Below are positions 1 through 64,000 of a stretch of 64,000 nucleotides of DNA, piece by piece. Every line of letters starts with the position of its first letter. Positions within the stretch are counted from its first letter, which is position 1. The stretch is from Prevotella sp. Lineage in GTDB: Bacteria > Bacteroidota > Bacteroidia > Bacteroidales > Bacteroidaceae. The stretch is from the NCBI GenBank assembly GCA_017940545.1, contig JAGAYI010000006.1, positions 62,001 to 126,000 on the forward strand. Reading direction: 5' to 3'. A model generated the notes under the pieces. The model did no database searches and was not told the origin of the DNA. It saw nothing but the letters and a program-made list of their open reading frames with translations. The position numbers and the translations under genes were made by a program.

Positions 1-213
1 ACTGAAGGTGATGTTCCATCCCTCGTGCCGCGCAATGGTGTAGTGGCCGTAAAGGTCGGAGATGGCCGTCACGTGGTGCCCTTTGTAGGTGACGCTTACG
101 TAGGGTATGCTGTCGCCTGTCTCGGCATCAGTGACGTAGCCGGTTATCTGTTGTGCCATGCCGCTCATGGGCAGCAGTAGGAACAGCAGTATCTGTAGCA
201 GGAGATGCTTCAT
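1..213 (-). CDS. Outer-membrane protein N-terminus with carboxypeptidase-like regulatory domain (partial)
   Basis: Seen: reading leftward from the ATG at 211-213 there are 71 codons that run off the window edge. The start is a signal peptide (MKHLLLQILLFLLLP...GMAQ), and QQITGYVTDAETGDSIPYVS follows, the usual opening of a CarboxypepD_reg beta-sandwich. Known: such N-termini precede a beta-barrel in TonB-dependent receptors and in DUF5686 proteins. It lies 15 bp downstream of the LolA-like gene on the same strand, so it is probably the next gene of the aryl-polyene-type operon. Which barrel family follows cannot be seen. Confidence 0.75.
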   Translation of the reverse strand, partial: MKHLLLQILLFLLLPMSGMAQQITGYVTDAETGDSIPYVSVTYKGHHVTAISDLYGHYTIARHEGWNITFS

Positions 214-228
214 AAAGTGCTTCAAAGA

Positions 229-846
229 CTAAAACTTGAAGTTGCTGAAAGTGTATTCGGTGTAGCCTGCCCGCTCGTTCATGCGTAGCGAGCGCAGTTC
301 AGAGGATTTTGTATCGATGGTGAGTACGAATGAGCTGAACATCATGCGCCGTGCGGCTTTCTTGCTGTCGGGTTTGGGGGTGATGGTCAGCACGAGCAGG
401 TTGCCTTTCTTGGAAAGCTGCAGGTCAGTCAGGTGGTCAATGCTTTTGGCTCCGCCTGAAAGAATGCTCTCGAAGACCGTCTGGAACGAGGCAAACTGGA
501 TGTTCTTCTGACTGTTGGTCTTGTGCTTCTTTCCATTGGCCACCATGGTGAACTGGCTGCCCTCCATGAGCAGCTGGTCTTTGCCGCCCTCCATGGTGAT
601 GGTCACCACGGCGGGTGCCTTCATCTGGAATGTTCCCTTGGTGACGGCATCGGTAGCCACGGCATCCTTGTGTGCGCGCTTGGTTACGGTGGCAGTAACG
701 GTCTTGGCATTCTTATAACGTGCTACTGCCTTTTGGAAGTCGGCGGTGGTCTGAGCCAGAATGCTTATAGGCATAAAAATAAATAGACACAGGGGTAAAA
801 TCCATTTCACCCAACCTGTCAGCTTGTTATTGTCAGTCTTTTTCAT
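229..846 (-). CDS. LolA-like periplasmic lipoprotein/lipid carrier
   Basis: The 205-residue product has a signal peptide (hydrophobic core about 15-30, cut after SILAQ) and then one domain of the LolA/LolB half-barrel type, with alternating beta strands (GTFQMKAPAVVTITMEGG, DQLLMEGSQFTMVANGKK). LolA-type proteins move acylated cargo across the periplasm. Aryl-polyene and flexirubin clusters regularly carry a dedicated copy beside the MMPL exporter, as here, so I infer that it helps carry the polyene lipid to the outer membrane. It is close to the usual size. No lipobox cysteine is visible, so it should be soluble. A general LolA role is possible but less likely in this context. Confidence 0.7.
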   Translation of the reverse strand: MKKTDNNKLTGWVKWILPLCLFIFMPISILAQTTADFQKAVARYKNAKTVTATVTKRAHKDAVATDAVTKGTFQMKAPAVVTITMEGGKDQLLMEGSQFTMVANGKKHKTNSQKNIQFASFQTVFESILSGGAKSIDHLTDLQLSKKGNLLVLTITPKPDSKKAARRMMFSSFVLTIDTKSSELRSLRMNERAGYTEYTFSNFKF

Positions 847-940
847 CGTTTTAATATATAGTATCGTTATTTAATTATATGATGACTTCATCAGAAAGAT
901 GTTTATTTTTGTTTCTTCAAGCTATTAATAATTTTTTATT

Positions 941-1660
941 TTACGTATATAGTCCGCCGTTAATGCTCACCACGTTGCCGGTAATATATCCTGCCTCGGT
1001 CGAAGCCAGGAAAGCAGCGAGGGCGGCCACCTCCTCGGGTGTGCCGAAGCGGTTGGCGGGAATGGTTTTCTTCAGGGTAGCCTCGTCGAGTCCTTCGGTC
1101 ATGTCGGTCTTGATGAAACCCGGAGCTATGGCATTGACGGTGATGCCTCGGCGTGCCACCTCTTGTGCGAGTGCCTTGGTAGCGGCAATGATGCCCCCCT
1201 TGGCTGCCGAGTAGTTGGTCTGTCCGGGCAGTCCCTTGAGTCCGCTGACGCTGGCCATGTTGATGATGCGCCCGAAGCGGTGCAGCTGCATGGCGGGCAG
1301 CAGGGGCTGTGTGACATTGAAGAATCCGGAAAGGGTAATATCAACCACTTGGTGCCAGTCTGCCTCAGGCATGAGGGCCATGACATTGTCGCGGCGAATG
1401 CCAGCATTGTTGACTACCACTGAGATGTATTCCTCGGGGTGCTGTTGCTGCCATGCTGCCAAGGCCTGACGCGTCTGCTGACTGTCGGCGACGTCAAACT
1501 GCAGCAGTTCGCCGTGTCCTTCGGCCATGTCGAGCGTGCGCTGTGCTTCAGTCTGGTTACTGACGTAGTTGATGAGTATCTGAAAACCTTGTTGGGCCAG
1601 TCGGATGGCGATGGCGCGGCCGATGCCACGGCTGCCGCCTGTTACGAGTGCATAGTTCAT
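941..1660 (-). CDS. 3-oxoacyl-ACP reductase, FabG-like (polyene cluster ketoreductase)
   Basis: This is a classic short-chain dehydrogenase of 239 residues. The NADP-binding TGGSRGIG is at residues 7-14, NNAG at about 84-87, and the catalytic Ser137, Tyr150 and Lys154 lie in NMASVSG and YSAAK. It reduces 3-oxoacyl-ACP to 3-hydroxyacyl-ACP. Its place in a minus-strand run with a ketosynthase, an ACP and a dehydratase indicates the ketoreductase step of the aryl-polyene-type chain rather than housekeeping fatty-acid synthesis. It begins at an ATG and lies 18 bp downstream of the FAD oxidoreductase gene, so the two are likely co-transcribed. The 94-bp gap before the LolA-like gene is AT-rich and shows no clear signal. 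Confidence 0.85.
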   Translation of the reverse strand: MNYALVTGGSRGIGRAIAIRLAQQGFQILINYVSNQTEAQRTLDMAEGHGELLQFDVADSQQTRQALAAWQQQHPEEYISVVVNNAGIRRDNVMALMPEADWHQVVDITLSGFFNVTQPLLPAMQLHRFGRIINMASVSGLKGLPGQTNYSAAKGGIIAATKALAQEVARRGITVNAIAPGFIKTDMTEGLDEATLKKTIPANRFGTPEEVAALAAFLASTEAGYITGNVVSINGGLYT

Positions 1661-1678
1661 ATTTGTTTCTTTCTTCTT

Positions 1679-3103
1679 TTAATGTTTGTCGTTGAGAATA
1701 AGGGAACATGTCTGAATGGCTGTTCTGGCCACTCCTTCAAGTCCGTGCAGCATCAGGCTCTGACCGGTGAGGTACAGGTTCGGAATGGGCGTGCGCGGCG
1801 AGAGCATGGTGAGCATGAACTGTCGGCTGTCCTTGCGAATGCCGTAGGCAGAGCCTTGTGGCGTCAGGGTGTAGTCGCGCCATGTGAGCGGTGTGCTGGT
1901 ATAGCGCTGGCTTACCATGTCGCTGAGTCCGGGAATCACCTGCTCGGCCAGTTCCATGCACTGGTTGGCAACGTGATTCTTGAATTGTTCGTAGGCCGGT
2001 CCGCGGTGTCCGACGGTGGTTTGCTCCCAGGGGGCTACGGCGGTCCAAGGCATGGGGGTCATGATGTCCACCTGAAGCGGCTGCTCTGCCTGTTCCTGCT
2101 GAACTGTGGCGGGCACGCGGCAGCTCAGCATGATGCCGCCGACGCCTTCTGTGTCCTCATGGAAGTTCCAGACGTTAGGCTTCCGATAGACGAACTTGTT
2201 GTGGTTGAAGTAAGCCAGCCGTCCAGGTTTGAGCACCAGCGAGACGATGAACATGCCAAAGGTGTTGCCGAGTGAAGAGATGCGCCGGCGGTACAGGCCT
2301 TTCAGCTTGTCGGAGTTCTTAACCCACTGGAGGGTGAGGGCCGGATGTGCATCGCTGATGAAGGTGCTACCCTCATAGACCTCGCCGTCGGTGGTTCTGG
2401 CGGCTACTATCTTGCCGTCATGCTCCTGAAGTTCCTCCACCTCGGCCTGACAAATCAGGCATCCGCCGGCCTGCTGCAGGTCGCCCAAAAGGGAGTCGGC
2501 AATGAGCGAGCCGTCACCCCTTAGTCGCCAGCTGCTCTGAATGTAGCTGCTATTGCCATGGGCGAAGGTGAACAGCGGCAGCGACTCGCGGCGGAGCTCC
2601 ATCTTCAGCGATGTGCCGGAGAGCACATTGATGAGCAGCTGGTCGGTGAAGTTGCCCGTCAGGTATTCGTAGGCATTGATTTCGCCGAGCTCCTCAGCAG
2701 GGGGCATGTCGCGCAGTAGCTGTACATAGCGGCTGATGGCTTCCCGCTGGTTGGGGAAGTATTCGGTCATGGTGTGGGCGAAGTGGTCGTAGCCTTCGGC
2801 AAAGGCAAAGGTGTCGTGGCCGATGGTGACACGGTCGAAGCCGTCGGCATCGAGCCGATGCCACGGCAAGTGCATGAGCCCTAACTGGCTGAACAGCCGG
2901 TGCATGGCCTGACCTTCTGCCAGTCCGCCGACGTAGTGGAAACCTGTATCGAAGGCCAGTCCGCTGCGGCTGAAACTCTGCAGACAGCCGCCGGGCTGAC
3001 GCTGTCGTTCCAGCACCAGCACGCTGCGCCCTGCCTGTGCCAACTGACGGGCGCAGGCTAAACCTCCGAATCCGCTTCCTATGATAACAACGTCGTATTT
3101 CAC
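1679..3103 (-). CDS. NAD(P)/FAD-dependent oxidoreductase, phytoene desaturase/RetSat-like
   Basis: The product has 474 residues. The N-terminal dinucleotide fold reads VVIIGSGFGGLACARQLAQA (about 5-24), followed by the acidic LVLERQRQPGGCLQSF that binds the FAD ribose. The C-terminus has the flavin-capping YLTGQSLMLHGLEGVARTA. This is the CrtI/RetSat amine-oxidase-like family, which desaturates, isomerises or reduces conjugated polyenes. Family members sit in Bacteroidetes flexirubin/aryl-polyene clusters. I infer that it tailors the polyene chain; the exact reaction is unknown. The start is GTG at 3101-3103, with no in-frame ATG just upstream. The MMPL exporter gene ends 41 bp upstream. Confidence 0.75.
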   Translation of the reverse strand: MKYDVVIIGSGFGGLACARQLAQAGRSVLVLERQRQPGGCLQSFSRSGLAFDTGFHYVGGLAEGQAMHRLFSQLGLMHLPWHRLDADGFDRVTIGHDTFAFAEGYDHFAHTMTEYFPNQREAISRYVQLLRDMPPAEELGEINAYEYLTGNFTDQLLINVLSGTSLKMELRRESLPLFTFAHGNSSYIQSSWRLRGDGSLIADSLLGDLQQAGGCLICQAEVEELQEHDGKIVAARTTDGEVYEGSTFISDAHPALTLQWVKNSDKLKGLYRRRISSLGNTFGMFIVSLVLKPGRLAYFNHNKFVYRKPNVWNFHEDTEGVGGIMLSCRVPATVQQEQAEQPLQVDIMTPMPWTAVAPWEQTTVGHRGPAYEQFKNHVANQCMELAEQVIPGLSDMVSQRYTSTPLTWRDYTLTPQGSAYGIRKDSRQFMLTMLSPRTPIPNLYLTGQSLMLHGLEGVARTAIQTCSLILNDKH

Positions 3104-3143
3104 ACTATGTATGTACTAATATGGAGTATATAGAGGTATGTAC

Positions 3144-5678
3144 TTAATTTTTCCTGATGCGCTCCAGCCATCGGAAGATGGCAGGCTGCAACACGTATGA
3201 GAGAACCACGGCAGACAGCAGACCTACCAGCGTGGAGAATCCGACGCTGCGAATGGCGGGGTGGGAGGCCAGCAGCATGCTGCTGACGCTGACGATGAGT
3301 GTGACGGCACTCAGGAAGATGGCCGTCTTATGATATTGCAGTTTGTTTTGTTGCTGTCCCTGACTGATGAGTCCGTCCATGACGAAGATGCTATAGTCAA
3401 CACCCACACCAAAGATAAAGGTTGAGATGATGATGCTGATGAGGTTGAAGCTGACCCCGAACAGCACCATGGCCCCCAGCACAATGATCCAGCTGAGCAG
3501 AATGGGCATGAAGCCCAGCAACGTGTGCTTCAGGTTGAAGTGGAAGCTGACCAGCAACACCGAGAACACGAACAGCATGGAGAGCCACTGCAGCACGTTG
3601 AAGTCGTCGTTCATGCGGTTCAGCGTGTCGGTAGTATAATAATAGGTGTCGAGCACCATCAGGTTCGGGTGTTGTGCCACGGCATCACAAATGCGTATGT
3701 AGTCGCTCTGGCTGCTACGTACGGAGTCGTTGGCACAGCGCACGGAAGTAAAGCAGAGGTAGTCGCCGCCATACGACTGCTCCATGAGTGTTGATTGGTA
3801 GCCTTTGGGAATGAGTCCTGTGGCATAGAGCGAGTCGGGCTCATAGTCGGCCGTGGCAGCCTCGAAGAACGGCTCGAAGCCTTCCGGCCGCAAGCCGGCG
3901 GCAGGTGCTGTCTCGGCTATGAGCCGGCGCACCTGGCTGAGTCGCTCAGGTGTCCAGTAGGCTTTCCATGCATCGATGCGCTCCTGCTGTCGTTTCAGCG
4001 AGACGAATATTTCGTGGGTTCTGCCATAGCTCTTCACGAGTCCGAGCCGTTGCAGTGAGTCTAACTTCTGGCTGAGGACGGAGAAGTGCTCAATGGCTTC
4101 CTCCATGGTTTTGCCCTGGCTGGCAAAGTATTTCTGCTTGTCGCCCGTGTAGGTCTTTTCGCGTAGAAGCTGTTCGGAGTGTTCCGTCAGTTCCTCTTCA
4201 TAGCCCAGGTTGTGCATGTCAGCGTCGAAGCGTGTACCACCTACGATATACGCACCGATGCCAATGACGGTGACCAGCGTGATGACGGCTATGAGCGGTT
4301 TGTTACGGTCAAAGGGGTAGGCGTTGATGCGGTCTATCCACGCCATGCCGGTGGCATTGGTCTTGCTGCTGAGCAGTTGTGGCAGATAGGTCAGGCTGAA
4401 CAGGGTAGTTCCTAAGATGACGAATGCCGCAAAGAGTCCGAAGTCCTGCAGCAGGTCGGTCTTGATGAAGATGAGCCCGGCAAACGAGCCGATGGTGGTC
4501 AGGCATCCCAGGAATACGGGTTTGGTCTGGTCGCGCAGCAGCTGGCGTATGTCGGAAACATACTGGTGGTGGGTCAGCACGTGGAGCACGTAGCTGAGTG
4601 CCACGCCCAGCACGACGCCGCCAATGCCCAGTGCCAGCAGTGAGAACTGCCCCTTGAGCCAATACATCATGGCCAGTCCGAAGAGTGTTCCGAAGCCGAC
4701 GGGCAACAGCAGCAGGGGGATGGTGTCCCAGCGGCGGAAGCACACCAGCAGGAAGATGAGTACGAGAATGAGTGCACCGGTAATGGTGGTGGTCAGGTCG
4801 TGCTTAATCTGCGTGGCATTATAAAAGCCGCTGGCAGGCGTGCCATGATAGCTGATGCGCACGTTGGGGTGGGTGGTCTCGAACTGTTTGATGAGCTGGT
4901 TCAGACGCAGGAAGAGCGCGGAGCCTTGTCCGGTGTTGGTAGATGAGAAGTGGGGGGTGAGGAAGGCCAGGCACACCGTGGAGTCAGGCACGAAGAAGTG
5001 GTTGTCGATGGTTTTGTAGTTTCCGGCGCTCAGTAGTGGCGACATCTGTTCGGCCAGCACGTTGCGCATGCCCAGAGGGTCTGTCATGATGAGCTCCGGG
5101 AACATTTCCCCGAACTCGCTGGTCAGGTCTTCGTGGTTCTGGCGCATCTGTTCTTTGAAGTGTCCGAGGGTCAGCAGGGAGTCAAAGCGGGCGTATGCCG
5201 TTGTGTCAATGTAGGCTGGCAGATGCTGTGTCAGGTAGTCGATGCCGTCAGGCATCAGCTCATCGTCAATCCGGTAGAAAATGTCTTCAATGAGAGACGA
5301 GTCTTTTTGCAGGGAGTCAACGAAGGCATCACAGACAGTGATTAAGGGGTTTTCAGAGTAATCGGAGTTTTCAGAGTAATCGGAGTTTTCAGAGTAATCG
5401 GAGTAATCTGATTTTTCTGATTTTTCTGATTTTTCTGAATTCCCTGAAACCTGCTCGAACAGCAGGAAAGTCTTGTCCTTGATTTTCAGGTCGGCGAAAG
5501 CCAGCTTGGTGGTGCCGTCCTCATTCTTTGAGGAAGGCATCAGTTTGTTGATGTCTTCTTCAAGGTGAATCTGCAGGGCAAAGAAGCCGAAGAAGGCAAA
5601 GAGCGCCAACATCGACAGCCAGCAGACGGTGCGGTGACTGCGGAAGAAATCGGAAAGACGAATGAAGAATGCTGTCAT
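3144..5678 (-). CDS. MMPL/RND-type lipid exporter of the polyene cluster
   Basis: The 844-residue inner-membrane protein has an RND half-repeat layout: one N-terminal transmembrane segment (about 19-37), a periplasmic loop, a five-helix bundle around GALILVLIFLLVCF to LPQLLSS, a second large loop, and a final five-helix bundle with GVGVDYSIFVMDGLISQ near 745. MMPL proteins export lipids by proton motive force, and aryl-polyene clusters carry one to move the polyene lipid. The first periplasmic loop holds a low-complexity insert of SEK and SDY/SEN repeats at about residues 80-109, encoded by 9- and 18-bp DNA repeats at 5350-5438. The gene overlaps the dehydratase gene upstream by 4 bp (ATGA), which suggests coupled translation. 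Confidence 0.82.
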   Translation of the reverse strand: MTAFFIRLSDFFRSHRTVCWLSMLALFAFFGFFALQIHLEEDINKLMPSSKNEDGTTKLAFADLKIKDKTFLLFEQVSGNSEKSEKSEKSDYSDYSENSDYSENSDYSENPLITVCDAFVDSLQKDSSLIEDIFYRIDDELMPDGIDYLTQHLPAYIDTTAYARFDSLLTLGHFKEQMRQNHEDLTSEFGEMFPELIMTDPLGMRNVLAEQMSPLLSAGNYKTIDNHFFVPDSTVCLAFLTPHFSSTNTGQGSALFLRLNQLIKQFETTHPNVRISYHGTPASGFYNATQIKHDLTTTITGALILVLIFLLVCFRRWDTIPLLLLPVGFGTLFGLAMMYWLKGQFSLLALGIGGVVLGVALSYVLHVLTHHQYVSDIRQLLRDQTKPVFLGCLTTIGSFAGLIFIKTDLLQDFGLFAAFVILGTTLFSLTYLPQLLSSKTNATGMAWIDRINAYPFDRNKPLIAVITLVTVIGIGAYIVGGTRFDADMHNLGYEEELTEHSEQLLREKTYTGDKQKYFASQGKTMEEAIEHFSVLSQKLDSLQRLGLVKSYGRTHEIFVSLKRQQERIDAWKAYWTPERLSQVRRLIAETAPAAGLRPEGFEPFFEAATADYEPDSLYATGLIPKGYQSTLMEQSYGGDYLCFTSVRCANDSVRSSQSDYIRICDAVAQHPNLMVLDTYYYTTDTLNRMNDDFNVLQWLSMLFVFSVLLVSFHFNLKHTLLGFMPILLSWIIVLGAMVLFGVSFNLISIIISTFIFGVGVDYSIFVMDGLISQGQQQNKLQYHKTAIFLSAVTLIVSVSSMLLASHPAIRSVGFSTLVGLLSAVVLSYVLQPAIFRWLERIRKN
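5350..5438. repeat. In-frame 9/18-bp tandem repeats inside the MMPL exporter gene
   Basis: On the plus strand three identical 18-bp units (TTTTCAGAGTAATCGGAG) occupy 5350-5403, and three 9-bp units (TTTTTCTGA) occupy 5412-5438. Both unit lengths are multiples of three, so gain or loss of a unit keeps the exporter frame. They encode repeated Ser-Glu-Lys and Ser-Asp-Tyr-Ser-Glu-Asn in a periplasmic loop. Confidence 0.9.
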
Positions 5679-6136
5679 GACTGCATAAATATTTTCAGTT
5701 CTATTTCTGCTATCAGCTCATCGCCGACATACGAGACGCCCTGTGCCAGCGTCATGCTGCCGAAGGAAAATCCGAAGGATACGGAACTCTCAATCAACTC
5801 CTCTAACTTAGGCCTGCGGTGACACGTAAAGTGCTTCACCTCGGCAATCATTCCTACCGGGGGCTCTGTGGCGCTTTTCTGTATGGCCTTGTAGCCAGCC
5901 AGTGCAGAGCACGACTGTGCCAGATGTTCTATCAGCCCCGTCTCGGCCATCTCGCCGCAGGGCAGCAGAAAATAGTTGCCAAGACGGACCGTAAGGCCCG
6001 TCATGGCTATCTGGTCTGCCTGCTTGTCGCTCATGTCGTGATGCTTGCCGGCTTCAAACTCCTCCACCATCATAAACGGTTCGCGCTGGGGGATGAGCTG
6101 CTTGATGTCTTCACCTTCGTATCTGACCATAGACAT
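5675..6136 (-). CDS. Hotdog-fold 3-hydroxyacyl-ACP dehydratase (ApeP/FabZ-like)
   Basis: The 153-residue product resembles the single-domain dehydratases of aryl-polyene clusters. It opens with DIKQLIPQREPFMMVEEFEA, the usual start of FabZ/FabA-like hotdog proteins, and has a central-helix segment LLPCGEMAETGLIEHLAQS. The FabZ catalytic His of HxxGxP is not obvious: the matching stretch reads GNYFLLPCGEM, while the helix acid is kept (E of MAETG or IEH). This is why I prefer an ApeP/ApeI-like dehydratase to a housekeeping FabZ. It would remove water from 3-hydroxyacyl-ACP to build the conjugated chain. A second in-frame ATG at 6128-6130 is an alternative start. It lies 9 bp downstream of the ACP gene. 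Confidence 0.72.
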   Translation of the reverse strand: MSMVRYEGEDIKQLIPQREPFMMVEEFEAGKHHDMSDKQADQIAMTGLTVRLGNYFLLPCGEMAETGLIEHLAQSCSALAGYKAIQKSATEPPVGMIAEVKHFTCHRRPKLEELIESSVSFGFSFGSMTLAQGVSYVGDELIAEIELKIFMQS

Positions 6137-6145
6137 GGGGACGCT

Positions 6146-6388
6146 TTAAGCCAGGTGTTGCTCAATGTAGTCGTACAGGTTGTTGAAAGTCTGTATCTGG
6201 TGCAGGTCGCTGACGGGGATGGTAATCTTGTAGGTCATCTGTACCAGTGCTATCAGGTCAACCAGGTTGATGCTGTCTAACTGGAGTGTCTCCTTCAGGG
6301 AAGCATCGGGGGTGAATTCACTCTGTTCTACTTCAAATTCTTCTGCGAGCATGCTGTTTACCTGCTCAATGATTTCTTGTCTTGTCAT
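6146..6388 (-). CDS. Acyl carrier protein of the polyene cluster
   Basis: The 80-residue acidic protein is of carrier-protein size. The 4'-phosphopantetheine attachment serine is Ser39 in LQLDSINLVDLI, matching the D-S-[LI] motif. The helix II acids and hydrophobics that contact ketosynthases follow it. It would carry the growing acyl chain between the ketosynthase upstream and the dehydratase and reductase downstream. The ketosynthase gene ends 45 bp upstream on the same strand. A housekeeping ACP would normally lie beside fabF in the fatty-acid operon, so I infer a dedicated carrier. Confidence 0.88.
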   Translation of the reverse strand: MTRQEIIEQVNSMLAEEFEVEQSEFTPDASLKETLQLDSINLVDLIALVQMTYKITIPVSDLHQIQTFNNLYDYIEQHLA

Positions 6389-6433
6389 AATGTTTTTTAA
6401 TTTGATATTTATTTGATATTTTTGATGATGTTG

Positions 6434-7660
6434 TCATTTCATGTCTCTGACAATGAGCGTAGAGTTGGTTCCGCCAAAGCCGAACGAGTTGCTCATGAAC
6501 GTGTCGAAGTGGGCCTCAATGGTTTCTGGCACCACGTGTATGCATGCTGTCTCGTCGTCAGGGTTCTCGAAGTTCACGTTACCGGCAATGAAGTTGTTTT
6601 TCATCATGAGCAGCGAGTAGATGATTTCCGACGCTCCAGCCATCCACATTTCGTGTCCCGTCTGGCATTTCGTCGAGGTGACGGGAACGCGGTAGTCGCC
6701 GAATATCTGTGCAATGGCCTGTGCCTCGCGGCTGTCGCCAATCTTTGTCGATGTGGCGTGTGCGTTGACGTAGCCTATTTCTTTTATTGACATGCCGCTT
6801 TGTTGCAGACAGAGCTCCAGCGAGCGTGCCGGACCAGCCACGTTGGGTGTTGATATATGGTCGCCGTTGCCTGAGAATCCCCAACTGACTATTTCTGCCA
6901 ATATCGGTGCACCTCGGCGTACGGCGCTCTCGTAGCTTTCCAGTACCAGTGTGGCAGCACCGCCGCCTGGCACCAGTCCGTTACGGTCGCGGTCGAAGGG
7001 TCGGCTGGCCTTCAGCGGGTCGTTGTCGTCGCGCAGTGCAAACGACTGGATGCCGTCGAACGAGGCTACGCCGTACATGTTGGCTTCCTGTGCTCCACCG
7101 CAGATGACGCAGTCCTGCAGGCCGTTGCGAATGAGCAGGCTGGCCAGTCCCACCGACTGTGAGCCGGAAGCACAGGCAGCCGAAGCCGTCAGGTTGATGC
7201 CCTTCAGGTGGAATAGGCATGCCAGGTTCATGGTGACCGTAGAGTTCATTGACTGGAAGATGGCGCCGCTGCCACAGGCAGCTGTCGAGCCAAACTGCCG
7301 GAACTTGTCCAGCGCCCGCATGGTAGCCTCGGCAACGGAGTCGTTTCCGTATATGATGCCCACCTCATGCTGGTCCATGTAGTCCATGTCAAGTCCGGCA
7401 CTTTCCAGAGCGTCTTTCGTGGCCATGTAGGCATATTGCGCCTCCTCGGGCATGAACTGTCTGAAATTGCGGTTGACGTAGGGTTTCAAATCTGCTTTGG
7501 GAACATTGGCGCAGAACGGTGAGCGGAACCCCATGTCCATGCGCTCCTGACTGAAGATAATACCACTTTTCCCGTCATACAGGGACTGGCGTACCTCTTC
7601 GAGTGTCGTGCCAAGGCACGACCAGATACCCATACCTGTTATTACTACTCTTCTTTCCAT
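6434..7660 (-). CDS. Beta-ketoacyl-ACP synthase (KAS II/ApeO-like)
   Basis: This is a 408-residue thiolase-fold condensing enzyme with a complete Cys-His-His triad: Cys163 in AACASGSQS, His301 in VNAHATST and His336 in KCQTGHEMWMAG. The C-terminal NSFGFGGTNSTLIV is also present. It condenses malonyl-ACP with the growing acyl chain. Housekeeping FabF usually reads KSMTGH..GAAG around the second His; the divergent KCQTGHEMWMAG and the clustering with a dedicated ACP, dehydratase and MMPL exporter point to the elongating synthase of an aryl-polyene-like product. The rest of the cluster (starter-unit enzymes, chain-length factor, acyltransferase) is not in the window and may lie left of position 1. 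Confidence 0.88.
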   Translation of the reverse strand: MERRVVITGMGIWSCLGTTLEEVRQSLYDGKSGIIFSQERMDMGFRSPFCANVPKADLKPYVNRNFRQFMPEEAQYAYMATKDALESAGLDMDYMDQHEVGIIYGNDSVAEATMRALDKFRQFGSTAACGSGAIFQSMNSTVTMNLACLFHLKGINLTASAACASGSQSVGLASLLIRNGLQDCVICGGAQEANMYGVASFDGIQSFALRDDNDPLKASRPFDRDRNGLVPGGGAATLVLESYESAVRRGAPILAEIVSWGFSGNGDHISTPNVAGPARSLELCLQQSGMSIKEIGYVNAHATSTKIGDSREAQAIAQIFGDYRVPVTSTKCQTGHEMWMAGASEIIYSLLMMKNNFIAGNVNFENPDDETACIHVVPETIEAHFDTFMSNSFGFGGTNSTLIVRDMK

Positions 7661-7667
7661 TATAAAT

Positions 7668-7722
7668 GTTGAATTATGAATTATGCGTGTTGAATGATGC
7701 GTGTTGAATGATGCATTATGAT
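7668..7722. repeat. Short tandem repeat GTGTTGAATGATGC
   Basis: The 55-bp gap between the ketosynthase and GNAT-like genes contains two to three copies of a unit of about 14 bp (GTGTTGAATGATGC and variants). No promoter is evident, so the genes may be read through from upstream. Confidence 0.6.
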
Positions 7723-8855
7723 ATTTGCTTGGTGTAGCAACGCCGGCGCTTCACCAACTGTGGGTTCAGCGGTTTCCATTGCGTTAGCTCGTGCATGTTG
7801 TATTCCAACTGTGGTCCTGTTTCTGCCCACTTGAATCCATATTGGTTGAAAATGGGTATCAGGTCAGTAAAGAACAGCGTGTTGACGCCCATTCCCTGCA
7901 GGTCAGGGCGCACAGCAATCAGCAGCATTTCTGCGTTGTCCTCGCGTTTCCATTTCATGACGCGCAACAGGTGATACCACCCGAAGGGCAGCAGGTTTCC
8001 GTTGGCCTTCTGCACGGCCTTCGATATGCTGCCCATGGAAATGGCTACCCCCACCACCTCCTGCTTGTCGTTGACGATGACGGGGATGAGCTGCTTGTCG
8101 ATGACCGCCAGGTATTTGTGCAGGTAGCGGTCCACCTGTCTGGCTGACAGTTCGGAGAAGCCGAAGATGGGCTTGTATGCCGTGTTCAGCAGTTCGAACA
8201 CCTTTTTGCCGTAGCCTTCCTCATATACCTGATGGTCGTTCAGCTTGATGACATTCAGCCCTAATTGCTCCCTGACGTAGTTGGCCACACGGACGTATTT
8301 GGCGGGTACATCCTGAGGAATCTGAATGCGTATCTGCACCCAGTCAACCTCCTTGCTGAACCCTAACGCCTCCATGTGGCGGGGGTAATATTCCGGGTTG
8401 TAGATGGTGTTGACAGAGCCCATCAGGTGGAAGTCCTCCACCAGCATGCCCTCCTTGTCGAAGTCGGTTATGCCTAACGGTCCGTGAATCTTCTCCATGC
8501 CGTGAGTCCTGCCCCAGTCCTCTACAGCCTTCAGCAGGGCGGCAGACACCGCCTCGTCGTCAACAAATTCTATCATGGAGAACCTGACGTTGCGTGTGTG
8601 CCACTGCCGGTTAGCCTTGCGGTTCACAATGCCCACAATGCGTCCTACGGGTTTCTCTTCCTGATAGGCCACAAAGGGTTGGATATCTGAAAATTCCAGT
8701 CCCGGGTTTTTCTTGGGGTCAAAAAGCTCACGTACATCCTTTCTCAGGTCAGGAACATACTGCTTGCTGTCCTGATAGATATGGCGTGTCACGCTGAGAA
8801 AATCGTTCATTTGCGCGCGCCCGTTCACTTTTACTACATTCACCGCCTTCATCAT
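7716..8855 (-). CDS. GNAT-fold acyltransferase-like protein
   Basis: The 379-residue protein belongs to a widespread Bacteroidetes family with two GNAT-like halves. Recognisable pieces are QPFVAYQEEKPVGRIVGIVN (acceptor strand), EKIHGPLGITDFDKEGMLVE, and MLLIAVRPDLQGMGVNTLFF near 315-335, which resembles the acyl-CoA-binding R/Q-x-x-G-x-G/A loop. The substrate is not known. The start overlaps the stop of the AraC-type gene by 4 bp (ATGA), so the two are translationally coupled, and the ketosynthase gene follows after 55 bp. It may be part of the lipid operon or just its upstream neighbour. Confidence 0.6.
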   Translation of the reverse strand: MMKAVNVVKVNGRAQMNDFLSVTRHIYQDSKQYVPDLRKDVRELFDPKKNPGLEFSDIQPFVAYQEEKPVGRIVGIVNRKANRQWHTRNVRFSMIEFVDDEAVSAALLKAVEDWGRTHGMEKIHGPLGITDFDKEGMLVEDFHLMGSVNTIYNPEYYPRHMEALGFSKEVDWVQIRIQIPQDVPAKYVRVANYVREQLGLNVIKLNDHQVYEEGYGKKVFELLNTAYKPIFGFSELSARQVDRYLHKYLAVIDKQLIPVIVNDKQEVVGVAISMGSISKAVQKANGNLLPFGWYHLLRVMKWKREDNAEMLLIAVRPDLQGMGVNTLFFTDLIPIFNQYGFKWAETGPQLEYNMHELTQWKPLNPQLVKRRRCYTKQIS

Positions 8856-9709
8856 ACCACTTTTTTGCGTTTGGCCCGGAATTCCATCGGTGTTGCACCG
8901 GCTTGTTCGCGGAAGTATTGACCGAAGAACGACGGGTTGGGAAATCCCAAACGGTTGGAAATCTCCTTGATGCTGAGGTCGGTGTCAAGCAGCAGTCGGT
9001 AGCAGTCCTGCATCACGCTCTCGGTAATCCAGCGTATGGGGCTCTTGCCGCTGACGCGTTTGCAGATGCTTGACAGGTATTTTGACGTGATGTTGAGCTT
9101 GTCGGCATACAGCGACACCCGCTGTCGTTTTTGCTCCTGTGTTGACAATAGCTGCAGGAAGTGGTTGAAAATCTCCTTGTCGTGCGAACTGGCATTCTCG
9201 CCGTTGTCCGACATCTTGTCGTGGTGTATCAGTTCTTCGCAAATCAGCAGCAGCATGGTGCGGAAGAATGACTCCACGATTTCCCTGAACAGGAAAGGTT
9301 TTTCCTCTCTTTTCAGGAAGATGGAATTGGTGTAGCTCTCCAGCCCGTCTAACCACTGTGCGTTTTCCACCACGTATATTTCTTTCATGTACATGGCGCG
9401 GTTCCAGATGGTTACCTGTCGGCCTAACGCCGTTTTCAGCATGCGTTCTGACACCAGCAGTGCCCCGGCCTCCACGTCGGTACTTACCAGCATCGGCTGC
9501 ACCAGCTTACCAGCAGGAATAAGCAGCAACTGTCCGGGTATTACCTTTACCTGTTGGTTGCCGCCTATTTCTATGACGATTCTGCCGCCCCGGCAGAAGA
9601 CGATGGTGTTATATGGCGCCCTGATTTTGGAAAGATTCTTGACATCTCTCAGGTCGTTGACAAAAATAACATCGTCTTCGAGGGCCCGAATCATGTTGAT
9701 ATCATTCAT
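8852..9709 (-). CDS. AraC-family transcriptional regulator
   Basis: The 285-residue protein has an N-terminal cupin-like sensing half (IVFCRGGRIVIEIGGNQQVK, PGQLLLIPAGK) and a C-terminal double helix-turn-helix. The second helix pair reads SIKEISNRLGFPNPSFFGQY, with the signature FREQAGATPMEFRAK at the end. I set the start at the ATG complementary to 9707-9709. A longer reading frame would need a TTG at 9740-9742, which overlaps a good -7 box (9740-9747). The gene is followed with a 4-bp overlap by the GNAT-like gene and then by the polyene cluster on the same strand, so it is the best candidate for a cluster-linked regulator. The ligand is unknown. Confidence 0.85.
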   Translation of the reverse strand: MNDINMIRALEDDVIFVNDLRDVKNLSKIRAPYNTIVFCRGGRIVIEIGGNQQVKVIPGQLLLIPAGKLVQPMLVSTDVEAGALLVSERMLKTALGRQVTIWNRAMYMKEIYVVENAQWLDGLESYTNSIFLKREEKPFLFREIVESFFRTMLLLICEELIHHDKMSDNGENASSHDKEIFNHFLQLLSTQEQKRQRVSLYADKLNITSKYLSSICKRVSGKSPIRWITESVMQDCYRLLLDTDLSIKEISNRLGFPNPSFFGQYFREQAGATPMEFRAKRKKVV

Positions 9710-9739
9710 AAAAATGTCGAACTTGTTTGTAATTGGGTG

Positions 9740-9747
9740 CAAAATTA
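9740..9747 (-). promoter_or_regulatory. -7 box upstream of the AraC-type gene
   Basis: The minus strand reads TAATTTTG, matching the Bacteroidetes TAnnTTTG box, about 31 bp before the chosen ATG. No well-spaced TTTG was found upstream, so the promoter may need an activator. Confidence 0.45.
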
Positions 9748-9760
9748 AACATTTTTGCCC

Positions 9761-9813
9761 AAAGTCCGACGTTCTATATTTCGCTCAAAGTGTCCGAACT
9801 GTCATATATGGCA
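9761..9813. promoter_or_regulatory. Candidate AraC operator: direct repeats plus 16-bp palindrome
   Basis: AAAGTCCGAC at 9761 and AAAGTGTCCGAA near 9786 form a direct repeat about 25 bp apart. CTGTCATATATGGCAG (9798-9813) is a 16-bp palindrome with one mismatched base pair. They lie just upstream of the AraC gene's -7 box and beyond the 3' end of the symporter gene. AraC-type regulators typically bind direct repeats, so autoregulation is plausible but untested. Confidence 0.4.
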
Positions 9814-9864
9814 GAATAGATTACCCTTAGGGACAGTTTGAATGTCTGAAATGCGAACAAACAT

Positions 9865-11382
9865 CTATCGATAACACTCAAAAATCCTGTTCACAAGGTC
9901 ACGATTCAGCTTTGGCGTAACCAGACTTGCCAACCATGTCACCGGAAAACCGCCCAGCATGGCAATGGCACCGCAGTTGATGGGGTTGATGGGGTTGCCT
10001 GCCAGCATGTTGACAACCGTCAGTCCGACGCCCCAGACGAAGCAGGCCCATACGGCGCCCGTAGTGACGCCGCGCCAGTAGAGACCCAGCATGAACGGAG
10101 CTAAGAAGGCACCGGCCAGTGCGCCCCACGAGATGCCCATCAGCTGGGCGATGAACGTAGGCGGGTTCAGCGCTATGAGCAGCGAGATGGCGATGAAGAA
10201 CACGATGAGCACACGCATCACCACCACCTTGCGCTGCTCCACCTTTTCGGCCACGATGTCGTCGATGGCACCTTCCTCCACCTCGCCCGGCAGTGATTTC
10301 TTGTCGCGGTAAATCAGGTCCAGCGTCATCGTCGAACTGCTGGTGAGCACCAGCGAAGCCAGCGTGGACATGGAGGCCGACAGCACCAGCAGCACCACGA
10401 GGGCTATGAGCACGTCGGGCAGCGTGATGAGCATGGCCGGCACTATCGAGTCGTAGGCTATCTTGCCGTCAGCAACCACGGGCTCGTACAGGCGGCCGAA
10501 ACCGCCCAGGAAGTAGCAGCCCCCCGCCACGATGAAGGCAAAGATGGTCGAGATGACGGTGCCGCGCCTGATGGCTGCCTCGTCAGTAATAGAGTAGAAC
10601 TTGCCCACCATCTGCGGCAGCCCCATGGTGCCTAACGACGTGAGAATGACCACGCCGAGCAGTCCCCAGGGGTCGGGGCCGAACCACGAGGCAAAGCCGC
10701 CGTTCACGGAGGGGTCGGCATCGGCAGGCAGCTGCGCGAGCTTCCCCACAGCGGCAGTTAGTCCGCCCTGCGCGTGGAGCACGGCCACAATGACGGCCAC
10801 AATGCCGAAGAGCATGATGATGCCTTGTATAAAGTCGTTCATGGCCGTGGCCTTGTAGCCGCCCAGAATGACATAGACGGCGGTGAGGATGGCCATGATG
10901 ATGACGCAGTACTCATAGGGAATGTTAAAGCCCATCTCGAAGAGTGTCGATATGCCCTTATAGACACCTGCCGTATAGGGTATGAGAAACACGAAGGCAA
11001 TGATACTGGCCGCCACGCGCAGTCCCTGGCTGGCAAAGCGGGTGCCGAAGAAGTCGGGCATGGTGCGGCTCTCTATGTGCTGCGTCATCAGCTTTGTGCG
11101 CCGCCCGAGCAGCAGCCAGGCCAGCAGCGAACCGATGACGGCATTGCCCACGCCTATCCAGGTGGAGCTGAGGCCGTACTTCCAGCCAAACTGGCCGGCA
11201 TAGCCTACGAATACCACCGCCGAGAAATAACTTGTGCCGAAGGCAAAAGCCGTCAGCCACGGACCTACGGCCCGTCCGCCGAGGACGAAGCCGTCAACAC
11301 TGCTGGCCTGCTTGCGCGTATAGACGCCCACGCCAATCATCACGGCCAGGAAAATCACTGTGAGAAGAACCTTTATAATCAT
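9865..11382 (-). CDS. Sodium:solute symporter (SSS/SLC5 family)
   Basis: The 505-residue integral membrane protein has about 13 transmembrane helices. The SSS signature regions are present: DGFVLGGRAVGPWLTAFAFG followed by TSYFSAVVFVGYAGQFGWKYG near the N-terminus, and VILGGYKATAMNDFIQGIIM in the middle. The family imports organic substrates such as carboxylates, vitamins, sugars or amino acids with sodium; the substrate cannot be read from sequence. I start at the ATG complementary to 11380-11382; two residues upstream an in-frame TTG is a weaker option. A porin gene ends 48 bp upstream on the same strand, so the pair probably forms an outer- plus inner-membrane uptake unit. Confidence 0.85.
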   Translation of the reverse strand: MIIKVLLTVIFLAVMIGVGVYTRKQASSVDGFVLGGRAVGPWLTAFAFGTSYFSAVVFVGYAGQFGWKYGLSSTWIGVGNAVIGSLLAWLLLGRRTKLMTQHIESRTMPDFFGTRFASQGLRVAASIIAFVFLIPYTAGVYKGISTLFEMGFNIPYEYCVIIMAILTAVYVILGGYKATAMNDFIQGIIMLFGIVAVIVAVLHAQGGLTAAVGKLAQLPADADPSVNGGFASWFGPDPWGLLGVVILTSLGTMGLPQMVGKFYSITDEAAIRRGTVISTIFAFIVAGGCYFLGGFGRLYEPVVADGKIAYDSIVPAMLITLPDVLIALVVLLVLSASMSTLASLVLTSSSTMTLDLIYRDKKSLPGEVEEGAIDDIVAEKVEQRKVVVMRVLIVFFIAISLLIALNPPTFIAQLMGISWGALAGAFLAPFMLGLYWRGVTTGAVWACFVWGVGLTVVNMLAGNPINPINCGAIAMLGGFPVTWLASLVTPKLNRDLVNRIFECYR

Positions 11383-11430
11383 TTGCAAAGAACTTCAGTA
11401 AATTGAGTTTTTTTATTCTTTTATTTATTT

Positions 11431-12519
11431 TCAAAAAGCCACCTGCACCTGAGCCTGAACCCAGTTGTAGTCCTTCGAACTGATGTTTTCGCCGCAGAGG
11501 CAGCGCGTGTATTGCAGCTGCACGCGGCACTTCTTGTAGTACCAGTACTGCAGTCCCACGGTCAGGTTCGTCTGGTCCCAGCCATCCACGCCCGTGTTGC
11601 GGTCGAACGTCTCGCCGCTGGCCACTATGTCGAGCGCGTCAACCACCGGAATAGCCGCCGTCACGTAGCCGCCGCGCGAGCCCACCTCGCCGTCCTTGCC
11701 GCCTAACCACTCGGCGCGCACGGAGAGCGGACGGGCCTCCTTGTACTTGCTGCCCGTGTAGGGTGCCGACTTGTATTCAGCACCTACTGAGTATCGGTTG
11801 CGCTTGTAGTTGTCGCCCACCTTGATGTCAGGGTTCCAGGCCGCCGTACCCACGGCACAGCCCGTGCCTAAGTAGCCCGAGCCCACAATGCGCAGCCCGT
11901 CTGTCGGGCGCACCTCGAGCTTGGCAATAAAGTCCTTTTGGTTGTTCTGGTCGCGGCGGTTGATGCCCTGTCCGCTCATCAGCGCCAGCTCGTAGTGCAG
12001 CTTGTTTCCCAGCAGGTCGCCAAAAACCATCAGACCCATGTCGCGGCCATAGTTCACGCCGTTCAGCGGGTCGGGGCCTTCGCCGGCCAGGTAGAGCACC
12101 GCCTGCGAATATACGTCAATCAATTCCAGTTGGGTGGGAGAGAGCGGGTTTTCCATGGTGTAGGAGTGCTTAAACTGTCCTAAGCGGACGGTCAGCGCGT
12201 TGTCGTTAGTGAAGCGGTAGTCGGTGTAGAACTCCTGCACCACGCTCGAGAAGTCGTGCATGAAGAGGAACGACCACCGGTCCGTAATCCTGGCTTTCGC
12301 CCATAGCAGCGTGCGCTTCAGGTTGTAGGCGTTCTGCTTCTTTCCGTTGGGGTCCTGGTAGGCCCAGCCTGCCTGTGCATAACCATTCAGTGTGATACGA
12401 GAGGTGAGGTTCTGCAGCCAGTTGGGCTGTTCCTTCTTTTCTTGGCCCATGGCAGCCGTGCTGCTCAGTGCAGCAAGTGCCACGGCGAGCGTGGCACGCT
12501 TGAAAAGTCTTGTTGTCAT
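11431..12519 (-). CDS. Porin of the phosphate-selective porin O/P family
   Basis: The 362-residue product has a signal peptide (cut after AAMGQ) and a beta-barrel. It shows SRITLNGYAQAGWAYQDPNG, then KRTLLWAKARITDRWSFLFM and LGQFKHSYTMENPLSPTQLE, the typical OprO/OprP-like opening, and it ends in Phe (VQVAF), as BAM substrates do. It would let small, probably anionic, solutes cross the outer membrane. The sodium symporter gene follows on the same strand and may move the same solute inward. A good promoter lies at 12588-12619, giving a leader of roughly 65 bases. The actual substrate is unknown. Confidence 0.8.
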   Translation of the reverse strand: MTTRLFKRATLAVALAALSSTAAMGQEKKEQPNWLQNLTSRITLNGYAQAGWAYQDPNGKKQNAYNLKRTLLWAKARITDRWSFLFMHDFSSVVQEFYTDYRFTNDNALTVRLGQFKHSYTMENPLSPTQLELIDVYSQAVLYLAGEGPDPLNGVNYGRDMGLMVFGDLLGNKLHYELALMSGQGINRRDQNNQKDFIAKLEVRPTDGLRIVGSGYLGTGCAVGTAAWNPDIKVGDNYKRNRYSVGAEYKSAPYTGSKYKEARPLSVRAEWLGGKDGEVGSRGGYVTAAIPVVDALDIVASGETFDRNTGVDGWDQTNLTVGLQYWYYKKCRVQLQYTRCLCGENISSKDYNWVQAQVQVAF

Positions 12520-12587
12520 AGTCGTTTTTTTGTGTTAATCTTTAATGTTTAATATTTATCTTTAATGTTTAATCTTTTTTCGGCCGC

Positions 12588-12619
12588 CAAAGGTACGAAT
12601 AAATATACAAAGCACCAAA
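12588..12619 (-). promoter_or_regulatory. Promoter of the porin-symporter operon
   Basis: On the minus strand TTTG (12616-12619) is followed after 20 bp by TACCTTTG (12588-12595), a full match to the Bacteroidetes -33/-7 consensus. The AT-rich leader holds repeated TTAATCTTTAATG-like words. Confidence 0.75.
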
Positions 12620-12816
12620 GAAAATATGCATTTATTTTTACATGCTGTATTTGTGGAAATACTGAAAGAAACGCAGATATGCCATCGGCTTGCCCTGCCT
12701 CTTTGGGAGACACCCCCCGGGAAACTGGGAGAAACTGCCGGGGGAACGGGGACTTTGGGTGGGGGAAGCAGGGAGAAAGGGTAGGGGAGACAGGAACACG
12801 GCGGCCGCTGTTCATT
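12620..12816. other. Intergenic region with G-quadruplex-type motif
   Basis: No gene is seen here. From 12700 the plus strand becomes purine-rich, with many runs of G. Four G-runs at 12757-12781 are separated by loops of 1, 7 and 5 bases, which fits the standard G3+N1-7 quadruplex pattern. The motif sits just left of a GC-rich perfect inverted repeat. Confidence 0.5.
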
Positions 12817-12878
12817 CTAACGCCGCCCGCCGTTAGTTCTAACGGCGGGCGGCGTTAGTTCTAACAGCGGGCGGTGTA
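12817..12878. repeat. GC-rich perfect inverted repeat with a third degenerate unit
   Basis: CTAACGCCGCCCGCCGTTAG (12817-12836) is followed after TT by its exact reverse complement (12839-12858), giving 20-bp perfect arms with a 2-bp spacer. A third, diverged unit follows at 12861-12878 and contains GGGCGGTGTAA. That core recurs, in inverse orientation, in the array at 23974-24053, so this looks like a repeat family rather than a terminator. Confidence 0.9.
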
Positions 12879-13150
12879 AACCTGCTTTCTGCTCGGTTGT
12901 GCTTTTTTTCACTCCTGAAATCCTCTTTCCTGCAGAAACGTTGCAGGATGAGCATCTTGATGGCAAAGATACTCATTTTTCTCCATACTTCCAAACATTC
13001 CATGTTTTTTTCGTAGTTTTGTACTGTCAGCATAACGAGCAGAAGGACTTTTTTTCCTTTGCATGGTCATTATTGGTCTTGCCCTGCAAATTATTTTGCC
13101 CATTCTCCGCAAAAAATCATTACAATTTATTACACAAAGGCAGTTTTTTT
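12879..13150. other. AT-rich intergenic stretch, nothing recognised
   Basis: About 270 bp with no convincing reading frame; candidate ORFs have no recognisable domain and no start context. T-runs are frequent. It leads directly into the left end of the IS982-type element. Confidence 0.5.
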
Positions 13151-13460
13151 ACCCGTTGGTGAATTAAATTTGTAAAATATTTATGTTCAAAAAGTTACAC
13201 ATGTCATTGATTTTTAGTAATTTAGTGATGTCAAATCAACTAATTACTGTTATCATAGACATGCACAACTTCGTCACAAAGTTCGGAAAAATCCTCGAAA
13301 TCTGCAAGAAATTTGCAGGAAATCAAGTGAAACCTAAGGGTCTCTTCACAAGAATGGCTGCTAAGGTAGCCGCCTTCACTATGTTGCAGTATTTCAATCT
13401 TCTCAATCATAGGCCCATAGGGCAAGTTAAATATGCATTATTTTAATTCAACCAACAGGT
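13151..13460 (+). mobile_element. Internally deleted IS982-family element (310 bp, MITE-like)
   Basis: Seen: imperfect terminal inverted repeats, ACCCGTTGGTGAATTAAA at the left end and the reverse complement of TTTTAATTCAACCAACAGGT at the right end, starting ACC and ending GGT as IS982 elements do. Inside, an ORF from the ATG at 13261 to the stop at 13446 joins an IS982-like transposase N-terminus (NFVTKFGKILEICKKFAGN) directly to its C-terminus (GLFTRMAAKVAAFTMLQYFN and then HRPIGQVKYALF). From the family, roughly 230 central residues carrying the DDE residues are missing. Inferred: a non-autonomous derivative that could be moved only by a full-length relative. No target-site duplication is obvious. 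Confidence 0.8.
13261..13446 (+). pseudogene. IS982 transposase N-C fusion remnant (61 aa)
   Basis: The frame is open from ATG to TAA and fuses the first 21 or so transposase residues to about the last 35. No catalytic DDE residue remains, so it cannot be an active transposase. Whether the short peptide is made is unknown. Confidence 0.75.
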
Positions 13461-13532
13461 ACAATATATATAAATTGTTAGAACTTACCTTAAATAATTT
13501 AGGCGAAATGGTGTGAGTAAGAAAAAATGTCT

Positions 13533-13540
13533 TATCTTTG
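13533..13540 (+). promoter_or_regulatory. -7 box of the SpoIIE-phosphatase gene
   Basis: TATCTTTG lies 30 bp before the ATG at 13571. The expected TTTG about 20 bp upstream is poor (GTGTG). Confidence 0.5.
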
Positions 13541-13570
13541 CAGCATGAAGCGCTAATGTGATGTGACACG

Positions 13571-15520
13571 ATGAAATTACCAATATTTTCAGCCTTTAAA
13601 TCTCTACGGCCGATCGTTTGGAGGCTCACCGCAGTACTCCTGACTCTCGTTTGTTGCACGGCAGTTTTCGGGCAGTCAGACATTCAGCAGCAGATAGACA
13701 GCATCAAGCAGCTGATTGACCGCTACGACCAGCAGGACAGCATCCGGCAGTCAGCCGAAGAGCGAGGGGTATTGATGATGACCTACTACAACAACTTCAT
13801 GAACGACCAGTACATGGCCGAGGTAGATGACCAACTGGAGTGGCTGGAAACGAACGGTCAGTGGAATGTGTACTATCTGGTGAGGGGCATCGAAGTCCTG
13901 ACCCTGATACACATGGACAAACTGCAGACAGCCACCCGCGAGGCCTCGGCGTTGAAGAAACACGCCCAACAACGCCACGACGAGGGGGGACTGGCATTGG
14001 CATACTTGGGAATGGCCGACATTTATAGTGCCTCAGGTCTTTACCGCGAAGCATCCATCCACTATAGGAAAGCCCTCTCCCTGCCAAAGAAAATGAGTCT
14101 TTATTACGTCGTGTTAGACAATGCCTACATCATGCAGGCCATTGCCCTGCTCCAACTCAACCACCATGAAGAACTTCTGCAACATTGCAAGGAGTGGGAG
14201 GCATGGCTGCGCACCGGTATTGTAGGCGACGACGATTTCTTCTATTGCCGACTCTCCAACTGTGAGTCGTTGCGAGCTCAAGCACTCACAAAACTTGGTC
14301 GCTATGGCGAAGCCGAAAGATGCCTGCGGCATAGTGAAGAATATACGGCGAAGGTGCATAAGTCGGGCCTGACGACCATTGCCAACTATAACCTGCTGTT
14401 GTCGCGCTGCACTTACTTTCTGGCTCACCGGCAGGCTCAGGAGGCCATGGCCTGTCTCGACAGCATGAATGTACTGCTACCCCCAGAGAACGACATCAGT
14501 GAGGAGCGCGCCGATGCGCTGATAATGCTGGGCAGGGGCGAAGAGGGCGCGGCCATGTATAAGCAACTCTTGACCGAAAAAGACTCCACCTTCACCCGTA
14601 ACATGAACAAGCAACTCGACGAACTGAACACGCTCTACCATGTGGACGAGTTGCAAATGCAGAACAAGCTCGAGCGCAACCGCTTTGCCATAGTCATCGT
14701 GGTCATTGTGGCCCTCGCTATCATCATCTTCATCACATTCCGATACTTTGCCGTCAGGCGAATGGCGCGACTCAAGGCTAAGAGCGAGCGGATGGATACC
14801 GAACTGCGCGTGGCCCACGACATACAGATGGGCATGGTGCCGCAAAAGTTTCCTGCCTTCCCCGACCATCCCGAGTTGGACATCTATGCCTCTGTCACAC
14901 CTGCCAAGGAGGTGGGCGGCGACCTATACGACTATTCCATCCACGGGAATCATCTCTATTTCTGTCTGGGCGATGTCTGCGGCAAGGGCGTACCCGCCTC
15001 GCTATTCATGACCACTGCCATCAACCTCTTTCGCGTGGCTTCGCATCAGCAGCTATCTCCTGCCGCCATCGCCAAGCAGATGAACGAGACACTGAACGAG
15101 AATAATGCCAGTTGCATGTTTGTCACGCTGTTTATCGGCAGGGCAGATTTACTGACTGGACAAGTTGAGCTTTGTAATTGCGGCCATAATCCCCCCGTCA
15201 TCATATCAGGCGGTACTCCCCATTTTATAGAGTTGCCGTTTAACTTTCCGTTGGGAATCATGTCAGACATAGAGTTTCAGAGCAAATCCTTCGACAATAT
15301 CATCGGCCAGCCTTTCTTCCTCTATTCCGACGGGTTGAACGAGGCTGAGAACCCTCTTCAGGAGCAGTTCGGCGACGAGCACATCCTCCATCTGCTTGCC
15401 ACTCACCCCTTCGTCTCTTGCCAGGACACCATCGAGCTCATGAAGTCTGAAGTGGCTCGCCATACCAATGGAGCTGAGCAGAGCGACGACCTGACCATGC
15501 TCTGTCTGAAGATAGGCTGA
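13571..15520 (+). CDS. TPR sensor with SpoIIE/RsbU-type PP2C phosphatase domain
   Basis: The product has 649 residues: a signal peptide to about residue 35 (VFGQ), then TPR-like helical repeats with a predicted periplasmic location. One transmembrane helix follows at about 372-392 (FAIVIVVIVALAIIIFITFRYF), then a linker and a cytoplasmic PP2C-type domain. The domain keeps the metal-binding acids: Asp in KEVGGDLYDY, LGDVCGKGVPASLFM, and the late SDGLNEAENP and SDDLTMLCLKI. Known: SpoIIE/RsbU phosphatases dephosphorylate anti-sigma antagonists in partner-switching. No anti-sigma antagonist lies next to it, so the partner is elsewhere. The downstream ORF begins almost at once and may be a remnant. 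Confidence 0.85.
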   Translation: MKLPIFSAFKSLRPIVWRLTAVLLTLVCCTAVFGQSDIQQQIDSIKQLIDRYDQQDSIRQSAEERGVLMMTYYNNFMNDQYMAEVDDQLEWLETNGQWNVYYLVRGIEVLTLIHMDKLQTATREASALKKHAQQRHDEGGLALAYLGMADIYSASGLYREASIHYRKALSLPKKMSLYYVVLDNAYIMQAIALLQLNHHEELLQHCKEWEAWLRTGIVGDDDFFYCRLSNCESLRAQALTKLGRYGEAERCLRHSEEYTAKVHKSGLTTIANYNLLLSRCTYFLAHRQAQEAMACLDSMNVLLPPENDISEERADALIMLGRGEEGAAMYKQLLTEKDSTFTRNMNKQLDELNTLYHVDELQMQNKLERNRFAIVIVVIVALAIIIFITFRYFAVRRMARLKAKSERMDTELRVAHDIQMGMVPQKFPAFPDHPELDIYASVTPAKEVGGDLYDYSIHGNHLYFCLGDVCGKGVPASLFMTTAINLFRVASHQQLSPAAIAKQMNETLNENNASCMFVTLFIGRADLLTGQVELCNCGHNPPVIISGGTPHFIELPFNFPLGIMSDIEFQSKSFDNIIGQPFFLYSDGLNEAENPLQEQFGDEHILHLLATHPFVSCQDTIELMKSEVARHTNGAEQSDDLTMLCLKIG

Positions 15521-16100
15521 CATCAATTGCCGCACCTATACCTATCCTATCAGGACTCAGGGCTACTACATGTACTTCCGCTTGGAGATCAATTCTAACG
15601 TAAACAGCGATGTGATGCAGCTCTCTGAGTTTAGTCTCTCCATCCAGGACGTCGATGACATGGACTATGCTCTTCTTCCTACCGATGGCACACAACGCGC
15701 CGATGGTCAGGACCAGTACCTCAATCTGTTCAACAACAACAGCCAAAACTATTGGTACTGCCCCGGATCCTACAAGCAGAACGGTGTATGGTTCGTCGAG
15801 TTCCACAGCTACAGGCCCGTCACTCCCGTCGGCTACAAACTGTACTCGTCGTCTCTCTCTCAAAACGACTATCGCCGCCATCCGAAGAATTGGAAACTTT
15901 ACGGTAAGCAGAAAGCCAGCGATGAGTGGACGGTGACTGACGAACAAAGCGGTCAGGATTTGCCTCATAGTGCCTACGTAGCCAAGAGCTACGCCATCAG
16001 TAATCCCCGTGAGTATCAATACTTCCGCTACGAGGTGTCTGAAGTCAATGGAGCAAGTGAGCTCATCCTGGGCCACTTCGAATTCATCTACGACGACTAA
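15516..16100 (+). CDS. Discoidin-like (F5/8 type C) domain protein or truncated fragment
   Basis: The first ATG is at 15570 (176 aa), but the frame is already open from 15516, and the codons before the ATG (CRTYTYPIRTQGYY) read smoothly into YFRLEINSNVNSDVMQLSEF. The sequence looks like a galactose-binding/discoidin-type beta-sandwich (KNWKLYGKQKASDEWTVTD and YFRYEVSEVNGASELILGHF near the end). There is no signal peptide. These domains are normally part of larger secreted proteins, so I think this is the C-terminal part of a longer gene whose beginning was lost at the junction with the phosphatase gene. It could still be expressed by readthrough of the upstream transcript. Confidence 0.55.
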   Translation, partial: ADINCRTYTYPIRTQGYYMYFRLEINSNVNSDVMQLSEFSLSIQDVDDMDYALLPTDGTQRADGQDQYLNLFNNNSQNYWYCPGSYKQNGVWFVEFHSYRPVTPVGYKLYSSSLSQNDYRRHPKNWKLYGKQKASDEWTVTDEQSGQDLPHSAYVAKSYAISNPREYQYFRYEVSEVNGASELILGHFEFIYDD

Positions 16101-16123
16101 AGAAAGTGGCGCCCAAGATTATT

Positions 16124-16158
16124 CCCCCTTCTGTTCGGAATTTCTGAACAGAAGGGGG
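16124..16158. terminator. Bidirectional intrinsic terminator
   Basis: CCCCCTTCTGTTC (16124-16136) pairs perfectly with GAACAGAAGGGGG (16146-16158) around a 9-base loop, followed by ATTTTCATT. It separates two convergent genes and can serve both. Confidence 0.9.
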
Positions 16159-16165
16159 ATTTTCA

Positions 16166-17674
16166 TTAGAATTCCTGCATTCGGGAATCAAAGTCACGGG
16201 CACCGCCTTTCTCATGGAATAATTTCTGTAGTAGGCGTACGCGCATGTTGGTAATGGTTTGTGGTGAGGTGGCTGTCAGCACGGCCAGTTCGGAGGGAAT
16301 GAAGCGTAAGCGAATGAGCAGGCAAACGTTAAACTCCTTGGGCGTGAGTGAGGCCGCAGCGTTGATACGGGCCAAAAAGGCAGGTGCCTGCTGGCGTAAC
16401 AACTGTTGTAGCTCTGCCCAATCGTCGCTGGTGGCAGCCTGTCCGCGATCGGCCAGACGGTGCAGTCGGCTGACAGCCGGAGCTGAGAGCAATTCCTCGT
16501 TGATGTGCCACGATAGGTAACGCTGGTTCAGCTCGTCAATCTCTTCATGCAGGCGGGCAATGCGCCGACGGTGGTAGAGCACAGCTCCGAGGGTGCTAGC
16601 CAGCAGCACTACGATGACTGCCAGCAGCCAGATGACGGTACGCATGGCGCGTCGTTGCTCTGTATTACGGTCGAACTGGGCCTGTGTGTCGATGACGGCC
16701 GCAGCGTCCGTCTGCTTGTATTGCTCGTTGTAGTAGTTGTTCAGCTCTTTGCTGAGTGTAAGGGCCTGTGCTGTGTTGTTATGCGTTTCGTAGTAGTAGA
16801 TGAGTGAGCGCAAGGCACTGATACGTACGTTTGGTGCAAAGCTGCTGCGGGCGATGTGCCACATGCCGACGGCTGTTTCTTCCTGTCCTTCGCTGGCAAA
16901 GATGTTGGCCTGTAGCATGTAGCCCTTGTCAAGTGGCATGAGTTGCAGGGCCTGTTGCAGTAGTTTTTTAGCCTGTTGGCGTTCGCCTTGTTGGAGCCGG
17001 TAGCCGGCTTCGTTGATGAGTGCCGTAGAGCGGACTTCTCTGCTGGTGTTTGCCAACAGGGGGCGGCAGCAGTCGATGTAGTAAGCAGCACTGTCCGTCT
17101 GTTCCATGTCCTCGAAAGTGGTGGTTAGGTTGTTCATGGTCCGTACCTGCCGCTCGGTGTCTTCCATTTGTCGGGCAACGTCGAGTGCCATGTGGTAATA
17201 ATGGAGTGTGGCGGTGTTGTTGTTGGCATTGTCGTTCACATCGCCCAATACACTATAGAGCAGGAAACGGACATTATCGTCAGCACAGTCAGCCTGTTGC
17301 TCGGCCTGTTTCAATAATGTGATGGCTTCGTGGGTACGTTGCAGGTTGTAGAGGGCAATGCCATGCTGCAGCTGGGAGCGTAGCAATAACGATTTGTCGT
17401 AGTGTTCTTCATAATATGCATGACTTCGGGCAATGAGCGAGTCGTCGCCCATGACGATACCATTGGCATGTGCTGCCTCCGTAAACAGCAGTCCGTAGTA
17501 GGCGCTGTCGGCTTCTGTCGTCAGGCTGTCGGTATTGATGGCGGCCAGCAGGTTCATGGCAGAGTCGGGGTGCTGGCTTAGCTGTCGCTCAGCTTCCAGC
17601 AACGTGGCATTGCGGGAGTGCTCGGCTGAGCATCCCGCAATGACGAGAGAGAGAAGGATAATGAGTTGTCTCAT
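16166..17674 (-). CDS. TPR lipoprotein with one TM helix and C-terminal LuxR-like HTH
   Basis: The 502-residue product starts with a lipobox signal (LIILLSLVIAGC, Cys15) and continues with TPR-like repeats to about residue 330. A transmembrane helix follows (TVIWLLAVIVVLLASTLGAV, about 344-363), then a coiled linker (HEEIDELNQRY) and a C-terminal segment. The last part, LTPKEFNVCLLIRLRFIPSE followed by LAVLTATSPQTITNMRVRLL, resembles a LuxR-type helix-turn-helix. That makes a membrane-anchored one-component regulator with a periplasmic TPR sensor plausible. Such proteins occur in Prevotella and Bacteroides, and the ligand is unknown. It abuts the TonB-domain gene (1 bp apart), and the TPR gene farther upstream lies on the same strand, so a three-gene operon is likely. 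Confidence 0.72.
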   Translation of the reverse strand: MRQLIILLSLVIAGCSAEHSRNATLLEAERQLSQHPDSAMNLLAAINTDSLTTEADSAYYGLLFTEAAHANGIVMGDDSLIARSHAYYEEHYDKSLLLRSQLQHGIALYNLQRTHEAITLLKQAEQQADCADDNVRFLLYSVLGDVNDNANNNTATLHYYHMALDVARQMEDTERQVRTMNNLTTTFEDMEQTDSAAYYIDCCRPLLANTSREVRSTALINEAGYRLQQGERQQAKKLLQQALQLMPLDKGYMLQANIFASEGQEETAVGMWHIARSSFAPNVRISALRSLIYYYETHNNTAQALTLSKELNNYYNEQYKQTDAAAVIDTQAQFDRNTEQRRAMRTVIWLLAVIVVLLASTLGAVLYHRRRIARLHEEIDELNQRYLSWHINEELLSAPAVSRLHRLADRGQAATSDDWAELQQLLRQQAPAFLARINAAASLTPKEFNVCLLIRLRFIPSELAVLTATSPQTITNMRVRLLQKLFHEKGGARDFDSRMQEF

Positions 17675-18091
17675 TTAGTTGAGTTTGAAGACGATAGGTA
17701 GGGCAAATTTTACGTTGACGGGTTGCCCTTCCTGATATCCTGGCGTCCAACGTGGCATCAGTTTCACCACACGCAGGGCCTCGGCGTCCAGTGAGGGGTA
17801 GGCGCTTTGCAGGATTGTAGGGTCTTTGATGTTTCCCTCCTTATCTACTATAAACTCCACGAGGACTCTTCCCTGAATCTTGTTCTTGGCAGCGTCTTTC
17901 GGATATTTGACGTTCTCCATGAGAAACTTTGCCAACTCGGAGTTGTTCTCGCCGAACTGAGGCATCTGTTCGCAAGTGTCGAGTACGCGCTCCACGGGTT
18001 TCTTCTTAGATACGACGGTCTTCTGGGCCGAAATGGTTGTCAGTCCCAGCATGGCCACGAGTGACAATAGGATGATTTTTTTCTTGTTCAT
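17675..18091 (-). CDS. Small TonB C-terminal-domain protein
   Basis: The 138-residue product has a signal peptide (cut near TISAQ) and a TonB C-terminal domain: FLMENVKYPKDAAKNKIQGR, then VLVEFIVDKEGNIKDPTILQ, and VVKLMPRWTPGYQEGQPVNV. Full TonB proteins have an N-terminal inner-membrane anchor that couples to ExbBD and a Pro-rich linker; both are missing here. It is therefore unlikely to energise transport by itself. Short free TonB domains are common in Bacteroidetes, often next to TPR or sensor genes, and their role is not settled. Its position between a TPR/HTH regulator and a TPR protein suggests a shared envelope-sensing function. Confidence 0.8.
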   Translation of the reverse strand: MNKKKIILLSLVAMLGLTTISAQKTVVSKKKPVERVLDTCEQMPQFGENNSELAKFLMENVKYPKDAAKNKIQGRVLVEFIVDKEGNIKDPTILQSAYPSLDAEALRVVKLMPRWTPGYQEGQPVNVKFALPIVFKLN

Positions 18092-18103
18092 TGCTTTTTC
18101 ATT

Positions 18104-19264
18104 TTAGGGTTTGACTTGTTGGTTGTCCGGACTATTATTGGTTTTGTACAATTCTAAGTATTTATGCGCTTCGTTGATCATCTGACGCGTTTCGTCGTCC
18201 TGTTCCTGATCGTTGTCCTCTGCCATTTCGAGGAACATCGTGAAATAGTCGATGGCTTCCTGCAAAGGTCTTGGTATTGCCGTGTCATAACGCTGGTCAA
18301 AGTCAGGATTCAGGGTCTTGGCCTGTTCGTACATCGCAACACAGCAGACCGCAATATTATAGAGGTAGGACAGTGACGTGCCATCACATTCACGGGCTTT
18401 CTTCCATTCTCCGTAGGCAAATTCGTATTTCTCCATGCCATAGTAGGCTTTTGCCCGATAGTCGTGAATCAGCTTCATGACCGTTTTGTCAGGCTGCAAC
18501 ATGTAATAGGCATTGTAAAGGTAGTCCAGCCCCTCTTCATAGTGCTTCAGCTCCACACTGATCATGCCCAGACGGTAAAGACAGCCAGGTTTCTTGGGCT
18601 TGCTGAAGTTGTTGGCACGTAAGAGGTACTCGTATGCCTGTTGCTTGTCATTCATGTAGTCGTAGGCCATTCCCATGGAGTATAAGGCCAGGAAGGTGGT
18701 ATCGCCGGCGGCCAGCAGCTTCTGATACTGCTCGGCGGCAGGACGGAACTGACGGTCGAGGTATAGGCAGTTGGCCAGTGTGCGGTTGATGAGCAGGTTG
18801 GTGGAGTCGCGATGATAGTAGTCGCGTGCAAAGGTAACGGCGTCCCCAGCTTTGTCCTGGTCACAGAGCACCGTGCACAGACGGGCCAGTACCTCGGCAT
18901 CCATCGGGAAGCGCTGCAATAGTTGCAAACCGCTATTGAGCAACTGCTTGTTTTCTTTCAGGTAACTGTAGCTAAAGAAGAGCTGGCGCATGGCGTCGTG
19001 CGTCATGCTGTCGGCTGGTATGTCGGCCAGCAGCGTGATGCATTGCCGATAGTCGCAGCGCTGATACAGGCAGTTGGCCAGCTTCTGTCGTGTCTCGTGT
19101 GTCTGGTCTTCTTTGTACGCCTGTTGGTAATAGCCCAGTGCCGCGTGTGTGTCGTAGAGTTCCATACAACTGTCGCCAAGGGCAATCAACGTTTCTTGGG
19201 CTGTGGCGTATGTCAGACTTAACAGCGTCAGCATACAGAGCAGTAGTAATCTTTTTCTGTGCAT
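18104..19264 (-). CDS. Secreted TPR-repeat protein
   Basis: The 386-residue product starts at the ATG complementary to 19262-19264, which directly precedes a signal peptide (HRKRLLLLCMLTLLSLTYAT, cut at AQ). An upstream in-frame ATG at 19306 would add 14 polar residues before it. The mature part is a solenoid of tetratricopeptide-like repeats, for example AALGYYQQAYKEDQ, RPAAEQYQKLLAAGDTTFLA and LYSMGMAYDYMNDKQQAYEY. TPR solenoids bind peptides or proteins. No enzymatic motif is seen. It is likely co-transcribed with the TonB-domain gene (12 bp downstream) and the TPR/HTH gene. Function is not known. Confidence 0.75.
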   Translation of the reverse strand: MHRKRLLLLCMLTLLSLTYATAQETLIALGDSCMELYDTHAALGYYQQAYKEDQTHETRQKLANCLYQRCDYRQCITLLADIPADSMTHDAMRQLFFSYSYLKENKQLLNSGLQLLQRFPMDAEVLARLCTVLCDQDKAGDAVTFARDYYHRDSTNLLINRTLANCLYLDRQFRPAAEQYQKLLAAGDTTFLALYSMGMAYDYMNDKQQAYEYLLRANNFSKPKKPGCLYRLGMISVELKHYEEGLDYLYNAYYMLQPDKTVMKLIHDYRAKAYYGMEKYEFAYGEWKKARECDGTSLSYLYNIAVCCVAMYEQAKTLNPDFDQRYDTAIPRPLQEAIDYFTMFLEMAEDNDQEQDDETRQMINEAHKYLELYKTNNSPDNQQVKP

Positions 19265-19377
19265 GTTTCTTTTCGTTTTCTGCTGCAAAAGTAGTTTTTT
19301 CGGCATTTCCCTGCAAATAAATAATTACAAATTATTACACACATGCCGAAAAAGTCATATCTTTGACCTGCGGTCTT

Positions 19378-19441
19378 AGGTACTCACGCTCGAGAAAACT
19401 CCAAATTCTTTTGGTTTTCTCCTCGCTTAATCGTACCTTTG
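19378..19441 (+). promoter_or_regulatory. Promoter inside an imperfect hairpin upstream of the transposase gene
   Basis: TTTG (19410-19413), 20 bp and TACCTTTG (19434-19441) match the consensus promoter, only 5 bp before the ATG at 19447. The same segment folds as an imperfect inverted repeat: GGTAC and GCTCGAGAAAAC on the left pair with GTTTTCTC..CGC and GTACC on the right. The transcript would be nearly leaderless. Confidence 0.6.
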
Positions 19442-19446
19442 TCACT

Positions 19447-20511
19447 ATGAACGAGCGGAAAAGGGAAGAGAAATTGCGTTTCGCAGGCGAGAAGAAACCG
19501 TCGATGCACCGGCGGAGTGACGACCACGACTATCATGGCCGTTGTTTCTATATGGTGACAATGGCGGTTGAGGGACGGTTACCGCTATTGGGATGGCTGG
19601 TGGGGAATGACGACGAGTCTGAAGGTAGCCCTGATGCTCCCCGTGTTGAGCTGTCACCTTTGGGACTGGCTGTGAACAAGGCCTGGTCGGCTATAAGCAG
19701 TATCTATCCGCAGGTGGCGGTTGTAGCCCAGTAGGTGATGCCTGATCATTTCCATGGCATACTCTATTTCCGTGAGGCTACCGACGTGCATCTGGGGCAG
19801 GTTGTCAAGGGCTTCAAGCTGGCGTGCAACAGGGCACTGCGTGGGCTATTGGTTGCGATGGTATCGCAACCTGCAAGGGAAGGACAGGATGTTGAAGGTG
19901 AAGGGCAAGCGGCCCTTCGCTTGTTCGCTGCGAAATCTTCGCAGCCCATGGAAAAGGCCACCTTGTGGGAGCGTGGCTACAACGACCGCATACTCCACAA
20001 CTATAGCACTCTTGACAAATGGAAAGCCTACCTTCGTGATAACCCTCGTCGGCTGGCCATCAAACGTGCACACCCAGACTTCTTCCGCGTTCGCTTTGGG
20101 CTAACCGTCGCAGGACAGACCTACGCTGCCATTGGCAACCGCTTCTTGCTGAATCATCCGCTGAAATTGCAAGTTCAATGCTCCCGTCGTCTGACGGAAG
20201 AGGAGATACAGGAACGGGTGGATTTCTTTCTGGAACAGGCACGTAAAGGTGCTGTTCTGGTGTCACCAGCCATCTCGCCTGGTGAGCAGGCTGTGATGAG
20301 AGCCGCCATAGATGCGCATCTGCCACTCATCTTCCTGACACCGTGGGGCTTCAATACCTTCTCCAAGCCTGGTCACCAGTACTATGAGGCTTGTGCGGCA
20401 GGCCGTTTTCTCATTCTGGCACCTTGGGAACACCAAAATGAACGTGTGCCGCTGACACGTACGATGTGTCTGACACTGAACAGCATGACGAAAGCAATTG
20501 GTGGACTGTAG
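19447..20511 (+). pseudogene. Y1 (IS200/RAYT-type) transposase gene with in-frame TAG
   Basis: A single frame runs from ATG 19447 to the stop at 20511 (354 codons), interrupted by a TAG at 19732-19734. Before the stop the protein ends ...YPQVAVVAQ; directly after it comes VMPDHFHGILYF, which contains the HUH motif (His-Phe-His). The first beta strand (GRCFYMVTMAVEGRLPLL) lies before the stop, so a restart at the GTG 19735 would lack part of the fold. Known relatives read through this position with a sense codon. The C-terminal 150 or so residues (LVSPAISPGEQAVMRAAIDA to NSMTKAI) look like a separate Rossmann/SLOG-type domain. I infer a recently inactivated gene; suppression of the TAG is the alternative. 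Confidence 0.8.
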
Positions 20512-20530
20512 ATCAAATGAAGTTTAATCC

Positions 20531-20563
20531 TAAAAACTGAATGCCTATGGGCTGAGAGAAATA
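20531..20563 (+). repeat. 33-bp inverted-repeat copy A
   Basis: The 33 bp from TAAAAACTGAATGCC to GGGCTGAGAGAAATA recur exactly, inverted, at 23079-23111. After the repeat, copy A continues TAAAAGGACATATA. Copy B has a 15-bp hairpin (around GATGCGTAGCATC) before the same AGGACATATA. Copy A begins 20 bp after the transposase stop codon. Confidence 0.95.
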
Positions 20564-20583
20564 TAAAAGGACATATACAACAA

Positions 20584-20613
20584 TCCCCCGTCAATGTTTG
20601 GAATGACGGGGGA
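20584..20613. terminator. Bidirectional intrinsic terminator
   Basis: TCCCCCGTCA (20584-20593) pairs perfectly with TGACGGGGGA (20604-20613), loop of 10, followed by ATTTCTATTATTT. It lies between the convergent transposase and zinc-ribbon genes. Confidence 0.88.
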
Positions 20614-20649
20614 ATTTCTATTATTTATACAATAGTGATTTGCGTGTAC

Positions 20650-21699
20650 TTAGTATTTATCCTTATAAGGAGTACTTTCGTATCCTTTGCTATTAAGCTT
20701 AGCTACCCATTTGTCAAGCAGTTTCTTTCCTTGCGATTTAAACAGCTTTACATTACCAAAGTATTTTACGAAGATTGGACTAATTGCATAATAGGTCTTA
20801 ATAAACAAACGTCCATACCACGTTTCATCAAGTGTAAAGTCTCTAAATCTACGGAGCGTCCATACTTCAGGGCAATCGTATGAGCCATAAACGGCAGTAG
20901 CAACATAGCAGCCAGAGGTGTCAACTTCGGGATTGGAAAATGAAGAATCATACTTCCTAATCTTATCACCATAGGAATTGATAATATTAATATTACCTTC
21001 TTTGTCTTGTAGATACTTCACGTATTCCTTATGAATGCTTATTCCTGCTTTCCATGCTTCTACAGCTATTTCTGAATAATCATCACCAAAAACTGAACTT
21101 AGGGTATTACCGAATATATACATAATATCAGCAGAAGCGGAGGCATTATTACAATATTCTTGTAAATAGTTTAATTGAATCGAAGCATCAATACCTTTAT
21201 AATGAGATGTCGCCGCATTAAAAAGCATTGACGATATATTAGAGTTACGTACAAGTACTTCATTAAGGGCTTTTTTCTGCTCTTCTGGATCGGAAACATG
21301 ATCTTTAATTAGTTGTACAACAGACTCCAGACAATTCGTTATTGAATTTGCAGCACTCCATATTTCAGCAATTTTGCATCCCATAGCTTTAAAATAGACA
21401 ACATAATAATTTGCCTCCCAACTACTTGGGTCTTTCACAAGTATCATATCATAATACTTGGTTGCATTTTCACTATTGTCAGAGTCCTTAGCTCTACGGG
21501 CAACCTCGTATAGGTTTTTCAATTCATCAGAGGTATCTACTTTAACAGTACCCTTGACATCGACAGTTCCTTCTACCATCATTTTCTTGGCTTCCTCTAC
21601 GGAATATTTCGTTCCGCAAGATTGGCAGACAAATACGCCGCCTTCTTTGATTAGATTAGTGCTTCCGCACATTTCACATTTTAAAGCTTTCATACTCAT
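20650..21699 (-). CDS. Zinc-ribbon protein with C-terminal CFI-box domain
   Basis: The 349-residue product begins with a four-cysteine zinc ribbon (CEMCGSTNLIKEGG, CQSCGTKYSVEEAKK). An acidic helical middle region follows, and then the hallmark GCYVATAVYGSYDCPEVW and TLRRFRDFTLDETWYGR of the CFI-box C-terminal domain (about residues 268-315), followed by a hydrophobic stretch. CFI-box proteins are widespread in bacteria but have no settled function. The gene is AT-rich compared with its surroundings. It lies 33 bp downstream of the SPFH-GYF gene on the same strand, both inside a pair of 33-bp inverted repeats, so I infer a two-gene module, possibly transferred. The second ATG (codon 3) is an alternative start. 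Confidence 0.8.
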   Translation of the reverse strand: MSMKALKCEMCGSTNLIKEGGVFVCQSCGTKYSVEEAKKMMVEGTVDVKGTVKVDTSDELKNLYEVARRAKDSDNSENATKYYDMILVKDPSSWEANYYVVYFKAMGCKIAEIWSAANSITNCLESVVQLIKDHVSDPEEQKKALNEVLVRNSNISSMLFNAATSHYKGIDASIQLNYLQEYCNNASASADIMYIFGNTLSSVFGDDYSEIAVEAWKAGISIHKEYVKYLQDKEGNINIINSYGDKIRKYDSSFSNPEVDTSGCYVATAVYGSYDCPEVWTLRRFRDFTLDETWYGRLFIKTYYAISPIFVKYFGNVKLFKSQGKKLLDKWVAKLNSKGYESTPYKDKY

Positions 21700-21732
21700 T
21701 TATTTTTAGTTATTGAATTTGTCTGATGATAA

Positions 21733-22842
21733 TTACAAGTTCATTGGTGGTGGGACTATGTTATTAAATAATGTAGTCAATTCTGGCACCTCTTTTAGTC
21801 TGACCCAATTTGCCATACCCGCAGTCCACACAGGTGTTTCACCATTAACCTTACCCTGCTGAATAAGTCTTTGTATGCTTGCCACAGTTTGTCCACCTAT
21901 CTGTGCGCCATCCATGTGGATGTAGTATTGCTTATCCATGTTTAAAGGTGGGGGTGTCGGATTAGGATTTGTATTAATCATTTGGGAAGACATCTGAGCC
22001 ATCGCGCTACCGGCCGTAACACCGGCTCCGAGGCCAACTCCCATTCCGACCATTTGCCCTCCAGCACCTTCATTGCTTGCAGCTTTTTCTAACACATCAA
22101 AGCTACGTTCCATCTGATAAACGTCTTTTCCGGTGATATTGAGCCTTGCCATCATTGCCTTTGCTTCCTTAAGCTTGATTACGCTCTCATCATGCTCAGG
22201 CACGTTTACTGACATAATTGAGAACTCTTTTATCTCTATACCGTACTTACCCATTACGTCGTTAAGCTGTGATTCACACTCTTCCGACATGGGGATTAGT
22301 TCAGTGTTAATATCGAGAATGGAAACATTTCTTTCGACAATCTGTTTTGCCAGGAGCGAATTAAGTGCTTGAATCAGTCTTCCTTTAAAGTATTGACTGA
22401 TTTTGTCAGCGGTAAAGACTGACATGTTACCAATCAGCGTTTCTAAGAACAGACGAGGATCTTTTATTCGCAAACCATATTGACCATTAGAACGGACTGG
22501 TACAATTATCTTATATTTTGGGTCTTCAAGTAGAATGGGTTGCGGTGTTCCCCAAGGCATATCCAATTTGCTAATCTGGTTGATAAACCAAACTTCTGCC
22601 TTAAATGGGGAATCTCCGCCAAAAGGTATGTTTATGACCTTATTAAGCAACGGTATATTCTCTGACGATAGAGTATATGTGCCAGAAGTGAAAGCATCCA
22701 GAATCTCGCCTCCTTTTACAAAGAAGGCTGTTTGTGAAGGATAAACTATCAGTTGAGAACCTAGTTTTAGGTCATCAGATGGAAACTTGTAGCAAAACTC
22801 TCCATCTACTATGTCACACTTTATTACATTGATTAGTGCCAT
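21733..22842 (-). CDS. SPFH-domain protein with C-terminal GYF_2 domain
   Basis: The 369-residue product resembles the bacterial family often labelled virion-core-like or YdjL-like. An SPFH/Band-7 domain covers about 25-235 (SQLIVYPSQTAFFVKGGEIL, FGGDSPFKAEVWFINQISKL, YGIEIKEFSIMSVNVPEHDE). A Gly-Ala-Met-rich linker follows (GGQMVGMGVGLGAGVTAGSA), then a C-terminal GYF_2/DUF4339 module (QYYIHMDGAQIGGQTVASIQ, ETPVWTAGMANWVRLKEVPE). SPFH proteins form membrane-associated oligomeric scaffolds; GYF_2 domains bind peptides. The true partner is probably the neighbouring zinc-ribbon CFI-box protein. No signal peptide is present. The function is unknown. Confidence 0.82.
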   Translation of the reverse strand: MALINVIKCDIVDGEFCYKFPSDDLKLGSQLIVYPSQTAFFVKGGEILDAFTSGTYTLSSENIPLLNKVINIPFGGDSPFKAEVWFINQISKLDMPWGTPQPILLEDPKYKIIVPVRSNGQYGLRIKDPRLFLETLIGNMSVFTADKISQYFKGRLIQALNSLLAKQIVERNVSILDINTELIPMSEECESQLNDVMGKYGIEIKEFSIMSVNVPEHDESVIKLKEAKAMMARLNITGKDVYQMERSFDVLEKAASNEGAGGQMVGMGVGLGAGVTAGSAMAQMSSQMINTNPNPTPPPLNMDKQYYIHMDGAQIGGQTVASIQRLIQQGKVNGETPVWTAGMANWVRLKEVPELTTLFNNIVPPPMNL

Positions 22843-22860
22843 ATCTTATTGTTTCTAGTA

Positions 22861-23127
22861 GTTATAAAAATGTACAAAAAGAAAAACGTGAGCAATTTAC
22901 TTCGCTTACGTTTCGGAGGTATTGGGGATAACCTATGTAGCTTAAACGAGTAAAAGCTCACGCCTTCTGGCGTGAACTATCTACTTCAGTTCTTGCTACA
23001 TTCGTCTAATTCCCCAATTATCCGAAACAAGAATCAAAAGCGGACGTCCATCCTATATGTCCTTGATGCTACGCATCGTATTTCTCTCAGCCCATAGGCA
23101 TTCAGTTTTTATGGTTATACAATAAAT
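22861..23127. other. Multi-hairpin structured element
   Basis: No reading frame is convincing here. Hairpin 1: ACGTGAGC (22886-22893) with GCTTACGT (22904-22911). Long interrupted hairpin 2: GTTTCGGA, ATTGGGGA and ATGTAGC (22910-22941) pair in order with GCTACAT, TCCCCAAT and TCCGAAAC (22995-23028). Its tip is hairpin 3, TCACGCC-TTCT-GGCGTGA (22958-22975). A fourth hairpin, GATGC-TAC-GCATC, lies at 23064-23076, followed by the 33-bp repeat copy B. The order of pairing segments is more regular than chance would give. It could be a non-coding RNA, a transposon end or a recombination site. Confidence 0.7.
23079..23111 (-). repeat. 33-bp inverted-repeat copy B
   Basis: Exact reverse complement of 20531-20563. 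It lies 16 bp past the stop codon of the HepT-like gene. With copy A it brackets the SPFH/zinc-ribbon pair and the structured element. Confidence 0.95.
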
Positions 23128-23475
23128 TTATTTCAGTTCTTGAATCAATTGTACTATGATTGGCCGAAGTGCAGGAATGTCGGTGACAATTGTTTCCCAT
23201 AATTGTTCTGGACGAATTTTATAGTAACCATGTACCAGGACATGACGCATCCGTTCAATATCACTCCAATTAACCTCGGAATGTTTTGTACGATATTCCA
23301 ATGTCAGCTTATAGACTGCCTCACCGATGATTTCTACATGTTTTACCAATCCGAAATATACCACAGGGTCCGATTGGGCTTCATCCAATGTGTGATGGTC
23401 CTTGTAGTTAATAAGGACATCCATAGCCTGTAGCATGTGCTCAAGCCGTTCAATATCTCTAACCTCTTCTCTCAT
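23128..23475 (-). CDS. hepT: HEPN-domain toxin (HepT-like, DUF86)
   Basis: The 115-residue all-helical protein carries the HEPN active motif R-x4-H in RMRHVLVHGYY (Arg-His-Val-Leu-Val-His). DUF86/HepT proteins are ribonuclease-type toxins of HEPN-MNT toxin-antitoxin pairs. The nucleotidyltransferase partner is encoded just upstream with a 17-bp overlap, the standard arrangement. In known systems MntA adds AMP to a Tyr near the HEPN motif (the RX4HXY form); here GYY follows the His and supplies the matching tyrosine. The pair sits just outside the 33-bp repeat, in the accessory region. Confidence 0.85.
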   Translation of the reverse strand: MREEVRDIERLEHMLQAMDVLINYKDHHTLDEAQSDPVVYFGLVKHVEIIGEAVYKLTLEYRTKHSEVNWSDIERMRHVLVHGYYKIRPEQLWETIVTDIPALRPIIVQLIQELK

Positions 23476-23758
23476 AAATCAGTTGTTTATCACGGTTAGC
23501 ACTTTCTACGGCAAAGGGCATCAGACAGCCTTCTTCAATCAAATCAACACGACGACCGGTGCTTTTCTCCAGTTCGCCCATCATGTGGGATATTGCCAGA
23601 AGAGAAATATGAGCATCTTTGTCATACTCCACCAGAATATCCACATCGCTGTCCTCCGTCTGCTCACCACGAGCAAAGGAACCAAACAGCCATGCTCTCA
23701 GGACGGGTTGCGTCTTGAAATACTCGGCTATTTGCTGTGTCAACATCTGCGTACTCAT
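23459..23758 (-). CDS. mntA: MNT nucleotidyltransferase antitoxin (MntA-like)
   Basis: The 99-residue protein is a minimal nucleotidyltransferase. Its hallmark is GSFARGEQTEDSDVDILVEY (about 26-45), which gives GSx10DxD with the two metal-binding Asp residues. MntA enzymes neutralise HepT by AMPylation. The coding regions overlap by 17 bp, so translation is likely coupled. The start ATG is complementary to 23756-23758. The family usually has this length. Standing alone, the domain could belong to other nucleotidyltransferases, but the HEPN neighbour settles it. Confidence 0.87.
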   Translation of the reverse strand: MSTQMLTQQIAEYFKTQPVLRAWLFGSFARGEQTEDSDVDILVEYDKDAHISLLAISHMMGELEKSTGRRVDLIEEGCLMPFAVESANRDKQLIYERRG

Positions 23759-23862
23759 AGGCGTAGCAATTAGTTTCTGCAGGCAAAGATAAAAAGAATA
23801 ATTGATATTTGCAAGAAACGAGGATATTTTTTGTTTCCGTGTGCCAGTTCACTGAAAGCAAA

Positions 23863-23968
23863 ACGGCACCTCTCTGACCGAAAGGTGCCGAGTTGAAGGT
23901 ACGAAGGTGCCGAGTTTGAGGGAGATAGGTGCCGTCTTTCAGGGAGAAAGGTGCCGTTTCCTGAAAGT
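23863..23968. repeat. Tandem array with AGGTGCCG core, about 21-23 bp period
   Basis: Four copies of (A)AGGTGCCG occur at a spacing of about 21-23 bp, preceded by an inverted GGCACCT. Between the cores come GAGGGAGATA/CAGGGAGAAA-like words. No gene is present in 23759-24213. Confidence 0.85.
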
Positions 23969-23973
23969 TCATC

Positions 23974-24053
23974 GGGCGATGTAATCAATTACACCGCCCG
24001 ATGTAATTAATTATACCGCCCGATGCATTTAAGTGAACCGCCCGCTGTAATAC
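23974..24053. repeat. Tandem array of 22-23-bp units with ACCGCCCG core
   Basis: Units such as ACACCGCCCGATGTAATTAA are repeated about 3.5 times. The left end is an inverted half (GGGCGATGTAAT, then CA, then ATTACACCGCCC). The core GGGCGGTGTAA matches one unit at 12868-12878, so the two loci belong to one family. Confidence 0.85.
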
Positions 24054-24213
24054 TTTGGAAATACCCCATTGATTTTCAGCGCCTTACGGAATCCCCTTTT
24101 CTGCAGGGTTTTAACTCTTTTGCAAAGATACGAAAAAAGAAGCAAATATCCAAATTAATAAGCAGAAAAGATTTGTCTTTTTGCCAATTATTATGTACCT
24201 TCGCAGCCGAGTT

Positions 24214-24876
24214 ATGAATATCGAACCGATTGCCTATTTCCATTCACCGCTGACGTCGAAGTTCGGCATTCCGCGACAGGCGGGTATTGTCCGTGAGTTG
24301 CGCGGACAGATTGTGTTTGAACCTGCATACAGGAATACGGAGGCATTGCGTGGCTTGGAAGCGTTTGATTATCTTTGGATAATCTGGGGCTTTTCGGAGA
24401 ATGTGGAAGCAGAGAAACATGCTACGGTGCGTCCGCCGTTGCTGGGTGGCAACGAGCGGCGTGGCGTGTGGGCTACGCGATCCCCGTTCCGTCCGAACAA
24501 CCTGGGCCTGTCCAGCGTGCGCATTGAGCGTATCGGGGACGGCGTGATTCATGTGCTGGGTGCAGACCTCATGGACGGCACACCGATATACGACATTAAG
24601 CCTTATCTGGAATATGTTGACAGCCACACGGGGGTGCGCAGCGGCTTTGTGGATGAAAGGGAGTGGCAACGCCTGGAAGTGGTGATGCCCGACGCGCTGA
24701 GGGCGCAGTTTGCTCCTGATGAACAGGAGACTTTGTTGGCTGTATTGGAGCAGGACCCGCGTCCGCAGTACCACGACGACCCTCTACGGACGTACGGCAT
24801 GCCATTTGCCGGCCGCGACGTGAGGTTTCGCGTGGAGGGACGGCGGCTGGTAGTGGTGGCGGTGGCTGCTGTTTAA
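24214..24876 (+). CDS. trmO: tRNA (N6-threonylcarbamoyladenosine(37)-N6)-methyltransferase TrmO
   Basis: The 220-residue product matches the TsaA/TrmO family: IEPIAYFHSPLTSKFGIPRQ at the start, LEAFDYLWIIWGF, then ATRSPFRPNNLGLSSVRIER and DLMDGTPIYDIKPYLEYVDS. It N6-methylates t6A37 in tRNA(Thr) reading ACY codons, using SAM. I start at ATG 24214 rather than the upstream frame from 24181, because the family begins with MxxEPIGxxxS. A promoter-like TACCTTCG at 24195-24202 would leave a very short leader. The gene overlaps the convergent symporter gene by 4 bp at the 3' end. Its C-terminus (GRRLVVVAVAAV) is short and hydrophobic but ordinary. Confidence 0.88.
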   Translation: MNIEPIAYFHSPLTSKFGIPRQAGIVRELRGQIVFEPAYRNTEALRGLEAFDYLWIIWGFSENVEAEKHATVRPPLLGGNERRGVWATRSPFRPNNLGLSSVRIERIGDGVIHVLGADLMDGTPIYDIKPYLEYVDSHTGVRSGFVDEREWQRLEVVMPDALRAQFAPDEQETLLAVLEQDPRPQYHDDPLRTYGMPFAGRDVRFRVEGRRLVVVAVAAV

Positions 24877-26237
24877 TGCTGCAGCTTTTCATCTATCTCG
24901 TCCAGCCGGTCGCGCCAGAGGTATTTGCGCGTCTCGTGGACAATGATGCCGCTTAGAAAGAGTAGCGACAGCAGGTTTGGAATGGCCATCAGCGCGTTGG
25001 CACAGTCGGCAAACGTCCAGACAAGACTCAGGTTGATGACGCTTCCTACAAAGACGGCTACGATATAGACCACGCGGTATGCCTTGACCCAGCGTATGCC
25101 GCCCAGATATTCTATGGCACGTGCGCCGTAATAGTACCAGCCGAGGATGGTGGAAAAGGCAAACGTCAGCAGGCCGAACGTCAGCAGCGGTGTGCCAAAG
25201 TAGGGTATCTTGGAAAAGGCGGCCTTGGTGAGTGTGGCACCGTTGGAGAAGTCGATGTCGCTATAGGCCAGCACGCTGCTGACGATGACCAGACCGGTGA
25301 TGGCGCAGATGACGACGGTGTCCCAGAACGTGCCGCTGGACGAGACGAGTGCCTGCCGCACGGGGTTGCGCGTCTTGGCTGCGGCTGCCACGATGGGGGC
25401 TGAGCCCAGTCCTGACTCGTTGGAGAAGAGTCCACGGGCGATGCCGAAACGGGCGGCCATCATGACTGTGGAACCTGCAAAGCCGCCACCCGCGGCCTCG
25501 GGCGAGAAGGCTGAAACGACGATGAGTTTCAGTGCTGGCCAGAGGAAATGCCAGTTGATGCCGAGAATGACCAGGCACCCCAAGACATAAAAGAAAGCCA
25601 TGAAAGGCACGAGCATGGAGCAGACGCGGGCGATGCTCCTCACGCCGCCTAAGACGACGGCTCCCGTCAGCGTGCAGACGACGGCGCCGGTGACGTAGGG
25701 CGATATGCCGTACGACTCGCTGGCCAGTACGGCAATGGCATTGGCTTGTACGGTGTTGCCGATGCCAAACGAGGCACACGCGGTGAAGAAAGCAAAGAGT
25801 ACGGCCAGCCACTTCCACCCCAGACCGCGCTCCAAGGCGTACATGGGGCCGCCGAGCATGCGCCCGTCCTTGGTCTTGACGCGGTATTTGATGGCCAGCA
25901 GCCCTTCGGCATATTTCGTTGCAATGCCGAAGACACCCGTCAGCCAGCACCACAGCACGGCACCGGGGCCGCCCAGTGCTACGGCGGTGGCCACGCCGAT
26001 GATGTTGCCCGTGCCGATGGTGGCGGCAAGGGCGGTGGCTAAGGAGGCAAACTGCGACACGTCGCCGCGCACATCACTGTCTTTCTTGACGGAGAGGCGG
26101 ATGGCCGTAAAAATGCGCAGTTGCGGGAAACGCAGACGTATGGTGAGGTAGAGATGGGTTCCAAGAAGCAGGATAATCATGGGCCATCCCCACAGGAAGT
26201 CGCTGACTTGGGTCAGGATGTTGTTCAGTAAGTCCAT
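24873..26237 (-). CDS. Alanine/glycine:cation symporter (AGCS family)
   Basis: The 454-residue integral membrane protein has about 11 helices and the AGCS signatures: ALAATIGTGNIIGVATAVAL, then GGPGAVLWCWLTGVFGIATK, GGPMYALERGLG, and SNESGLGSAPIVAAAAKTRN. The family imports alanine or glycine with sodium or protons. Length is typical (440-500). It begins at an ATG and ends overlapping trmO by 4 bp on the opposite strand. No partner gene is nearby; it seems to be a single-gene transporter. Which amino acid is preferred cannot be told from the sequence. Confidence 0.88.
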   Translation of the reverse strand: MDLLNNILTQVSDFLWGWPMIILLLGTHLYLTIRLRFPQLRIFTAIRLSVKKDSDVRGDVSQFASLATALAATIGTGNIIGVATAVALGGPGAVLWCWLTGVFGIATKYAEGLLAIKYRVKTKDGRMLGGPMYALERGLGWKWLAVLFAFFTACASFGIGNTVQANAIAVLASESYGISPYVTGAVVCTLTGAVVLGGVRSIARVCSMLVPFMAFFYVLGCLVILGINWHFLWPALKLIVVSAFSPEAAGGGFAGSTVMMAARFGIARGLFSNESGLGSAPIVAAAAKTRNPVRQALVSSSGTFWDTVVICAITGLVIVSSVLAYSDIDFSNGATLTKAAFSKIPYFGTPLLTFGLLTFAFSTILGWYYYGARAIEYLGGIRWVKAYRVVYIVAVFVGSVINLSLVWTFADCANALMAIPNLLSLLFLSGIIVHETRKYLWRDRLDEIDEKLQH

Positions 26238-26261
26238 CTTGTTATTGAGCTTGTTTTTTAT

Positions 26262-26891
26262 TTAGTCTTCACTCTCCACTCTCTTCTCTCCTCTCTTCAC
26301 TTTTACAAGTTGGAAGCCCATGGAGTGCAGCAGGTTGGTGACTTGTTCGACGGCATTGTCTTCGGCACGCCTGATGTTATGGGCAGTAAGGCTCTGACTG
26401 AGCATCTTCTGACGGGCTCGCTGGAAGAGGGCTTCACGGTCGGCGTTGCTCCAAGTGCCGGTAGAAATGAACGAGCGCGTGCGGGCCTCGTCGATGAAGT
26501 GCTGGTCGAGTAGTTTGACGGGGGGCAGGGCGATGCAGAGCGTGTCGCCGCTATGGCTGATGGCATCGTCGGCAAGCTGTTGCATGTCGATGCCTAAGCG
26601 GAGCGTGCCGTAGTATATTCGCACCAGCTGGTCGTCGAAGAAGATGCCTGTACGCACGGTATCTACCATTACCTCGTCAGTGACTGACAGAAACTCCCAC
26701 TCTCCGATGGCTCGCATGGAGCGTATTTGCTGTGGTGTGATGTCAATCCTGTCGTCGGCGACGAGGCTGATGCTGTTGCTGGTCGCCCGCTGCCAGATGC
26801 TGTAGATGCCATAACCAATGGCTGACAGCAGCAGGGCTGCCGCCGCCAGCAAACAGGCAATAATCCAATATTTCTTTTGTCTCGGGTTCAT
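26262..26891 (-). CDS. DUF4230 family protein (membrane-anchored), copy 2
   Basis: The 209-residue protein has an N-terminal transmembrane helix (about 9-31, IIACLLAAAALLLSAIGYGI) and a DUF4230 domain with EWEFLSVTDEVMVDTVRTGI and LCIALPPVKLLDQHFIDEAR. The family is broadly spread and of unknown function. It is a paralogue of the gene upstream, overlapping it by 4 bp (ATGA), so the two are co-translated and may act together at the cell envelope. The C-terminus (KRGEKRVESED) is charged and lies over low-complexity CT-rich DNA. Confidence 0.75.
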   Translation of the reverse strand: MNPRQKKYWIIACLLAAAALLLSAIGYGIYSIWQRATSNSISLVADDRIDITPQQIRSMRAIGEWEFLSVTDEVMVDTVRTGIFFDDQLVRIYYGTLRLGIDMQQLADDAISHSGDTLCIALPPVKLLDQHFIDEARTRSFISTGTWSNADREALFQRARQKMLSQSLTAHNIRRAEDNAVEQVTNLLHSMGFQLVKVKRGEKRVESED

Positions 26892-27559
26892 TCTGTAGTT
26901 CTTTCGATGGTTGATGCTATGTCAAGATCCTGACGGAACGTGATGGTGATGTCCTGCTCGCTGAAGCCCATCTGCTGAATGATGGGTATGAGTATGTGGG
27001 CGGCATTCTTGCGGGCCGACTCCACAATGCCCATGTCGGGAATGGCGGCTGCGATGGCGGCACGCCCCTGCTGCTCGTACGAGGAAAGCTCGTCGTCAGT
27101 AAAGTCATGCCGCAGCAGTGCGACGTATTTCCTGATGTTCTGATGGTCAATCTTGGTACTGGTGAGCAACACCTTCGGGTCAGGCAGGATGATGGTGATG
27201 TGCTGCCCGTTGCGCTCTACATTCGCTTCGGAAAAGCCGCTGAAGTCGATATATGCCTTGACGGTGGCATCCATGGGAATGGCTATCTTGCGGTCACCCA
27301 GAAAGGGCAGCTCGAAATCGTACTTCTCGCCCGTCAGCTGACCTCGCAGCCGCAGAACATCGTCGTGGGTAACGACTTTGTGGATAGCGTATTCGGCCGT
27401 GTAAAGGCGCGAGCATTGCTGGATGTGGGTGGTCAGCAACTGTAAGGTGTCGGACGGGCTTTCCGTACGGCTGTGCTGGCGGTGTGAGCAGCCTGCACAC
27501 AGCACGCTGACGACGGATAACAGCCAACAGCCAAGGGCCCAGGAGAATCTCTTTCCCAT
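26888..27559 (-). CDS. DUF4230 family lipoprotein, copy 1
   Basis: The 223-residue product has a lipoprotein-type signal (CWLLSVVSVLCAGC, Cys24 as lipid site) and a DUF4230 domain: LYTAEYAIHKVVTHDDVLRL, FLGDRKIAIPMDATVKAYID, and ITIILPDPKVLLTSTKIDHQ. It is a paralogue of the downstream gene. One copy is predicted to be lipid-anchored and the other helix-anchored, which suggests they face each other or form a complex, but this is inference. The function of DUF4230 is not known. Promoter motifs upstream are weak (TACATTTG on the minus strand at 27580-27587). Confidence 0.75.
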   Translation of the reverse strand: MGKRFSWALGCWLLSVVSVLCAGCSHRQHSRTESPSDTLQLLTTHIQQCSRLYTAEYAIHKVVTHDDVLRLRGQLTGEKYDFELPFLGDRKIAIPMDATVKAYIDFSGFSEANVERNGQHITIILPDPKVLLTSTKIDHQNIRKYVALLRHDFTDDELSSYEQQGRAAIAAAIPDMGIVESARKNAAHILIPIIQQMGFSEQDITITFRQDLDIASTIERTTE

Positions 27560-27668
27560 TTTCGTTTACAAATTTGCTGCAAATGTAGTAAAAAAAAACC
27601 AGTTTGTTTAATAAACGAGCGTTTTTTTTGGTTTCCTTTAAACTTTGGAAGGCTGACGGCATCAAAAT

Positions 27669-27678
27669 GATAGTTGCG
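27669..27678. promoter_or_regulatory. 10-bp palindrome upstream of the DUF4890 gene
   Basis: GTTGCGCAAC is a perfect 10-bp palindrome in the divergent intergenic region, 54 bp before the ATG. It is a possible operator. Confidence 0.3.
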
Positions 27679-27731
27679 CAACTAAAAAAATAATGAATCG
27701 GAAAAATTAAATAACTAAAAAGTATAAAGGT

Positions 27732-28169
27732 ATGAAGTTTAAAAGGATAATTTTGGCTTGCGTAGCCATGTTTGCAATAGGTACAACAGTAACGGCACAG
27801 CCGGATCAGCCCCGACGTGAGAAGCCTGACAAGGAAGAGATGATTCAGCATCGCACGGAAAGAATGGTCAAGAAGTACGGCCTGAACGAGGCTCAGCAAA
27901 AGAAACTGTTAGCGCTGAACACCCAGTATGCTGAGAAGATGAAACCCATGAGGGGGAGGCACCACCGCCACCACGGCCACGGCCCGAAACCGGGTGAGGG
28001 CGATGTCCGCCGTCCTGAAATGACTCAGGAGCAGCGTGACAAGATGGAGCAGCACCGTCAGCAACGTCAGGCTGTAATGGAAGCCTACGACAAGGAGTTG
28101 CAAGGCATCATGACGGCGGAACAGTTTGAAAAGTACAAGGCTGATGCCAAGAGGCATCCGAAGAAGTAA
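27732..28169 (+). CDS. DUF4890/Spy-like periplasmic His-rich protein
   Basis: The 145-residue product has a signal peptide (ILACVAMFAIGTTVTAQ) and a charged helical body with VKKYGLNEAQQKKLLALNTQ and MTAEQFEKYKADAKRHPKK. These are the LTxxQ-type repeats seen in Spy/CpxP and DUF4890 proteins. A His-rich loop (RGRHHRHHGHG) lies in the middle and could bind metal. Known relatives are periplasmic chaperones or stress sensors; that role is inferred here. A strong hairpin follows directly after the stop. Confidence 0.75.
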   Translation: MKFKRIILACVAMFAIGTTVTAQPDQPRREKPDKEEMIQHRTERMVKKYGLNEAQQKKLLALNTQYAEKMKPMRGRHHRHHGHGPKPGEGDVRRPEMTQEQRDKMEQHRQQRQAVMEAYDKELQGIMTAEQFEKYKADAKRHPKK

Positions 28170-28174
28170 ACCGG

Positions 28175-28205
28175 GGCGCGAGGTGCGAGAATAGCACCTC
28201 GCGCC
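28175..28205 (+). terminator. Strong hairpin, likely terminator
   Basis: GGCGCGAGGTGC (28175-28186) pairs perfectly with GCACCTCGCGCC (28194-28205), loop GAGAATA. No T-run follows, so termination may rely on the hairpin alone. Confidence 0.7.
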
Positions 28206-28249
28206 TTGGGAAACCGAGAAAAATGCAAAACTTGAAATATCGTTAATTA

Positions 28250-28281
28250 TTTGGTGTTTTGCTTACTTATTTGTATCTTTG
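28250..28281 (+). promoter_or_regulatory. Promoter of the DUF4738-type gene
   Basis: TTTG (28250-28253), 20 bp and TATCTTTG (28274-28281), followed by the ATG at 28305 with a short purine-rich leader. Confidence 0.75.
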
Positions 28282-28304
28282 CGCGGAAAAAAACAAACCG
28301 AAAA

Positions 28305-28844
28305 ATGAGAAAGATACTTCCACTCTTGTTCATGGCTTTCCTTGCGGGGGCTGTGTTGTCGTGCAGCAGCAAGAAAAAACGTGATGACATTATAACCACT
28401 AAGTATGAAAAACCGGAAATTCAGGGGCCTATACGTACTGATGACTACAAGGACACCGTAGCCTTCAAATGGCTTGACCGTGACTACGTGTGTTCCATTG
28501 AGCGCATGGCGGACGACTCTTTGCCCAAGGTCAAGGATGAGAACGGACAGCTGTTTGTTGACAACCGTGTAAGGGTGGTCATCAGCAGGGCTGATGGCAG
28601 CAAGTTTTTCAACCGGGAGTTTACAAAGGCTACGTTTAATTCCTACATAGACGATGATTTCCGAAAGACGGGAATACTGGAGGGCTTCGTGTTTGACAAA
28701 GTGGAGCCCAACGAAGTGCGCTTTGCATGTAGTGTCAGCCGACCGCAGTCTGACGAATATATACCGCTGATTCTTGCCGTGACGCGTATGGGTGACATCT
28801 CCATCATTCGTGACACACGGATGGATGCGGAACTGGAAGACTGA
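28305..28844 (+). CDS. DUF4738-type lipoprotein
   Basis: The 179-residue product has a lipobox (FLAGAVLSC, Cys about 19) followed by SSKKKRDDIITTKY. The body is a single small domain (YKDTVAFKWLDRDYVCSIER, NRVRVVISRADGSKFFNREF) that resembles DUF4738 lipoproteins of Bacteroidetes. No function is known. I use the ATG at 28305 because the longer frame from 28251 begins within the promoter. Its 3' end overlaps the convergent HAD gene by 41 bp, an unusually large antisense overlap. Confidence 0.65.
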   Translation: MRKILPLLFMAFLAGAVLSCSSKKKRDDIITTKYEKPEIQGPIRTDDYKDTVAFKWLDRDYVCSIERMADDSLPKVKDENGQLFVDNRVRVVISRADGSKFFNREFTKATFNSYIDDDFRKTGILEGFVFDKVEPNEVRFACSVSRPQSDEYIPLILAVTRMGDISIIRDTRMDAELED

Positions 28845-29553
28845 CCAGCTGGTTCCACACGGCTTCAACATCTGACATGGTCTTAAATACAAGATTGGCC
28901 CCCTCGGCTGCCAACTGACGGTCGCTCAGGGGACCTGTGTTGACGGCAATGGTGAAGACGTGAGCTGCTACGGCAGCGCGTACACCGAGTGGGGCATTCT
29001 CAATGACGATGGCCTCCCAGGGATTCACGCCGCATTTCTGCAGTCCGACGATATAAGGTTCGGGGTTGGGCTTGCCTTGCCTGACGTCGAAACTGGTCAC
29101 CATGAGCTCTTTGTGAAGCAGACCGGGAAACTCCTGCTCCAAATGTTGGAGCAGTGAGTGCTGCCCGCTGCCCGTGACCACTCCGATTTTCATGCCGCAG
29201 CTCTTGATGTGGCGCATCAGGGATTCTACGCCTGTCATTTTCTTGGCCGGGGGACATGACGAGAATATGCGGGTCTTGACTTCGTACATCTGCTGAGCTT
29301 CTTCGTCAGAAATCTCGCGCTGCCATTGCTCGCGTGCTTTCAGCCGGATGGTCTCCACGCCCCGCATGCCTTCATAGACGTAGGCCTCGCGGGGGGCCAT
29401 TTGAATGCCACATTGTTTCATGGCTTCGTGCCAGGAACGGGCATGGTTAGGCATGGAGTCGAAAATGACACCGTCCATGTCAAAAAGCACGGCTTTCGGG
29501 CAGAAAGTCCGAAAGCCGTTGCTCCGTAAATAATGTTCTATGATTTCTTTCAT
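28804..29553 (-). CDS. HAD-superfamily hydrolase (beta-phosphoglucomutase-like)
   Basis: The 249-residue product has HAD motif I FDMDGVIFDSMPNH (Asp24 and Asp26), a helical cap, motif II in VVTGSGQH, and a late EAIVIENAPLGVRAAVAAHV (motif III/IV). The IENAP form, with N in place of D, is typical for the beta-PGM/GPP subgroup. It could be a sugar-phosphate phosphatase or mutase. Pgi lies 5 bp upstream on the same strand, suggesting sugar-phosphate metabolism and probable co-transcription. The substrate is not deducible. Confidence 0.82.
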   Translation of the reverse strand: MKEIIEHYLRSNGFRTFCPKAVLFDMDGVIFDSMPNHARSWHEAMKQCGIQMAPREAYVYEGMRGVETIRLKAREQWQREISDEEAQQMYEVKTRIFSSCPPAKKMTGVESLMRHIKSCGMKIGVVTGSGQHSLLQHLEQEFPGLLHKELMVTSFDVRQGKPNPEPYIVGLQKCGVNPWEAIVIENAPLGVRAAVAAHVFTIAVNTGPLSDRQLAAEGANLVFKTMSDVEAVWNQLVSLPVPHPSVCHE

Positions 29554-29558
29554 CGCTG

Positions 29559-30914
29559 TTATGCCTCCTTGGCCAAACGCTCCTTGATGGCTTTCGAGTC
29601 TGCCTCATAGCCAGGCTTGTCGAGCAGGGCGAACATGTTTTTCTTGTAGGCCTCTACGCCAGGCTGGTTGAACGGGTTGACACCGAGCACGTTGCCACTG
29701 ATGCCACAGCCTATTTCGAAGAAGTAGATGAGCTGGCCGATGTAGTATTCGTTCAGCTCGGGAACGCTGATGCGGATGTTAGGCACGCCACCGTCAACGT
29801 GTGCCAGACGTGTGCCCAGCTCGGCCATCTTGTTCACCTCATCGACACGCTTGCCTGCCAGGAAGTTCAGACCGTCCAGGTTCTCCTCGTCGCTCGGGAA
29901 GAGCAGTTGGCGGTTGGGCTTCTCTATAGAGATGACGGTCTCGAAGATAGTGCGCTCGCCATCCTGAATCCACTGTCCCATGCTGTGCAGGTCGGTAGTG
30001 AAGTCGCACGAAGCGGGGAAGATGCCCTTCTTGTCCTTACCCTCTGACTCTCCGTAGAGCTGCTTCCACCACTCGCTGATGAAGTGCAGTTTCGGCTGGT
30101 AGTTGACCATGATTTCAATCTTCTTGCCAGCACCATACAGACCGTTACGTACGGCAGCATACTGGGCAGCGAGGTTTTCTTCGAAGGGCACATCCTTGCC
30201 ACAGGCCTTCTCCATGTCGGCAGCTCCCTGTACAAGAGCCTTGATGTCGAATCCGGCGCAGGCAATGGGCAGCAGACCTACCGGTGTCAAGACAGAGAAA
30301 CGTCCGCCGACGTTGTCGGGAATGATGAAACTCTTGTAACCCTCCTTGTCAGCACAGGTACGGGCAGCGCCACGCTTGGCATCGGTAACGGCAACAATGA
30401 CATCCTTGGCAACGTCCTTGCCCATTTGTGCCTCACACTGTTTCTTCAGCAGACGGAAGGTCAGGGCTGTCTCGGTGGTTGTTCCTGACTTTGAGATGTT
30501 GATGACACCGAATTTCTTGTCCTTCAGGTACTCTGTCATCTCAGAGAGATAGTCCTCGCCGATGTTGTTGCCGGCAAACAGAATGGTGGGGTTCTTCTTG
30601 TCTTGAATGAGCCAGGCAAACGAGTTACCGAGTGCTTCAATGACGGCACGTGCACCAAGATAGGAGCCGCCAATGCCGGCTACTACGACTACTTCACATT
30701 TCTCACGCAACGTGTCAGCCACGGCTTGCACCTCATCAAGAAACGCTGGCGTGATGCTGCTGGGCAGGTGTAGCCAGCCTAAGAAGTCGTTACCAGGACA
30801 TGTGCCGTCCTCCAGGGCCTGCTGAGCAGCCTTTACCTTTGGCTCGAAAGCCTTTACTGCGCCTGCCTCTAAGAAGCAAGCCGCCTTTGTAATGTCAAGC
30901 TTGATGTTACTCAT
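29559..30914 (-). CDS. pgi: Glucose-6-phosphate isomerase
   Basis: The 451-residue product is the short bacterial (Bacillus/Thermotoga-like) form of phosphoglucose isomerase. It shows [20 protein letters not shown], the PGI signature [20 protein letters not shown], and [20 protein letters not shown]. It interconverts glucose-6-phosphate and fructose-6-phosphate in glycolysis. Length and motifs are complete. It is the middle of a minus-strand run lysS-gpsA-CMP kinase-like-pgi-HAD; gaps are 62 bp or less, so one or two transcription units are likely. A single ATG start is clear. Confidence 0.95.
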
Positions 30915-30936
30915 TTTTGTTAAGTTAAAATAATAT

Positions 30937-31590
30937 TTATTGTTGTTTTCCTATATAGTCCATGATGATGTCCACGGCTTCGTCTTCGGTCAGGTCAACC
31001 ATATTGATGACAAGGTCGTAGTTACGGGTGTTGTAGCGCGATGTGCCCGTGTAGCGGTTAATGTAGTTCTCGCGCATACGGTCCACCTGCTCTATCAGTT
31101 TCTGGGCGTCGGCGGCGTTCTTTCCCTGCTTTCTCATCACGCGCTCAATACGATTTTTCATAGGAGCCTGGATGAGAATGCTGAGGTGGTTGGGAATATT
31201 GCGGAAGATGAAAAAACCGCTTCGTCCGGCAACGACACACGATTCGTTGCTGGCAATATCCGTCAGGATGCGTGTCTCGACCTTGAACATTTCCTCGGTC
31301 GTAAGGGGCTTGCCTGTCGTATCCTCACTCGTTACACGATAGTATTCCGACTTGGAAGCATCGTAGAATGGGATGATGTGACGCGTAAAGTCTTCCCACC
31401 AACTCGTGTTCTTTCCTTTCAGCCGCTCTATCTCCTCGACCGTGAGGTTATATTGCTTTGTCAGTGCTTTGATGAGTGCCTTGTCGTAAAACACCACACC
31501 AAGCCGTTGGGCCAGTTTTTCGCCCACGGTACGACCACCGGAACCCAGTTCGCGGTTAATCGAAATCACGTATTTCTCGTTAAGTTTCAT
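30937..31590 (-). CDS. Cytidylate kinase-like (AAA_26) protein
   Basis: The 217-residue product has an unusual P-loop region ([20 protein letters not shown]), then [20 protein letters not shown]. This is the pattern of the cytidylate kinase-like AAA_26 family common in Bacteroidetes and Firmicutes. It is not the main CMP kinase (cmk), which is longer in the NMP-binding part. A kinase activity on a nucleotide or other small molecule is likely but undefined. It lies between pgi (22 bp downstream) and gpsA. Confidence 0.75.
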
Positions 31591-31652
31591 ATTCTGGATT
31601 TTTTATTTCTTACTAAGTTTCTATAGGAATGAACTGGTGAGCAGTTGGGCTT

Positions 31653-32651
31653 CTAACGGAACGAGTCGGTGAGCAGCTTAATCTCAATCTGAGGCGATAT
31701 GCGCTCGTAGAGAATGTTATAGACCGCATCGAGAATGGGCATGTTGACGTGCTGGTGGCGGTTGATTTCCTTCATACATTTGGTGCCGAAGTAGCCTTCG
31801 GCAATCATTTCCATCTCAATCTGTGCCGACTTGACGGAATATCCCTTGCCAATCATTGTCCCGAAGACGCGGTTGCGTGAGAAGTTGGAGTAGCCCGTGA
31901 CGAGCAGGTCTCCCAGATAGACGGAGTCGTCCATGTTACGTTCCTGCGGGTGTACGCTTTTCAGGAACCGCGTCATTTCCTGAACGGCGTTTGCCATTAG
32001 CACCGCCTGGAAGTTGTCGCCGAACTTGAGGCCGGAACAAATTCCTGCTGCAATGGCATAGACATTCTTTAGTACGGAAGAATACTCGATGCCGATGACG
32101 TCAGAAGAGGTCTTGGTCTTGATGTATTCGCTTGTCAGTACGTCTGCAAATGCTTGTGCCTTCTCTTTCTCTGAACAGCCGACGGTCAGGTAGGACAGGC
32201 GTTCCAGAGCAACCTCCTCTGCATGCGACGGTCCTCCGAGACAAGCCAAGTTCTCGTAAGGAACATCATATACCTGATGGAAATATTCTGAGCAGACAAG
32301 ATTCTCGTCAGGCACAATGCCCTTGATGGCCGTTACGATGAATTTCTCGCGGAGCCGCGTCTTGAGTTTCTTCAGGTGACTCTTCAGATAAGGCGATGGC
32401 GTGACGAATACCAGTGTGTCGTATTGTTGGGCAATCTTGTTGATGTCGCTGGAGAACTCTATTTCGTTGATGTCGAAATGTACCCCGACGAGATAGGCCG
32501 GGTTGTGTCCCAGACGGCGGAAATCATCAATGCGGTCGTCGCGACGCATATACCAACCTATGTGGTGCGTGTGCTGCACTACAATCTTGGCTATGGCTGT
32601 GGCCCATGAGCCTCCGCCAATGATGGCGATGCGACCTAATGTACCTATCAT
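31653..32651 (-). CDS. gpsA: NAD(P)H-dependent glycerol-3-phosphate dehydrogenase
   Basis: The 332-residue product has the N-terminal Rossmann loop GGGSWATAIAKIVVQ, then CLGGPSHAEEVALERLSYLT (with the GPS/NPT-type motif), the catalytic region SVLKNVYAIAAGICSGLKFG with its Lys, and LLVTGYSNFSRNRVFG. It makes glycerol-3-phosphate from DHAP for phospholipid synthesis. The start overlaps the stop of lysS by 4 bp (ATGA). GpsA normally has GxGxWGT; here GGGSWATA differs at one residue and should still bind NAD(P). Confidence 0.9.
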   Translation of the reverse strand: MIGTLGRIAIIGGGSWATAIAKIVVQHTHHIGWYMRRDDRIDDFRRLGHNPAYLVGVHFDINEIEFSSDINKIAQQYDTLVFVTPSPYLKSHLKKLKTRLREKFIVTAIKGIVPDENLVCSEYFHQVYDVPYENLACLGGPSHAEEVALERLSYLTVGCSEKEKAQAFADVLTSEYIKTKTSSDVIGIEYSSVLKNVYAIAAGICSGLKFGDNFQAVLMANAVQEMTRFLKSVHPQERNMDDSVYLGDLLVTGYSNFSRNRVFGTMIGKGYSVKSAQIEMEMIAEGYFGTKCMKEINRHQHVNMPILDAVYNILYERISPQIEIKLLTDSFR

Positions 32652-34378
32652 ATTGATGCCTTGTCAATCCATTGTTGGATTTCGTCAACAGAAGGTTTCT
32701 GCATGTCAAGCTTGTATTTTTTGACAATGTCACCTATCTTCTGCTGCAATCCTTGCGCTTTTTCCGTAGCAATATTCTGTACCAGGTTGAAACCTGCCTT
32801 GCGCAGCACGGGAACCCACTCCTCGCCGGCACCTATGGCAGCCCATTCCTCGTTGGAACTCTGAGGAATCTTCTTCTCCGGTTTCATTTGTGGGAAGAAC
32901 AATACCTCCTGAATATAGGTTTTCCCGGTCATGAGCATGACCAGACGGTCGATACCGATACCGATGCCACTGGTAGGTGGCATGCCATACTGCAGGGCAC
33001 GCAGGAAGTCTTGGTCTATAATCATGGCCTCGTCATCGCCCTTGTCAGCCAGTCGCATCTGCTCAATGAAACGCTCTTCCTGGTCAATGGGGTCGTTCAG
33101 CTCTGAATAGGCATTTGCCAGTTCCTTGCCATTCACCATCAGCTCAAAGCGCTCTGTCAGTCCGGGCTTTGAGCGGTGCATCTTGGTCAGGGGCGACATC
33201 TCGACAGGGTAGTCAGTAATGAATGTGGGTTGTATGAACGTGCCTTCACAAAATTCACCGAACAGCTCGTCAATCAATTTGCCCTTGCCCATGGTTTCAT
33301 CCACATCCATGCCTTTTGAAAGACAGAAGGCGCGAATCTCTTCCTCGGTCTTGCCGTCGCAGTCGAAACCGGTCTTCTCCTTGATAGCCTCAAGAATAGG
33401 CAGACGGCGGTAGGGTGCCTTGAAGGAAACCATGTTGCCGTCGATTTCCCGCTCTGGCTTGCCGTTGACGGCAATACAAATCGTTTCCAGCAGTTTCTCG
33501 GTGAACGACATCATCCAGTTGTAGTCCTTATATTGCACATAGAGCTCCATGCAGGTGAATTCCGGGTTGTGGTTGCGGTCCATGCCCTCATTACGGAAGT
33601 TTTTGCCGATTTCATATACACCCTCGAAGCCGCCTACGATGAGTCGTTTCAGATAGAGCTCGGTGGCTATGCGCATGTACATATCCTGGTCAAGGGCATT
33701 GAAGTGGGTGATGAAAGGACGGGCCGATGCACCACCGGCAATCGACTGCAAGGTGGGTGTTTCCACCTCAGTATAGCCTGCCTCGTCCAGCACTCTTCTT
33801 AATGTGCGAATGACGGTGGCACGCTGCAGGAACGTTTCCTTCACACCCTCGTTGACCACCAGGTCAACGTAGCGCTGACGGTAACGCAGCTCCGGGTCGT
33901 CGAACTTGTCGTAGGCCACACCGTCCTTGTATTTCACAATGGGCAGTGGCTTCAGCGACTTTGACAGTAGTGTCAGCTCTTGGGCATGTACGCTGACCTC
34001 CCCCGTCTGTGTGCGGAACACGAAGCCCTTGATGCCGATGAAGTCGCCAATGTCAAGCAGCTTTTTGAAAACAACGTTGTACAAGTCCTTGTTCTCGTCG
34101 GGGCAGAGGTCGTCGCGGGTAATATAAACTTGGACGCGACCTTTCGAATCCTGTAACTCAACGAACGATGCCTTTCCCATGACGCGGCGGCTCATCATGC
34201 GGCCTGCAATGCAGACCTCACGCTGTGGGGCATCGTCCTGAAACTCCTCAATGATGTCGGTAGAGAAAGCATTGGTTGGATATTCGGCTGCGGGGTAGGG
34301 GTCTATACCCATGTTGCGCAACTCTTGCAGACTTTCGCGTCTGCCTATTTCTTGTTCACTTAATTCTAAAACGTTCAT
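32648..34378 (-). CDS. lysS: Lysine--tRNA ligase (class II)
   Basis: The 576-residue protein has an OB-fold anticodon-binding domain (CIAGRMMSRRVMGKASFVEL), then class II motifs: motif 2 region NFRNEGMDRNHNPEFTCMEL and motif 3 GIGIGIDRLVMLMTG. The last 70 or so residues (AGFNLVQNIATEKAQGLQQK to IDKASI) extend beyond the E. coli enzyme, as in other Bacteroidales LysS. It charges tRNA(Lys). A -7-like TACCTTTG on the minus strand at 34402-34409 gives a short leader. It shares a 4-bp overlap with gpsA. Confidence 0.95.
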   Translation of the reverse strand: MNVLELSEQEIGRRESLQELRNMGIDPYPAAEYPTNAFSTDIIEEFQDDAPQREVCIAGRMMSRRVMGKASFVELQDSKGRVQVYITRDDLCPDENKDLYNVVFKKLLDIGDFIGIKGFVFRTQTGEVSVHAQELTLLSKSLKPLPIVKYKDGVAYDKFDDPELRYRQRYVDLVVNEGVKETFLQRATVIRTLRRVLDEAGYTEVETPTLQSIAGGASARPFITHFNALDQDMYMRIATELYLKRLIVGGFEGVYEIGKNFRNEGMDRNHNPEFTCMELYVQYKDYNWMMSFTEKLLETICIAVNGKPEREIDGNMVSFKAPYRRLPILEAIKEKTGFDCDGKTEEEIRAFCLSKGMDVDETMGKGKLIDELFGEFCEGTFIQPTFITDYPVEMSPLTKMHRSKPGLTERFELMVNGKELANAYSELNDPIDQEERFIEQMRLADKGDDEAMIIDQDFLRALQYGMPPTSGIGIGIDRLVMLMTGKTYIQEVLFFPQMKPEKKIPQSSNEEWAAIGAGEEWVPVLRKAGFNLVQNIATEKAQGLQQKIGDIVKKYKLDMQKPSVDEIQQWIDKASI

Positions 34379-34421
34379 AATTATATGTGATGTTTTGTGT
34401 GCAAAGGTACAAATTAATTAT

Positions 34422-34449
34422 GAATTACGAATTACGAATTACGAATTAT
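34422..34449. repeat. 7-bp tandem repeat GAATTAC
   Basis: Three perfect GAATTAC heptamers and a fourth GAATTAT lie in the divergent region between lysS and the first ROK gene. Confidence 0.85.
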
Positions 34450-34470
34450 TTATAAAAAAACGGCAAATCC

Positions 34471-34502
34471 TTTGGCTGCCTGCCGAATATTTACTATTTT
34501 TG
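34471..34502 (+). promoter_or_regulatory. Promoter of the ROK-men operon
   Basis: TTTG (34471-34474), 20 bp and TATTTTTG (34495-34502), 23 bp before the ATG at 34526. Confidence 0.75.
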
Positions 34503-34525
34503 CCACACTAATATTCGGGAAGACT

Positions 34526-35506
34526 ATGATAGAAACTTCTATGAAAGACAAGGTGTTCGGAGTCCAGATAAGTCTGGAGCGTACCACCTATGCTATTGTC
34601 GATATTCGTGGAAATATTGTGGCTAAAGATGAGTTCCCTACGATGGAGTACCCTACCGTGAACGACTTTGTGTCCGGACTTTGTGAGCATTTGGTAAATA
34701 TGATGCTGACCCACAACCTGCTCGGTGCCATACGTTCGGTAGGTGTCAGTGCACCCAGTTCCAACTTCATGACGGGCTGTATTGAGCATGCCGTCAACCT
34801 GCCTTGGAAAGGTGTCATACCTTTAGCCGCCATGATGCGTGACCAACTGGGCATAGCCGTGGCCTTAGGCAATATGGCTCATGTACGTGCTTTGGGCGAA
34901 TATGAGTTCGGAGCAGCTCATGGCCTGAAGAATTTTGTCGTCATGACGCTTGGCCACGGTGTGTGCAGCTTCATTTATTCGAATGGTCAGCCCTATCAGG
35001 GTGCCGATGGCTTTGCCGGCGAAATGGGCCATGCCTGTCTCATTCCTGACGGCCGCGAGTGTGGTTGTGGAAAGAAAGGATGCCTGGAAGCTTACGTCAA
35101 CGAGCGCGGTGTGTTGCAGACGGTTCAGGAGGTGCTGGGCGAGAGCCGGGAACCCAGCCTGTTGCGCGGCGACAATGCTCCCGACGTCGGACATGTCATT
35201 GCCTTGTGCGGACAAGGCGACTCCCTGGCCATCGAGGTGATGCGCCGCACGGGACGCGTGCTAGGTTGGCAACTTGCCAACTATGCCTCCATTCTCGACC
35301 CTGAGGCATTCATCTTTACAGGCAGTCTGGCCCGTGCAGGCAAATGGCTGCTGGAGCCGGCCGAGAAAGCCTATAACGAAATCGTTTTCCACAACATTCA
35401 GGGGAAGACGCGTTTTGTGCTGTCGTCGCTCGACTATCATTTGTGCGACATTCTGGGGGCATCGGTATTAGCGTGGGAGGTGAAAGAATACTCCCTTTTC
35501 AAATAA
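34526..35506 (+). CDS. ROK-family protein, copy 1 (degenerate kinase motifs)
   Basis: The 326-residue product has no N-terminal DNA-binding domain, so it is not a NagC/XylR-type repressor. The zinc site CGCGKKGCLEAY is intact, and the N-terminal strand SLERTTYAIVDIRG resembles ROK phosphate-1 loops. Where ROK sugar kinases have the catalytic Asp (NDANAAALGE), this copy reads GNMAHVRALGE, with no Asp. The phosphate-2 loop is also altered (TLGHGVCSFIYSNG). It is a tandem paralogue of the next gene, which keeps both. I infer a non-catalytic partner or regulator. Both end in VKEYSLFK. A longer frame from 34472 starts inside the promoter and was rejected. Confidence 0.8.
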   Translation: MIETSMKDKVFGVQISLERTTYAIVDIRGNIVAKDEFPTMEYPTVNDFVSGLCEHLVNMMLTHNLLGAIRSVGVSAPSSNFMTGCIEHAVNLPWKGVIPLAAMMRDQLGIAVALGNMAHVRALGEYEFGAAHGLKNFVVMTLGHGVCSFIYSNGQPYQGADGFAGEMGHACLIPDGRECGCGKKGCLEAYVNERGVLQTVQEVLGESREPSLLRGDNAPDVGHVIALCGQGDSLAIEVMRRTGRVLGWQLANYASILDPEAFIFTGSLARAGKWLLEPAEKAYNEIVFHNIQGKTRFVLSSLDYHLCDILGASVLAWEVKEYSLFK

Positions 35507-35524
35507 TTTAGGACAGTAGGAGTT

Positions 35525-36508
35525 ATGGATGAGTTGAAAGTTAAAACGAAAGTCATTGGTGTCGATCTTACCTTGAACAACACCACATGTGCAGTAGTTG
35601 ACATACGTGGCACCATATTGGCAAAAGAGGTTTTCCCCACTTCTGATTACCCAGACATCAGTACATACGTGTCAGTACTCTATGAGAAAATCATGAAACT
35701 GGTTCGTGAAAACGGCGGAACAGCGGAAATCCGCTCTGTGGGCATCAGTGCCCCGAGCAGCAATTACATGACGGGAAGCATAGAAAATGCAGCTAACTTG
35801 CCCTGGAAGGGTGTCGTGCCCCTGGCCGCCATGCTGCGAGACAGGCTTGGCATGGCTGTTGTGCTTGCCAACGATGGCCACGTGACAGCCTTAGGCGAGC
35901 ATGCCTTTGGCTCTGCACACGGTATGAACGATTTTGTTGTGATGACTTTCAGCATGGGCGGTGTTGGCAGTTGCATCTTCACTAACGGGAAGCCACATTT
36001 GGGAAATAATGGTTTCGCCGGCGAAATAGGCCACACGTGTATTGAGCTGAATGGCCGTCAGTGCGGATGCGGGCATAAAGGCTGCCTTGAGCGTTACGTA
36101 TCCACCCGCGGCATACTTGACACCGCCCGCGAAATGATGGCAGAGAGTGACGAACCTTCACTGATGAGGAACATAGAGCATCTGAACTTCAAGGCCTTCG
36201 TCCTGTGCTGTCAGCAGGGTGACAAGCTGGCTATAGAGGCCGTACGGCGCACGGGCACCATATTGGGCCGTTCCATAGCCAACTATGCTACGGCACTGAA
36301 CCCCGAAGCTGTAGTGCTGACAGGCGATATTAACCAGGTCATGGAGTGGCTGTTAGAGCCTACGCGTGAGTCGTTGGAAGAAAATGTCTTCCACAATCTG
36401 CGGGGTAAGGTAAAGATACTTCCGTCCATTCTGGAAACGGCAGAGCGCACGGTGTTGGGAGCCAGCGCGCTTGCCTGGGGCGTCAAAGAATATTCACTGT
36501 TTAAGTAA
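35525..36508 (+). CDS. ROK-family sugar kinase-like protein, copy 2
   Basis: The 327-residue product keeps the ROK catalytic Asp in ANDGHVTALGEHAFG, the phosphate-2 loop TFSMGGVGSCIFTNG, and the zinc-binding CGCGHKGCLERY. No helix-turn-helix is present. The best guess is a glucokinase-type sugar kinase. The GTEIGGTK-like first loop is not standard (GVDLTLNNTTCAVVDIRG), so a different substrate or low activity is possible. It follows copy 1 by 18 bp and precedes the hotdog/menF/menD genes by 22 bp, all in one direction. A link with menaquinone synthesis is not obvious and may be only positional. Confidence 0.82.
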   Translation: MDELKVKTKVIGVDLTLNNTTCAVVDIRGTILAKEVFPTSDYPDISTYVSVLYEKIMKLVRENGGTAEIRSVGISAPSSNYMTGSIENAANLPWKGVVPLAAMLRDRLGMAVVLANDGHVTALGEHAFGSAHGMNDFVVMTFSMGGVGSCIFTNGKPHLGNNGFAGEIGHTCIELNGRQCGCGHKGCLERYVSTRGILDTAREMMAESDEPSLMRNIEHLNFKAFVLCCQQGDKLAIEAVRRTGTILGRSIANYATALNPEAVVLTGDINQVMEWLLEPTRESLEENVFHNLRGKVKILPSILETAERTVLGASALAWGVKEYSLFK

Positions 36509-36530
36509 TGAATTCTTTATAGTTTTTTAA

Positions 36531-36944
36531 ATGAACGTAGATAGAATAAAGAAAATCATAGAAGAGAAACCCAATCTTTCCACAGCTCTCGGAATGGAGT
36601 TCATATCCACCCCCGAGGATGACATTTGCATGGCCCGTATGAAAGTTGATGAGCGTAACCGGCAGCCTTTCGGTTTCTTGAGCGGTGGCGCGTCGTTAGC
36701 TTTGGCAGAGAACGTAGCAGGGGTAGGCTCCTGCTCTTTGTGCCCGGGACAGATGTGTGTGGGCATTGAGGTCAGCGGTAGTCATGTGCAGGCTGTCAGC
36801 GAGGGTGACACGGTAACGGCAGTAGCACGCCTGCAGCACAAAGGCAGTACGCTGCATGTATGGAATGTGGAAATCAGCAACAGTCAGCGAGAGCTTATTT
36901 CCACCGTCCGGGTTACCAACTATATCATCAATCCTAAAAAGTAA
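36531..36944 (+). CDS. Hotdog thioesterase (PaaI/MenI-like)
   Basis: The 137-residue single hotdog domain shows NRQPFGFLSGGASLALAENV, where the conserved Gly and catalytic-region residues align with YbgC/PaaI-type and MenI thioesterases, then VSGSHVQAVSEGDTVTAVAR. MenI hydrolyses 1,4-dihydroxy-2-naphthoyl-CoA in menaquinone synthesis. The adjacent menF and menD make this the favoured role. A general acyl-CoA thioesterase cannot be excluded. menF follows after 26 bp. Confidence 0.8.
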   Translation: MNVDRIKKIIEEKPNLSTALGMEFISTPEDDICMARMKVDERNRQPFGFLSGGASLALAENVAGVGSCSLCPGQMCVGIEVSGSHVQAVSEGDTVTAVARLQHKGSTLHVWNVEISNSQRELISTVRVTNYIINPKK

Positions 36945-36970
36945 CGCTAATTTAATTGCATATCAAGAAA

Positions 36971-38020
36971 ATGGCAGCCTACGCACTTTACCGCCTACCC
37001 TACGAGAATCACTGTACGCTTATCGAGCAAACCACGGGCGAACCCCGGCAGTTCGCATCAGTAGCCAGCCTCGACGGAGAACAAGGTTTTGTCGTGGCAC
37101 CTTTTTGTGCGACGGCAGCACAGCCCGTGTTGCTGATACGTCCTGACCGTATGACTACGCTTCCCATAGAGAAACCTGCCGGTCAGGTTCCCGACATGCT
37201 GCATGCGCACGATTATCGGGAGGAATATACCATTGACTTTGCCAATTTTCATGCACAGCTTTCCCAAGGTACGTTTCGCAAGATTGTCCTTGCGCGCTGT
37301 GCAGAGATAGAGACCGCTCAAGCCGCTGACCCTCGGCAGCTGTTCTGGCAGGCCTGCCAGCGTTACCCGCGATTGTTCATCACACTGTTCTCGCTGCCTG
37401 ACGGGACTTGCTGGCTGATGGCCACTCCGGAAATCCTGCTTGAGGGAACGGCCGACCGTTGGCGCACCATAGCCCTGGCGGGCACCATGCAGTTAGAAGG
37501 AGCCGACCTGAATGGCGAAGGCGAGCGCGTGTGCTGGTCAGCCAAGAATATTCAGGAGCAGCGCTATGTGGCAACCTATATTGCCGAATGCCTGGAACGG
37601 TTTGACATTGACTTCCACGAGGAGGCTCCTCGCACCGTGCGTGCTGCCCAGCTGGTTCATCTGCGTAGTGACTTCATCTTCCATGCATCGTTAAACCACC
37701 GTGTGGGCTCCCTGCTTGACATGCTGCACCCCACGCCGGCCGTCTGCGGACTGCCTAAGCGTGAGGCACTTGACTTCATCCTGTCCAACGAGCGCTTCCC
37801 CCGTCAGTACTATAGCGGATTCGTCGGCCCGCTGCTCATAGAACAGTCAACCCACCTTTATGTCTCGCTGCGCTGCATGCATATTTGCGGCAGCAAATAC
37901 CAGCTTTATGCCGGCGGCGGACTGTTGCCGGAAAGCATAGAGGAGCAGGAATGGCAGGAAACAGAGGCAAAGATGAAAACCATGCGCAGCCTGTTAACTT
38001 CTCGCTTTGGTCAAGCATAA
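36971..38020 (+). CDS. menF: Isochorismate synthase (menaquinone pathway)
   Basis: The 349-residue product is a chorismate-utilising enzyme: FRKIVLARCAEIETAQAADP, ITLFSLPDGTCWLMATPEIL, IALAGTMQLEG, then WSAKNIQEQRYVATYIAECL and PTPAVCGLPKREALDFILSN near the C-terminus. It converts chorismate to isochorismate, the first step to menaquinone. I start at ATG 36971; the upstream TTG in the same frame adds only HIKK. It is shorter than E. coli MenF (431) mainly at the N-terminus. menD follows after 30 bp. Confidence 0.88.
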   Translation: MAAYALYRLPYENHCTLIEQTTGEPRQFASVASLDGEQGFVVAPFCATAAQPVLLIRPDRMTTLPIEKPAGQVPDMLHAHDYREEYTIDFANFHAQLSQGTFRKIVLARCAEIETAQAADPRQLFWQACQRYPRLFITLFSLPDGTCWLMATPEILLEGTADRWRTIALAGTMQLEGADLNGEGERVCWSAKNIQEQRYVATYIAECLERFDIDFHEEAPRTVRAAQLVHLRSDFIFHASLNHRVGSLLDMLHPTPAVCGLPKREALDFILSNERFPRQYYSGFVGPLLIEQSTHLYVSLRCMHICGSKYQLYAGGGLLPESIEEQEWQETEAKMKTMRSLLTSRFGQA

Positions 38021-38050
38021 ATGCATCATTCATAAAAACATCGTTGAGTC

Positions 38051-39769
38051 GTGTATAGCAATAAAGAAAACGTCAACATACTGACCGCCCTGCTTGTCAA
38101 GCACTTCGTTCGTCATGTCGTCGTCTGCCCTGGCAGTCGTAATGCACCCATCGTGCATAACCTGAACGAGTGTCCTGACATTACATGTTACCCCGTTACC
38201 GATGAACGCTCGGCGGGCTTCTATGCCCTGGGATTGGCGTTAGGTGCCGGTGCTCCGAGGGCAGTCGGAGTTTGTGTCACCAGTGGTACGGCATTGCTCA
38301 ATCTGCTGCCCGCCGTGGCCGAGGCATATTACCAGCAGGTGCCGTTGGTTGTTATTTCTGCCGACCGACCGCCACAATGGATTGACCAACAGGATGGTCA
38401 GACGCTGCCGCAGCCTGATGCGCTGGGGCGCTTTGTCAGGAAGGCTGTCAGTTTGCCGGAACCGCGTGACGACGAGGAACGCTGGTACTGCAACCGTCTG
38501 GTAAATGAGGCCTTGCTGTCTGTCCGGCATCATGGTCTTGGTCCTGTTCACATCAATGTCCCTATCAGTGAACCACTGTTTGAGTTTACCGCAGAAGCAC
38601 TTCCCGATGAGCGGAAAATTGTCCGGCGGTTTGATTGTGGTGAGGCAGGTGATGTTGATGAAATCATGATTCGCCATTTCATGGAGGCTAAGCGCCCTAT
38701 GATTGTCATCGGCCAGACACACTCAGATATGATTTATGACGAGGAATGGAGGAGCCTGATGTCCTTTCTTGCTGCTCGTGCCGTTGTCTTGTACGAGCCG
38801 TTGTGCAACTATTTCCTTGCTTCCGTTCATTTCGAAGAGGTGCTTTCACATGTAGGAAATGCTGAGGCATATATGCCTGATGTTGTACTCCATCTCGGGG
38901 GCACCATCGTCAGTAAGCGCCTGAAGAAGTTTTTGCGAGCTGCCAAGCATGCAAAGGTCTATTATTTAGATGCAGAAGGACGCGTGTGCGATGTCTTCAT
39001 GCATCTTACGGAGGTGGTGGAGTGTCTGCCGGCCCAGACCTTGTGGAAAATCAGGTACGAATACGAAAAGATGCTTGCCGGGCAGACGGAAGGAGCGGCA
39101 TTCCATCCAGGCGTTGAAGCCCAGTCATTTTGCAGCCTTTGGCGTCAGCAACTTGAAAAGGCTGCATCAGTTCACCAATCGTTTGTCCCAGCCTATTCCC
39201 AAATGGCAGCAGTAAAATATTTTGAGGAGCAACTCTCCCTTCGTCCATATAAAGCAGCGGTTCATTATGCCAATTCTTCCGCCATCCGCTTAGCCTGCAT
39301 CTACGCCCGCCATGCCGTGTTCTGCAACCGTGGCGTCAACGGCATTGAGGGTTCGCTCAGCACGGCAGCCGGCATGTCCTTGGCTACTGACGAACCTGTG
39401 TTTTGCGTCATTGGCGACCTGAGCTTTTTCTACGACCAGAACGCGCTGTGGAACCAAAACCTGAAGGGTAATCTGCGCATCCTTCTGCTCAATAACGGCA
39501 GGGGTGGCATCTTCAACATGCTGAAGGGACTGGAGCAGAGCCCTGCCCGCGACTGTCTTGTTGCTGCTGAACACCATACGACGGCAGCAGGTATCTGTCA
39601 GCAGAACGCAGTGGCTTACCACCAGGCCGCCGACCTGCAGTCGTTGCACGAGGGCATCGGCTGGCTGCTCGAGACGGAAAGTGAGCACCCCCTGTTGTTG
39701 GAAGTGCTCACCGATGATGCTGCGGACGAACGCGTCTATCGCAACTATTACCGTTCATTTAGTATTTAA
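38051..39769 (+). CDS. menD: 2-succinyl-5-enolpyruvyl-6-hydroxy-3-cyclohexene-1-carboxylate synthase
   Basis: The 572-residue ThDP enzyme opens with LTALLVKHFVRHVVVCPGSR NAP, keeps a catalytic-Glu region (CYPVTDERSAGFYALGLALG), and has the ThDP/Mg motif GDLSFFYDQNALWNQNLKGN then LNNGRGGIFNML. It joins isochorismate and 2-oxoglutarate. The start is GTG at 38051, with no ATG nearby that would keep the conserved N-terminus. The 3' end overlaps the convergent nucleoside kinase by 11 bp. menH, menC, menB and menE are not in the window. Confidence 0.92.
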   Translation: MYSNKENVNILTALLVKHFVRHVVVCPGSRNAPIVHNLNECPDITCYPVTDERSAGFYALGLALGAGAPRAVGVCVTSGTALLNLLPAVAEAYYQQVPLVVISADRPPQWIDQQDGQTLPQPDALGRFVRKAVSLPEPRDDEERWYCNRLVNEALLSVRHHGLGPVHINVPISEPLFEFTAEALPDERKIVRRFDCGEAGDVDEIMIRHFMEAKRPMIVIGQTHSDMIYDEEWRSLMSFLAARAVVLYEPLCNYFLASVHFEEVLSHVGNAEAYMPDVVLHLGGTIVSKRLKKFLRAAKHAKVYYLDAEGRVCDVFMHLTEVVECLPAQTLWKIRYEYEKMLAGQTEGAAFHPGVEAQSFCSLWRQQLEKAASVHQSFVPAYSQMAAVKYFEEQLSLRPYKAAVHYANSSAIRLACIYARHAVFCNRGVNGIEGSLSTAAGMSLATDEPVFCVIGDLSFFYDQNALWNQNLKGNLRILLLNNGRGGIFNMLKGLEQSPARDCLVAAEHHTTAAGICQQNAVAYHQAADLQSLHEGIGWLLETESEHPLLLEVLTDDAADERVYRNYYRSFSI

Positions 39770-41438
39770 AGGAGCTGCCGCCAACGAACTCGCGCATAAT
39801 CGAGGTGGGTGGAATCTCCTTGTCGCTGATGGGAATGAAGAAGTGCAGGAACTTCAGCAGGCGGTGAGCCTCGGCATACTCCGGACAGTTCTTGGGTACT
39901 GAGGCCAGGATAAGTTCTGCATGGGTGCGCAACACGGCAAATTCAATGTTCAGGGCAGAGTTGAACATGGCGTCGGCCGTCTCCTGGAAGGGGAATATCC
40001 ACCGGTCTTCAGCTTCACAAACGTTTTTCCACTGTGCGATGGTTTCCTGTGCGGTATAGGCTCCCTTGTTGTAGTCACGGATGATGCGGCGCAACAGTCG
40101 GTTGTCGCGTACGGGAATCCAGTTGTGGTCGTCCAGCGAGATGCTGGTCAGTGCCGAGATGTATATCTTGAACTTTGCCGAGTCGGGAATCTTCTGCGTC
40201 AGCAACGGGTTGAGCGCATGTATGCCCTCAATGATGAGCACGGAGTCGTTCGACAATTTCAGTTTCTTTCCGTTCCATTCGCGCTTGCCTGTCACAAAGT
40301 TATACTCGGGAATCTCTACACGCTCGCCCTGCATCAGCCGCAGCAGATGGTCTTCCAGCAGTGAGTACTCCACCGTCTCAATATTGTCGAAGTCGTAGTC
40401 GCCGTTAGGCAGTTTCGGCGTATCCACACGGTTGACGAAGTAGTCGTCGGTCGAGAACGACATCGGGCGTAGTCCGCAGGCCAGCAGCTGGATGGAAAGA
40501 CGCTTGCAGAAGGTCGTCTTGCCCGACGACGAGGGCCCCGTGATGAGCACCACGCGTACGGGGTTCTCTTCACGGTGGAACCGACGGTCAATCTCCTCGG
40601 CTATCTGCACTATTTTCTTCTCCTGCAGGGCTTCTGACACCTGTATCAGTTCAGAGGCATGGCCACGTTTCACCGCCTTGTTCACGTCGCCGGCATTCGA
40701 GAGCCGCATGATGATGTCCCAGCGGGTTTTCTCGGCAAACATCTCGTAGGTCTTCGGCATATCCACTTTCTCGGCCAGTATCGTCGGGTTGTTCCAGTCG
40801 GGCACGCGCAGCAGCATGCCGTCGTGGTACGGCTCCAAGGCCCATACGGTGAGGTAGCCTGCCGAAGGCACCAGCGGGCCATAGTAGTAGTCGGCCGTGT
40901 CGCCCAGCGTGTAGTAGTCGCTGTAGATGCTTCCGCTGGTTTCCAGCAGCTTGACCTTGTCGGTAAGGCCACGCTCCGTAAACACACGGATAGCCTCTTC
41001 GGTCGTTGACTCATTCCGGCGGAAGGGCATGTCCAGATTGATAATCTCCTGCATCCTACGTGCTATGCGCTCCACGTCACCGTCGGCGAGCGGCTCCATG
41101 TTCTTCTTCTTGAAGTTGCAGTAGTAACCTCGTGAAATGGTGTGCTCAATAAAGAGCTTGGAGCCGGGAAACTCATCCTGAGTGGCCTTGTAGAGCACGA
41201 AGCAGAGCGAACGGACATATACGCGGTGGCCGCTTCCCTCCCGGGCATCCATGAATTCTACGTCGCGGTTCTGGTAGAGCCGGAACTTCAGTCCTTGCGA
41301 GGCATTGTTGACTTTTGCCGATACCACGGGGTAGGGCAACTTGATGTCGTCGGCAAACTCCTGATAGACATCAAGTAGTGACGTTCCTTCGGGGAAACTC
41401 TTGGTCACGCCATTGTTCTTGCAGCGAATCTGTAGCAT
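39759..41438 (-). CDS. Nucleoside (uridine-type) kinase fused to TGS/SAD-like domains
   Basis: The 559-residue product begins with a TGS-like ubiquitin fold (LQIRCKNNGVTKSFPEGTSL LDVY). A threonyl/alanyl-tRNA synthetase SAD-like region follows (KLFIEHTISRGYYCNFKKKN), then a C-terminal P-loop kinase with ITGPSSSGKTTFCKRLSIQL and SFSTDDYFVNRVDTP. The kinase resembles uridine kinase. This architecture is common in Bacteroidetes and Firmicutes, annotated as nucleoside kinase. Only the ATG complementary to 41436-41438 makes a domain-consistent start; the longer frame begins in the promoter. The promoter lies at 41458-41488 and is almost the same as that at 49170-49200. Confidence 0.85.
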   Translation of the reverse strand: MLQIRCKNNGVTKSFPEGTSLLDVYQEFADDIKLPYPVVSAKVNNASQGLKFRLYQNRDVEFMDAREGSGHRVYVRSLCFVLYKATQDEFPGSKLFIEHTISRGYYCNFKKKNMEPLADGDVERIARRMQEIINLDMPFRRNESTTEEAIRVFTERGLTDKVKLLETSGSIYSDYYTLGDTADYYYGPLVPSAGYLTVWALEPYHDGMLLRVPDWNNPTILAEKVDMPKTYEMFAEKTRWDIIMRLSNAGDVNKAVKRGHASELIQVSEALQEKKIVQIAEEIDRRFHREENPVRVVLITGPSSSGKTTFCKRLSIQLLACGLRPMSFSTDDYFVNRVDTPKLPNGDYDFDNIETVEYSLLEDHLLRLMQGERVEIPEYNFVTGKREWNGKKLKLSNDSVLIIEGIHALNPLLTQKIPDSAKFKIYISALTSISLDDHNWIPVRDNRLLRRIIRDYNKGAYTAQETIAQWKNVCEAEDRWIFPFQETADAMFNSALNIEFAVLRTHAELILASVPKNCPEYAEAHRLLKFLHFFIPISDKEIPPTSIMREFVGGSSFKY

Positions 41439-41455
41439 AGTCTTTAGGTTTTTCC

Positions 41456-41531
41456 TGCAAAGGTACGAATAAGTGGGAACAATACAAAATAAAACCTCGT
41501 GTTTATTTTTATTGCCGAGCGAAAGTACCTT
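41456..41531 (-). promoter_or_regulatory. Shared 76-bp promoter block, copy A
   Basis: On the minus strand TTTG (41485-41488), 19 bp and TACCTTTG (41458-41465) drive the nucleoside kinase gene with a leader of about 15 bases. The whole block is nearly identical to 49168-49244 upstream of another gene, including a distal nCGAnCGnAAGTACCTT box. Confidence 0.85.
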
Positions 41532-41537
41532 CGGCCT

Positions 41538-41545
41538 TATCTTTG
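41538..41545 (+). promoter_or_regulatory. Orphan plus-strand -7 box
   Basis: TATCTTTG on the plus strand points into a region with no coding gene on that strand, toward the 22-bp array and the 24-bp hairpin. A TTG 23 bp upstream is a poor -33. Confidence 0.35.
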
Positions 41546-41594
41546 CAGGAGGCAACTGGTAGGTAAATCGACGTCCGACGCCCGTTTTCCGACC

Positions 41595-41728
41595 GTCCGA
41601 CTTCCGTCAAACGATTGTCCGACTCCTGTCAAACGATTGTCCGACTCCTGTCAGACGATTGTCCGACTCCTGTCAAACGATTGTCCGACATGATGCCGAA
41701 CGATTGTCTGACATGATGCCGAACATGG
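41595..41728. repeat. 22-bp tandem array GTCCGACTCCTGTCAAACGATT-type
   Basis: Four 22-bp units (GTCCGACT..CGATT; changes in only a few positions) are followed by two 23-bp variants with CATGATGCCGAA. The period, 22, is not a multiple of three, so the array does not encode a repeating peptide. Confidence 0.92.
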
Positions 41729-41757
41729 TTTTCCTTGGCATAAACTGTAGGTCTCCC

Positions 41758-41816
41758 CTGCACAAACGATGGGTTTCCCCGGCATTGACCGTCGGGGAAA
41801 CCCATCGTTTGTGCAG
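41758..41816. terminator. Perfect 24-bp hairpin, terminator or structured RNA end
   Basis: The arms 41758-41781 and 41793-41816 are exact reverse complements (beginning CTGCACAAACGATGGG) around an 11-base loop. A second small hairpin, CCCAGA..TCTGGG, follows. No clear T-run follows on either strand, so plain terminator function is uncertain. Confidence 0.7.
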
Positions 41817-41905
41817 GTATCCTCCCAGAGCTTTTCTGGGCGGGCGTACTTTCTTGCGGAGCGAAGAGGTACGACTACGCGAGAACAATACCCCAAAAAT
41901 CAATT

Positions 41906-42364
41906 CTATTCTGCCGTCTGCTCGTCGTCGTTCTCGCGGTTGTCAATGTTGTCGCCCTCGGTGGGTGTGAGCTCATTGAAGTCGGTGATGCCGGCACTTA
42001 CGAGGATGTTGTACCACTGGAGCAGCTTCTTGATGTCGCTGGTGTGCACGCGGTCGCGGTCCCACTGCGGGAGCACCTTCGTGAAGTAGTCCTGCAGCTC
42101 CTTGCCGCTGGCTTTCCTGTAGTCGATGCTGACGGGCTTGCCCTGCTCCAGCTCCTTGACGGCGTTGAACACTTTGTAGAGGGCGATGTCTTCGGTTTCG
42201 GTGAACATGGCAATGTCGGCCAGCGACGTGATGCGGTCGGTGGCAAAGGCGGGCATGCGCTTGTGCGACGCGTCGAGCGACTCGACGATGAGGCTGTTCT
42301 TTGCGCGTGAAACGAGTTTGTAAAGTCCGGGTTTGCCTGAGATGGCTAAAATGGTTTGTGACAT
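41906..42364 (-). CDS. DUF5606 family protein
   Basis: The 152-residue product is a typical DUF5606 protein: ILAISGKPGLYKLVSRAKNS, LADIAMFTETEDIALYKVFN, DIKKLLQWYNILVSAGITDF. The family is nearly confined to Bacteroidetes and usually sits beside coaE/nusB as here. No function is known. The C-terminus (DNRENDDEQTAE) is acidic and disordered. The coaE gene lies 27 bp upstream on the same strand, so it is probably the last gene of the nusB-yajC-ybbR-coaE run. Confidence 0.85.
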   Translation of the reverse strand: MSQTILAISGKPGLYKLVSRAKNSLIVESLDASHKRMPAFATDRITSLADIAMFTETEDIALYKVFNAVKELEQGKPVSIDYRKASGKELQDYFTKVLPQWDRDRVHTSDIKKLLQWYNILVSAGITDFNELTPTEGDNIDNRENDDEQTAE

Positions 42365-42391
42365 AATGATGTTTTTTTTCTTGTTTACTGT

Positions 42392-42964
42392 TTATATGAT
42401 TTCTTGCAATATGCGTTCTAACTGTTCGTCAATGTCGGTCTGGCCGTCGTTGACGATTTCGAAGTCGGCCCGCTGCCTGACTTCCTGCTGCGGCCACTGG
42501 CGGTTCATCCACTCCAGCACTTTTTCGCGGCTGATGCCGTCGCGCTGCATGACGCGCCGGATGCGGACTTCTATGGGGGCGGTGACGACGATGACGCGGT
42601 CAACGAGGCGGCTGAGGCCTGACTCGTACATGATGGCGCTCTCTACCCACCCGATGCCGCTGGACTGGAAGTCGCGGAAGACGGCGGGGTGGACGATGGC
42701 GTCGATGGCACGGGCGTGCCGGGGGCTGCTCAGCAGGTAGCGGGCTACGACGGCTTTGTTGAGTGTCGGTTGTCGGTTGTCGGTTGTCGGGAGGTAGGCA
42801 TCGGGTCCGATGAGCCGTGTGAGCTGCCGGCGGATTTCGGGTGAGGTGCTGATGAGCCGCTTGGCGGCGGCATCGCAGTCATAGACCTGGATGCCGCGGG
42901 CCTCGAGACGCTTGCAGACGTAGCTTTTGCCACTGCCTATGCCGCCGGTGATGCCTGTCTTCAT
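42392..42964 (-). CDS. coaE: Dephospho-CoA kinase
   Basis: The 190-residue product has the P-loop GITGGIGSGKSYVCKRL (residues 4-20), YDCDAAAKRLISTSPEI, and the family stretch HPAVFRDF. It phosphorylates dephospho-CoA in the last step of CoA synthesis. The ATG is complementary to 42962-42964, overlapping ybbR by 4 bp; a longer frame to 43285 is an antisense artefact of the ybbR gene. Residues about 60-67 (TTDNRQPT) come from a 7-bp CCGACAA tandem repeat at about 42765-42790. Confidence 0.92.
   Translation of the reverse strand: MKTGITGGIGSGKSYVCKRLEARGIQVYDCDAAAKRLISTSPEIRRQLTRLIGPDAYLPTTDNRQPTLNKAVVARYLLSSPRHARAIDAIVHPAVFRDFQSSGIGWVESAIMYESGLSRLVDRVIVVTAPIEVRIRRVMQRDGISREKVLEWMNRQWPQQEVRQRADFEIVNDGQTDIDEQLERILQEII
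42763..42791. repeat. 7-bp tandem repeat inside coaE
   Basis: The plus strand reads GTCGGTT three times in a row, then a fourth partial unit. Seven is not a multiple of three, so loss or gain of one unit would frameshift coaE; only changes of three units would be neutral. Confidence 0.8.
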
Positions 42965-43941
42965 TCTTCTTCTATGAGGTAATCTACTTGCTTGACGTCG
43001 AGCGTGGCGCGGCTGATGCCGCCGGGCACGGACTGCAGGTAGAGGTTGCACTTTTCTGACGGCTTGGACTGGATTTCCCTGTAGTCGGCCACGACGACGA
43101 ACTGCTCGGGGCGCAGCGAGCGGTACTGGCTGACGCCGGTGACGAAGCTGACCCTGACTTTGGCGGGGAAGGTGCGCAGCACTTTGCCGGGGGGCATGTG
43201 GAGGGCTACGATGGGTACGTCGTCGAGGCTGACCTCGGTGAGCACGTCGGTATAGAAACCCACCTTGACGCGGTCGGGGACGCACTTCACGCCCTTGGTC
43301 TTAGCCAGCTGGCAGTCTGCTATGAGCGTGTCGCGGAAGTTGGCATAGTTGAGGGGCTCGGTATATACGACCTTGATGCTGTCGAGCTTTTCGGGCGAGG
43401 CATAGACGTCAACGCTGTCGGGCCAGTACTGGGTGCGGGCTATGAAGTAGAGGTGGTCGGGTATGACGCGTCCGCTCCAGCGCACGGGCACGCGGCGGTG
43501 GGCTCCGTCGTTGTAGAAGAACTCGAGCTTTTCGGGCTTGATGGCGGTAATCTTCGAGGTCATGTCGGGGTTCTGGCTGTGAATGAGCTTTTGCAGCTCG
43601 GACGTGCTGACGTTGCCGTAGCCGTCGGTGCGCACGAAGTTCTTGTAGGGGGCGCTGATGGTCTTGATGCGGTTGCCGTAGAGGTAGGACAGCAGCACCC
43701 AGCCGCGGTCGCGCACGGTGATGCGCACGGTGTCAACCTCGGGCGAGGTGAGCACCACGTTCTTGGGCACCTGCGCTATGCGCACGGGTATGCGCAGTTC
43801 TTTCTCGTAGCTCTCGTTCAGCGTGGTGATGAGCCAGAAGATGCCGGAGAGCGCAAGGAAGAACACGAACATGAGGAACTGCTTGTTGAGGTTGCTGAAC
43901 AGGAAGTCCCTGACGATGCGGAAGAGTTTCAGTGGTTGCAT
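42961..43941 (-). CDS. YbbR-like domain protein (CdaR homologue)
   Basis: The 326-residue product has one N-terminal transmembrane helix (QFLMFVFFLALSGIFWLITT) and tandem YbbR-type beta domains (ELRIPVRIAQVPKNVVLTSP, LRIPV-like repeats). In other phyla CdaR regulates the diadenylate cyclase; here the partner is not adjacent. The neighbours nusB, yajC and coaE are in the conserved Bacteroidetes order. It overlaps coaE by 4 bp downstream. The C-terminus (VDYLIEEE) ends beyond the last strand. Confidence 0.82.
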   Translation of the reverse strand: MQPLKLFRIVRDFLFSNLNKQFLMFVFFLALSGIFWLITTLNESYEKELRIPVRIAQVPKNVVLTSPEVDTVRITVRDRGWVLLSYLYGNRIKTISAPYKNFVRTDGYGNVSTSELQKLIHSQNPDMTSKITAIKPEKLEFFYNDGAHRRVPVRWSGRVIPDHLYFIARTQYWPDSVDVYASPEKLDSIKVVYTEPLNYANFRDTLIADCQLAKTKGVKCVPDRVKVGFYTDVLTEVSLDDVPIVALHMPPGKVLRTFPAKVRVSFVTGVSQYRSLRPEQFVVVADYREIQSKPSEKCNLYLQSVPGGISRATLDVKQVDYLIEEE

Positions 43942-43952
43942 TGTTCATAGTG

Positions 43953-43981
43953 CATGCTCCCCCCTCACTCGGGGGGGCATG
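43953..43981. repeat. GC hairpin, member of a C-run/G-run family
   Basis: CATGC, a CCCCCC run, TCACTC and a GGGGGG run followed by CATG form a hairpin between yajC and ybbR. A related C-run/G-run block occurs at 44316-44340 and, in diverged form, within lptD (61099-61203). Confidence 0.7.
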
Positions 43982-43985
43982 TTCT

Positions 43986-44270
43986 TCATTTGGCCGTGGG
44001 GGTGCTGGCGTCGTCCTTGAACACGTAGTTCTTGTTGACGCGTATCACGGTGCCCTTGGCTATCTCGACCTCGACGATGCCGTTGGCCAGGTCGATTTTC
44101 TTGACGGTGCCGTAGATGCCGCCGCTGGTGAAGACGTTGGTGCCCTCGGTCAGCGAGTTCTGGAACTTCTGTATTTCCTTTTGTTTCTTCTGCTGTGGGC
44201 GAATCATGAAAAAGTAGAAGATGGCGAAGATGGCCACCATCATGATGAGCATTTGTGTATTCGGACTCAT
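43986..44270 (-). CDS. yajC: Preprotein translocase subunit YajC
   Basis: The 94-residue protein has a single N-terminal transmembrane helix (MLIMMVAIFAIFYFFMIRPQ) followed by the YajC signature KKQKEIQKFQNSLTEGTNVF and GGIYGTVKKIDLANGIVEVE. YajC associates with SecDF at the translocon. Size is typical. It lies between nusB and ybbR, the conserved order. Confidence 0.93.
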   Translation of the reverse strand: MSPNTQMLIMMVAIFAIFYFFMIRPQQKKQKEIQKFQNSLTEGTNVFTSGGIYGTVKKIDLANGIVEVEIAKGTVIRVNKNYVFKDDASTPTAK

Positions 44271-44343
44271 AATATATAAAAAATTTAGTTCATAAATGCA
44301 TAATTACAGACCTCTGCCCCCCCGGGGGGGACGAAAGGGGGAG

Positions 44344-45300
44344 CTATTCTTCATTCCTTAAATTACCTCTCTCGTCAATGTGTTTCAGCAGTCGTCCGGT
44401 GCCGACGAGGTGGCGGGCAATGGCGTCGAGCATGCCGTTGATGTAGCCGCCGCTGCGTGGGGTGGAGTAGAGCTTGGCTATTTCTACAAACTCGTTGATG
44501 GTCACGCTGATGGGGATGCTGGGGAACGTGAGCATCTCGGCAAGGGCTATCTGCATGATGACGACGTCCATGTAGGCCAGGCGCGAGAAGTCCCAGTTCT
44601 GGGAGGCTTCGCTCATGTAGCTCTGATACTCGTCGGCATTCAGGATGGTGGCTCGGAACAGCTTGCGGGCAAACTCTCGGTCTTCCTCGCTGTCGTACTC
44701 GGGCAGCAGCTCCTGACTGGACTTGTTGGTCTCGTCGAAGCGCTTGATGGTCTTCAGCACGAAGGTGTCAACAATCTCCTTGTCGTCGTTCCAGTAGAGG
44801 CTCTGCTCCTCGAGCAGACTGTCCAGGTTGTCGTTGTCCTGTATGAACGTGCGGTATATCTTCCGCCAGAGCTCACGGTCGGCAGCGTAGGAGTCGTCCT
44901 GGCTGTCCATGTACTCCTGATAGATGCTGCTTTCGGTAATCTGGTTGTACAGGCTGCGCACGAAGTCGGCCTCGTCGTCCCAGTTCTTCTTCTGCACCTC
45001 TAAAAAGTCGTTCAGCATCTTGTTCTCCTCCAACTGCAGGGCAAAGCGGTTGAAGGCAAACTTGTCGGAGGGCATGGGTGTGCGCTCGCGGCGGGCCTTG
45101 GCCCGTGCCACGTCCAAGTGCTTGCGTGCCTCTTTGGTGACAGCTACAATCAGTTCAAGCAGGTAGTTGTAGAGGTCGTAGGCTTTCGAGAGGCTGAAGA
45201 AGAGCTCCTTTTCAGCCGAGTCAATGTTTTTACTCCCGTTCTGATAGTACGCGTAGGTTAACTGGACTATCTTGATTCTGATAATTTTGCGATTGATCAT
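44344..45300 (-). CDS. nusB: Transcription antitermination factor NusB (Bacteroidetes long form)
   Basis: The 318-residue product ends in a NusB fold: DFSRLAYMDVVIMQIALAEM, FPSIPISVTINEFVEIAKLY, then YINGMLDAIARHLVGTGRLL. The first 150 or so residues (RIKIVQLTYAYYQNGSKNID...) are the extra N-terminal half seen in Bacteroidetes NusB. NusB with NusE binds boxA in rRNA operons. The C-terminal tail (DERGNLRNEE) is charged. It starts the operon; no clear -7 box was located within 100 bp. Confidence 0.9.
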   Translation of the reverse strand: MINRKIIRIKIVQLTYAYYQNGSKNIDSAEKELFFSLSKAYDLYNYLLELIVAVTKEARKHLDVARAKARRERTPMPSDKFAFNRFALQLEENKMLNDFLEVQKKNWDDEADFVRSLYNQITESSIYQEYMDSQDDSYAADRELWRKIYRTFIQDNDNLDSLLEEQSLYWNDDKEIVDTFVLKTIKRFDETNKSSQELLPEYDSEEDREFARKLFRATILNADEYQSYMSEASQNWDFSRLAYMDVVIMQIALAEMLTFPSIPISVTINEFVEIAKLYSTPRSGGYINGMLDAIARHLVGTGRLLKHIDERGNLRNEE

Positions 45301-45413
45301 TCTCTAAGATCATTAAAAACAACTTCGTGTTATTATAATAGCACCTGCAAAAGTACGTAAAAAAGCGATAAAATGCAAATATTCGGTCGAAATATTGAGT
45401 TTTTTTCCCGTTT

Positions 45414-45446
45414 TCTTGCGTATTTGCAGAAAATGGCGTACCTTTG
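45414..45446 (+). promoter_or_regulatory. Promoter of the rplY operon
   Basis: TTG (45416-45418), 20 bp and TACCTTTG (45439-45446), leaving a leader of about 80 bases before the ATG at 45531. Confidence 0.6.
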
Positions 45447-45530
45447 CACCCGCTTTTTAGGCACCGTGTGATGGTGAATTAAGCAAAACAGCATTTTTAA
45501 CAACTTAATTTAGAGTAACACAATTTTATT

Positions 45531-46127
45531 ATGAGAGAAATCGCATTGAACGGTCAGAAGCGCACCGACACCGGCAAGAAGGCCAGCAAGCTGCTTCGCA
45601 AGGAGGGTCTCGTGCCCTGCAACCTGTATGGTGAAAAGAAAGGTGAGAACGGCCTGCCCGAGGCGCTGGCATTCGCCATCCCCATGGCTGAGCTCCGCAA
45701 GGCCATCTACACGCCCCACGTATATGTGATGAACATTACCATTGAAGGCAAGCTGCACGTTGCCATTGTGAAGGAACTGCAGTTCCACCCCACGACGGAC
45801 GCACTGCTGCACGCCGACTTCTATGAGGTCAACGAGACGAAGCCCATCACCGTGGGTATTCCCGTGAAACTGAACGGTCTGGCTCAGGGTGTGCGCGACG
45901 GTGGACGCATCAACCTGTCAATCCGTAAAATCAACGTTACCGCTCCTTACAAGAATATTCCCGAGGTGCTCGACATTGACGTGACCAACCTGCAGCTCGG
46001 CAAGAGCATCAAGGTGGGCGAGCTGAGCTTCGAGGGTCTTGACATTGCCACCTCTCCCGAGGTTGTCGTCTGCTCGGTTAAGGCCACGCGTGCTTCCCGT
46101 TCTGCCGCTGCTACTGAGGAGGCATAA
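45531..46127 (+). CDS. rplY: 50S ribosomal protein L25 (CTC form)
   Basis: The 198-residue protein has an N-terminal L25 5S-rRNA-binding domain (EIALNGQKRTDTGKKASKLL, RKEGLVPCNLYG) and the C-terminal TL5/CTC beta domain (INVTAPYKNIPEVLDIDVTN). It ends in a poly-Ala-rich tail (SRSAAATEEA). It binds 5S rRNA. pth follows after 11 bp, and the S4-domain gene overlaps pth, giving one transcription unit. Confidence 0.93.
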   Translation: MREIALNGQKRTDTGKKASKLLRKEGLVPCNLYGEKKGENGLPEALAFAIPMAELRKAIYTPHVYVMNITIEGKLHVAIVKELQFHPTTDALLHADFYEVNETKPITVGIPVKLNGLAQGVRDGGRINLSIRKINVTAPYKNIPEVLDIDVTNLQLGKSIKVGELSFEGLDIATSPEVVVCSVKATRASRSAAATEEA

Positions 46128-46138
46128 ACCAGTAGGAT

Positions 46139-46738
46139 ATGGACAAATACTTAATTGTAGGCCTGGGAAATGTAGGTGCAGAGTACGACATGACCCGCCA
46201 CAATACAGGATTCATGGTATTGGACGCTTTTGCGAAGGCGTCCAATATTGTTTTTGACGACCGGCGCTACGGCTTCGTGGCAGAGACGACGCTGAAGGGG
46301 CGCAAGGTGTTCCTGCTGAAACCCTCGACCTACATGAACCTGAGTGGCAATGCCGTGCGCTACTGGCTGGGCAAGGAGAACATTGACCAGCAGCGGCTGC
46401 TCGTGGTCAGCGACGACGTGGCGCTGCCCTTGGGACAGTTCCGCCTGAAGGCAAACGGCAGCAACGGCGGACATAACGGACTGGGCCACATTCAGCAGCT
46501 CATAGGGCAGCAGTATGCACGCCTGCGCTTAGGCATTGGCAACGACTACCCGCAGGGCATGCAGATTGACTGGGTGCTGGGGCGTTACACCGACGAACAA
46601 CTGCAACAGCTGCAGCCGGCCATCGACCTGGGCGTGGAGATTATCAAGAGTTTCGTACTGGCCGGTATTGACGTGACGATGAATCAGTATAACAAGTTAG
46701 GAAAGAAAACATGCCAGCAACAACTGAAGCCCGAATAG
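46139..46738 (+). CDS. pth: Peptidyl-tRNA hydrolase
   Basis: The 199-residue product shows [20 protein letters not shown] (with the substrate-binding Asn and catalytic His20 region), [13 protein letters not shown], and the [20 protein letters not shown] motif. It frees tRNA from stalled peptidyl-tRNA. Length and motifs are standard. The downstream S4 gene starts inside it with a 28-bp overlap in another frame. Confidence 0.95.
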
Positions 46739-47130
46739 ACAAGTGGCTATGGGCGGCACGCATCTTCAAGACGCGAAGCATTGCCGCCGATGCCATCAAG
46801 AACGGACGGGTGGCCATTAACGGAGTGAACGTGAAGCCCTCGCGTATGGTAAAGGTGGGCGAGACGGTGAGTGTGAGAAAACCGCCCGTGACGTACTCTT
46901 TCAAGGTGCTGAAGACCATTGAGCAGCGGGTGGGCGCGAAACTGTTGCCGGAAATCTACGAGAATGTCACTACGCCCGACCAGTATGAGCTGCTGGAGAT
47001 GAACCGCATCAGCGGCTTCGTCAACCGGGCTCGCGGCACCGGAAGGCCCACGAAGAAGGAACGCCGGGCGCTCGATGAGTTCATTGGCCCGTCGTTTGAC
47101 GACTTTGACGATTTCGACTGGGAGGATTGA
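46711..47130 (+). CDS. S4-domain RNA-binding protein (HslR-like)
   Basis: The 139-residue product carries an S4 fold: [20 protein letters not shown] then [20 protein letters not shown]. This is the Hsp15/HslR family, which binds stalled 50S subunits still carrying nascent peptide. That fits its location next to pth. The C-terminal tail is acidic ([11 protein letters not shown]). The ATG at 46711 is inside pth; no better start keeps the S4 domain complete. Confidence 0.88.
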
Positions 47131-47170
47131 GCGTAGTGCATGCGAAACTTGAGTAAAGAAAAAAAAGAAG

Positions 47171-48100
47171 ATGTTACTGAATTGCTTATATATTATAATA
47201 GGTGTAGCGCTGGTGCTGGCGGGTGCTGACCGCCTGACGGAAGGTGCCAGCTCCATAGCACGGCGCTTTGGCGTTCCTGAAATAGTGATAGGCCTGACTA
47301 TTGTAGCTTGCGGCACGTCGATGCCGGAGTTCTTCGTCAGTCTGATGTCGGCCCTGAACGGCACGCCCGACATGGCGGTAGGCAACGTGGTGGGCTCAAA
47401 CATCATGAATGCCATGCTCATTGTGGGCTGTTCGGCTGTGGTGGCTCCAATGGTCATCAGTCCTTCTACGGTAAAGAAAGACATCCCCTTCTCGGTAGCT
47501 GCATCGCTGCTGCTCATTCTGCTGGGAGTCGATTCGGCCATTGGCCGCTGGGATGGTGGCATCCTGTTGGTGGGCTTTGCTGCCTTTATGGCTTATACCC
47601 TGTGGCAGGCCAAGGGCGCGAAGACGGAGCAGACTGCCGAGTCGAAGCCACAGAACATCTGGCTCTCAGTGCTTTGGATTGTCCTCGGCTTGGCCGGACT
47701 GGTGTTCGGCAGTGACCTCTTTGTGGATTCCGCCTCCAGCGTCGCCGCCGGACTGGGCGTCAGCGAGAGCGTCATAGGCCTGACCATTGTGGCTGGGGGC
47801 ACGTCGCTGCCCGAACTGGCTACCAGTGTGGTGGCTGCCCGCAAGGGACAGTCGGCCATCGCCATTGGCAACGTCATAGGTTCCAACGTTTTCAACATCC
47901 TGCTCATACTCGGTGCCACGGCAGTCATCAGTCCGTTGCAGATGGAGGGCATCACGCTGCTCGACATGGGCGTCATGATGGGGTCCATTACGTTGGTGTG
48001 GCTCTTCTCGTTTACCCGTTTCACGGTGGAACGTTGGGAAGGCGTACTGCTTATTGCGGGCTATCTGGGCTATTTGGGCTGGCTGCTCAGCAACGTGTAG
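47171..48100 (+). CDS. Calcium/sodium antiporter (CaCA, YrbG-like)
   Basis: The 309-residue membrane protein has about ten helices and two inverted alpha repeats, each with the family signature: VIGLTIVACGTSMPEFFVSL and VIGLTIVAGGTSLPELATSV. The conserved Glu in each PE pair is present. It exchanges cations, probably sodium for calcium. It starts 40 bp after the S4 gene and may be a separate transcription unit. Length is typical. Confidence 0.92.
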   Translation: MLLNCLYIIIGVALVLAGADRLTEGASSIARRFGVPEIVIGLTIVACGTSMPEFFVSLMSALNGTPDMAVGNVVGSNIMNAMLIVGCSAVVAPMVISPSTVKKDIPFSVAASLLLILLGVDSAIGRWDGGILLVGFAAFMAYTLWQAKGAKTEQTAESKPQNIWLSVLWIVLGLAGLVFGSDLFVDSASSVAAGLGVSESVIGLTIVAGGTSLPELATSVVAARKGQSAIAIGNVIGSNVFNILLILGATAVISPLQMEGITLLDMGVMMGSITLVWLFSFTRFTVERWEGVLLIAGYLGYLGWLLSNV

Positions 48101-48105
48101 TGAGG

Positions 48106-49134
48106 CTATTCGCCAAAAATCTCCTCTAACTTATCCTCCAAGTCACCATTAAACAGGTTGGCTGCTACGATGTACCCGTCAGGTGCTATGAGCACATTGG
48201 CGGGTAACGTGTGTATGCCCCATGTCTCGCTGGCTGCACTGTTTGCCTTCAGGTCGCACAGTTGGGGCCACAGCATGTGCAGCTCGTTGATGGCACGCAG
48301 CCACTGCTGTTTGTCGGTGTCTGACGAAATGCCGACAACCTCAAGCCCCTTAGGGTGAAACTCCTCGTAGCAGTAAACAATGCGGCGCAGGTCCCGCAGG
48401 TAGTCGTCGGCTGTTGAACTCCAGAAGTGCAGCAGCACGTATTTGCCCTGGCCGCACCATTCGCTGAGCTGCCGAAGACGGTTGAAGCTGTCGGGCATGG
48501 ACATTTCGTGGAATCGCCGGCCGGGCATCTTCAGCTCATAGTCGGCGAGCATGGTACGCGCCGGCTGGGCAATGGGGTGGTCGGCGTAGGGCTTGTCGGG
48601 CGACAGCAACTGTTTCATCTCTGCGTAAGGGCAAAAGTAGGCCAGCTCGTTAATGTAGTAGGCTGGAATCAGGTTGCCGGCATTCTCTGACACAATGTAC
48701 TTGAGCAGCTTCTGCCTGGCAGTTCGCAGGGAGTCGAGCAGCGGCTTGTTGCCGGCCATGTAGGCATACTGCATTCTCATTTCAAGGTTGCTGGCCTGCA
48801 GGTCGTAGCGGTGCAGCCTCTCGTTCAGTGACGAGCCGGTGAGCGTACCCCTGTTGAAGTTGATGCTGACGGGTTCGCCGTCGCTCAGCAAGAGAAACAT
48901 GACGTCAGGCACGCCCACTTTGTAGAAACTGCCGGCTTCCGTCTGTCGGCTGAAGTGAAACGCGCCACTGGTGTTCACAACGCTGTCAACGGGTTGCTGC
49001 CGTGCAATGTCATAAAGATATATGAGTTGCATCTCGGTGGGTGCCGTACCGTCAATCTGTAACTGCACCTGCTGGGCAGTAGCTGGCAGCAGTAGGGTGA
49101 GCAGTATGCCGCAAAGCAGATAGAGTCTTTTCAT
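48106..49134 (-). CDS. DUF4369/thioredoxin-like exported protein lacking the CxxC pair
   Basis: The 342-residue product has a signal peptide (cut after LLLPATAQ), an N-terminal DUF4369 domain (LQIDGTAPTEMQLIYLYDIA, TLTGSSLNERL) and a C-terminal AhpC/TlpA thioredoxin fold: YVLLHFWSSTADDYLRDLRR, then LEVVGISSDTDKQQWLRAIN and WGIHTLPANVLIAPDGYIVA. In redox-active relatives the first stretch reads FWASWCGPC. Here the CxxC is gone, so a thiol oxidoreductase role is unlikely; a binding or structural role is more plausible. The promoter block at 49168-49244 is shared with the nucleoside kinase gene. Confidence 0.82.
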   Translation of the reverse strand: MKRLYLLCGILLTLLLPATAQQVQLQIDGTAPTEMQLIYLYDIARQQPVDSVVNTSGAFHFSRQTEAGSFYKVGVPDVMFLLLSDGEPVSINFNRGTLTGSSLNERLHRYDLQASNLEMRMQYAYMAGNKPLLDSLRTARQKLLKYIVSENAGNLIPAYYINELAYFCPYAEMKQLLSPDKPYADHPIAQPARTMLADYELKMPGRRFHEMSMPDSFNRLRQLSEWCGQGKYVLLHFWSSTADDYLRDLRRIVYCYEEFHPKGLEVVGISSDTDKQQWLRAINELHMLWPQLCDLKANSAASETWGIHTLPANVLIAPDGYIVAANLFNGDLEDKLEEIFGE

Positions 49135-49167
49135 GCCTGTATATTTTTATAGTAGAGGATTTGCACT

Positions 49168-49244
49168 TGCAAAGGTACGAATAAGTGAGAACAATACAAA
49201 ATAAAACCTCGTGTTTTCTTTTTATTGTCGAACGGAAGTACCTT
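49168..49244 (-). promoter_or_regulatory. Shared promoter block, copy B
   Basis: On the minus strand TTTG (49197-49200), 19 bp and TACCTTTG (49170-49177). About 70 of 76 positions match copy A at 41456-41531. A second nCGGnCGGAAGTACCTT box follows at 49252-49270, so the distal box is duplicated here. Confidence 0.85.
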
Positions 49245-49350
49245 TTTTTATAGTCGGGCGGAAGTACCTTCGGCCAAAGGCAAAGATACGGAGAAGAGAG
49301 AAAATGCAAATTTATTTGCAAAGGAATCATGATTTATAGATATTTTTTTG

Positions 49351-49358
49351 TAATTTTG
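49351..49358 (+). promoter_or_regulatory. -7 box of metY
   Basis: TAATTTTG, 30 bp before the ATG at 49389; no well-placed TTTG upstream. Confidence 0.45.
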
Positions 49359-49388
49359 CATCCAACAAGGATAAACACATCAAGAAAA

Positions 49389-50681
49389 ATGGAAAAAAGA
49401 TTGAAACGCCCGACGCTATGCGTCCAGGCTGGCTGGGAACCAAAGAACGGCGACCCGAGAGTGTTGCCCATTGTGCAGAGCACGACATTCAAGTATGACA
49501 ATACGGAAGAAATGGCCGACCTCTTTGACCTGAAGAAGGAAGGATATTTCTATACCCGTCTGCAAAACCCGACGAACGATGCCGTGGCCCGAAAGATTGC
49601 CGCATTGGAGGGAGGCGTAGGGGCTGTGCTTACGTCAAGTGGACAGGCGGCCAACTTCTATGCCGTGTTCAACATTTGTGAAGCAGGCGACCATATCGTC
49701 ACCTCTAACGAAATATATGGGGGCACATATAACCTGTTCGGTGTTACGCTGAAGAAGTTAGGCATAGCCTGTACCTTCGTCAGTCAGGAAGCATCAGAGG
49801 AAGAAATATCTGCAGCCTTCCGCCCTAACACCAAGGCTCTTTTCGGAGAAACCATCTCAAATCCCGGCTGTAAGGTGCTTGACATAGAGAAGTTTGCACG
49901 CATAGCCCACAGCCACGGCGTGCCACTCATCGTTGATAACACCTTCCCGACACCCATCAACTGCCGTCCCTTTGAATGGGGAGCGGACATCGTTACCCAC
50001 TCCACGACGAAATACATGGACGGACATGCCACCCAGGTGGGAGGATGTGTCGTTGACAGCGGAAACTTCGACTGGGATGCCCATGCCGACAAGTTTCCGG
50101 GGCTTTGCACACCCGATGAGTCATACCACGGACTGACCTACACCAAGGCATTCGGAAAAATGGGATATACCACCAAGCTCGTGGCACAGCTGATGCGTGA
50201 CCTGGGCAGCATTCCTGCTCCACAAAACTCGTTCCTGTTGAACCTCGGACTGGAAACGCTGCACCTGCGCGTGCCACGTCATTGCGAGAATGCACAGCGC
50301 GTGGCAGAGTTCCTGCAGCAGGACGAGCGCGTGGCGTGGGTTCACTACAGCGGACTGCCGGGCGACGAGTGCTACGAGCTGGCACAGAAGTACCTGCCCG
50401 ACGGCTCATGTGGCGTGATAGCCTTCGGACTGAAAGGCACCCGCGAGACGGCCATACAGTTTATGGACTCACTGAAGCTGATAGCCATCGTCACCCATGT
50501 GGCCGATGCACGCACCTGTGTGCTGCATCCTGCCAGCCATACACACCGGCAGCTGAGCGACGAACAGCTGCGCGAGGCCGGCGTGGCACCCGACCTGATT
50601 CGTCTCTCCGTAGGTATTGAGGATGTTGACGACATTCTTGATGACATTCAGCAGGCTCTTGATAAAATCGGAAACAAATAA
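49389..50681 (+). CDS. metY: O-acetylhomoserine sulfhydrylase (Cys/Met metabolism PLP enzyme)
   Basis: The 430-residue product is a gamma-family PLP enzyme. It has LPIVQSTTFKYDNTEEMADL, GEAGD-like VFNICEAGDHIVTSNEIYGG, and the PLP lysine region ADIVTHSTTKYMDGHATQVG (Lys in STTKY). It makes homocysteine from O-acetylhomoserine and sulfide. Length agrees with MetY rather than the shorter MetB. I start at ATG 49389; the frame from 49329 begins in the promoter. queF follows after 6 bp, so the two may be co-transcribed. Confidence 0.9.
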   Translation: MEKRLKRPTLCVQAGWEPKNGDPRVLPIVQSTTFKYDNTEEMADLFDLKKEGYFYTRLQNPTNDAVARKIAALEGGVGAVLTSSGQAANFYAVFNICEAGDHIVTSNEIYGGTYNLFGVTLKKLGIACTFVSQEASEEEISAAFRPNTKALFGETISNPGCKVLDIEKFARIAHSHGVPLIVDNTFPTPINCRPFEWGADIVTHSTTKYMDGHATQVGGCVVDSGNFDWDAHADKFPGLCTPDESYHGLTYTKAFGKMGYTTKLVAQLMRDLGSIPAPQNSFLLNLGLETLHLRVPRHCENAQRVAEFLQQDERVAWVHYSGLPGDECYELAQKYLPDGSCGVIAFGLKGTRETAIQFMDSLKLIAIVTHVADARTCVLHPASHTHRQLSDEQLREAGVAPDLIRLSVGIEDVDDILDDIQQALDKIGNK

Positions 50682-50687
50682 TAAGAT

Positions 50688-51146
50688 ATGGACAGGAAGA
50701 AAGAAAACCTGAAGCTGTTAGGTAACGACACGCACTATCTGGATCAGTATGCCCCCGAGGTGTTGGAGACATTCGAGAACATGAACAAGGAAAACGACTA
50801 TTGGGTGCAGTTTAACTGTCCCGAGTTTACCACGTTGTGTCCCATTACCGGTCAGCCAGACTTTGCAGAAATCAAGATTGCCTATATTCCCAACGAGCGA
50901 ATGGTGGAGTCGAAGAGCCTGAAACTCTATCTGTTCTCATTCCGTAACCACGGCGATTTCCATGAAGACAGCGTGAACGTCATCATGAAAGACCTCATCA
51001 GACTGATGCAGCCCAAATATATTGAGGTGCTCGGACTTTTTGTGCCCCGTGGAGGTATCAGCATCTATCCCTATGCCAACTACGGCCAGCCCGGCACCAA
51101 ATACGAGCGGATGGCAGAGCAGCGGCTCATGAACAGGCAGCTGTAA
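50688..51146 (+). CDS. queF: NADPH-dependent 7-cyano-7-deazaguanine reductase QueF
   Basis: The 152-residue product is the short (type I) QueF. The catalytic Cys is in [20 protein letters not shown], and the QueF motif region [20 protein letters not shown] is complete. It reduces preQ0 to preQ1 in queuosine synthesis. The other queuosine genes (queC, queD, queE) are not in the window. It lies 6 bp downstream of metY. Confidence 0.93.
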
Positions 51147-51213
51147 AAGATTAGACATAAAAAATCAAATAGCGCTAACAACGTGACTCAGTAACACATT
51201 TAAGATAAACAGT

Positions 51214-52986
51214 ATGAAAAAGAAGATTAAGTTCAGCCTCGTCTATCGTGACATGTGGCAGTCGTCGGGAAAGTTCCAGCCCCGCAAAGACCAACTGGAA
51301 CGTGTGGCTCCGGCCATCATCGATATGGGTTGCTTCGCCCGTGTGGAAACCAATGGCGGAGCCTTCGAACAGGTGAACCTCATGGCAGGCGAAAACCCTA
51401 ACCATGCCGTGCGAGCTTTCTGCAAGCCATTCAACCAGGTGGGCATCCAGACACACATGCTCGACCGCGGACTGAATGCGCTGCGCATGTATCCTGTGCC
51501 CGACGATGTTCGTGCCCTGATGTATAAGGTTAAGAAGGCACAGGGCGTCGATATCCCACGCATCTTCTGCGGTCTGAACGATACACGTAATATCATTCCT
51601 TCCATCAAGTGGGCCAAGGAGGCGGGCATGATTCCGCAGGCCACGCTTTGCATCACCACCTCACCCGTGCACACTGTCGAATATTACTCGGCCATTGCCG
51701 ACGAGGTCATTGCGGCCGGAGCCGAGGAAATATGCCTGAAGGATATGGCCGGCATCGGACAGCCTGCCATGCTCGGAGCCCTGACCAAGAGTATCAAGAC
51801 CAAGCATCCCGACATCATCATCCAGTACCACGGACACTCAGGACCGGGACTCTCCATGGCCAGCATCTTGGAGGTATGCAACAATGGTGCTGACATTATC
51901 GACACAGCCATAGAGCCCCTGAGCTGGGGAAAGGTACACCCCGACATCATCAGCGTGCAGTCCATGCTGAAGAACGAAGGCTTTGAGGTGGCCGACATCA
52001 ACATGAATGCCTATATGCAGGCGCGAACGTTGACACAGGAATTCATCGACGACTGGCTGGGCTACTTCATCAATCCCGCCAATAAGCACATGTCTTCCCT
52101 GCTCTTAGGCAGCGGACTGCCGGGAGGCATGATGGGCTCCATGATGGCTGACCTGGGTCCCATTCAGAAGATGATAAACAAAGAACGTGAGAAGAAAGGC
52201 GAGACAGCCCTCACCATGGACGACATGCTCGTGAAACTCTTTAACGAAGTAGAATACGTATGGCCGAAGGTGGGTTATCCCCCACTGGTAACACCGTTCT
52301 CACAATACACTAAGAACATTGCCCTGATGAATCTGCTCACGATGGAGCAAGGCAAGGGACGCTACGTCATGATGGACGACGCCATCTGGGGCATGATTCT
52401 TGGCAAGAGCGGCAAGGTGCCAGGCACTATTGCTCCAGAACTTATTGAACTGGCACAAAAGCAGAAACGCGAGTTTACGGATGCCGACCCGCACACCCTT
52501 ATTCCTAACGCACTCGACGGCTTCCGGAAGGAGATGGATGAGAACGGTTGGGAGTATGGCCCTGATGATGAGGAACTCTTCGAACTGGCCATGCACCCGG
52601 AGCAGTACCGCCCCTTCAAGAGCGGACAGGCCAAGAAAAACATGCTGGCCGACCTGCAGAAGGCCAAGGATGCCAAGTTGGGCACGAAGCTGAGTACTGA
52701 GGAACTGGCAGCCTTTAAGCATGCCAAGGCCGATGCTCTCACTGCTCCTGTCGCCGGTCAGGTGTATTACGAGTTCTCGGGCGAAGGAGCCTGCGAGCCC
52801 TGCCTCGAACCGTTCGTCGGACAGCAGTACAAGGAGGGTGACACCTTCTGCTACATTCAGGCCCCGTGGGGTGAGATAGTGCCCATTCCCGCAGCCCTTG
52901 GCGGTCGGCTTGTTGAGGTCAGTGCCAGGCAGGGTGCCAAAGTGCGCCGTGGCGATAACCTTGGCTGGATTGAGCGCCAGCAGTAG
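51214..52986 (+). CDS. Oxaloacetate decarboxylase/pyruvate carboxylase-B-like protein without biotinyl Lys
   Basis: The 590-residue product has a carboxyltransferase TIM barrel: FSLVYRDMWQSSGKFQPRKD, AEEICLKDMAGIGQPAMLGA with the likely carboxylated Lys, and IIIQYHGHSGPGLSMASILE. A PYC_OADA-like middle follows. The C-terminus is a biotinyl-like barrel (PVAGQVYYEFSGEGACEPCL, then GDTFCYIQAPWGEIVPIPAA). Where biotinylated carriers have EAMKM this one reads QAPWG, so no lysine can be biotinylated. If it is active, it must use a separate carrier protein. This substitution may be lineage-wide. It is a single gene here; membrane subunits (OadB/G) are not adjacent. Confidence 0.82.
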   Translation: MKKKIKFSLVYRDMWQSSGKFQPRKDQLERVAPAIIDMGCFARVETNGGAFEQVNLMAGENPNHAVRAFCKPFNQVGIQTHMLDRGLNALRMYPVPDDVRALMYKVKKAQGVDIPRIFCGLNDTRNIIPSIKWAKEAGMIPQATLCITTSPVHTVEYYSAIADEVIAAGAEEICLKDMAGIGQPAMLGALTKSIKTKHPDIIIQYHGHSGPGLSMASILEVCNNGADIIDTAIEPLSWGKVHPDIISVQSMLKNEGFEVADINMNAYMQARTLTQEFIDDWLGYFINPANKHMSSLLLGSGLPGGMMGSMMADLGPIQKMINKEREKKGETALTMDDMLVKLFNEVEYVWPKVGYPPLVTPFSQYTKNIALMNLLTMEQGKGRYVMMDDAIWGMILGKSGKVPGTIAPELIELAQKQKREFTDADPHTLIPNALDGFRKEMDENGWEYGPDDEELFELAMHPEQYRPFKSGQAKKNMLADLQKAKDAKLGTKLSTEELAAFKHAKADALTAPVAGQVYYEFSGEGACEPCLEPFVGQQYKEGDTFCYIQAPWGEIVPIPAALGGRLVEVSARQGAKVRRGDNLGWIERQQ

Positions 52987-53047
52987 TAAAATTGAAGAAT
53001 TGAAGAATGCCAATATGGGCTTAAACTAACATGTAACAATTATGTAA
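52987..53047. other. Short AT-rich spacer
   Basis: No gene or site recognised. It starts a 1.1-kb gap (52987-54085) that holds the terminator, two repeat arrays, gene remnants and a promoter listed next. Confidence 0.5.
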
Positions 53048-53054
53048 TCATAAA

Positions 53055-53085
53055 AAAACGGCTACTCATCCTGAGTGGCTGTTTT
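53055..53085 (+). terminator. Intrinsic terminator
   Basis: AAAACGGCTACTCA (53055-53068) pairs with TGAGTGGCTGTTTT (53072-53085), with two G-T pairs and a loop of 3, running into T-rich sequence. It likely ends the oxaloacetate-decarboxylase transcript. Confidence 0.8.
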
Positions 53086-53183
53086 CTTTAGGGGTAAGGA
53101 GATCTTTAGTTCTTTAGGGGTAAGGAGATCTTTAGTTCTTCAGGGGTAAGGGACCTTTAGTTCTTTAGGAGCAAGGGGGCAAG
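53084..53183. repeat. 26-bp tandem array TTCTTTAGGGGTAAGG-type
   Basis: Two exact 26-bp units (53084-53109 and 53110-53135) are followed by a 25-bp variant and a partial fourth unit ending GGAGCAAGGGGGCAAG. Confidence 0.92.
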
Positions 53184-53318
53184 AGAATACCCCAAGGCGA
53201 AAATCCTCTGAATGCCATAGGGAATAATCCCTATTTTTAACTTTCGCATGTTTGGTTTTATCGTGCAGAGCCACTATTGGCTGACAGCCTTCTGAAACAC
53301 CGGCTATCTCGGGTAGAA

Positions 53319-53384
53319 ATGTGGCACTTCTCGGTGAGATATGTGGCACCTTTCCGGGAGATATGTGGCACTTTTATCGTGCAC
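53319..53384. repeat. 22-24-bp array with ATGTGGCAC core
   Basis: ATGTGGCAC occurs three times with spacings of 22-23 bp, separated by CGGTGAGAT and CCGGGAGAT words. The style (GTGCC/GTGGCAC core plus GGGAGATA) recalls the array at 23863-23968. Confidence 0.85.
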
Positions 53385-53737
53385 GTCTGCCGTCGGCCTC
53401 TCATGAGCTCTGATGCAAAGGTACAAAGACCCCCGAAATGGTGCAAGAAAAAATGCAGGAATATTCGAAAATTGCTGCATTTTTAACAAATCAGCTTACA
53501 TCTTTTTTCTTGCAAGCGTCTGGCATTTAACCATTTGCAAAACTGCTTTTTCGCAAATGTTAAAATTAAAATCGATAAAAAAAGGACACAAAAGAGTCCC
53601 ATTTGTGTACTACGTAATTGTCAATTTGTCCTTTTGTCATTAAGCCTCATATTGCCGATGAAAAAAGTTGGAACTGAAAATTAGTATTTTTTTTAATAGA
53701 TTAAAAGAAATTTTTTCTAAAATCGTTGATTTTATGA

Positions 53738-53902
53738 ATCTTGTTGAAATCTACCGTTGTTGCGAATTTCAAATTCGCAACAGCTTCTCCGCCTGCGCTA
53801 TCAGCAGGGACTGAAACCGTCATCATTGACAAGAATGGCTCCATAGTTTCCAATCCCCAGACAATAGAAGAACTATCAGAACTTCTCCAGATGCTACAAT
53901 AA
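53738..53902 (+). pseudogene. Coding remnant without start codon
   Basis: The frame 53738-53902 has no start, but it reads like protein: ALSAGTETVIIDKNGSIVSN followed by PQTIEELSELLQMLQ and a TAA. It has no recognised family. A perfect palindrome (53759-53781) cuts through it. I infer the 3' end of a lost gene. Confidence 0.4.
53759..53781. repeat. Perfect palindrome GTTGCGAATTT-c-AAATTCGCAAC
   Basis: Two 11-bp arms with a single central base. It could be an operator or a transposition scar. Confidence 0.7.
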
Positions 53903-53941
53903 GACTATTACCAGAAGGACTTTTTCTTACCTCTGCATTAA

Positions 53942-53997
53942 ACCCGCTCGAAGTACAAGGGCACCGGTGCCGGCAATGCCGAGAAGAGCCGACTGTA
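53942..53997 (+). pseudogene. Duplicated 3' end of the outer-membrane receptor gene
   Basis: These 56 bp are identical to 58912-58967, the end of the receptor gene 5 kb downstream, and encode SKYKGTGAGNAEKSRL and a stop (TAG here, TAA there). Upstream sequence is different. It is a remnant of a deleted paralogue or of a recombination event. Confidence 0.92.
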
Positions 53998-54001
53998 GTT
54001 T

Positions 54002-54056
54002 TATACAAAATTGCGTTACGCAGATTTGTATAATTGAAAGAATCTTATTATCTTTG
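54002..54056 (+). promoter_or_regulatory. Promoter with overlapping palindrome, upstream of the ATPase gene
   Basis: TTTG (54025-54028), 20 bp and TATCTTTG (54049-54056) form a consensus promoter, 30 bp before the ATG. An imperfect palindrome, TATACAAA..TGCG-TTA-CGCA..TTTGTATA (54002-54032), covers the -33 element, the layout expected for a repressor operator. Confidence 0.65.
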
Positions 54057-54085
54057 CAGCCGAGAAGTATAATGAAACAGAGTTT

Positions 54086-55204
54086 ATGAAGAATCCATTT
54101 CTGACTTATGGCTACAACGGCCCCGAATATTTCTGTGACAGAGCAGAAGAGACGAAACGCTTGACATCACTTTTGGTGAATGGCAATCATGTCGCCCTCA
54201 TATCGCCGCGAAGAATGGGTAAGACAGGACTCATACACCACTGCTTTGCACAAAAGGAAATACAAGACAACTACTACTTGTTCATAGTGGATATCTATGC
54301 CACTAAATCGCTGGCCGAACTGATCTACGAATTAGGACGGGCCATTCTTTCCGTGCTGAAATCAAAAGAAAGAAAAGCCTGGGAACGGTTCATTCATGTG
54401 GTAGGTTCACTACGTACCGGTATTACACTTGACGCAATGGGGCAACCCAGTTGGAACCTTGAGATGGGTGACATACAGTCTCCGAAAGTGTCTCTTGACG
54501 AGATTTTCCAGTATCTTAAATCTGCCGACAAGCCCTGTATCGTTGCCATCGACGAATTCCAGGCCATCATGGATTATCCTGAGCAGAATGTAGAAGCATT
54601 ATTGAGGACATATATCCAAGACTGTAATAATGCATGGTTCGTATTTTCCGGCTCCAAACGTCACATGATGGGCGAGATGTTTTCTTCACCAGCCAGGCCT
54701 TTCTATCAGAGCGCATCTACAATATCTCTAAAACCGATTCCTCTCGGCTCATATTCTTCGTTTATCTCTGACCATTTTGAGAAAGGAGGCTATGAGATAG
54801 AATTAGAAGCCATTCGCTATATCTACGAGAAATTTGAAGGCACAACCTGGTACATACAAAAGATCTGCAACGAACTTTATGCCGTGGCAGAACAGCACAA
54901 ACCTTGTGGCATCAAAGAGGTTGATGATGCCATCAACTATGCTGTTGACGAGAAAGACGATACCTATCAGGATTTGCTGGCAAGACTTTCTGCCAAGCAA
55001 AAGTCCTTGCTCATCGCTTTGGCACATTCAGGGAAAGATGTCCAGCCAACAAGTGGAGCGTTCATCAAGAAATATCACCTCACATCTGCCAGCGCCGTGC
55101 AAAGAAGTCTGGCTGCCCTTCAAGATAAAGACATCATCACAAAAACCAACGGGAAATACTTCATTTATGACTATTTCCTCTATTACTGGCTGAACAAGAA
55201 ATAG
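54086..55204 (+). CDS. AAA/STAND-like ATPase with C-terminal winged helix
   Basis: The 372-residue product belongs to the archaeal-ATPase-like group in Bacteroidetes. Walker A is LISPRRMGKTGLIHHCF (about residues 38-54), Walker B is CIVAIDEFQAIMDY, and a sensor-like VFSGSKRHMMGEMF follows. The C-terminus is a winged helix (LLIALAHSGKDVQPTSGAFI, ASAVQRSLAALQDKDIITK). There is no nuclease domain of the type sometimes fused to this family. Proposed roles range from DNA-bound regulators to defence ATPases; none is shown here. Its own promoter and operator-like palindrome suggest autonomous control. Confidence 0.82.
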   Translation: MKNPFLTYGYNGPEYFCDRAEETKRLTSLLVNGNHVALISPRRMGKTGLIHHCFAQKEIQDNYYLFIVDIYATKSLAELIYELGRAILSVLKSKERKAWERFIHVVGSLRTGITLDAMGQPSWNLEMGDIQSPKVSLDEIFQYLKSADKPCIVAIDEFQAIMDYPEQNVEALLRTYIQDCNNAWFVFSGSKRHMMGEMFSSPARPFYQSASTISLKPIPLGSYSSFISDHFEKGGYEIELEAIRYIYEKFEGTTWYIQKICNELYAVAEQHKPCGIKEVDDAINYAVDEKDDTYQDLLARLSAKQKSLLIALAHSGKDVQPTSGAFIKKYHLTSASAVQRSLAALQDKDIITKTNGKYFIYDYFLYYWLNKK

Positions 55205-55291
55205 GATTCTACTGGGGAACGTGCTGCCATACATATAAATTTCTGGCTGCTGGGGTTAACAAACGGGTGGCCCAGCTGTATAATAGAGTGT

Positions 55292-55783
55292 ATGAAGCAA
55301 GACGAAAGACTGGAACGACTGTTCAAGACGTACTACCAACGGATGTACCGGCTGGCGCGGACGATGCTCTACGATGCAGACGAGAGCCGCGACGTGGTGA
55401 GCGACGTGTTTGCTGAGATCATCCGGCAGCAGACGGTGCTCCTGCCTGAGACGGAAGAACACTATCTGATGACGAGTGTCAGGAACAGGTGCAGGAATGT
55501 GCTGCAAAAGAAACTGATTCGCGAGCAGTATCGGCAGCACTATCTCGTGGAGGAGGAATCTTCAGAATCCGCCATTGACACAACAGAACTGCTACACTAC
55601 GTAGAGACTCACCTCTCGCTGCAGGCCCAGCGCATCTTCCACATGCGGTTCATCGACGAGATGACCTACCAGCAGATAGGAGATGAGTTAGGCATCAGCA
55701 AGGTGGCAGTGTATAAGCACGTCAGCCAGTCTGTAGAGTTGCTCCGACAGAAGTTTTACCCCAAAAGCAAGAAAGAAGTATGA
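55292..55783 (+). CDS. ECF-type RNA polymerase sigma-70 factor
   Basis: The 163-residue product has region 2 (DERLERLFKTYYQRMYRLAR, then DADESRDVVSDVFAEII) and region 4 (ALQAQRIFH-like LSLQAQRIFHMRFIDEMTYQ, GDELGISKVAVYKHVSQSVE). In Bacteroidetes such factors control the outer-membrane receptor encoded downstream. The stop overlaps the anti-sigma start by 4 bp. No housekeeping promoter is visible upstream, so it may be transcribed from an ECF promoter. Confidence 0.92.
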   Translation: MKQDERLERLFKTYYQRMYRLARTMLYDADESRDVVSDVFAEIIRQQTVLLPETEEHYLMTSVRNRCRNVLQKKLIREQYRQHYLVEEESSESAIDTTELLHYVETHLSLQAQRIFHMRFIDEMTYQQIGDELGISKVAVYKHVSQSVELLRQKFYPKSKKEV

Positions 55784-56415
55784 TACAGGAAGAGAAGATG
55801 AAGCGACTGCTTGATGCCCAGGACAACCCGGAGGCTTTCACAGAGGAAGCACTACAGGCCATGCTCGACGAGGATGACCTTCGCGAGTCGGCAGAACTGA
55901 TGGCCAGGCTGAAGCAGGCATATATCGGAGAAGAGACAGAACAGATAGACGTTGACGCAGAATGGCAGAAGTTCTTGGATAATGAAGAATTCTCACCTCT
56001 TACCTCTCACCACTCACCTCTATATAAGATTGCAGCCTCGTTTATCGGTCTGCTGATGCTGTCGGGCATTGCATTCGCCGCAATCCACATCGTCAGCAAT
56101 AGCCGCTCGCAACAGGCAGTGGAGAATCAAGGGGACAGGTCGCTTGATTCTGTCCAGAATCATGGGCCTGTCCCCTTGATTCTCCACTCGATTCCTGAGC
56201 CGAAGACCTTCGAGGACGTGCCGCTCAAGAACATCGCAGCCGAACTGGCAGAAGCTTACCATCTAACCGTAGAGATAAAAAATGCTGAGACCGCCGCACT
56301 GCGACTCTACTATCCGTGGAATCCGCAGATGCCGCTCCAGCAGGTCGTGGAGGAACTGAACCGATTCGAGAAAGTACACCTGACACTCACCAGCGATACG
56401 CTAATCATCGAATAG
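55780..56415 (+). CDS. Anti-sigma factor-like (FecR/DUF4974) protein
   Basis: The 211-residue product has a short cytoplasmic N-terminus, one transmembrane helix (YKIAASFIGLLMLSGIAFAA, about 84-103) and a C-terminal DUF4974 domain (LKNIAAELAEAYHLTVEIKN, LQQVVEELNRFEKVHLTLTS). It is smaller than standard FecR proteins (about 320). A 69-bp palindromic insert (56119-56187) codes for residues about 114-136 (QGDRSLDSVQNHGPVPLIL) between the helix and the DUF4974 domain. It would hold the sigma factor until the receptor signals. Confidence 0.82.
   Translation: MIQEEKMKRLLDAQDNPEAFTEEALQAMLDEDDLRESAELMARLKQAYIGEETEQIDVDAEWQKFLDNEEFSPLTSHHSPLYKIAASFIGLLMLSGIAFAAIHIVSNSRSQQAVENQGDRSLDSVQNHGPVPLILHSIPEPKTFEDVPLKNIAAELAEAYHLTVEIKNAETAALRLYYPWNPQMPLQQVVEELNRFEKVHLTLTSDTLIIE
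56119..56187. repeat. Palindromic insert inside the anti-sigma gene
   Basis: Perfect 21-bp arms (56119-56139, starting GTGGAGAATCAAGG, and 56167-56187) flank a 27-base loop. The loop contains a second palindrome TGATTCT-GTCC-AGAATCA. The reading frame stays open through it, and the insert is 69 bp, a multiple of three. Confidence 0.93.
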
Positions 56416-56418
56416 GCC

Positions 56419-58968
56419 ATGAGACATACACTATTCCTTATTATATTGTGCCTCGGCTTAGTCAAAGCACAAGCGCAGAAACTGAGTAAGCATTACACCG
56501 AGACCTCGCTCTCCGACGTACTCATCGACCTGAACCGTTCGCAGACGGACAGCCGCATCAGTTTCATCTACAACGAACTGGAGGACTTCACCGTCACCAC
56601 CAGTTTCCGCAACCAGACTATCGGCAATGCTGTGCGCCAAGTGGTAGGCTTCTACCCTATGAAGATTACCGAGACCGACAGCCTCATCACCGTAGAGTGC
56701 ATCCAGAAAGAGACGCAGAAGGTCATCGGGCGCGTGATAGACGAACAGGGACAGCCCGTGGAGTTTGCCAACGTAGCCCTGCTGCTGCCTGCCGACTCAT
56801 CGTTCATCAATGGCGGCGTGACTAATGGCAACGGTGATTTCGTCATTCCCTGTCGTCCTGGTCACATGCTTATCCGCGTGTCGTTCGTTGGCTATAAAAC
56901 CCATTATCAGCCCTGCACCGTCGGCGAAGTAGGCAATATCCGCCTCCGTCGTGATGCCATCATGCTGAAGAACGTCGTGGTGAAGGGCGAGATCCCGCAG
57001 TTCCAAATGACGGCAGGCGGTATGACTGTTAATGTGCAAGGTACGCTATTGGCCAAGATGGGTACAGCCACTGACCTGCTGGGGCAGTTGCCCCGTGTCA
57101 CAGCATCACCCGAAGGCAACGTCAGTGTCTATGGCAAAGGCACGCCTATCATCTATATCAACAACCGCAAGGTGCGCGACAACCGCGAACTGACTCAACT
57201 GAAGTCGGAGGACATCAAGTCGGTGGACATCATCACGTCGCCTGGTGCGAAGTATGATGCCTCTGCCGAGAGCGTCATCCGCATCCGTACCGTCAGGCGG
57301 CGCGGCGAGGGCTTCAGCCTGAAAACAGAGACCAACATCTACAACAACACGCACTGGCGCGGCTACGAAGACCTGACTGCCAAGTACAGCACCGACAGGC
57401 TGGAAGTCAGTCTCAACGGCTACTATCGCCACAGTTGGATGGGCGAGGACAACCACCTCGGGCAAGACCTTTACGGGCAGGATGCCACTACGAGTGTACG
57501 TCAGAATCTGTTGAACAGCAATAGACACGACATGTTGTATGGCGAGGCAAGCCTGAGTTTCGACATCAACGACAGCACATCGCTGGGCCTGACCTACGAC
57601 GTATGGAAGACCTTCAACGACAAGGTTTTCGGCGAAGGACCTCAGGAGATTTACCGTAACAATCAGTTAATCGGCACACTGCTCCAGCAGCAGAATGTTG
57701 GATTCACTGACGGTCCCGACCATGACCTGAACGTTTACTTCACAGGCAAGCTGGGGCTTGCTACCATCGACTTCAACGGCACGGCCATCTGGAAACGTGA
57801 GCAGCGCAGCGACATCACTCATGAACGTCAGAGTACGCTGGGCGACCGCGACGTCCATACCAATATGCTACAGCGCAACCGCATGCAGGCCGCCAAACTG
57901 GTATTGTCGTACCCCGTGCTGAAAGGCGAACTGAGTCTTGGCACGGAGACCACTCACACCCAGACTGATGGCAAATATACCAATGAGGAAGGCTACGCCA
58001 GCAACTCAGAAACCAATATCCGCGAGAACAACACCGCCGTCTTCACCGAATACCGCCATCCGCTGGGCGACTTCGAACTGCGTGCCGGCCTGCGCTATGA
58101 ACACGTCAACAGCCGCTACTATCTGTACGATGCCCTGCAGGATGACCTCAGCCGCCGATACGACCAGTGGTTTCCCAACGTGGCACTATCGTGGAACAAA
58201 GGCAAGTGGGGTGCGCAACTGAACTACAGCAAGCGCACTCAGCGCCCCTCATACTGGCAACTGCGCAACTTTATGCAATACGACAACCGCTACGCCTTCG
58301 AGGGTGGCAACCCGCAACTGCAACCGCAGATGAAGCACACCGTCGGACTCGATGCCAAATACGCCTGGCTCAGTCTGCAACTCTCCTATTCGTATCAGAA
58401 GGACGCTATCCTCTGGCTCTCCGTGCTCGACCGCGACCTGAATGTCTCCGTGTTGAGCAATCGCAACTTCGACCACTATCAGAGTGCATACGTCTCGTTG
58501 TCGGCCTCGCCCAAGTTCGGCTTCTGGCAGCCCACGTGGGACATCAGTTGCTGGCGGGCCTTCTTCGATGCAAGCGAGTATGGCTCAAGGCTCGGCAGTT
58601 ACAAGCCCAACTGGACCTTTGCCTTGAAGAACCGTTTTGCCATCAGCAAGACCTGCACGGCCACGTTCAACATGAACTACAAGACGAAGGAGTATGCGGG
58701 CTTCGTCGTCAGCAAGCCAGAGTTCTGGATAGCGGCATCTGTTGCGAAGTCGTTCTTCCGTGAGGCACTCACCATCCGCCTCTATGCCAGCGACATCTTC
58801 AAGACCTATCGCGAAGAATGGACCATGTATGGTCAGGGCGTTGACTTCTATAAGGATTGCTACAACTACGCCCGCCATGTGGGCCTCGTCGTCATCTATA
58901 ACCTGAATCCCACCCGCTCGAAGTACAAGGGCACCGGTGCCGGCAATGCCGAGAAGAGCCGACTGTAA
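56419..58968 (+). CDS. TonB-dependent outer-membrane receptor with STN and CarboxypepD_reg domains
   Basis: The 849-residue product has a signal peptide (cut after VKAQAQ), an STN signalling domain (about 25-95, LSDVLIDLNRSQTDSRISFI), a carboxypeptidase-like domain (VIGRVIDEQGQPVEFANVAL), a plug (MTAGGMTVNVQGTLLAKMGT, DIKSVDIITSPGAKYDASAE) and a C-terminal barrel. The STN domain with the upstream sigma/anti-sigma pair fits trans-envelope signalling. The imported ligand is unknown. The C-terminal 56 bp also occur as a remnant at 53942-53997. Confidence 0.88.
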   Translation: MRHTLFLIILCLGLVKAQAQKLSKHYTETSLSDVLIDLNRSQTDSRISFIYNELEDFTVTTSFRNQTIGNAVRQVVGFYPMKITETDSLITVECIQKETQKVIGRVIDEQGQPVEFANVALLLPADSSFINGGVTNGNGDFVIPCRPGHMLIRVSFVGYKTHYQPCTVGEVGNIRLRRDAIMLKNVVVKGEIPQFQMTAGGMTVNVQGTLLAKMGTATDLLGQLPRVTASPEGNVSVYGKGTPIIYINNRKVRDNRELTQLKSEDIKSVDIITSPGAKYDASAESVIRIRTVRRRGEGFSLKTETNIYNNTHWRGYEDLTAKYSTDRLEVSLNGYYRHSWMGEDNHLGQDLYGQDATTSVRQNLLNSNRHDMLYGEASLSFDINDSTSLGLTYDVWKTFNDKVFGEGPQEIYRNNQLIGTLLQQQNVGFTDGPDHDLNVYFTGKLGLATIDFNGTAIWKREQRSDITHERQSTLGDRDVHTNMLQRNRMQAAKLVLSYPVLKGELSLGTETTHTQTDGKYTNEEGYASNSETNIRENNTAVFTEYRHPLGDFELRAGLRYEHVNSRYYLYDALQDDLSRRYDQWFPNVALSWNKGKWGAQLNYSKRTQRPSYWQLRNFMQYDNRYAFEGGNPQLQPQMKHTVGLDAKYAWLSLQLSYSYQKDAILWLSVLDRDLNVSVLSNRNFDHYQSAYVSLSASPKFGFWQPTWDISCWRAFFDASEYGSRLGSYKPNWTFALKNRFAISKTCTATFNMNYKTKEYAGFVVSKPEFWIAASVAKSFFREALTIRLYASDIFKTYREEWTMYGQGVDFYKDCYNYARHVGLVVIYNLNPTRSKYKGTGAGNAEKSRL

Positions 58969-58996
58969 TTCTTGTTGTAATTTAAGTTTCGCATTT

Positions 58997-59045
58997 GCTC
59001 CTTGCCCCTTACTCCTTGCCCCTTGCTCCTTGCCCCTTGCTCCTC
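58997..59045. repeat. 14-15-bp tandem repeat CTCCTTGCCCCTT
   Basis: Three to four copies of CTCCTTGCCCCTT(G/A) in the 268-bp gap between the receptor gene and pfkA. Confidence 0.85.
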
Positions 59046-59129
59046 TCAACTGTAGCTTGCGAAAGTTGAGCTATTTAAAAATAGGAGACGGAAAAGTTGC
59101 AAAAAAATGCGGATTTTTGCAACTTTTCC
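59045..59129 (+). terminator. Two hairpins ending the sigma-receptor operon
   Basis: CTCAACT (59045-59051) pairs with AGTTGAG (59064-59070). Downstream, GGAAAAGTTGCAAAAA (59090-59105) pairs perfectly with its complement at 59114-59129. The second is a typical strong intrinsic terminator. Confidence 0.8.
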
Positions 59130-59163
59130 CTTCATTATTGGTGGCGGTTCGGATTATTTTTTT

Positions 59164-59171
59164 TATTTTTG
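59164..59171 (+). promoter_or_regulatory. -7 box of pfkA
   Basis: TATTTTTG, 65 bp before the ATG at 59237. A TTG at 59138-59140 is spaced 23 bp away, slightly long. Confidence 0.5.
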
Positions 59172-59236
59172 CAGCAATAATCACATCAACGGACAACTGA
59201 CGTAACAGAAAACGACAATAGTAAAACAAACAATTT

Positions 59237-60214
59237 ATGGCTAAGATTAAAACTATAGGTATTCTGACATCGGGTGGAGATGCCCCCGGTATGAATGCGG
59301 CCATTCGCGCCGTGACGCGAGCCGGTATTTACAACGGTTTCAACATCAAAGGCATCTATCGTGGCTTTGACGGACTCATCAAGGGCGAGGTAAAATCCTT
59401 CACCACCGAGAATGTCAGCGGAATCATCACCAGGGGTGGCACCATCCTGAAAACCGCACGCAGCAAGGAGTTTATGACCCCCGAAGGCAGGCAGCTGGCA
59501 TACGAGACGTGCCAGAAAGAAGAAATCGACGCCCTGGTGGTTATTGGTGGCAACGGCTCGCTGACGGGAGCCTGGAACTTCGGGGTGGAGTTTGACTTCC
59601 CCTGCATCGGCCTGCCTGGCACCATAGACAACGACCTCTATGGCACGGATGCCACCATCGGCTACGACACCACGATGAACACCATCATGGAGTGTGTTGA
59701 TAGAATTCGAGACACGGCCAACTCGCACGAGCGCATCTTCTTCGTTGAGGTCATGGGGCGCGATGCTGGTTTCCTGGCTCAGAACTGCGCCATTGCCTGT
59801 GGTGCCGAAGCAGCCATCGTTCCCGAGGAGGCTACTGACGTTGACCAGTTGGCACAGTTCATGGGGCGTGGCATTCGTAAGTCTAAGAAGTCGTGCATCG
59901 TCATCGTTTCCGAGAGTCCCAAGTGCGGTGCCCTCTACTATGCCGACCGTGTGAAACACGAGTTCCCCGGGTTCGACGTGCGCGTGTCTATCCTGGGTCA
60001 CTTGCAGCGTGGCGGCACACCGTCAGCTCGTGACCGCATTTTGGCCAGCAGTTGTGGCGTGGGTGCCATTCAAGCCATCATGCAAGGCCAGCGCAACGTG
60101 ATGGTAGGCTACCGCAACAACGACATTGTCTATGTGCCTTTCTCTGAGTGCATACGTACAGACAAGCGATTCGACAAACGGCTCATTACAGTACTTGACG
60201 AACTGAGCATTTAA
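59237..60214 (+). CDS. pfkA: ATP-dependent 6-phosphofructokinase
   Basis: The 325-residue product shows [56 protein letters not shown] (with the catalytic Asp region), and [12 protein letters not shown]. It makes fructose-1,6-bisphosphate. The ATP-site Gly (GNGS) is as in ATP-type enzymes; the residue before it is Asn where E. coli has Asp, which I believe is common in Bacteroidales but could not check. Length is standard. Pgi is encoded 30 kb away. Confidence 0.93.
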
Positions 60215-60225
60215 AAGAATACGGA

Positions 60226-60268
60226 AAGGAAAAGTGACGGATATTAACTTGCCGTTGCTTTTCCTTTT
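60226..60268 (+). terminator. Terminator after pfkA
   Basis: AAAGGAAAAG-TG-ACGG (60226-60241) pairs with CCGT-TG-CTTTTCCTTT (60253-60268), with a TG/TG internal mismatch, then T-rich sequence. Confidence 0.75.
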
Positions 60269-60285
60269 TCCTTTTCATTCGTGTA

Positions 60286-60810
60286 ATGGACTACCAGAAA
60301 ATCATTGAGAAATACTACCCTGACGACGGGGACTTGCGGCGCCTGCTGCTGAAACACTCGCGTCAGGTGGCTGACAGGACGCTCCTGATAGCCGGCCGGC
60401 ACCCTGAGTGGGCTCTCGACAAGGAATTCTTAGAGGCTGCGGCCATGCTGCACGACATTGGCATTGTGCGTTGCAATGCCCCGGGCATCTATTGTTACGG
60501 AACGGAACCTTACATCAGTCATGGCCAGATAGGCGGGCAGATGTTGCGCAACCTGAACGACCCTTCGCTGTGCGAGGGGAGAACCGAGGCACTTGCCCGT
60601 GTATGTGAGCGCCACACGGGAACGGGACTGCCTGGATGGGAACCGGAAACACTCGAGGAACAGCTCATCTGCTATGCCGACAAATTCTACTCGAAGTCCA
60701 GCCCTGACCACGAGAAGACATTGGAAGAAGCTATGCGTTCGCTGCAAAAGTTCGGCCCCGAGGGCGTGGAACGGCTGAAAGCATGGGCGGAGAAGTTTGA
60801 GGGAAAATAA
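60286..60810 (+). CDS. HD-domain (HDIG-type) hydrolase
   Basis: The 174-residue product is a small HD phosphohydrolase: LKHSRQVADRTLLIAGRHPE, then AAMLHDIGIVRCNAPGIYCY (the H..HDIG pair), and ICYADKFYSKSSPDHEKTLE with the final metal-binding Asp. The usual H...HD...D metal ligands are all present. Substrate is unknown; relatives hydrolyse nucleotides or phosphoesters. An A-rich stretch with GATAAAA-like repeats (60811-60870) follows. Confidence 0.82.
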   Translation: MDYQKIIEKYYPDDGDLRRLLLKHSRQVADRTLLIAGRHPEWALDKEFLEAAAMLHDIGIVRCNAPGIYCYGTEPYISHGQIGGQMLRNLNDPSLCEGRTEALARVCERHTGTGLPGWEPETLEEQLICYADKFYSKSSPDHEKTLEEAMRSLQKFGPEGVERLKAWAEKFEGK

Positions 60811-60932
60811 AAAAAGTAAAAAGATAAAAGGGTGAAAGGGTAAAAAGATAAAAAAGTACAAAGAATTAAAAAAATAAGGACTGCGGCAGCAATTTCTTCA
60901 TTCTTCGTTCTTCATTCTTCACTAAAAATTAT
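60811..60932. repeat. Low-complexity intergenic stretch
   Basis: A-rich repeats of about 15 bp (GGTAAAAAGATAAAA-like), then TTCTTCATTCTTCGTTC-like pyrimidine repeats. No gene is seen. Confidence 0.7.
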
Positions 60933-60940
60933 TACCTTTG
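60933..60940 (+). promoter_or_regulatory. -7 box directly before lptD
   Basis: TACCTTTG ends 5 bp before the GTG start at 60946, so the transcript would begin within a few bases of the start codon. No TTTG is found 20 bp upstream. Confidence 0.5.
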
Positions 60941-60945
60941 CAGCC

Positions 60946-63891
60946 GTGAGAAGAAAAACGCTCATATTTATATTGCTCTTCGCCTTCATTTTCGTGATGG
61001 CTGGATTACCGTCTTTGCGCTTTGCAAGGACGGAAGCTTTCACTAATGCCCACCCTGCGGCACCCGAAGAGGCTTCAATGCCTTTCGGACAGACGCATGT
61101 GTCCCACTCGGTGGGCGAGGGGAGAGGCTTGGCTCCCAACGACAGTGTACCTCAGGACTCCGCAATAGTGTCCCCCTCGGGTGACGAAGGGGAGAGCTTG
61201 GCTGTTGACACCACCAAGATGGACTCCCTGCAGCTGCTCATCTACAAACGCAACAAAGCCATTGACGACTCTCTGCGCCTGGACAGTTTGAACCGACAAC
61301 GGAAGAACGGCATTGACGCCCCTGTGGAGTATGAAGCCAAAGACTCCATGACATACGAGGCATCCTCGGGTACGGCGCATCTTTTTGGCTCCGCCAAGGT
61401 GAAATATGAGGACATGAACCTGGAGAGTGACCAGATTTACATGAATCTGGACTCCAACATTGTGCATGCCACGGGTACGGCCGACTCATTGGGCGTCATT
61501 AGGGGTACACCCGTGTTCAGCATGGGAAATGATACTTACGAGAATGACACCATGGCCTTCAACTTCAAGACAAAGAAAGGACTCATTACGGGTGTCTATA
61601 CTCAACAGGACGAGGGATTCCTGACATCGGAGATTGCCAAGCGTGGTGCTGACGGAGAACTGTTTCTGCAGCACGGGCGCTATACTACTTGCGAGGAGGA
61701 CCACCCCGACTTCTATCTGGCATTGTCGCGTGCCAAGGTGCGCCCCGGCAAGGACGTCGTGTTCGGACCGGCTTACCTGGTAGTGGCCGACGTGCCGCTG
61801 CCCTTTGCCATTCCCTACGGTTTCTTCCCCTTCACGAAGAGCTACTCCAGCGGTTTCATCATGCCGACCTACGGCGACGAGACCAATCGCGGCTTCTATT
61901 TGCGTGACGGTGGCTATTACCTCGCCCTGTCAGACAAGATAGACCTGAAACTGTTAGGCGAGATTTACACAAAAGGCTCGTGGGGTGTGTCGGTGGCCTC
62001 CAACTATGCCAAGCGTTATAAGTATAAGGGCTCGTTCTTCTTTAGCTACCAGAGCCTGGTGACGGGCGAAAAGAACATGCCTGACTATGAGAAGACCACC
62101 AGCTTCAAACTGACATGGAACCACACTCAGGACCCGAAGGCAAACCCCTTCCAAACGCTGTCGGGCCGCGTGAACTTCGTAACCTCCGATTATGAACGCA
62201 GCAACCTGACGTCGCTTTATAATCCGCAGGCTCTGACGCAGACCACACGTGCGTCGTCCATCAGCTGGGGTACCAAGTTCTCAAGCATTGGCATGAGCAT
62301 CACTTCCACGTTCACCCTGAACCAGAACATGCGCGACTCCATCATCGACCTGACGCTGCCCGACCTGAACGTCACCGTAGAACGCTTCTACCCCTTTAAA
62401 CGGAAGAAGGCCGCGGGCGAGGAACGTTGGTACGAGAAAATATCATTGCAGTATAAAGGGCAGATCAGTAACACCATCAGGACGAAAGAAAAAAAGCTGT
62501 TGCACAGCAGTCTGTCAAGAGACTGGTCGAACGGCATCAAGCACGAGATACCCATCCAGGGAAACTTCTCGTTGTTTAATGTGGTGAACCTCAACCCGTC
62601 CATCAACTTCATTGACCGCATGTACTTCCGCCGTACGGAAAAGTCGTGGAACCAGGCTACGCAAAAAGAGGTGGCCGACACGGTGAGCGGATTCTACAAC
62701 GTCTATAACTGGAGCCTGAATCTCGGAATGTCCACGAAACTCTACGGCTTCTACGTTCCCAACAGAAAACTCTTCGGTGAAAAGATACAGGCCATCCGTC
62801 ATGTGCTGACCCCAACCGTCACCTTCAGCTACGCACCGGACTTCAGTGCCTCACGCTACGGTTATTACCAGACATACCAGAAGACCGATGCCGACGGCAA
62901 CGTGTCGCTGGTGGAGTACTCACCCTATCAGGGACAGCTGTTCAGTCCTCCCCTCAGCAAGGGTATGACGGGTAGCATGAGTGTCGATTTGTCGAACAAC
63001 GTGGAGATGAAAATCAAGAGCGACAAGGACTCCACGGGATTTAGGAAAATCAGTCTGATTGACGAACTGCGCTTAGGCATGTCGTATAACTTTGCGGCAG
63101 ACAGACAACCACTGAGTCCGCTAAGTGCCTCGTTACGCCTGAAACTCTCCAAGAGCTATACGCTGAACCTGAGTACGTCGTTCGCCAGCTATGTCTATGA
63201 AGCCGACTCCGTGGGTGCCACGCCGCGTGAAAGTGACCACACCACCTACTGGCAGAAGGGAAAATGGGGACGCATGCAGAGCATTTCCTACAACCTCTCG
63301 TACGAGCTGAACAACGAGAAGGTCATGAAATTCTTCAGGTGGCTGCGCGGAGAACGCGACGACGACAAAGACAAAAAGGACGAAAACGAAGGCAACAAGG
63401 ACGACGAAGAGGTCGATCCGCTGAACCCCAATATTGACTCCGACATGGAGCGCGGCAAGCACGCCGCCAAGAAGAACGATGGCGAAAAGGCAGAAACCGA
63501 CGAAGACGGATACATGGCCTTCAAAATGCCCTGGGCATTGCACCTTGGGTGGGGTATCTCGGTGGCCGAGAACCGTTCGGGTAACTTTAACTACAACACC
63601 ATGCGCTATCCCTACAAGGTGACGCAGACGCTGAACCTGAGTGGAAACATCAGGATTGCTGACGGCTGGGACATCAACTTCACCAGTGGCTATGACTTCG
63701 AGAACAAGAAGATTTCCATGACCACGGCCTCACTGTCGCGCGACTTGCACTGCTTCAACATGGCATGTACCGTCACGCTGGCTCCTTACACCAGCTATAA
63801 CTTCTCGTTCCGCTGCAATGCTGCAACGCTGACCGATGCGTTGAAGTACGACAAGCGCTCCGGCTATACGAATGCGGTGCAGTGGTATTGA
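60946..63891 (+). CDS. lptD: LPS-assembly protein LptD
   Basis: The 981-residue product has an N-terminal signal (IFILLFAFIFVMAGLPSL), a proline/serine-rich insert, an OstA/LptA-like jellyroll (AHLFGSAKVKYEDMNLESDQ to DTMAFNFKTKKGLITGVYTQ), and a large barrel (PYGFFPFTKSYSSGFIMPTY). An acidic low-complexity loop follows at about 805-850 (DDDKDKKDENEGNKDDEEVD). LptD with LptE inserts LPS in the outer membrane. Bacteroidales LptD is often this long. The start is GTG at 60946; the next in-frame ATG (60997) would lose most of the signal peptide. Two related 36-bp repeats lie at 61099-61134 and 61168-61203. Confidence 0.87.
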   Translation: MRRKTLIFILLFAFIFVMAGLPSLRFARTEAFTNAHPAAPEEASMPFGQTHVSHSVGEGRGLAPNDSVPQDSAIVSPSGDEGESLAVDTTKMDSLQLLIYKRNKAIDDSLRLDSLNRQRKNGIDAPVEYEAKDSMTYEASSGTAHLFGSAKVKYEDMNLESDQIYMNLDSNIVHATGTADSLGVIRGTPVFSMGNDTYENDTMAFNFKTKKGLITGVYTQQDEGFLTSEIAKRGADGELFLQHGRYTTCEEDHPDFYLALSRAKVRPGKDVVFGPAYLVVADVPLPFAIPYGFFPFTKSYSSGFIMPTYGDETNRGFYLRDGGYYLALSDKIDLKLLGEIYTKGSWGVSVASNYAKRYKYKGSFFFSYQSLVTGEKNMPDYEKTTSFKLTWNHTQDPKANPFQTLSGRVNFVTSDYERSNLTSLYNPQALTQTTRASSISWGTKFSSIGMSITSTFTLNQNMRDSIIDLTLPDLNVTVERFYPFKRKKAAGEERWYEKISLQYKGQISNTIRTKEKKLLHSSLSRDWSNGIKHEIPIQGNFSLFNVVNLNPSINFIDRMYFRRTEKSWNQATQKEVADTVSGFYNVYNWSLNLGMSTKLYGFYVPNRKLFGEKIQAIRHVLTPTVTFSYAPDFSASRYGYYQTYQKTDADGNVSLVEYSPYQGQLFSPPLSKGMTGSMSVDLSNNVEMKIKSDKDSTGFRKISLIDELRLGMSYNFAADRQPLSPLSASLRLKLSKSYTLNLSTSFASYVYEADSVGATPRESDHTTYWQKGKWGRMQSISYNLSYELNNEKVMKFFRWLRGERDDDKDKKDENEGNKDDEEVDPLNPNIDSDMERGKHAAKKNDGEKAETDEDGYMAFKMPWALHLGWGISVAENRSGNFNYNTMRYPYKVTQTLNLSGNIRIADGWDINFTSGYDFENKKISMTTASLSRDLHCFNMACTVTLAPYTSYNFSFRCNAATLTDALKYDKRSGYTNAVQWY
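61099..61203. repeat. Repeat pair inside lptD
   Basis: Two 36-bp segments, 61099-61134 and 61168-61203, both start GTGTCCC and end AGCTTGGCT or GGCTTGGCT, with about 29 matching positions. They encode related peptides (SHSVGEGRGLA; SPSGDEGESLA). The C-run/G-run pattern links them with the hairpins near yajC. Confidence 0.75.
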
Positions 63892-63948
63892 TTCTTTTCA
63901 GGGGAGGCGCAAAAAGGAAAGAGAAAGTAAGAAGAAGCTTAGAAGAAT

Positions 63949-64000
63949 ATGGCTGAACTGGAACCTATGATAAGGGACTTGGCATTGATGCTGGTGGTTG
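63949..64000 (+). CDS. Start of a membrane protein, probably cation:proton antiporter (partial)
   Basis: The ATG at 63949 opens MAELEPMIRDLALMLVV before the window ends. Bacteroidales Kef/CPA2-type antiporters begin in a very similar way (MAELxPLIxDLAxIL). Only 17 codons are visible, so the assignment is tentative. Confidence 0.4.
   Translation, partial: MAELEPMIRDLALMLVV

Follow-up and report, generated by a model that had tools for sequence, protein, structure and literature searches.

Within the window, a 64,000-nucleotide stretch of DNA from Prevotella sp., two accessory-looking genes lie between the arms of an inverted repeat, with a broken transposase-like frame on one side and a toxin-antitoxin pair on the other. 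The genes and signals around the repeat, in window coordinates, are as follows:

19447..20511, plus strand: RAYT-like transposase frame, a neighbour outside the transcription unit, interrupted at 19732 by an in-frame TAG
20522..20563, plus strand: copy A of the repeat, an orphan head without a core (repeat comparison and head survey)
20583..20612, no strand assigned: GC-rich hairpin between convergent 3' ends, a possible terminator (sequence and fold)
20650..21699, minus strand: zinc-ribbon/CFI-box-CTERM gene (zinc-ribbon match under the Pfam cut-off)
21733..22842, minus strand: SPFH (Band_7_1)-GYF_2 gene, the first behind the leader (reading frame and domain matches)
22879..23033, minus strand: structured leader core, 155 nt (173.1 bits to the covariance model; covariation)
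23065..23078, minus strand: putative optional hairpin CGATGCGTAGCATC
23079..23120, minus strand: copy B, the leader RNA head, with the exact 33 bp (23079-23111) inside it (other cores are preceded by the same head class)
23128..23475, minus strand: HEPN (HepT-like) gene, the leader's upstream neighbour (domain match)
23459..23758, minus strand: MNT nucleotidyltransferase, first gene of the unit (domain match)
23784..23791, minus strand: promoter-like TATCTTTG, with a TTG 20 nt ahead (sequence reading)

The inverted arms, 20522-20563 and 23079-23120, span 42 nt and are 93% complementary, and the exact 33-bp inverted repeat described in an earlier sequence-only reading (20531-20563 and 23079-23111) was confirmed inside them. 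Finding such an exact inverted 33-mer by chance in 64 random kilobases is extremely unlikely, our own estimate being <1e-9. The surroundings described in that reading also proved accurate, including the AT-richness of the island (GC of 0.385 at 20531-23111 vs 0.523 in the whole window), the restriction of its content to the CFI-box gene, the SPFH-GYF gene and a hairpin element, the transposase adjoining copy A (the RAYT-like frame stops at 20511, leaving 19 bases to the 33-bp copy), the toxin-antitoxin pair adjoining copy B (HEPN/MNT from 23128, 16 bases past the 33-bp copy), and the presence next to copy B of a hairpin, CGATGCGTAGCATC at 23065-23078, that copy A lacks. The low GC is not confined to the island, and the tract extends through the HEPN gene.

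The accessory look of the island genes is supported by the patchy occurrence of SPFH-GYF homologues, which were found in 16 of 60 genomes, the source genome included and some through the GYF part alone, with the best homologue (52%) in another family. In PADLOC, none of the SPFH, CFI-box and HEPN genes matched a defence system, and the MNT gene matched candidate models, the best being PDC-S09 at 5.4e-19. The second piece of the broken RAYT-like frame has a REP_Tyr_transpos match under the cut-off. A sigma-70 scan gave 9 sites vs 11.7 in shuffles, and a consensus terminator scan gave 6 vs 2.7, listing neither the 20583-20612 hairpin nor P5, the terminator-like hairpin of the leader; it did list the copy B hairpin, as read on the opposite strand. 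The transcription unit probably starts at the promoter-like TATCTTTG ahead of the MNT gene, an octamer that fits the consensus of the Bacteroidetes-type -7 box.

We identified the 33-bp repeat as the 5' head of a leader RNA, and the "multi-hairpin element" noted earlier as this leader, located just upstream of the SPFH gene. That a structured leader RNA family exists is practically certain. At genus level the covariance model R1 matched 206 of 299 genomes, at family level 159 of 301 and at order level 88 of 295, the source genome included; covariation in the core scores 0.502 vs 0.175 in shuffled alignments, 98.9% of cells are paired, and compensatory changes on both sides occur in 22 of 36 pairs. 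Judged by its sequence, the CGATGCGTAGCATC hairpin is an optional helix of this family, as GATGC..GCATC stands at the same place in 8 of 196 leaders. The hosts are gut and rumen Bacteroidales, in which the leader precedes many genes. It appears to be a widespread Bacteroidales regulatory RNA with no match in Rfam 15 (window positions 19000-25000 at E<=5; 13 loci plus 20 loci at E<=1) and no description found in the open-access literature searched. A phage or plasmid origin was rejected, as the plasmid and phage collections gave no blastn match; among viral sequences, one contig carries the 22-nt pattern.

Heads of the repeat's sequence class are followed by a leader core in 62 of 71 cases among the loci examined, a survey biased by the sampling of loci through their cores and by overlap between loci. 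The nine coreless heads are copy A, seen in overlapping loci, and those of L049, L155 and L055; orphan heads therefore exist and are few in this sample. L055 is a leader whose core the search pattern overlooked.

These observations bear on the suggestion that the island is a transferred cassette, of which the accessory look of the genes is supported and the role of the repeats as cassette ends is not, the repeated sequence being a leader head. A cassette with the 33-bp inverted repeats as its ends, whether a non-autonomous transposon or a segment able to invert, would fit the exactness of the repeat, the low GC of the accessory genes and the adjoining broken RAYT-like gene. We nevertheless consider it very improbable, because the leader head also occurs ahead of other genes, a second, inverted head was seen in the window's own locus only (among leader loci, mostly with 1.5-kb flanks), the genome has only two copies of the repeat, and 29 of 30 RAYT loci lack a head behind the gene. 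In the source assembly (2.2 Mb, 65 contigs, 71% complete), a search with 31 of the 33 bp at <=3 mismatches found just these two sites, both in the window. The flanks are not conserved, and an empty site could not be demonstrated through either TrmO or the TPR gene for want of a usable syntenic flank: TrmO had a match in 20 of 36 genomes, counting the source genome, its adjacency to AGCS was kept in 2 of 19 relatives, and the TPR gene lay near TrmO in none of the 19 (1.5-kb flanks in both cases), TPR homologues being few and distant (5 of 36 genomes, with 36-39% identity outside the source genome, which is among the five).

The two genome copies and the cores behind most heads likewise speak against the repeat as a mobile or REP-like unit, as had been proposed. 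A REP/RAYT element, which would show many solitary intergenic palindromes near RAYT genes, was rejected, since a head stands behind the RAYT gene in the window's own locus only, one of 30 RAYT loci. One further RAYT locus, L345, contains a leader, which lies roughly 1 kb ahead of the match. With no repeated head-RAYT association in 30 loci, the transposase neighbour looks incidental. An integron attC site was considered by eye only and set aside.

The leader core is compact and highly structured, with nested hairpins and invariant positions that also lie outside helices. Its 3' part contains four strands that can pair in two ways:

22971..22977, minus strand: strand a (GTTCACG), P4 partner of b
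22956..22962, minus strand: strand b (CGTGAGC), with a or d as alternative partners
22904..22910, minus strand: strand c (CGTAAGC), 5' arm of the terminator-like hairpin P5
22887..22893, minus strand: strand d (GCTCACG), partner of c in P5 or of b
22879..22886, minus strand: U tract behind P5 (sequence; family-wide U enrichment)

Since b fits either a, forming P4, or the terminator strand d, the combination P4+P5 and the pairing b:d are mutually exclusive. For the family as a whole, arm b is written CGUGGGC, and sequence variation is compatible with both partners. The b:d pairing holds in 99.9% of 707 cells, and its covariation of 0.157 vs 0.133 +/- 0.007 was reached by 0 of 500 shuffles, which ignore relatedness. 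Moreover, b=GGAC always occurs with d=GTCC (12/12) and b=GAGC with d=GCTC (3/3), and in one row b and d have changed jointly, breaking a:b. For b:d alone, double changes are confined to two pairs and four cells, and part of the support comes from one-sided or wobble changes; the a:b strands show a double change in 0 of 7 pairs and a covariation score reached by 19 of 500 shuffles. Variation thus gives moderate backing to the exclusive pairing, with few double changes. Median energies are -19.6 kcal/mol for P4, -7.3 for P5 and -20.0 for the extended b:d. A U tract, scored as 6 or more U in 10 nt, is present in 100 of 100 leaders, so that a U-tracted, terminator-like hairpin stands upstream of the gene, though P5 is weak, retains an A.C mismatch and escaped the consensus terminator scan, which argues against an attenuator. 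The U tract also follows b:d, and the "off" fold could therefore be either. Judging from these folds, we regard the leader as a likely attenuator switch. Pairing of the 5' box (AACCCT) with the core was dropped after inspection by eye.

The head also contains a minimal open reading frame, laid out as an ATG, mostly one or two codons and a stop, some 50 nt ahead of the core:

23087..23101, minus strand: minimal ORF of copy B, ATG CCT ATG GGC TGA (shortest reading ATG GGC TGA, 23087-23095)
20541..20555, plus strand: minimal ORF of copy A, ATG CCT ATG GGC TGA (sequence)

With ATGs picked blind to the sequence that follows, an in-frame stop lies at most three codons past the ATG in 181 of 188 leaders. 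Among distinct words, a near stop is found in 138 of 145 in frame 0, vs 25 and 40 in the two alternative frames, and 139 of 153 non-redundant leaders have a minimal ORF, vs a mean of 55 and a maximum of 69 in shuffles. In the main group, an in-frame start and stop codon are conserved; across the 55 distinct mini-ORFs compared, the peptides are not, and neither conserved regulatory codons nor an arrest peptide was found. Exceptions exist: in 7 of 195 leaders no ATG lay within range, and 7 of the 188 chosen ATGs had no near stop. Of 12 further leaders, 11 taken from other families in the order and one, L280, from the same family, 5 have no clear mini-ORF, and by eye only 6, perhaps 8, of 25 mostly weaker genus and family matches have one.

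A riboswitch or protein-binding leader, whose core would bind a metabolite or protein while the same two folds decide termination and the mini-ORF serves just to shield the 5' end or hold a ribosome in place, is possible but doubtful. The compact core with its invariant positions outside helices, the U tract in 100 of 100 leaders and the lack of the minimal ORF in part of the wider family would all fit it. However, it leaves the conserved closeness of start and stop unexplained, and the genes behind the leaders are too mixed to suggest a common metabolite: BspA-type LRR (LRR_5) genes account for 38 of 97, vs 1 of 73 control ORFs, the remainder are scattered, and no single pathway is common to them.

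A same-strand ORF follows 97 of 100 cores at a median distance of 46 nt, 86 of the 97 within 80 nt, and the U-tracted hairpin usually lies 30-80 nt upstream of the start codon. This narrow spacing and the LRR_5 enrichment make it very improbable that the leader is a stand-alone small RNA ending at P5 and acting in trans, with the gene behind it incidental. The U-tracted end seen in 100 of 100 leaders would suit such an RNA, as would a promoter-like box of its own, TAnnTTTG, found at -135..-60 in 84 of 196 leaders vs 12 of 193 in a control stretch; yet the box is missing from the tested stretch in the other 112, and 73 of 100 leaders lie behind another same-strand ORF. Toxin-antitoxin genes are frequent upstream of leaders, MNT-HEPN being the case in the window.

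Taken together, we consider it somewhat probable that a cis-acting leader headed by the repeat attenuates transcription of the genes behind it, with a ribosome on the mini-ORF as input; translation as the signal is the more tentative part, a conjecture we put slightly short of even. A ribosome would start and stop on the minimal ORF, or linger there when translation is disturbed, and so bias the choice of fold while RNA polymerase passes; the fold formed would then decide whether transcription enters the downstream gene. In the window, expression of the SPFH-GYF and CFI-box genes would be under this switch within the MNT-HEPN operon. Copy A would be a second head whose core is gone, either a remnant or the product of a duplication in reverse orientation, and the inverted repeat would then be a pair of oppositely oriented leader heads. 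Bacteroidales are among the commonest gut and rumen bacteria, and many of their BspA-like LRR genes would fall under one type of RNA control whose sensor is a start and a stop codon. The leader also provides an entry point to post-transcriptional control in Prevotella, of which little is known.

It is a more speculative and rather unlikely proposal that the leader is an order-wide RNA switch sensing a bare start-stop event, initiation and termination within one to three codons, with the dwell time (initiation block, release, recycling) setting termination at the nested-hairpin attenuator. If this were true, switches behind toxin-antitoxin genes would let translation stress caused by a toxin act on genes for BspA-like surface proteins and on membrane-stress genes.

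As to RNAs already catalogued in the order, we take RF01692-RF01694 to be included in Rfam 15. Four candidate structured RNAs in Bacteroidales, namely Bacteroidales-1, Bacteroides-1, Bacteroides-2 and Bacteroid-trp, appear in one report, three of them under these numbers and Bacteroides-2, reported from one sequenced organism, without an Rfam number (PMC2864571). If the entries are indeed included, the lack of an Rfam 15 match sets our leader apart from Bacteroidales-1, Bacteroides-1 and Bacteroid-trp; Bacteroides-2 lies outside that comparison. The tetQ leader reportedly has a three-codon leader peptide. Compared by description only, the tetQ attenuator of Bacteroides CTnDOT is likewise a leader attenuator in Bacteroidales, induced by tetracycline, but is classed there as translation control and serves one gene (PMC5418344). 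The ilvB uORF motif, one of the amino-acid attenuators, shares a uORF, a terminator and an antiterminator, and its uORF is enriched in regulatory codons (PMC11109978), whereas in the present leader the conserved codons are the ATG and the stop only. A precedent in E. coli is toiL, a uORF sensing translation stress ahead of the toxin-antitoxin system topAI-yjhQ; it resembles our leader in its short upstream ORF, alternative RNA folds and toxin-antitoxin link, and differs in working through ribosome-site occlusion and Rho on one operon (PMC12121999). Unlike toiL, the present leader belongs to a multi-copy, order-wide family and has a terminator-like hairpin of the intrinsic type at its end; its ORF mostly has one or two codons after the ATG, and the peptide is not conserved.

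The tract had been described in the sequence-only reading as an AT-rich island that is bracketed by an inverted repeat and has no contents other than the SPFH-GYF gene, the zinc-ribbon/CFI-box gene and a hairpin element, and this description was borne out. A repeat search placed the arms at 20522-20563 (+, copy A) and 23079-23120 (-, copy B), with 93% identity over 42 nt including 33 exact bases; GC content between them is 0.385, versus 0.523 for the whole window, and only the three named features lie inside. A search of the source genome assembly (2.2 Mb, 65 contigs) with 31 of these 33 bases, allowing as many as three mismatches, returned no site beyond these two. We found that the repeat is accounted for by the hairpin element, which folds far better than its shuffles (z -4.64; single strand, DNA parameters). 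In the orientation of the SPFH gene, the layout runs from a head (copy B, the 33-bp repeat) through AAGGACATA, a small hairpin and then a 155-nt core of nested hairpins (22879-23033, -) to a U tract and the start codon; because of this order of head, core and start codon, copy B is the 5' head of the SPFH gene's leader. Its additional hairpin, GATGC..GCATC, stands at the same place in 8 of 196 leaders. Copy A matches the heads found in four other leaders and at L049, one of the collected loci, at 78-86% over 54-66 bases, and has a GC-rich hairpin behind it instead of a core. Coreless heads are also present in L049 and in L155, a second such locus, each behind other genes, a count drawn from loci mostly collected by their core and therefore biased against coreless heads; possibly the head is a module in its own right. 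The head of L155 is followed by a GC-rich hairpin, like copy A.

The same reading had proposed a transferred cassette. SPFH-GYF homologues are patchy and distant, so the two genes were probably gained as accessory ones, and this part of the proposal has support; the inverted repeat, as far as seen, is not a boundary signature of the pair, and that part is unsupported. A search of relatives' loci for an empty site found none. The two heads, being inverted, might in principle allow the segment to flip by recombination. The RAYT-like transposase frame (19447-20511) has an in-frame TAG at 19732, and the source genome holds four more RAYT-like matches at E<=1e-20, of which the three listed are 343-369-aa frames without internal stops. 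At L345, one of the RAYT loci, a leader lies ~1 kb upstream of a RAYT-like gene. Between the MNT gene and TrmO, 23862-24048 carries by eye short repeats with GGTGCCG and CCGCCCGATG units.

By comparison across loci, we show a predicted leader RNA with alternative pairing, a terminator-like end and a minimal ORF. Using 22860-23130 as query, blastn found two more copies in the same genome (184 nt at 85%, 89 nt at 73%) and gave matches in 14 of 60 genomes, counting the source genome, every one of them in the same genus; the leader copies precede differing genes. A covariance model, R1, built from 22 cores (155 positions, 36 pairs), matched 206/299 genomes of the genus (E<=1e-3), 159/301 of the family (E<=1e-5; 21/30 genera), 88/295 of the order (63/184 genera) and 15/198 of the phylum, own genome included each time; these large searches scored only 10-15 candidates per genome, which makes the copy numbers lower bounds. 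Hosts among the matches listed include Prevotella ruminicola KHT3, Prevotella disiens JCM 6334 and Hoylesella buccalis ATCC 35310 (exact 22-nt pattern), and 37 of the weaker matches, read by eye, resemble divergent members. Across 102 aligned cores, 98.9% of cells are paired, 22 of the 36 pairs change on both sides and covariation scores 0.502 versus 0.175 when shuffled, figures that lean towards R1 because the alignment was fitted to it; RNAalifold on a MAFFT alignment of the 22 cores, run before any model existed, gave 21/36. Because neither Rfam 15 (the window element, 13 leader loci and 20 loci that are mostly weaker matches) nor searches of an open-access library yielded a match, we regard the RNA as undescribed as far as found. 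Near GGT...ATACC (A3), core columns show by eye a conserved GG and ACC on either side of the P2 3' arm, and these could enclose that arm in a small alternative hairpin.

A same-strand ORF lies behind 97 of 100 cores, at a median distance of 46 nt (<=80 nt in 86/97). BspA-type LRR_5 (Pfam) was found in 38/97 of these ORFs versus 1/73 control ORFs from the same stretches, and many other downstream proteins read as having a secreted- or lipoprotein-like N-terminal start. A TAnnTTTG box, which we take to be the Bacteroidetes-type promoter consensus, occurs at -135..-60 in 84/196 leaders versus 12/193 in a control stretch. Upstream, 73 of the 100 cores have a same-strand ORF (>=60 codons) ending 40-260 nt before the core, with Pfam matches to HepT-like (11), HEPN (5), PIN (4), PIN_3 (3), DUF2442 (5) and YafQ, YoeB and HicB (one each), where one member may match several families; among the 25 families listed, of 70, for control ORFs, none of these families appears, and nucleotidyltransferase domains reach 3. 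The window fits this pattern: promoter-like box (23784-23791), MNT, HEPN, leader, SPFH-GYF, CFI-box and hairpin (20583-20612). At L281, a leader copy lies ~500 nt behind the 5S rRNA gene that ends an rRNA operon.

In the head, an ATG is followed, usually after one or two codons, by a stop; both window copies read ATG GGC TGA. When one ATG per leader was picked by its 16 preceding bases, without regard to the sequence behind it, 181 of 188 picks had an in-frame stop within three codons, and among 145 distinct following words such a stop occurred in frame 0 in 138, versus 25 and 40 in the other frames. The 55 different mini-ORFs use all three stop codons, and the peptide is unconserved. At the expected place, an ATG that meets a stop no more than two codons later is present in 139 of 153 non-redundant leaders (shuffles: mean 55.2, maximum 69; upstream control stretch: 21). 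Among 12 additional leaders, of which L280 comes from the window's own family and the other 11 from different families of the order, 7 carry the mini-ORF; among 25 mostly weaker genus or family matches, read by eye, 6 clearly do and 2 more perhaps. In the weaker matches L302, L305, L306, L307, L292 and L300 no upstream mini-ORF is clear, although L306 shows a candidate; by eye, the first four have an ATG, three codons and a stop spanning the core start, perhaps a second form of the minimal ORF, and L292 and L300 have the same core-start ATG with a longer frame.

The alternative pairing involves four short strands of the core, listed here in their family form; in the window leader (22879-23033, - strand) b reads CGTGAGC, c CGTAAGC and d GCTCACG.

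Strands of the core and their partners
Strand a, GTTCACG: pairs with b in helix P4
Strand b, CGTGGGC: pairs with a (P4) or with d
Strand c, CGTAGAC: forms terminator-like P5 with d
Strand d, GTCCACG: pairs with c (P5) or with b

Strands b and d are perfectly complementary in the window leader and paired in 99.9% of 707 cells. Their covariation (0.157 vs 0.133 +/- 0.007) was reached by 0/500 shuffles, with relatedness of rows uncorrected, as it is for the following counts: b ending GGAC meets d GTCC in 12/12 rows, GTCC being the common d form anyway, and b ending GAGC meets d GCTC in 3/3. One row changes b and d jointly and breaks a:b. For a:b, there are zero double changes and 19/500 shuffles reach its covariation score; U.G is the commonest pair at two positions (67 and 96 of 101), a pattern that two partners for b would produce. 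Helices P1-P3 enclose b but not d, so b:d forming while P1-P3 persist would create a pseudoknot. By median energy, extended b:d (-20.0 kcal/mol) equals P4 (-19.6) in stability and P5 (-7.3) is weak; a simple consensus terminator scan listed neither the mismatch-bearing P5 nor the hairpin at 20583-20612. Either of the two folds may be the one that stops transcription.

The leader probably acts by transcription attenuation, and a ribosome on the minimal ORF may bias which fold forms. A 2024 survey of ncRNAs in 50 genomes names neither Bacteroides nor Prevotella in its main text (PMC11109978). Attenuators in Bacteroides are already known, such as that of tetQ (PMC5418344), and passages of a B. 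thetaiotaomicron transcriptome study describe short ORFs in long 5' leaders as 'reminiscent' of attenuation leaders, while an element like the present leader is not described in those passages (PMC7366714). The E. coli toiL uORF, which is reported to respond to several translation-inhibitor classes and to control a toxin-antitoxin transcript, offers a precedent for the idea (PMC12121999).
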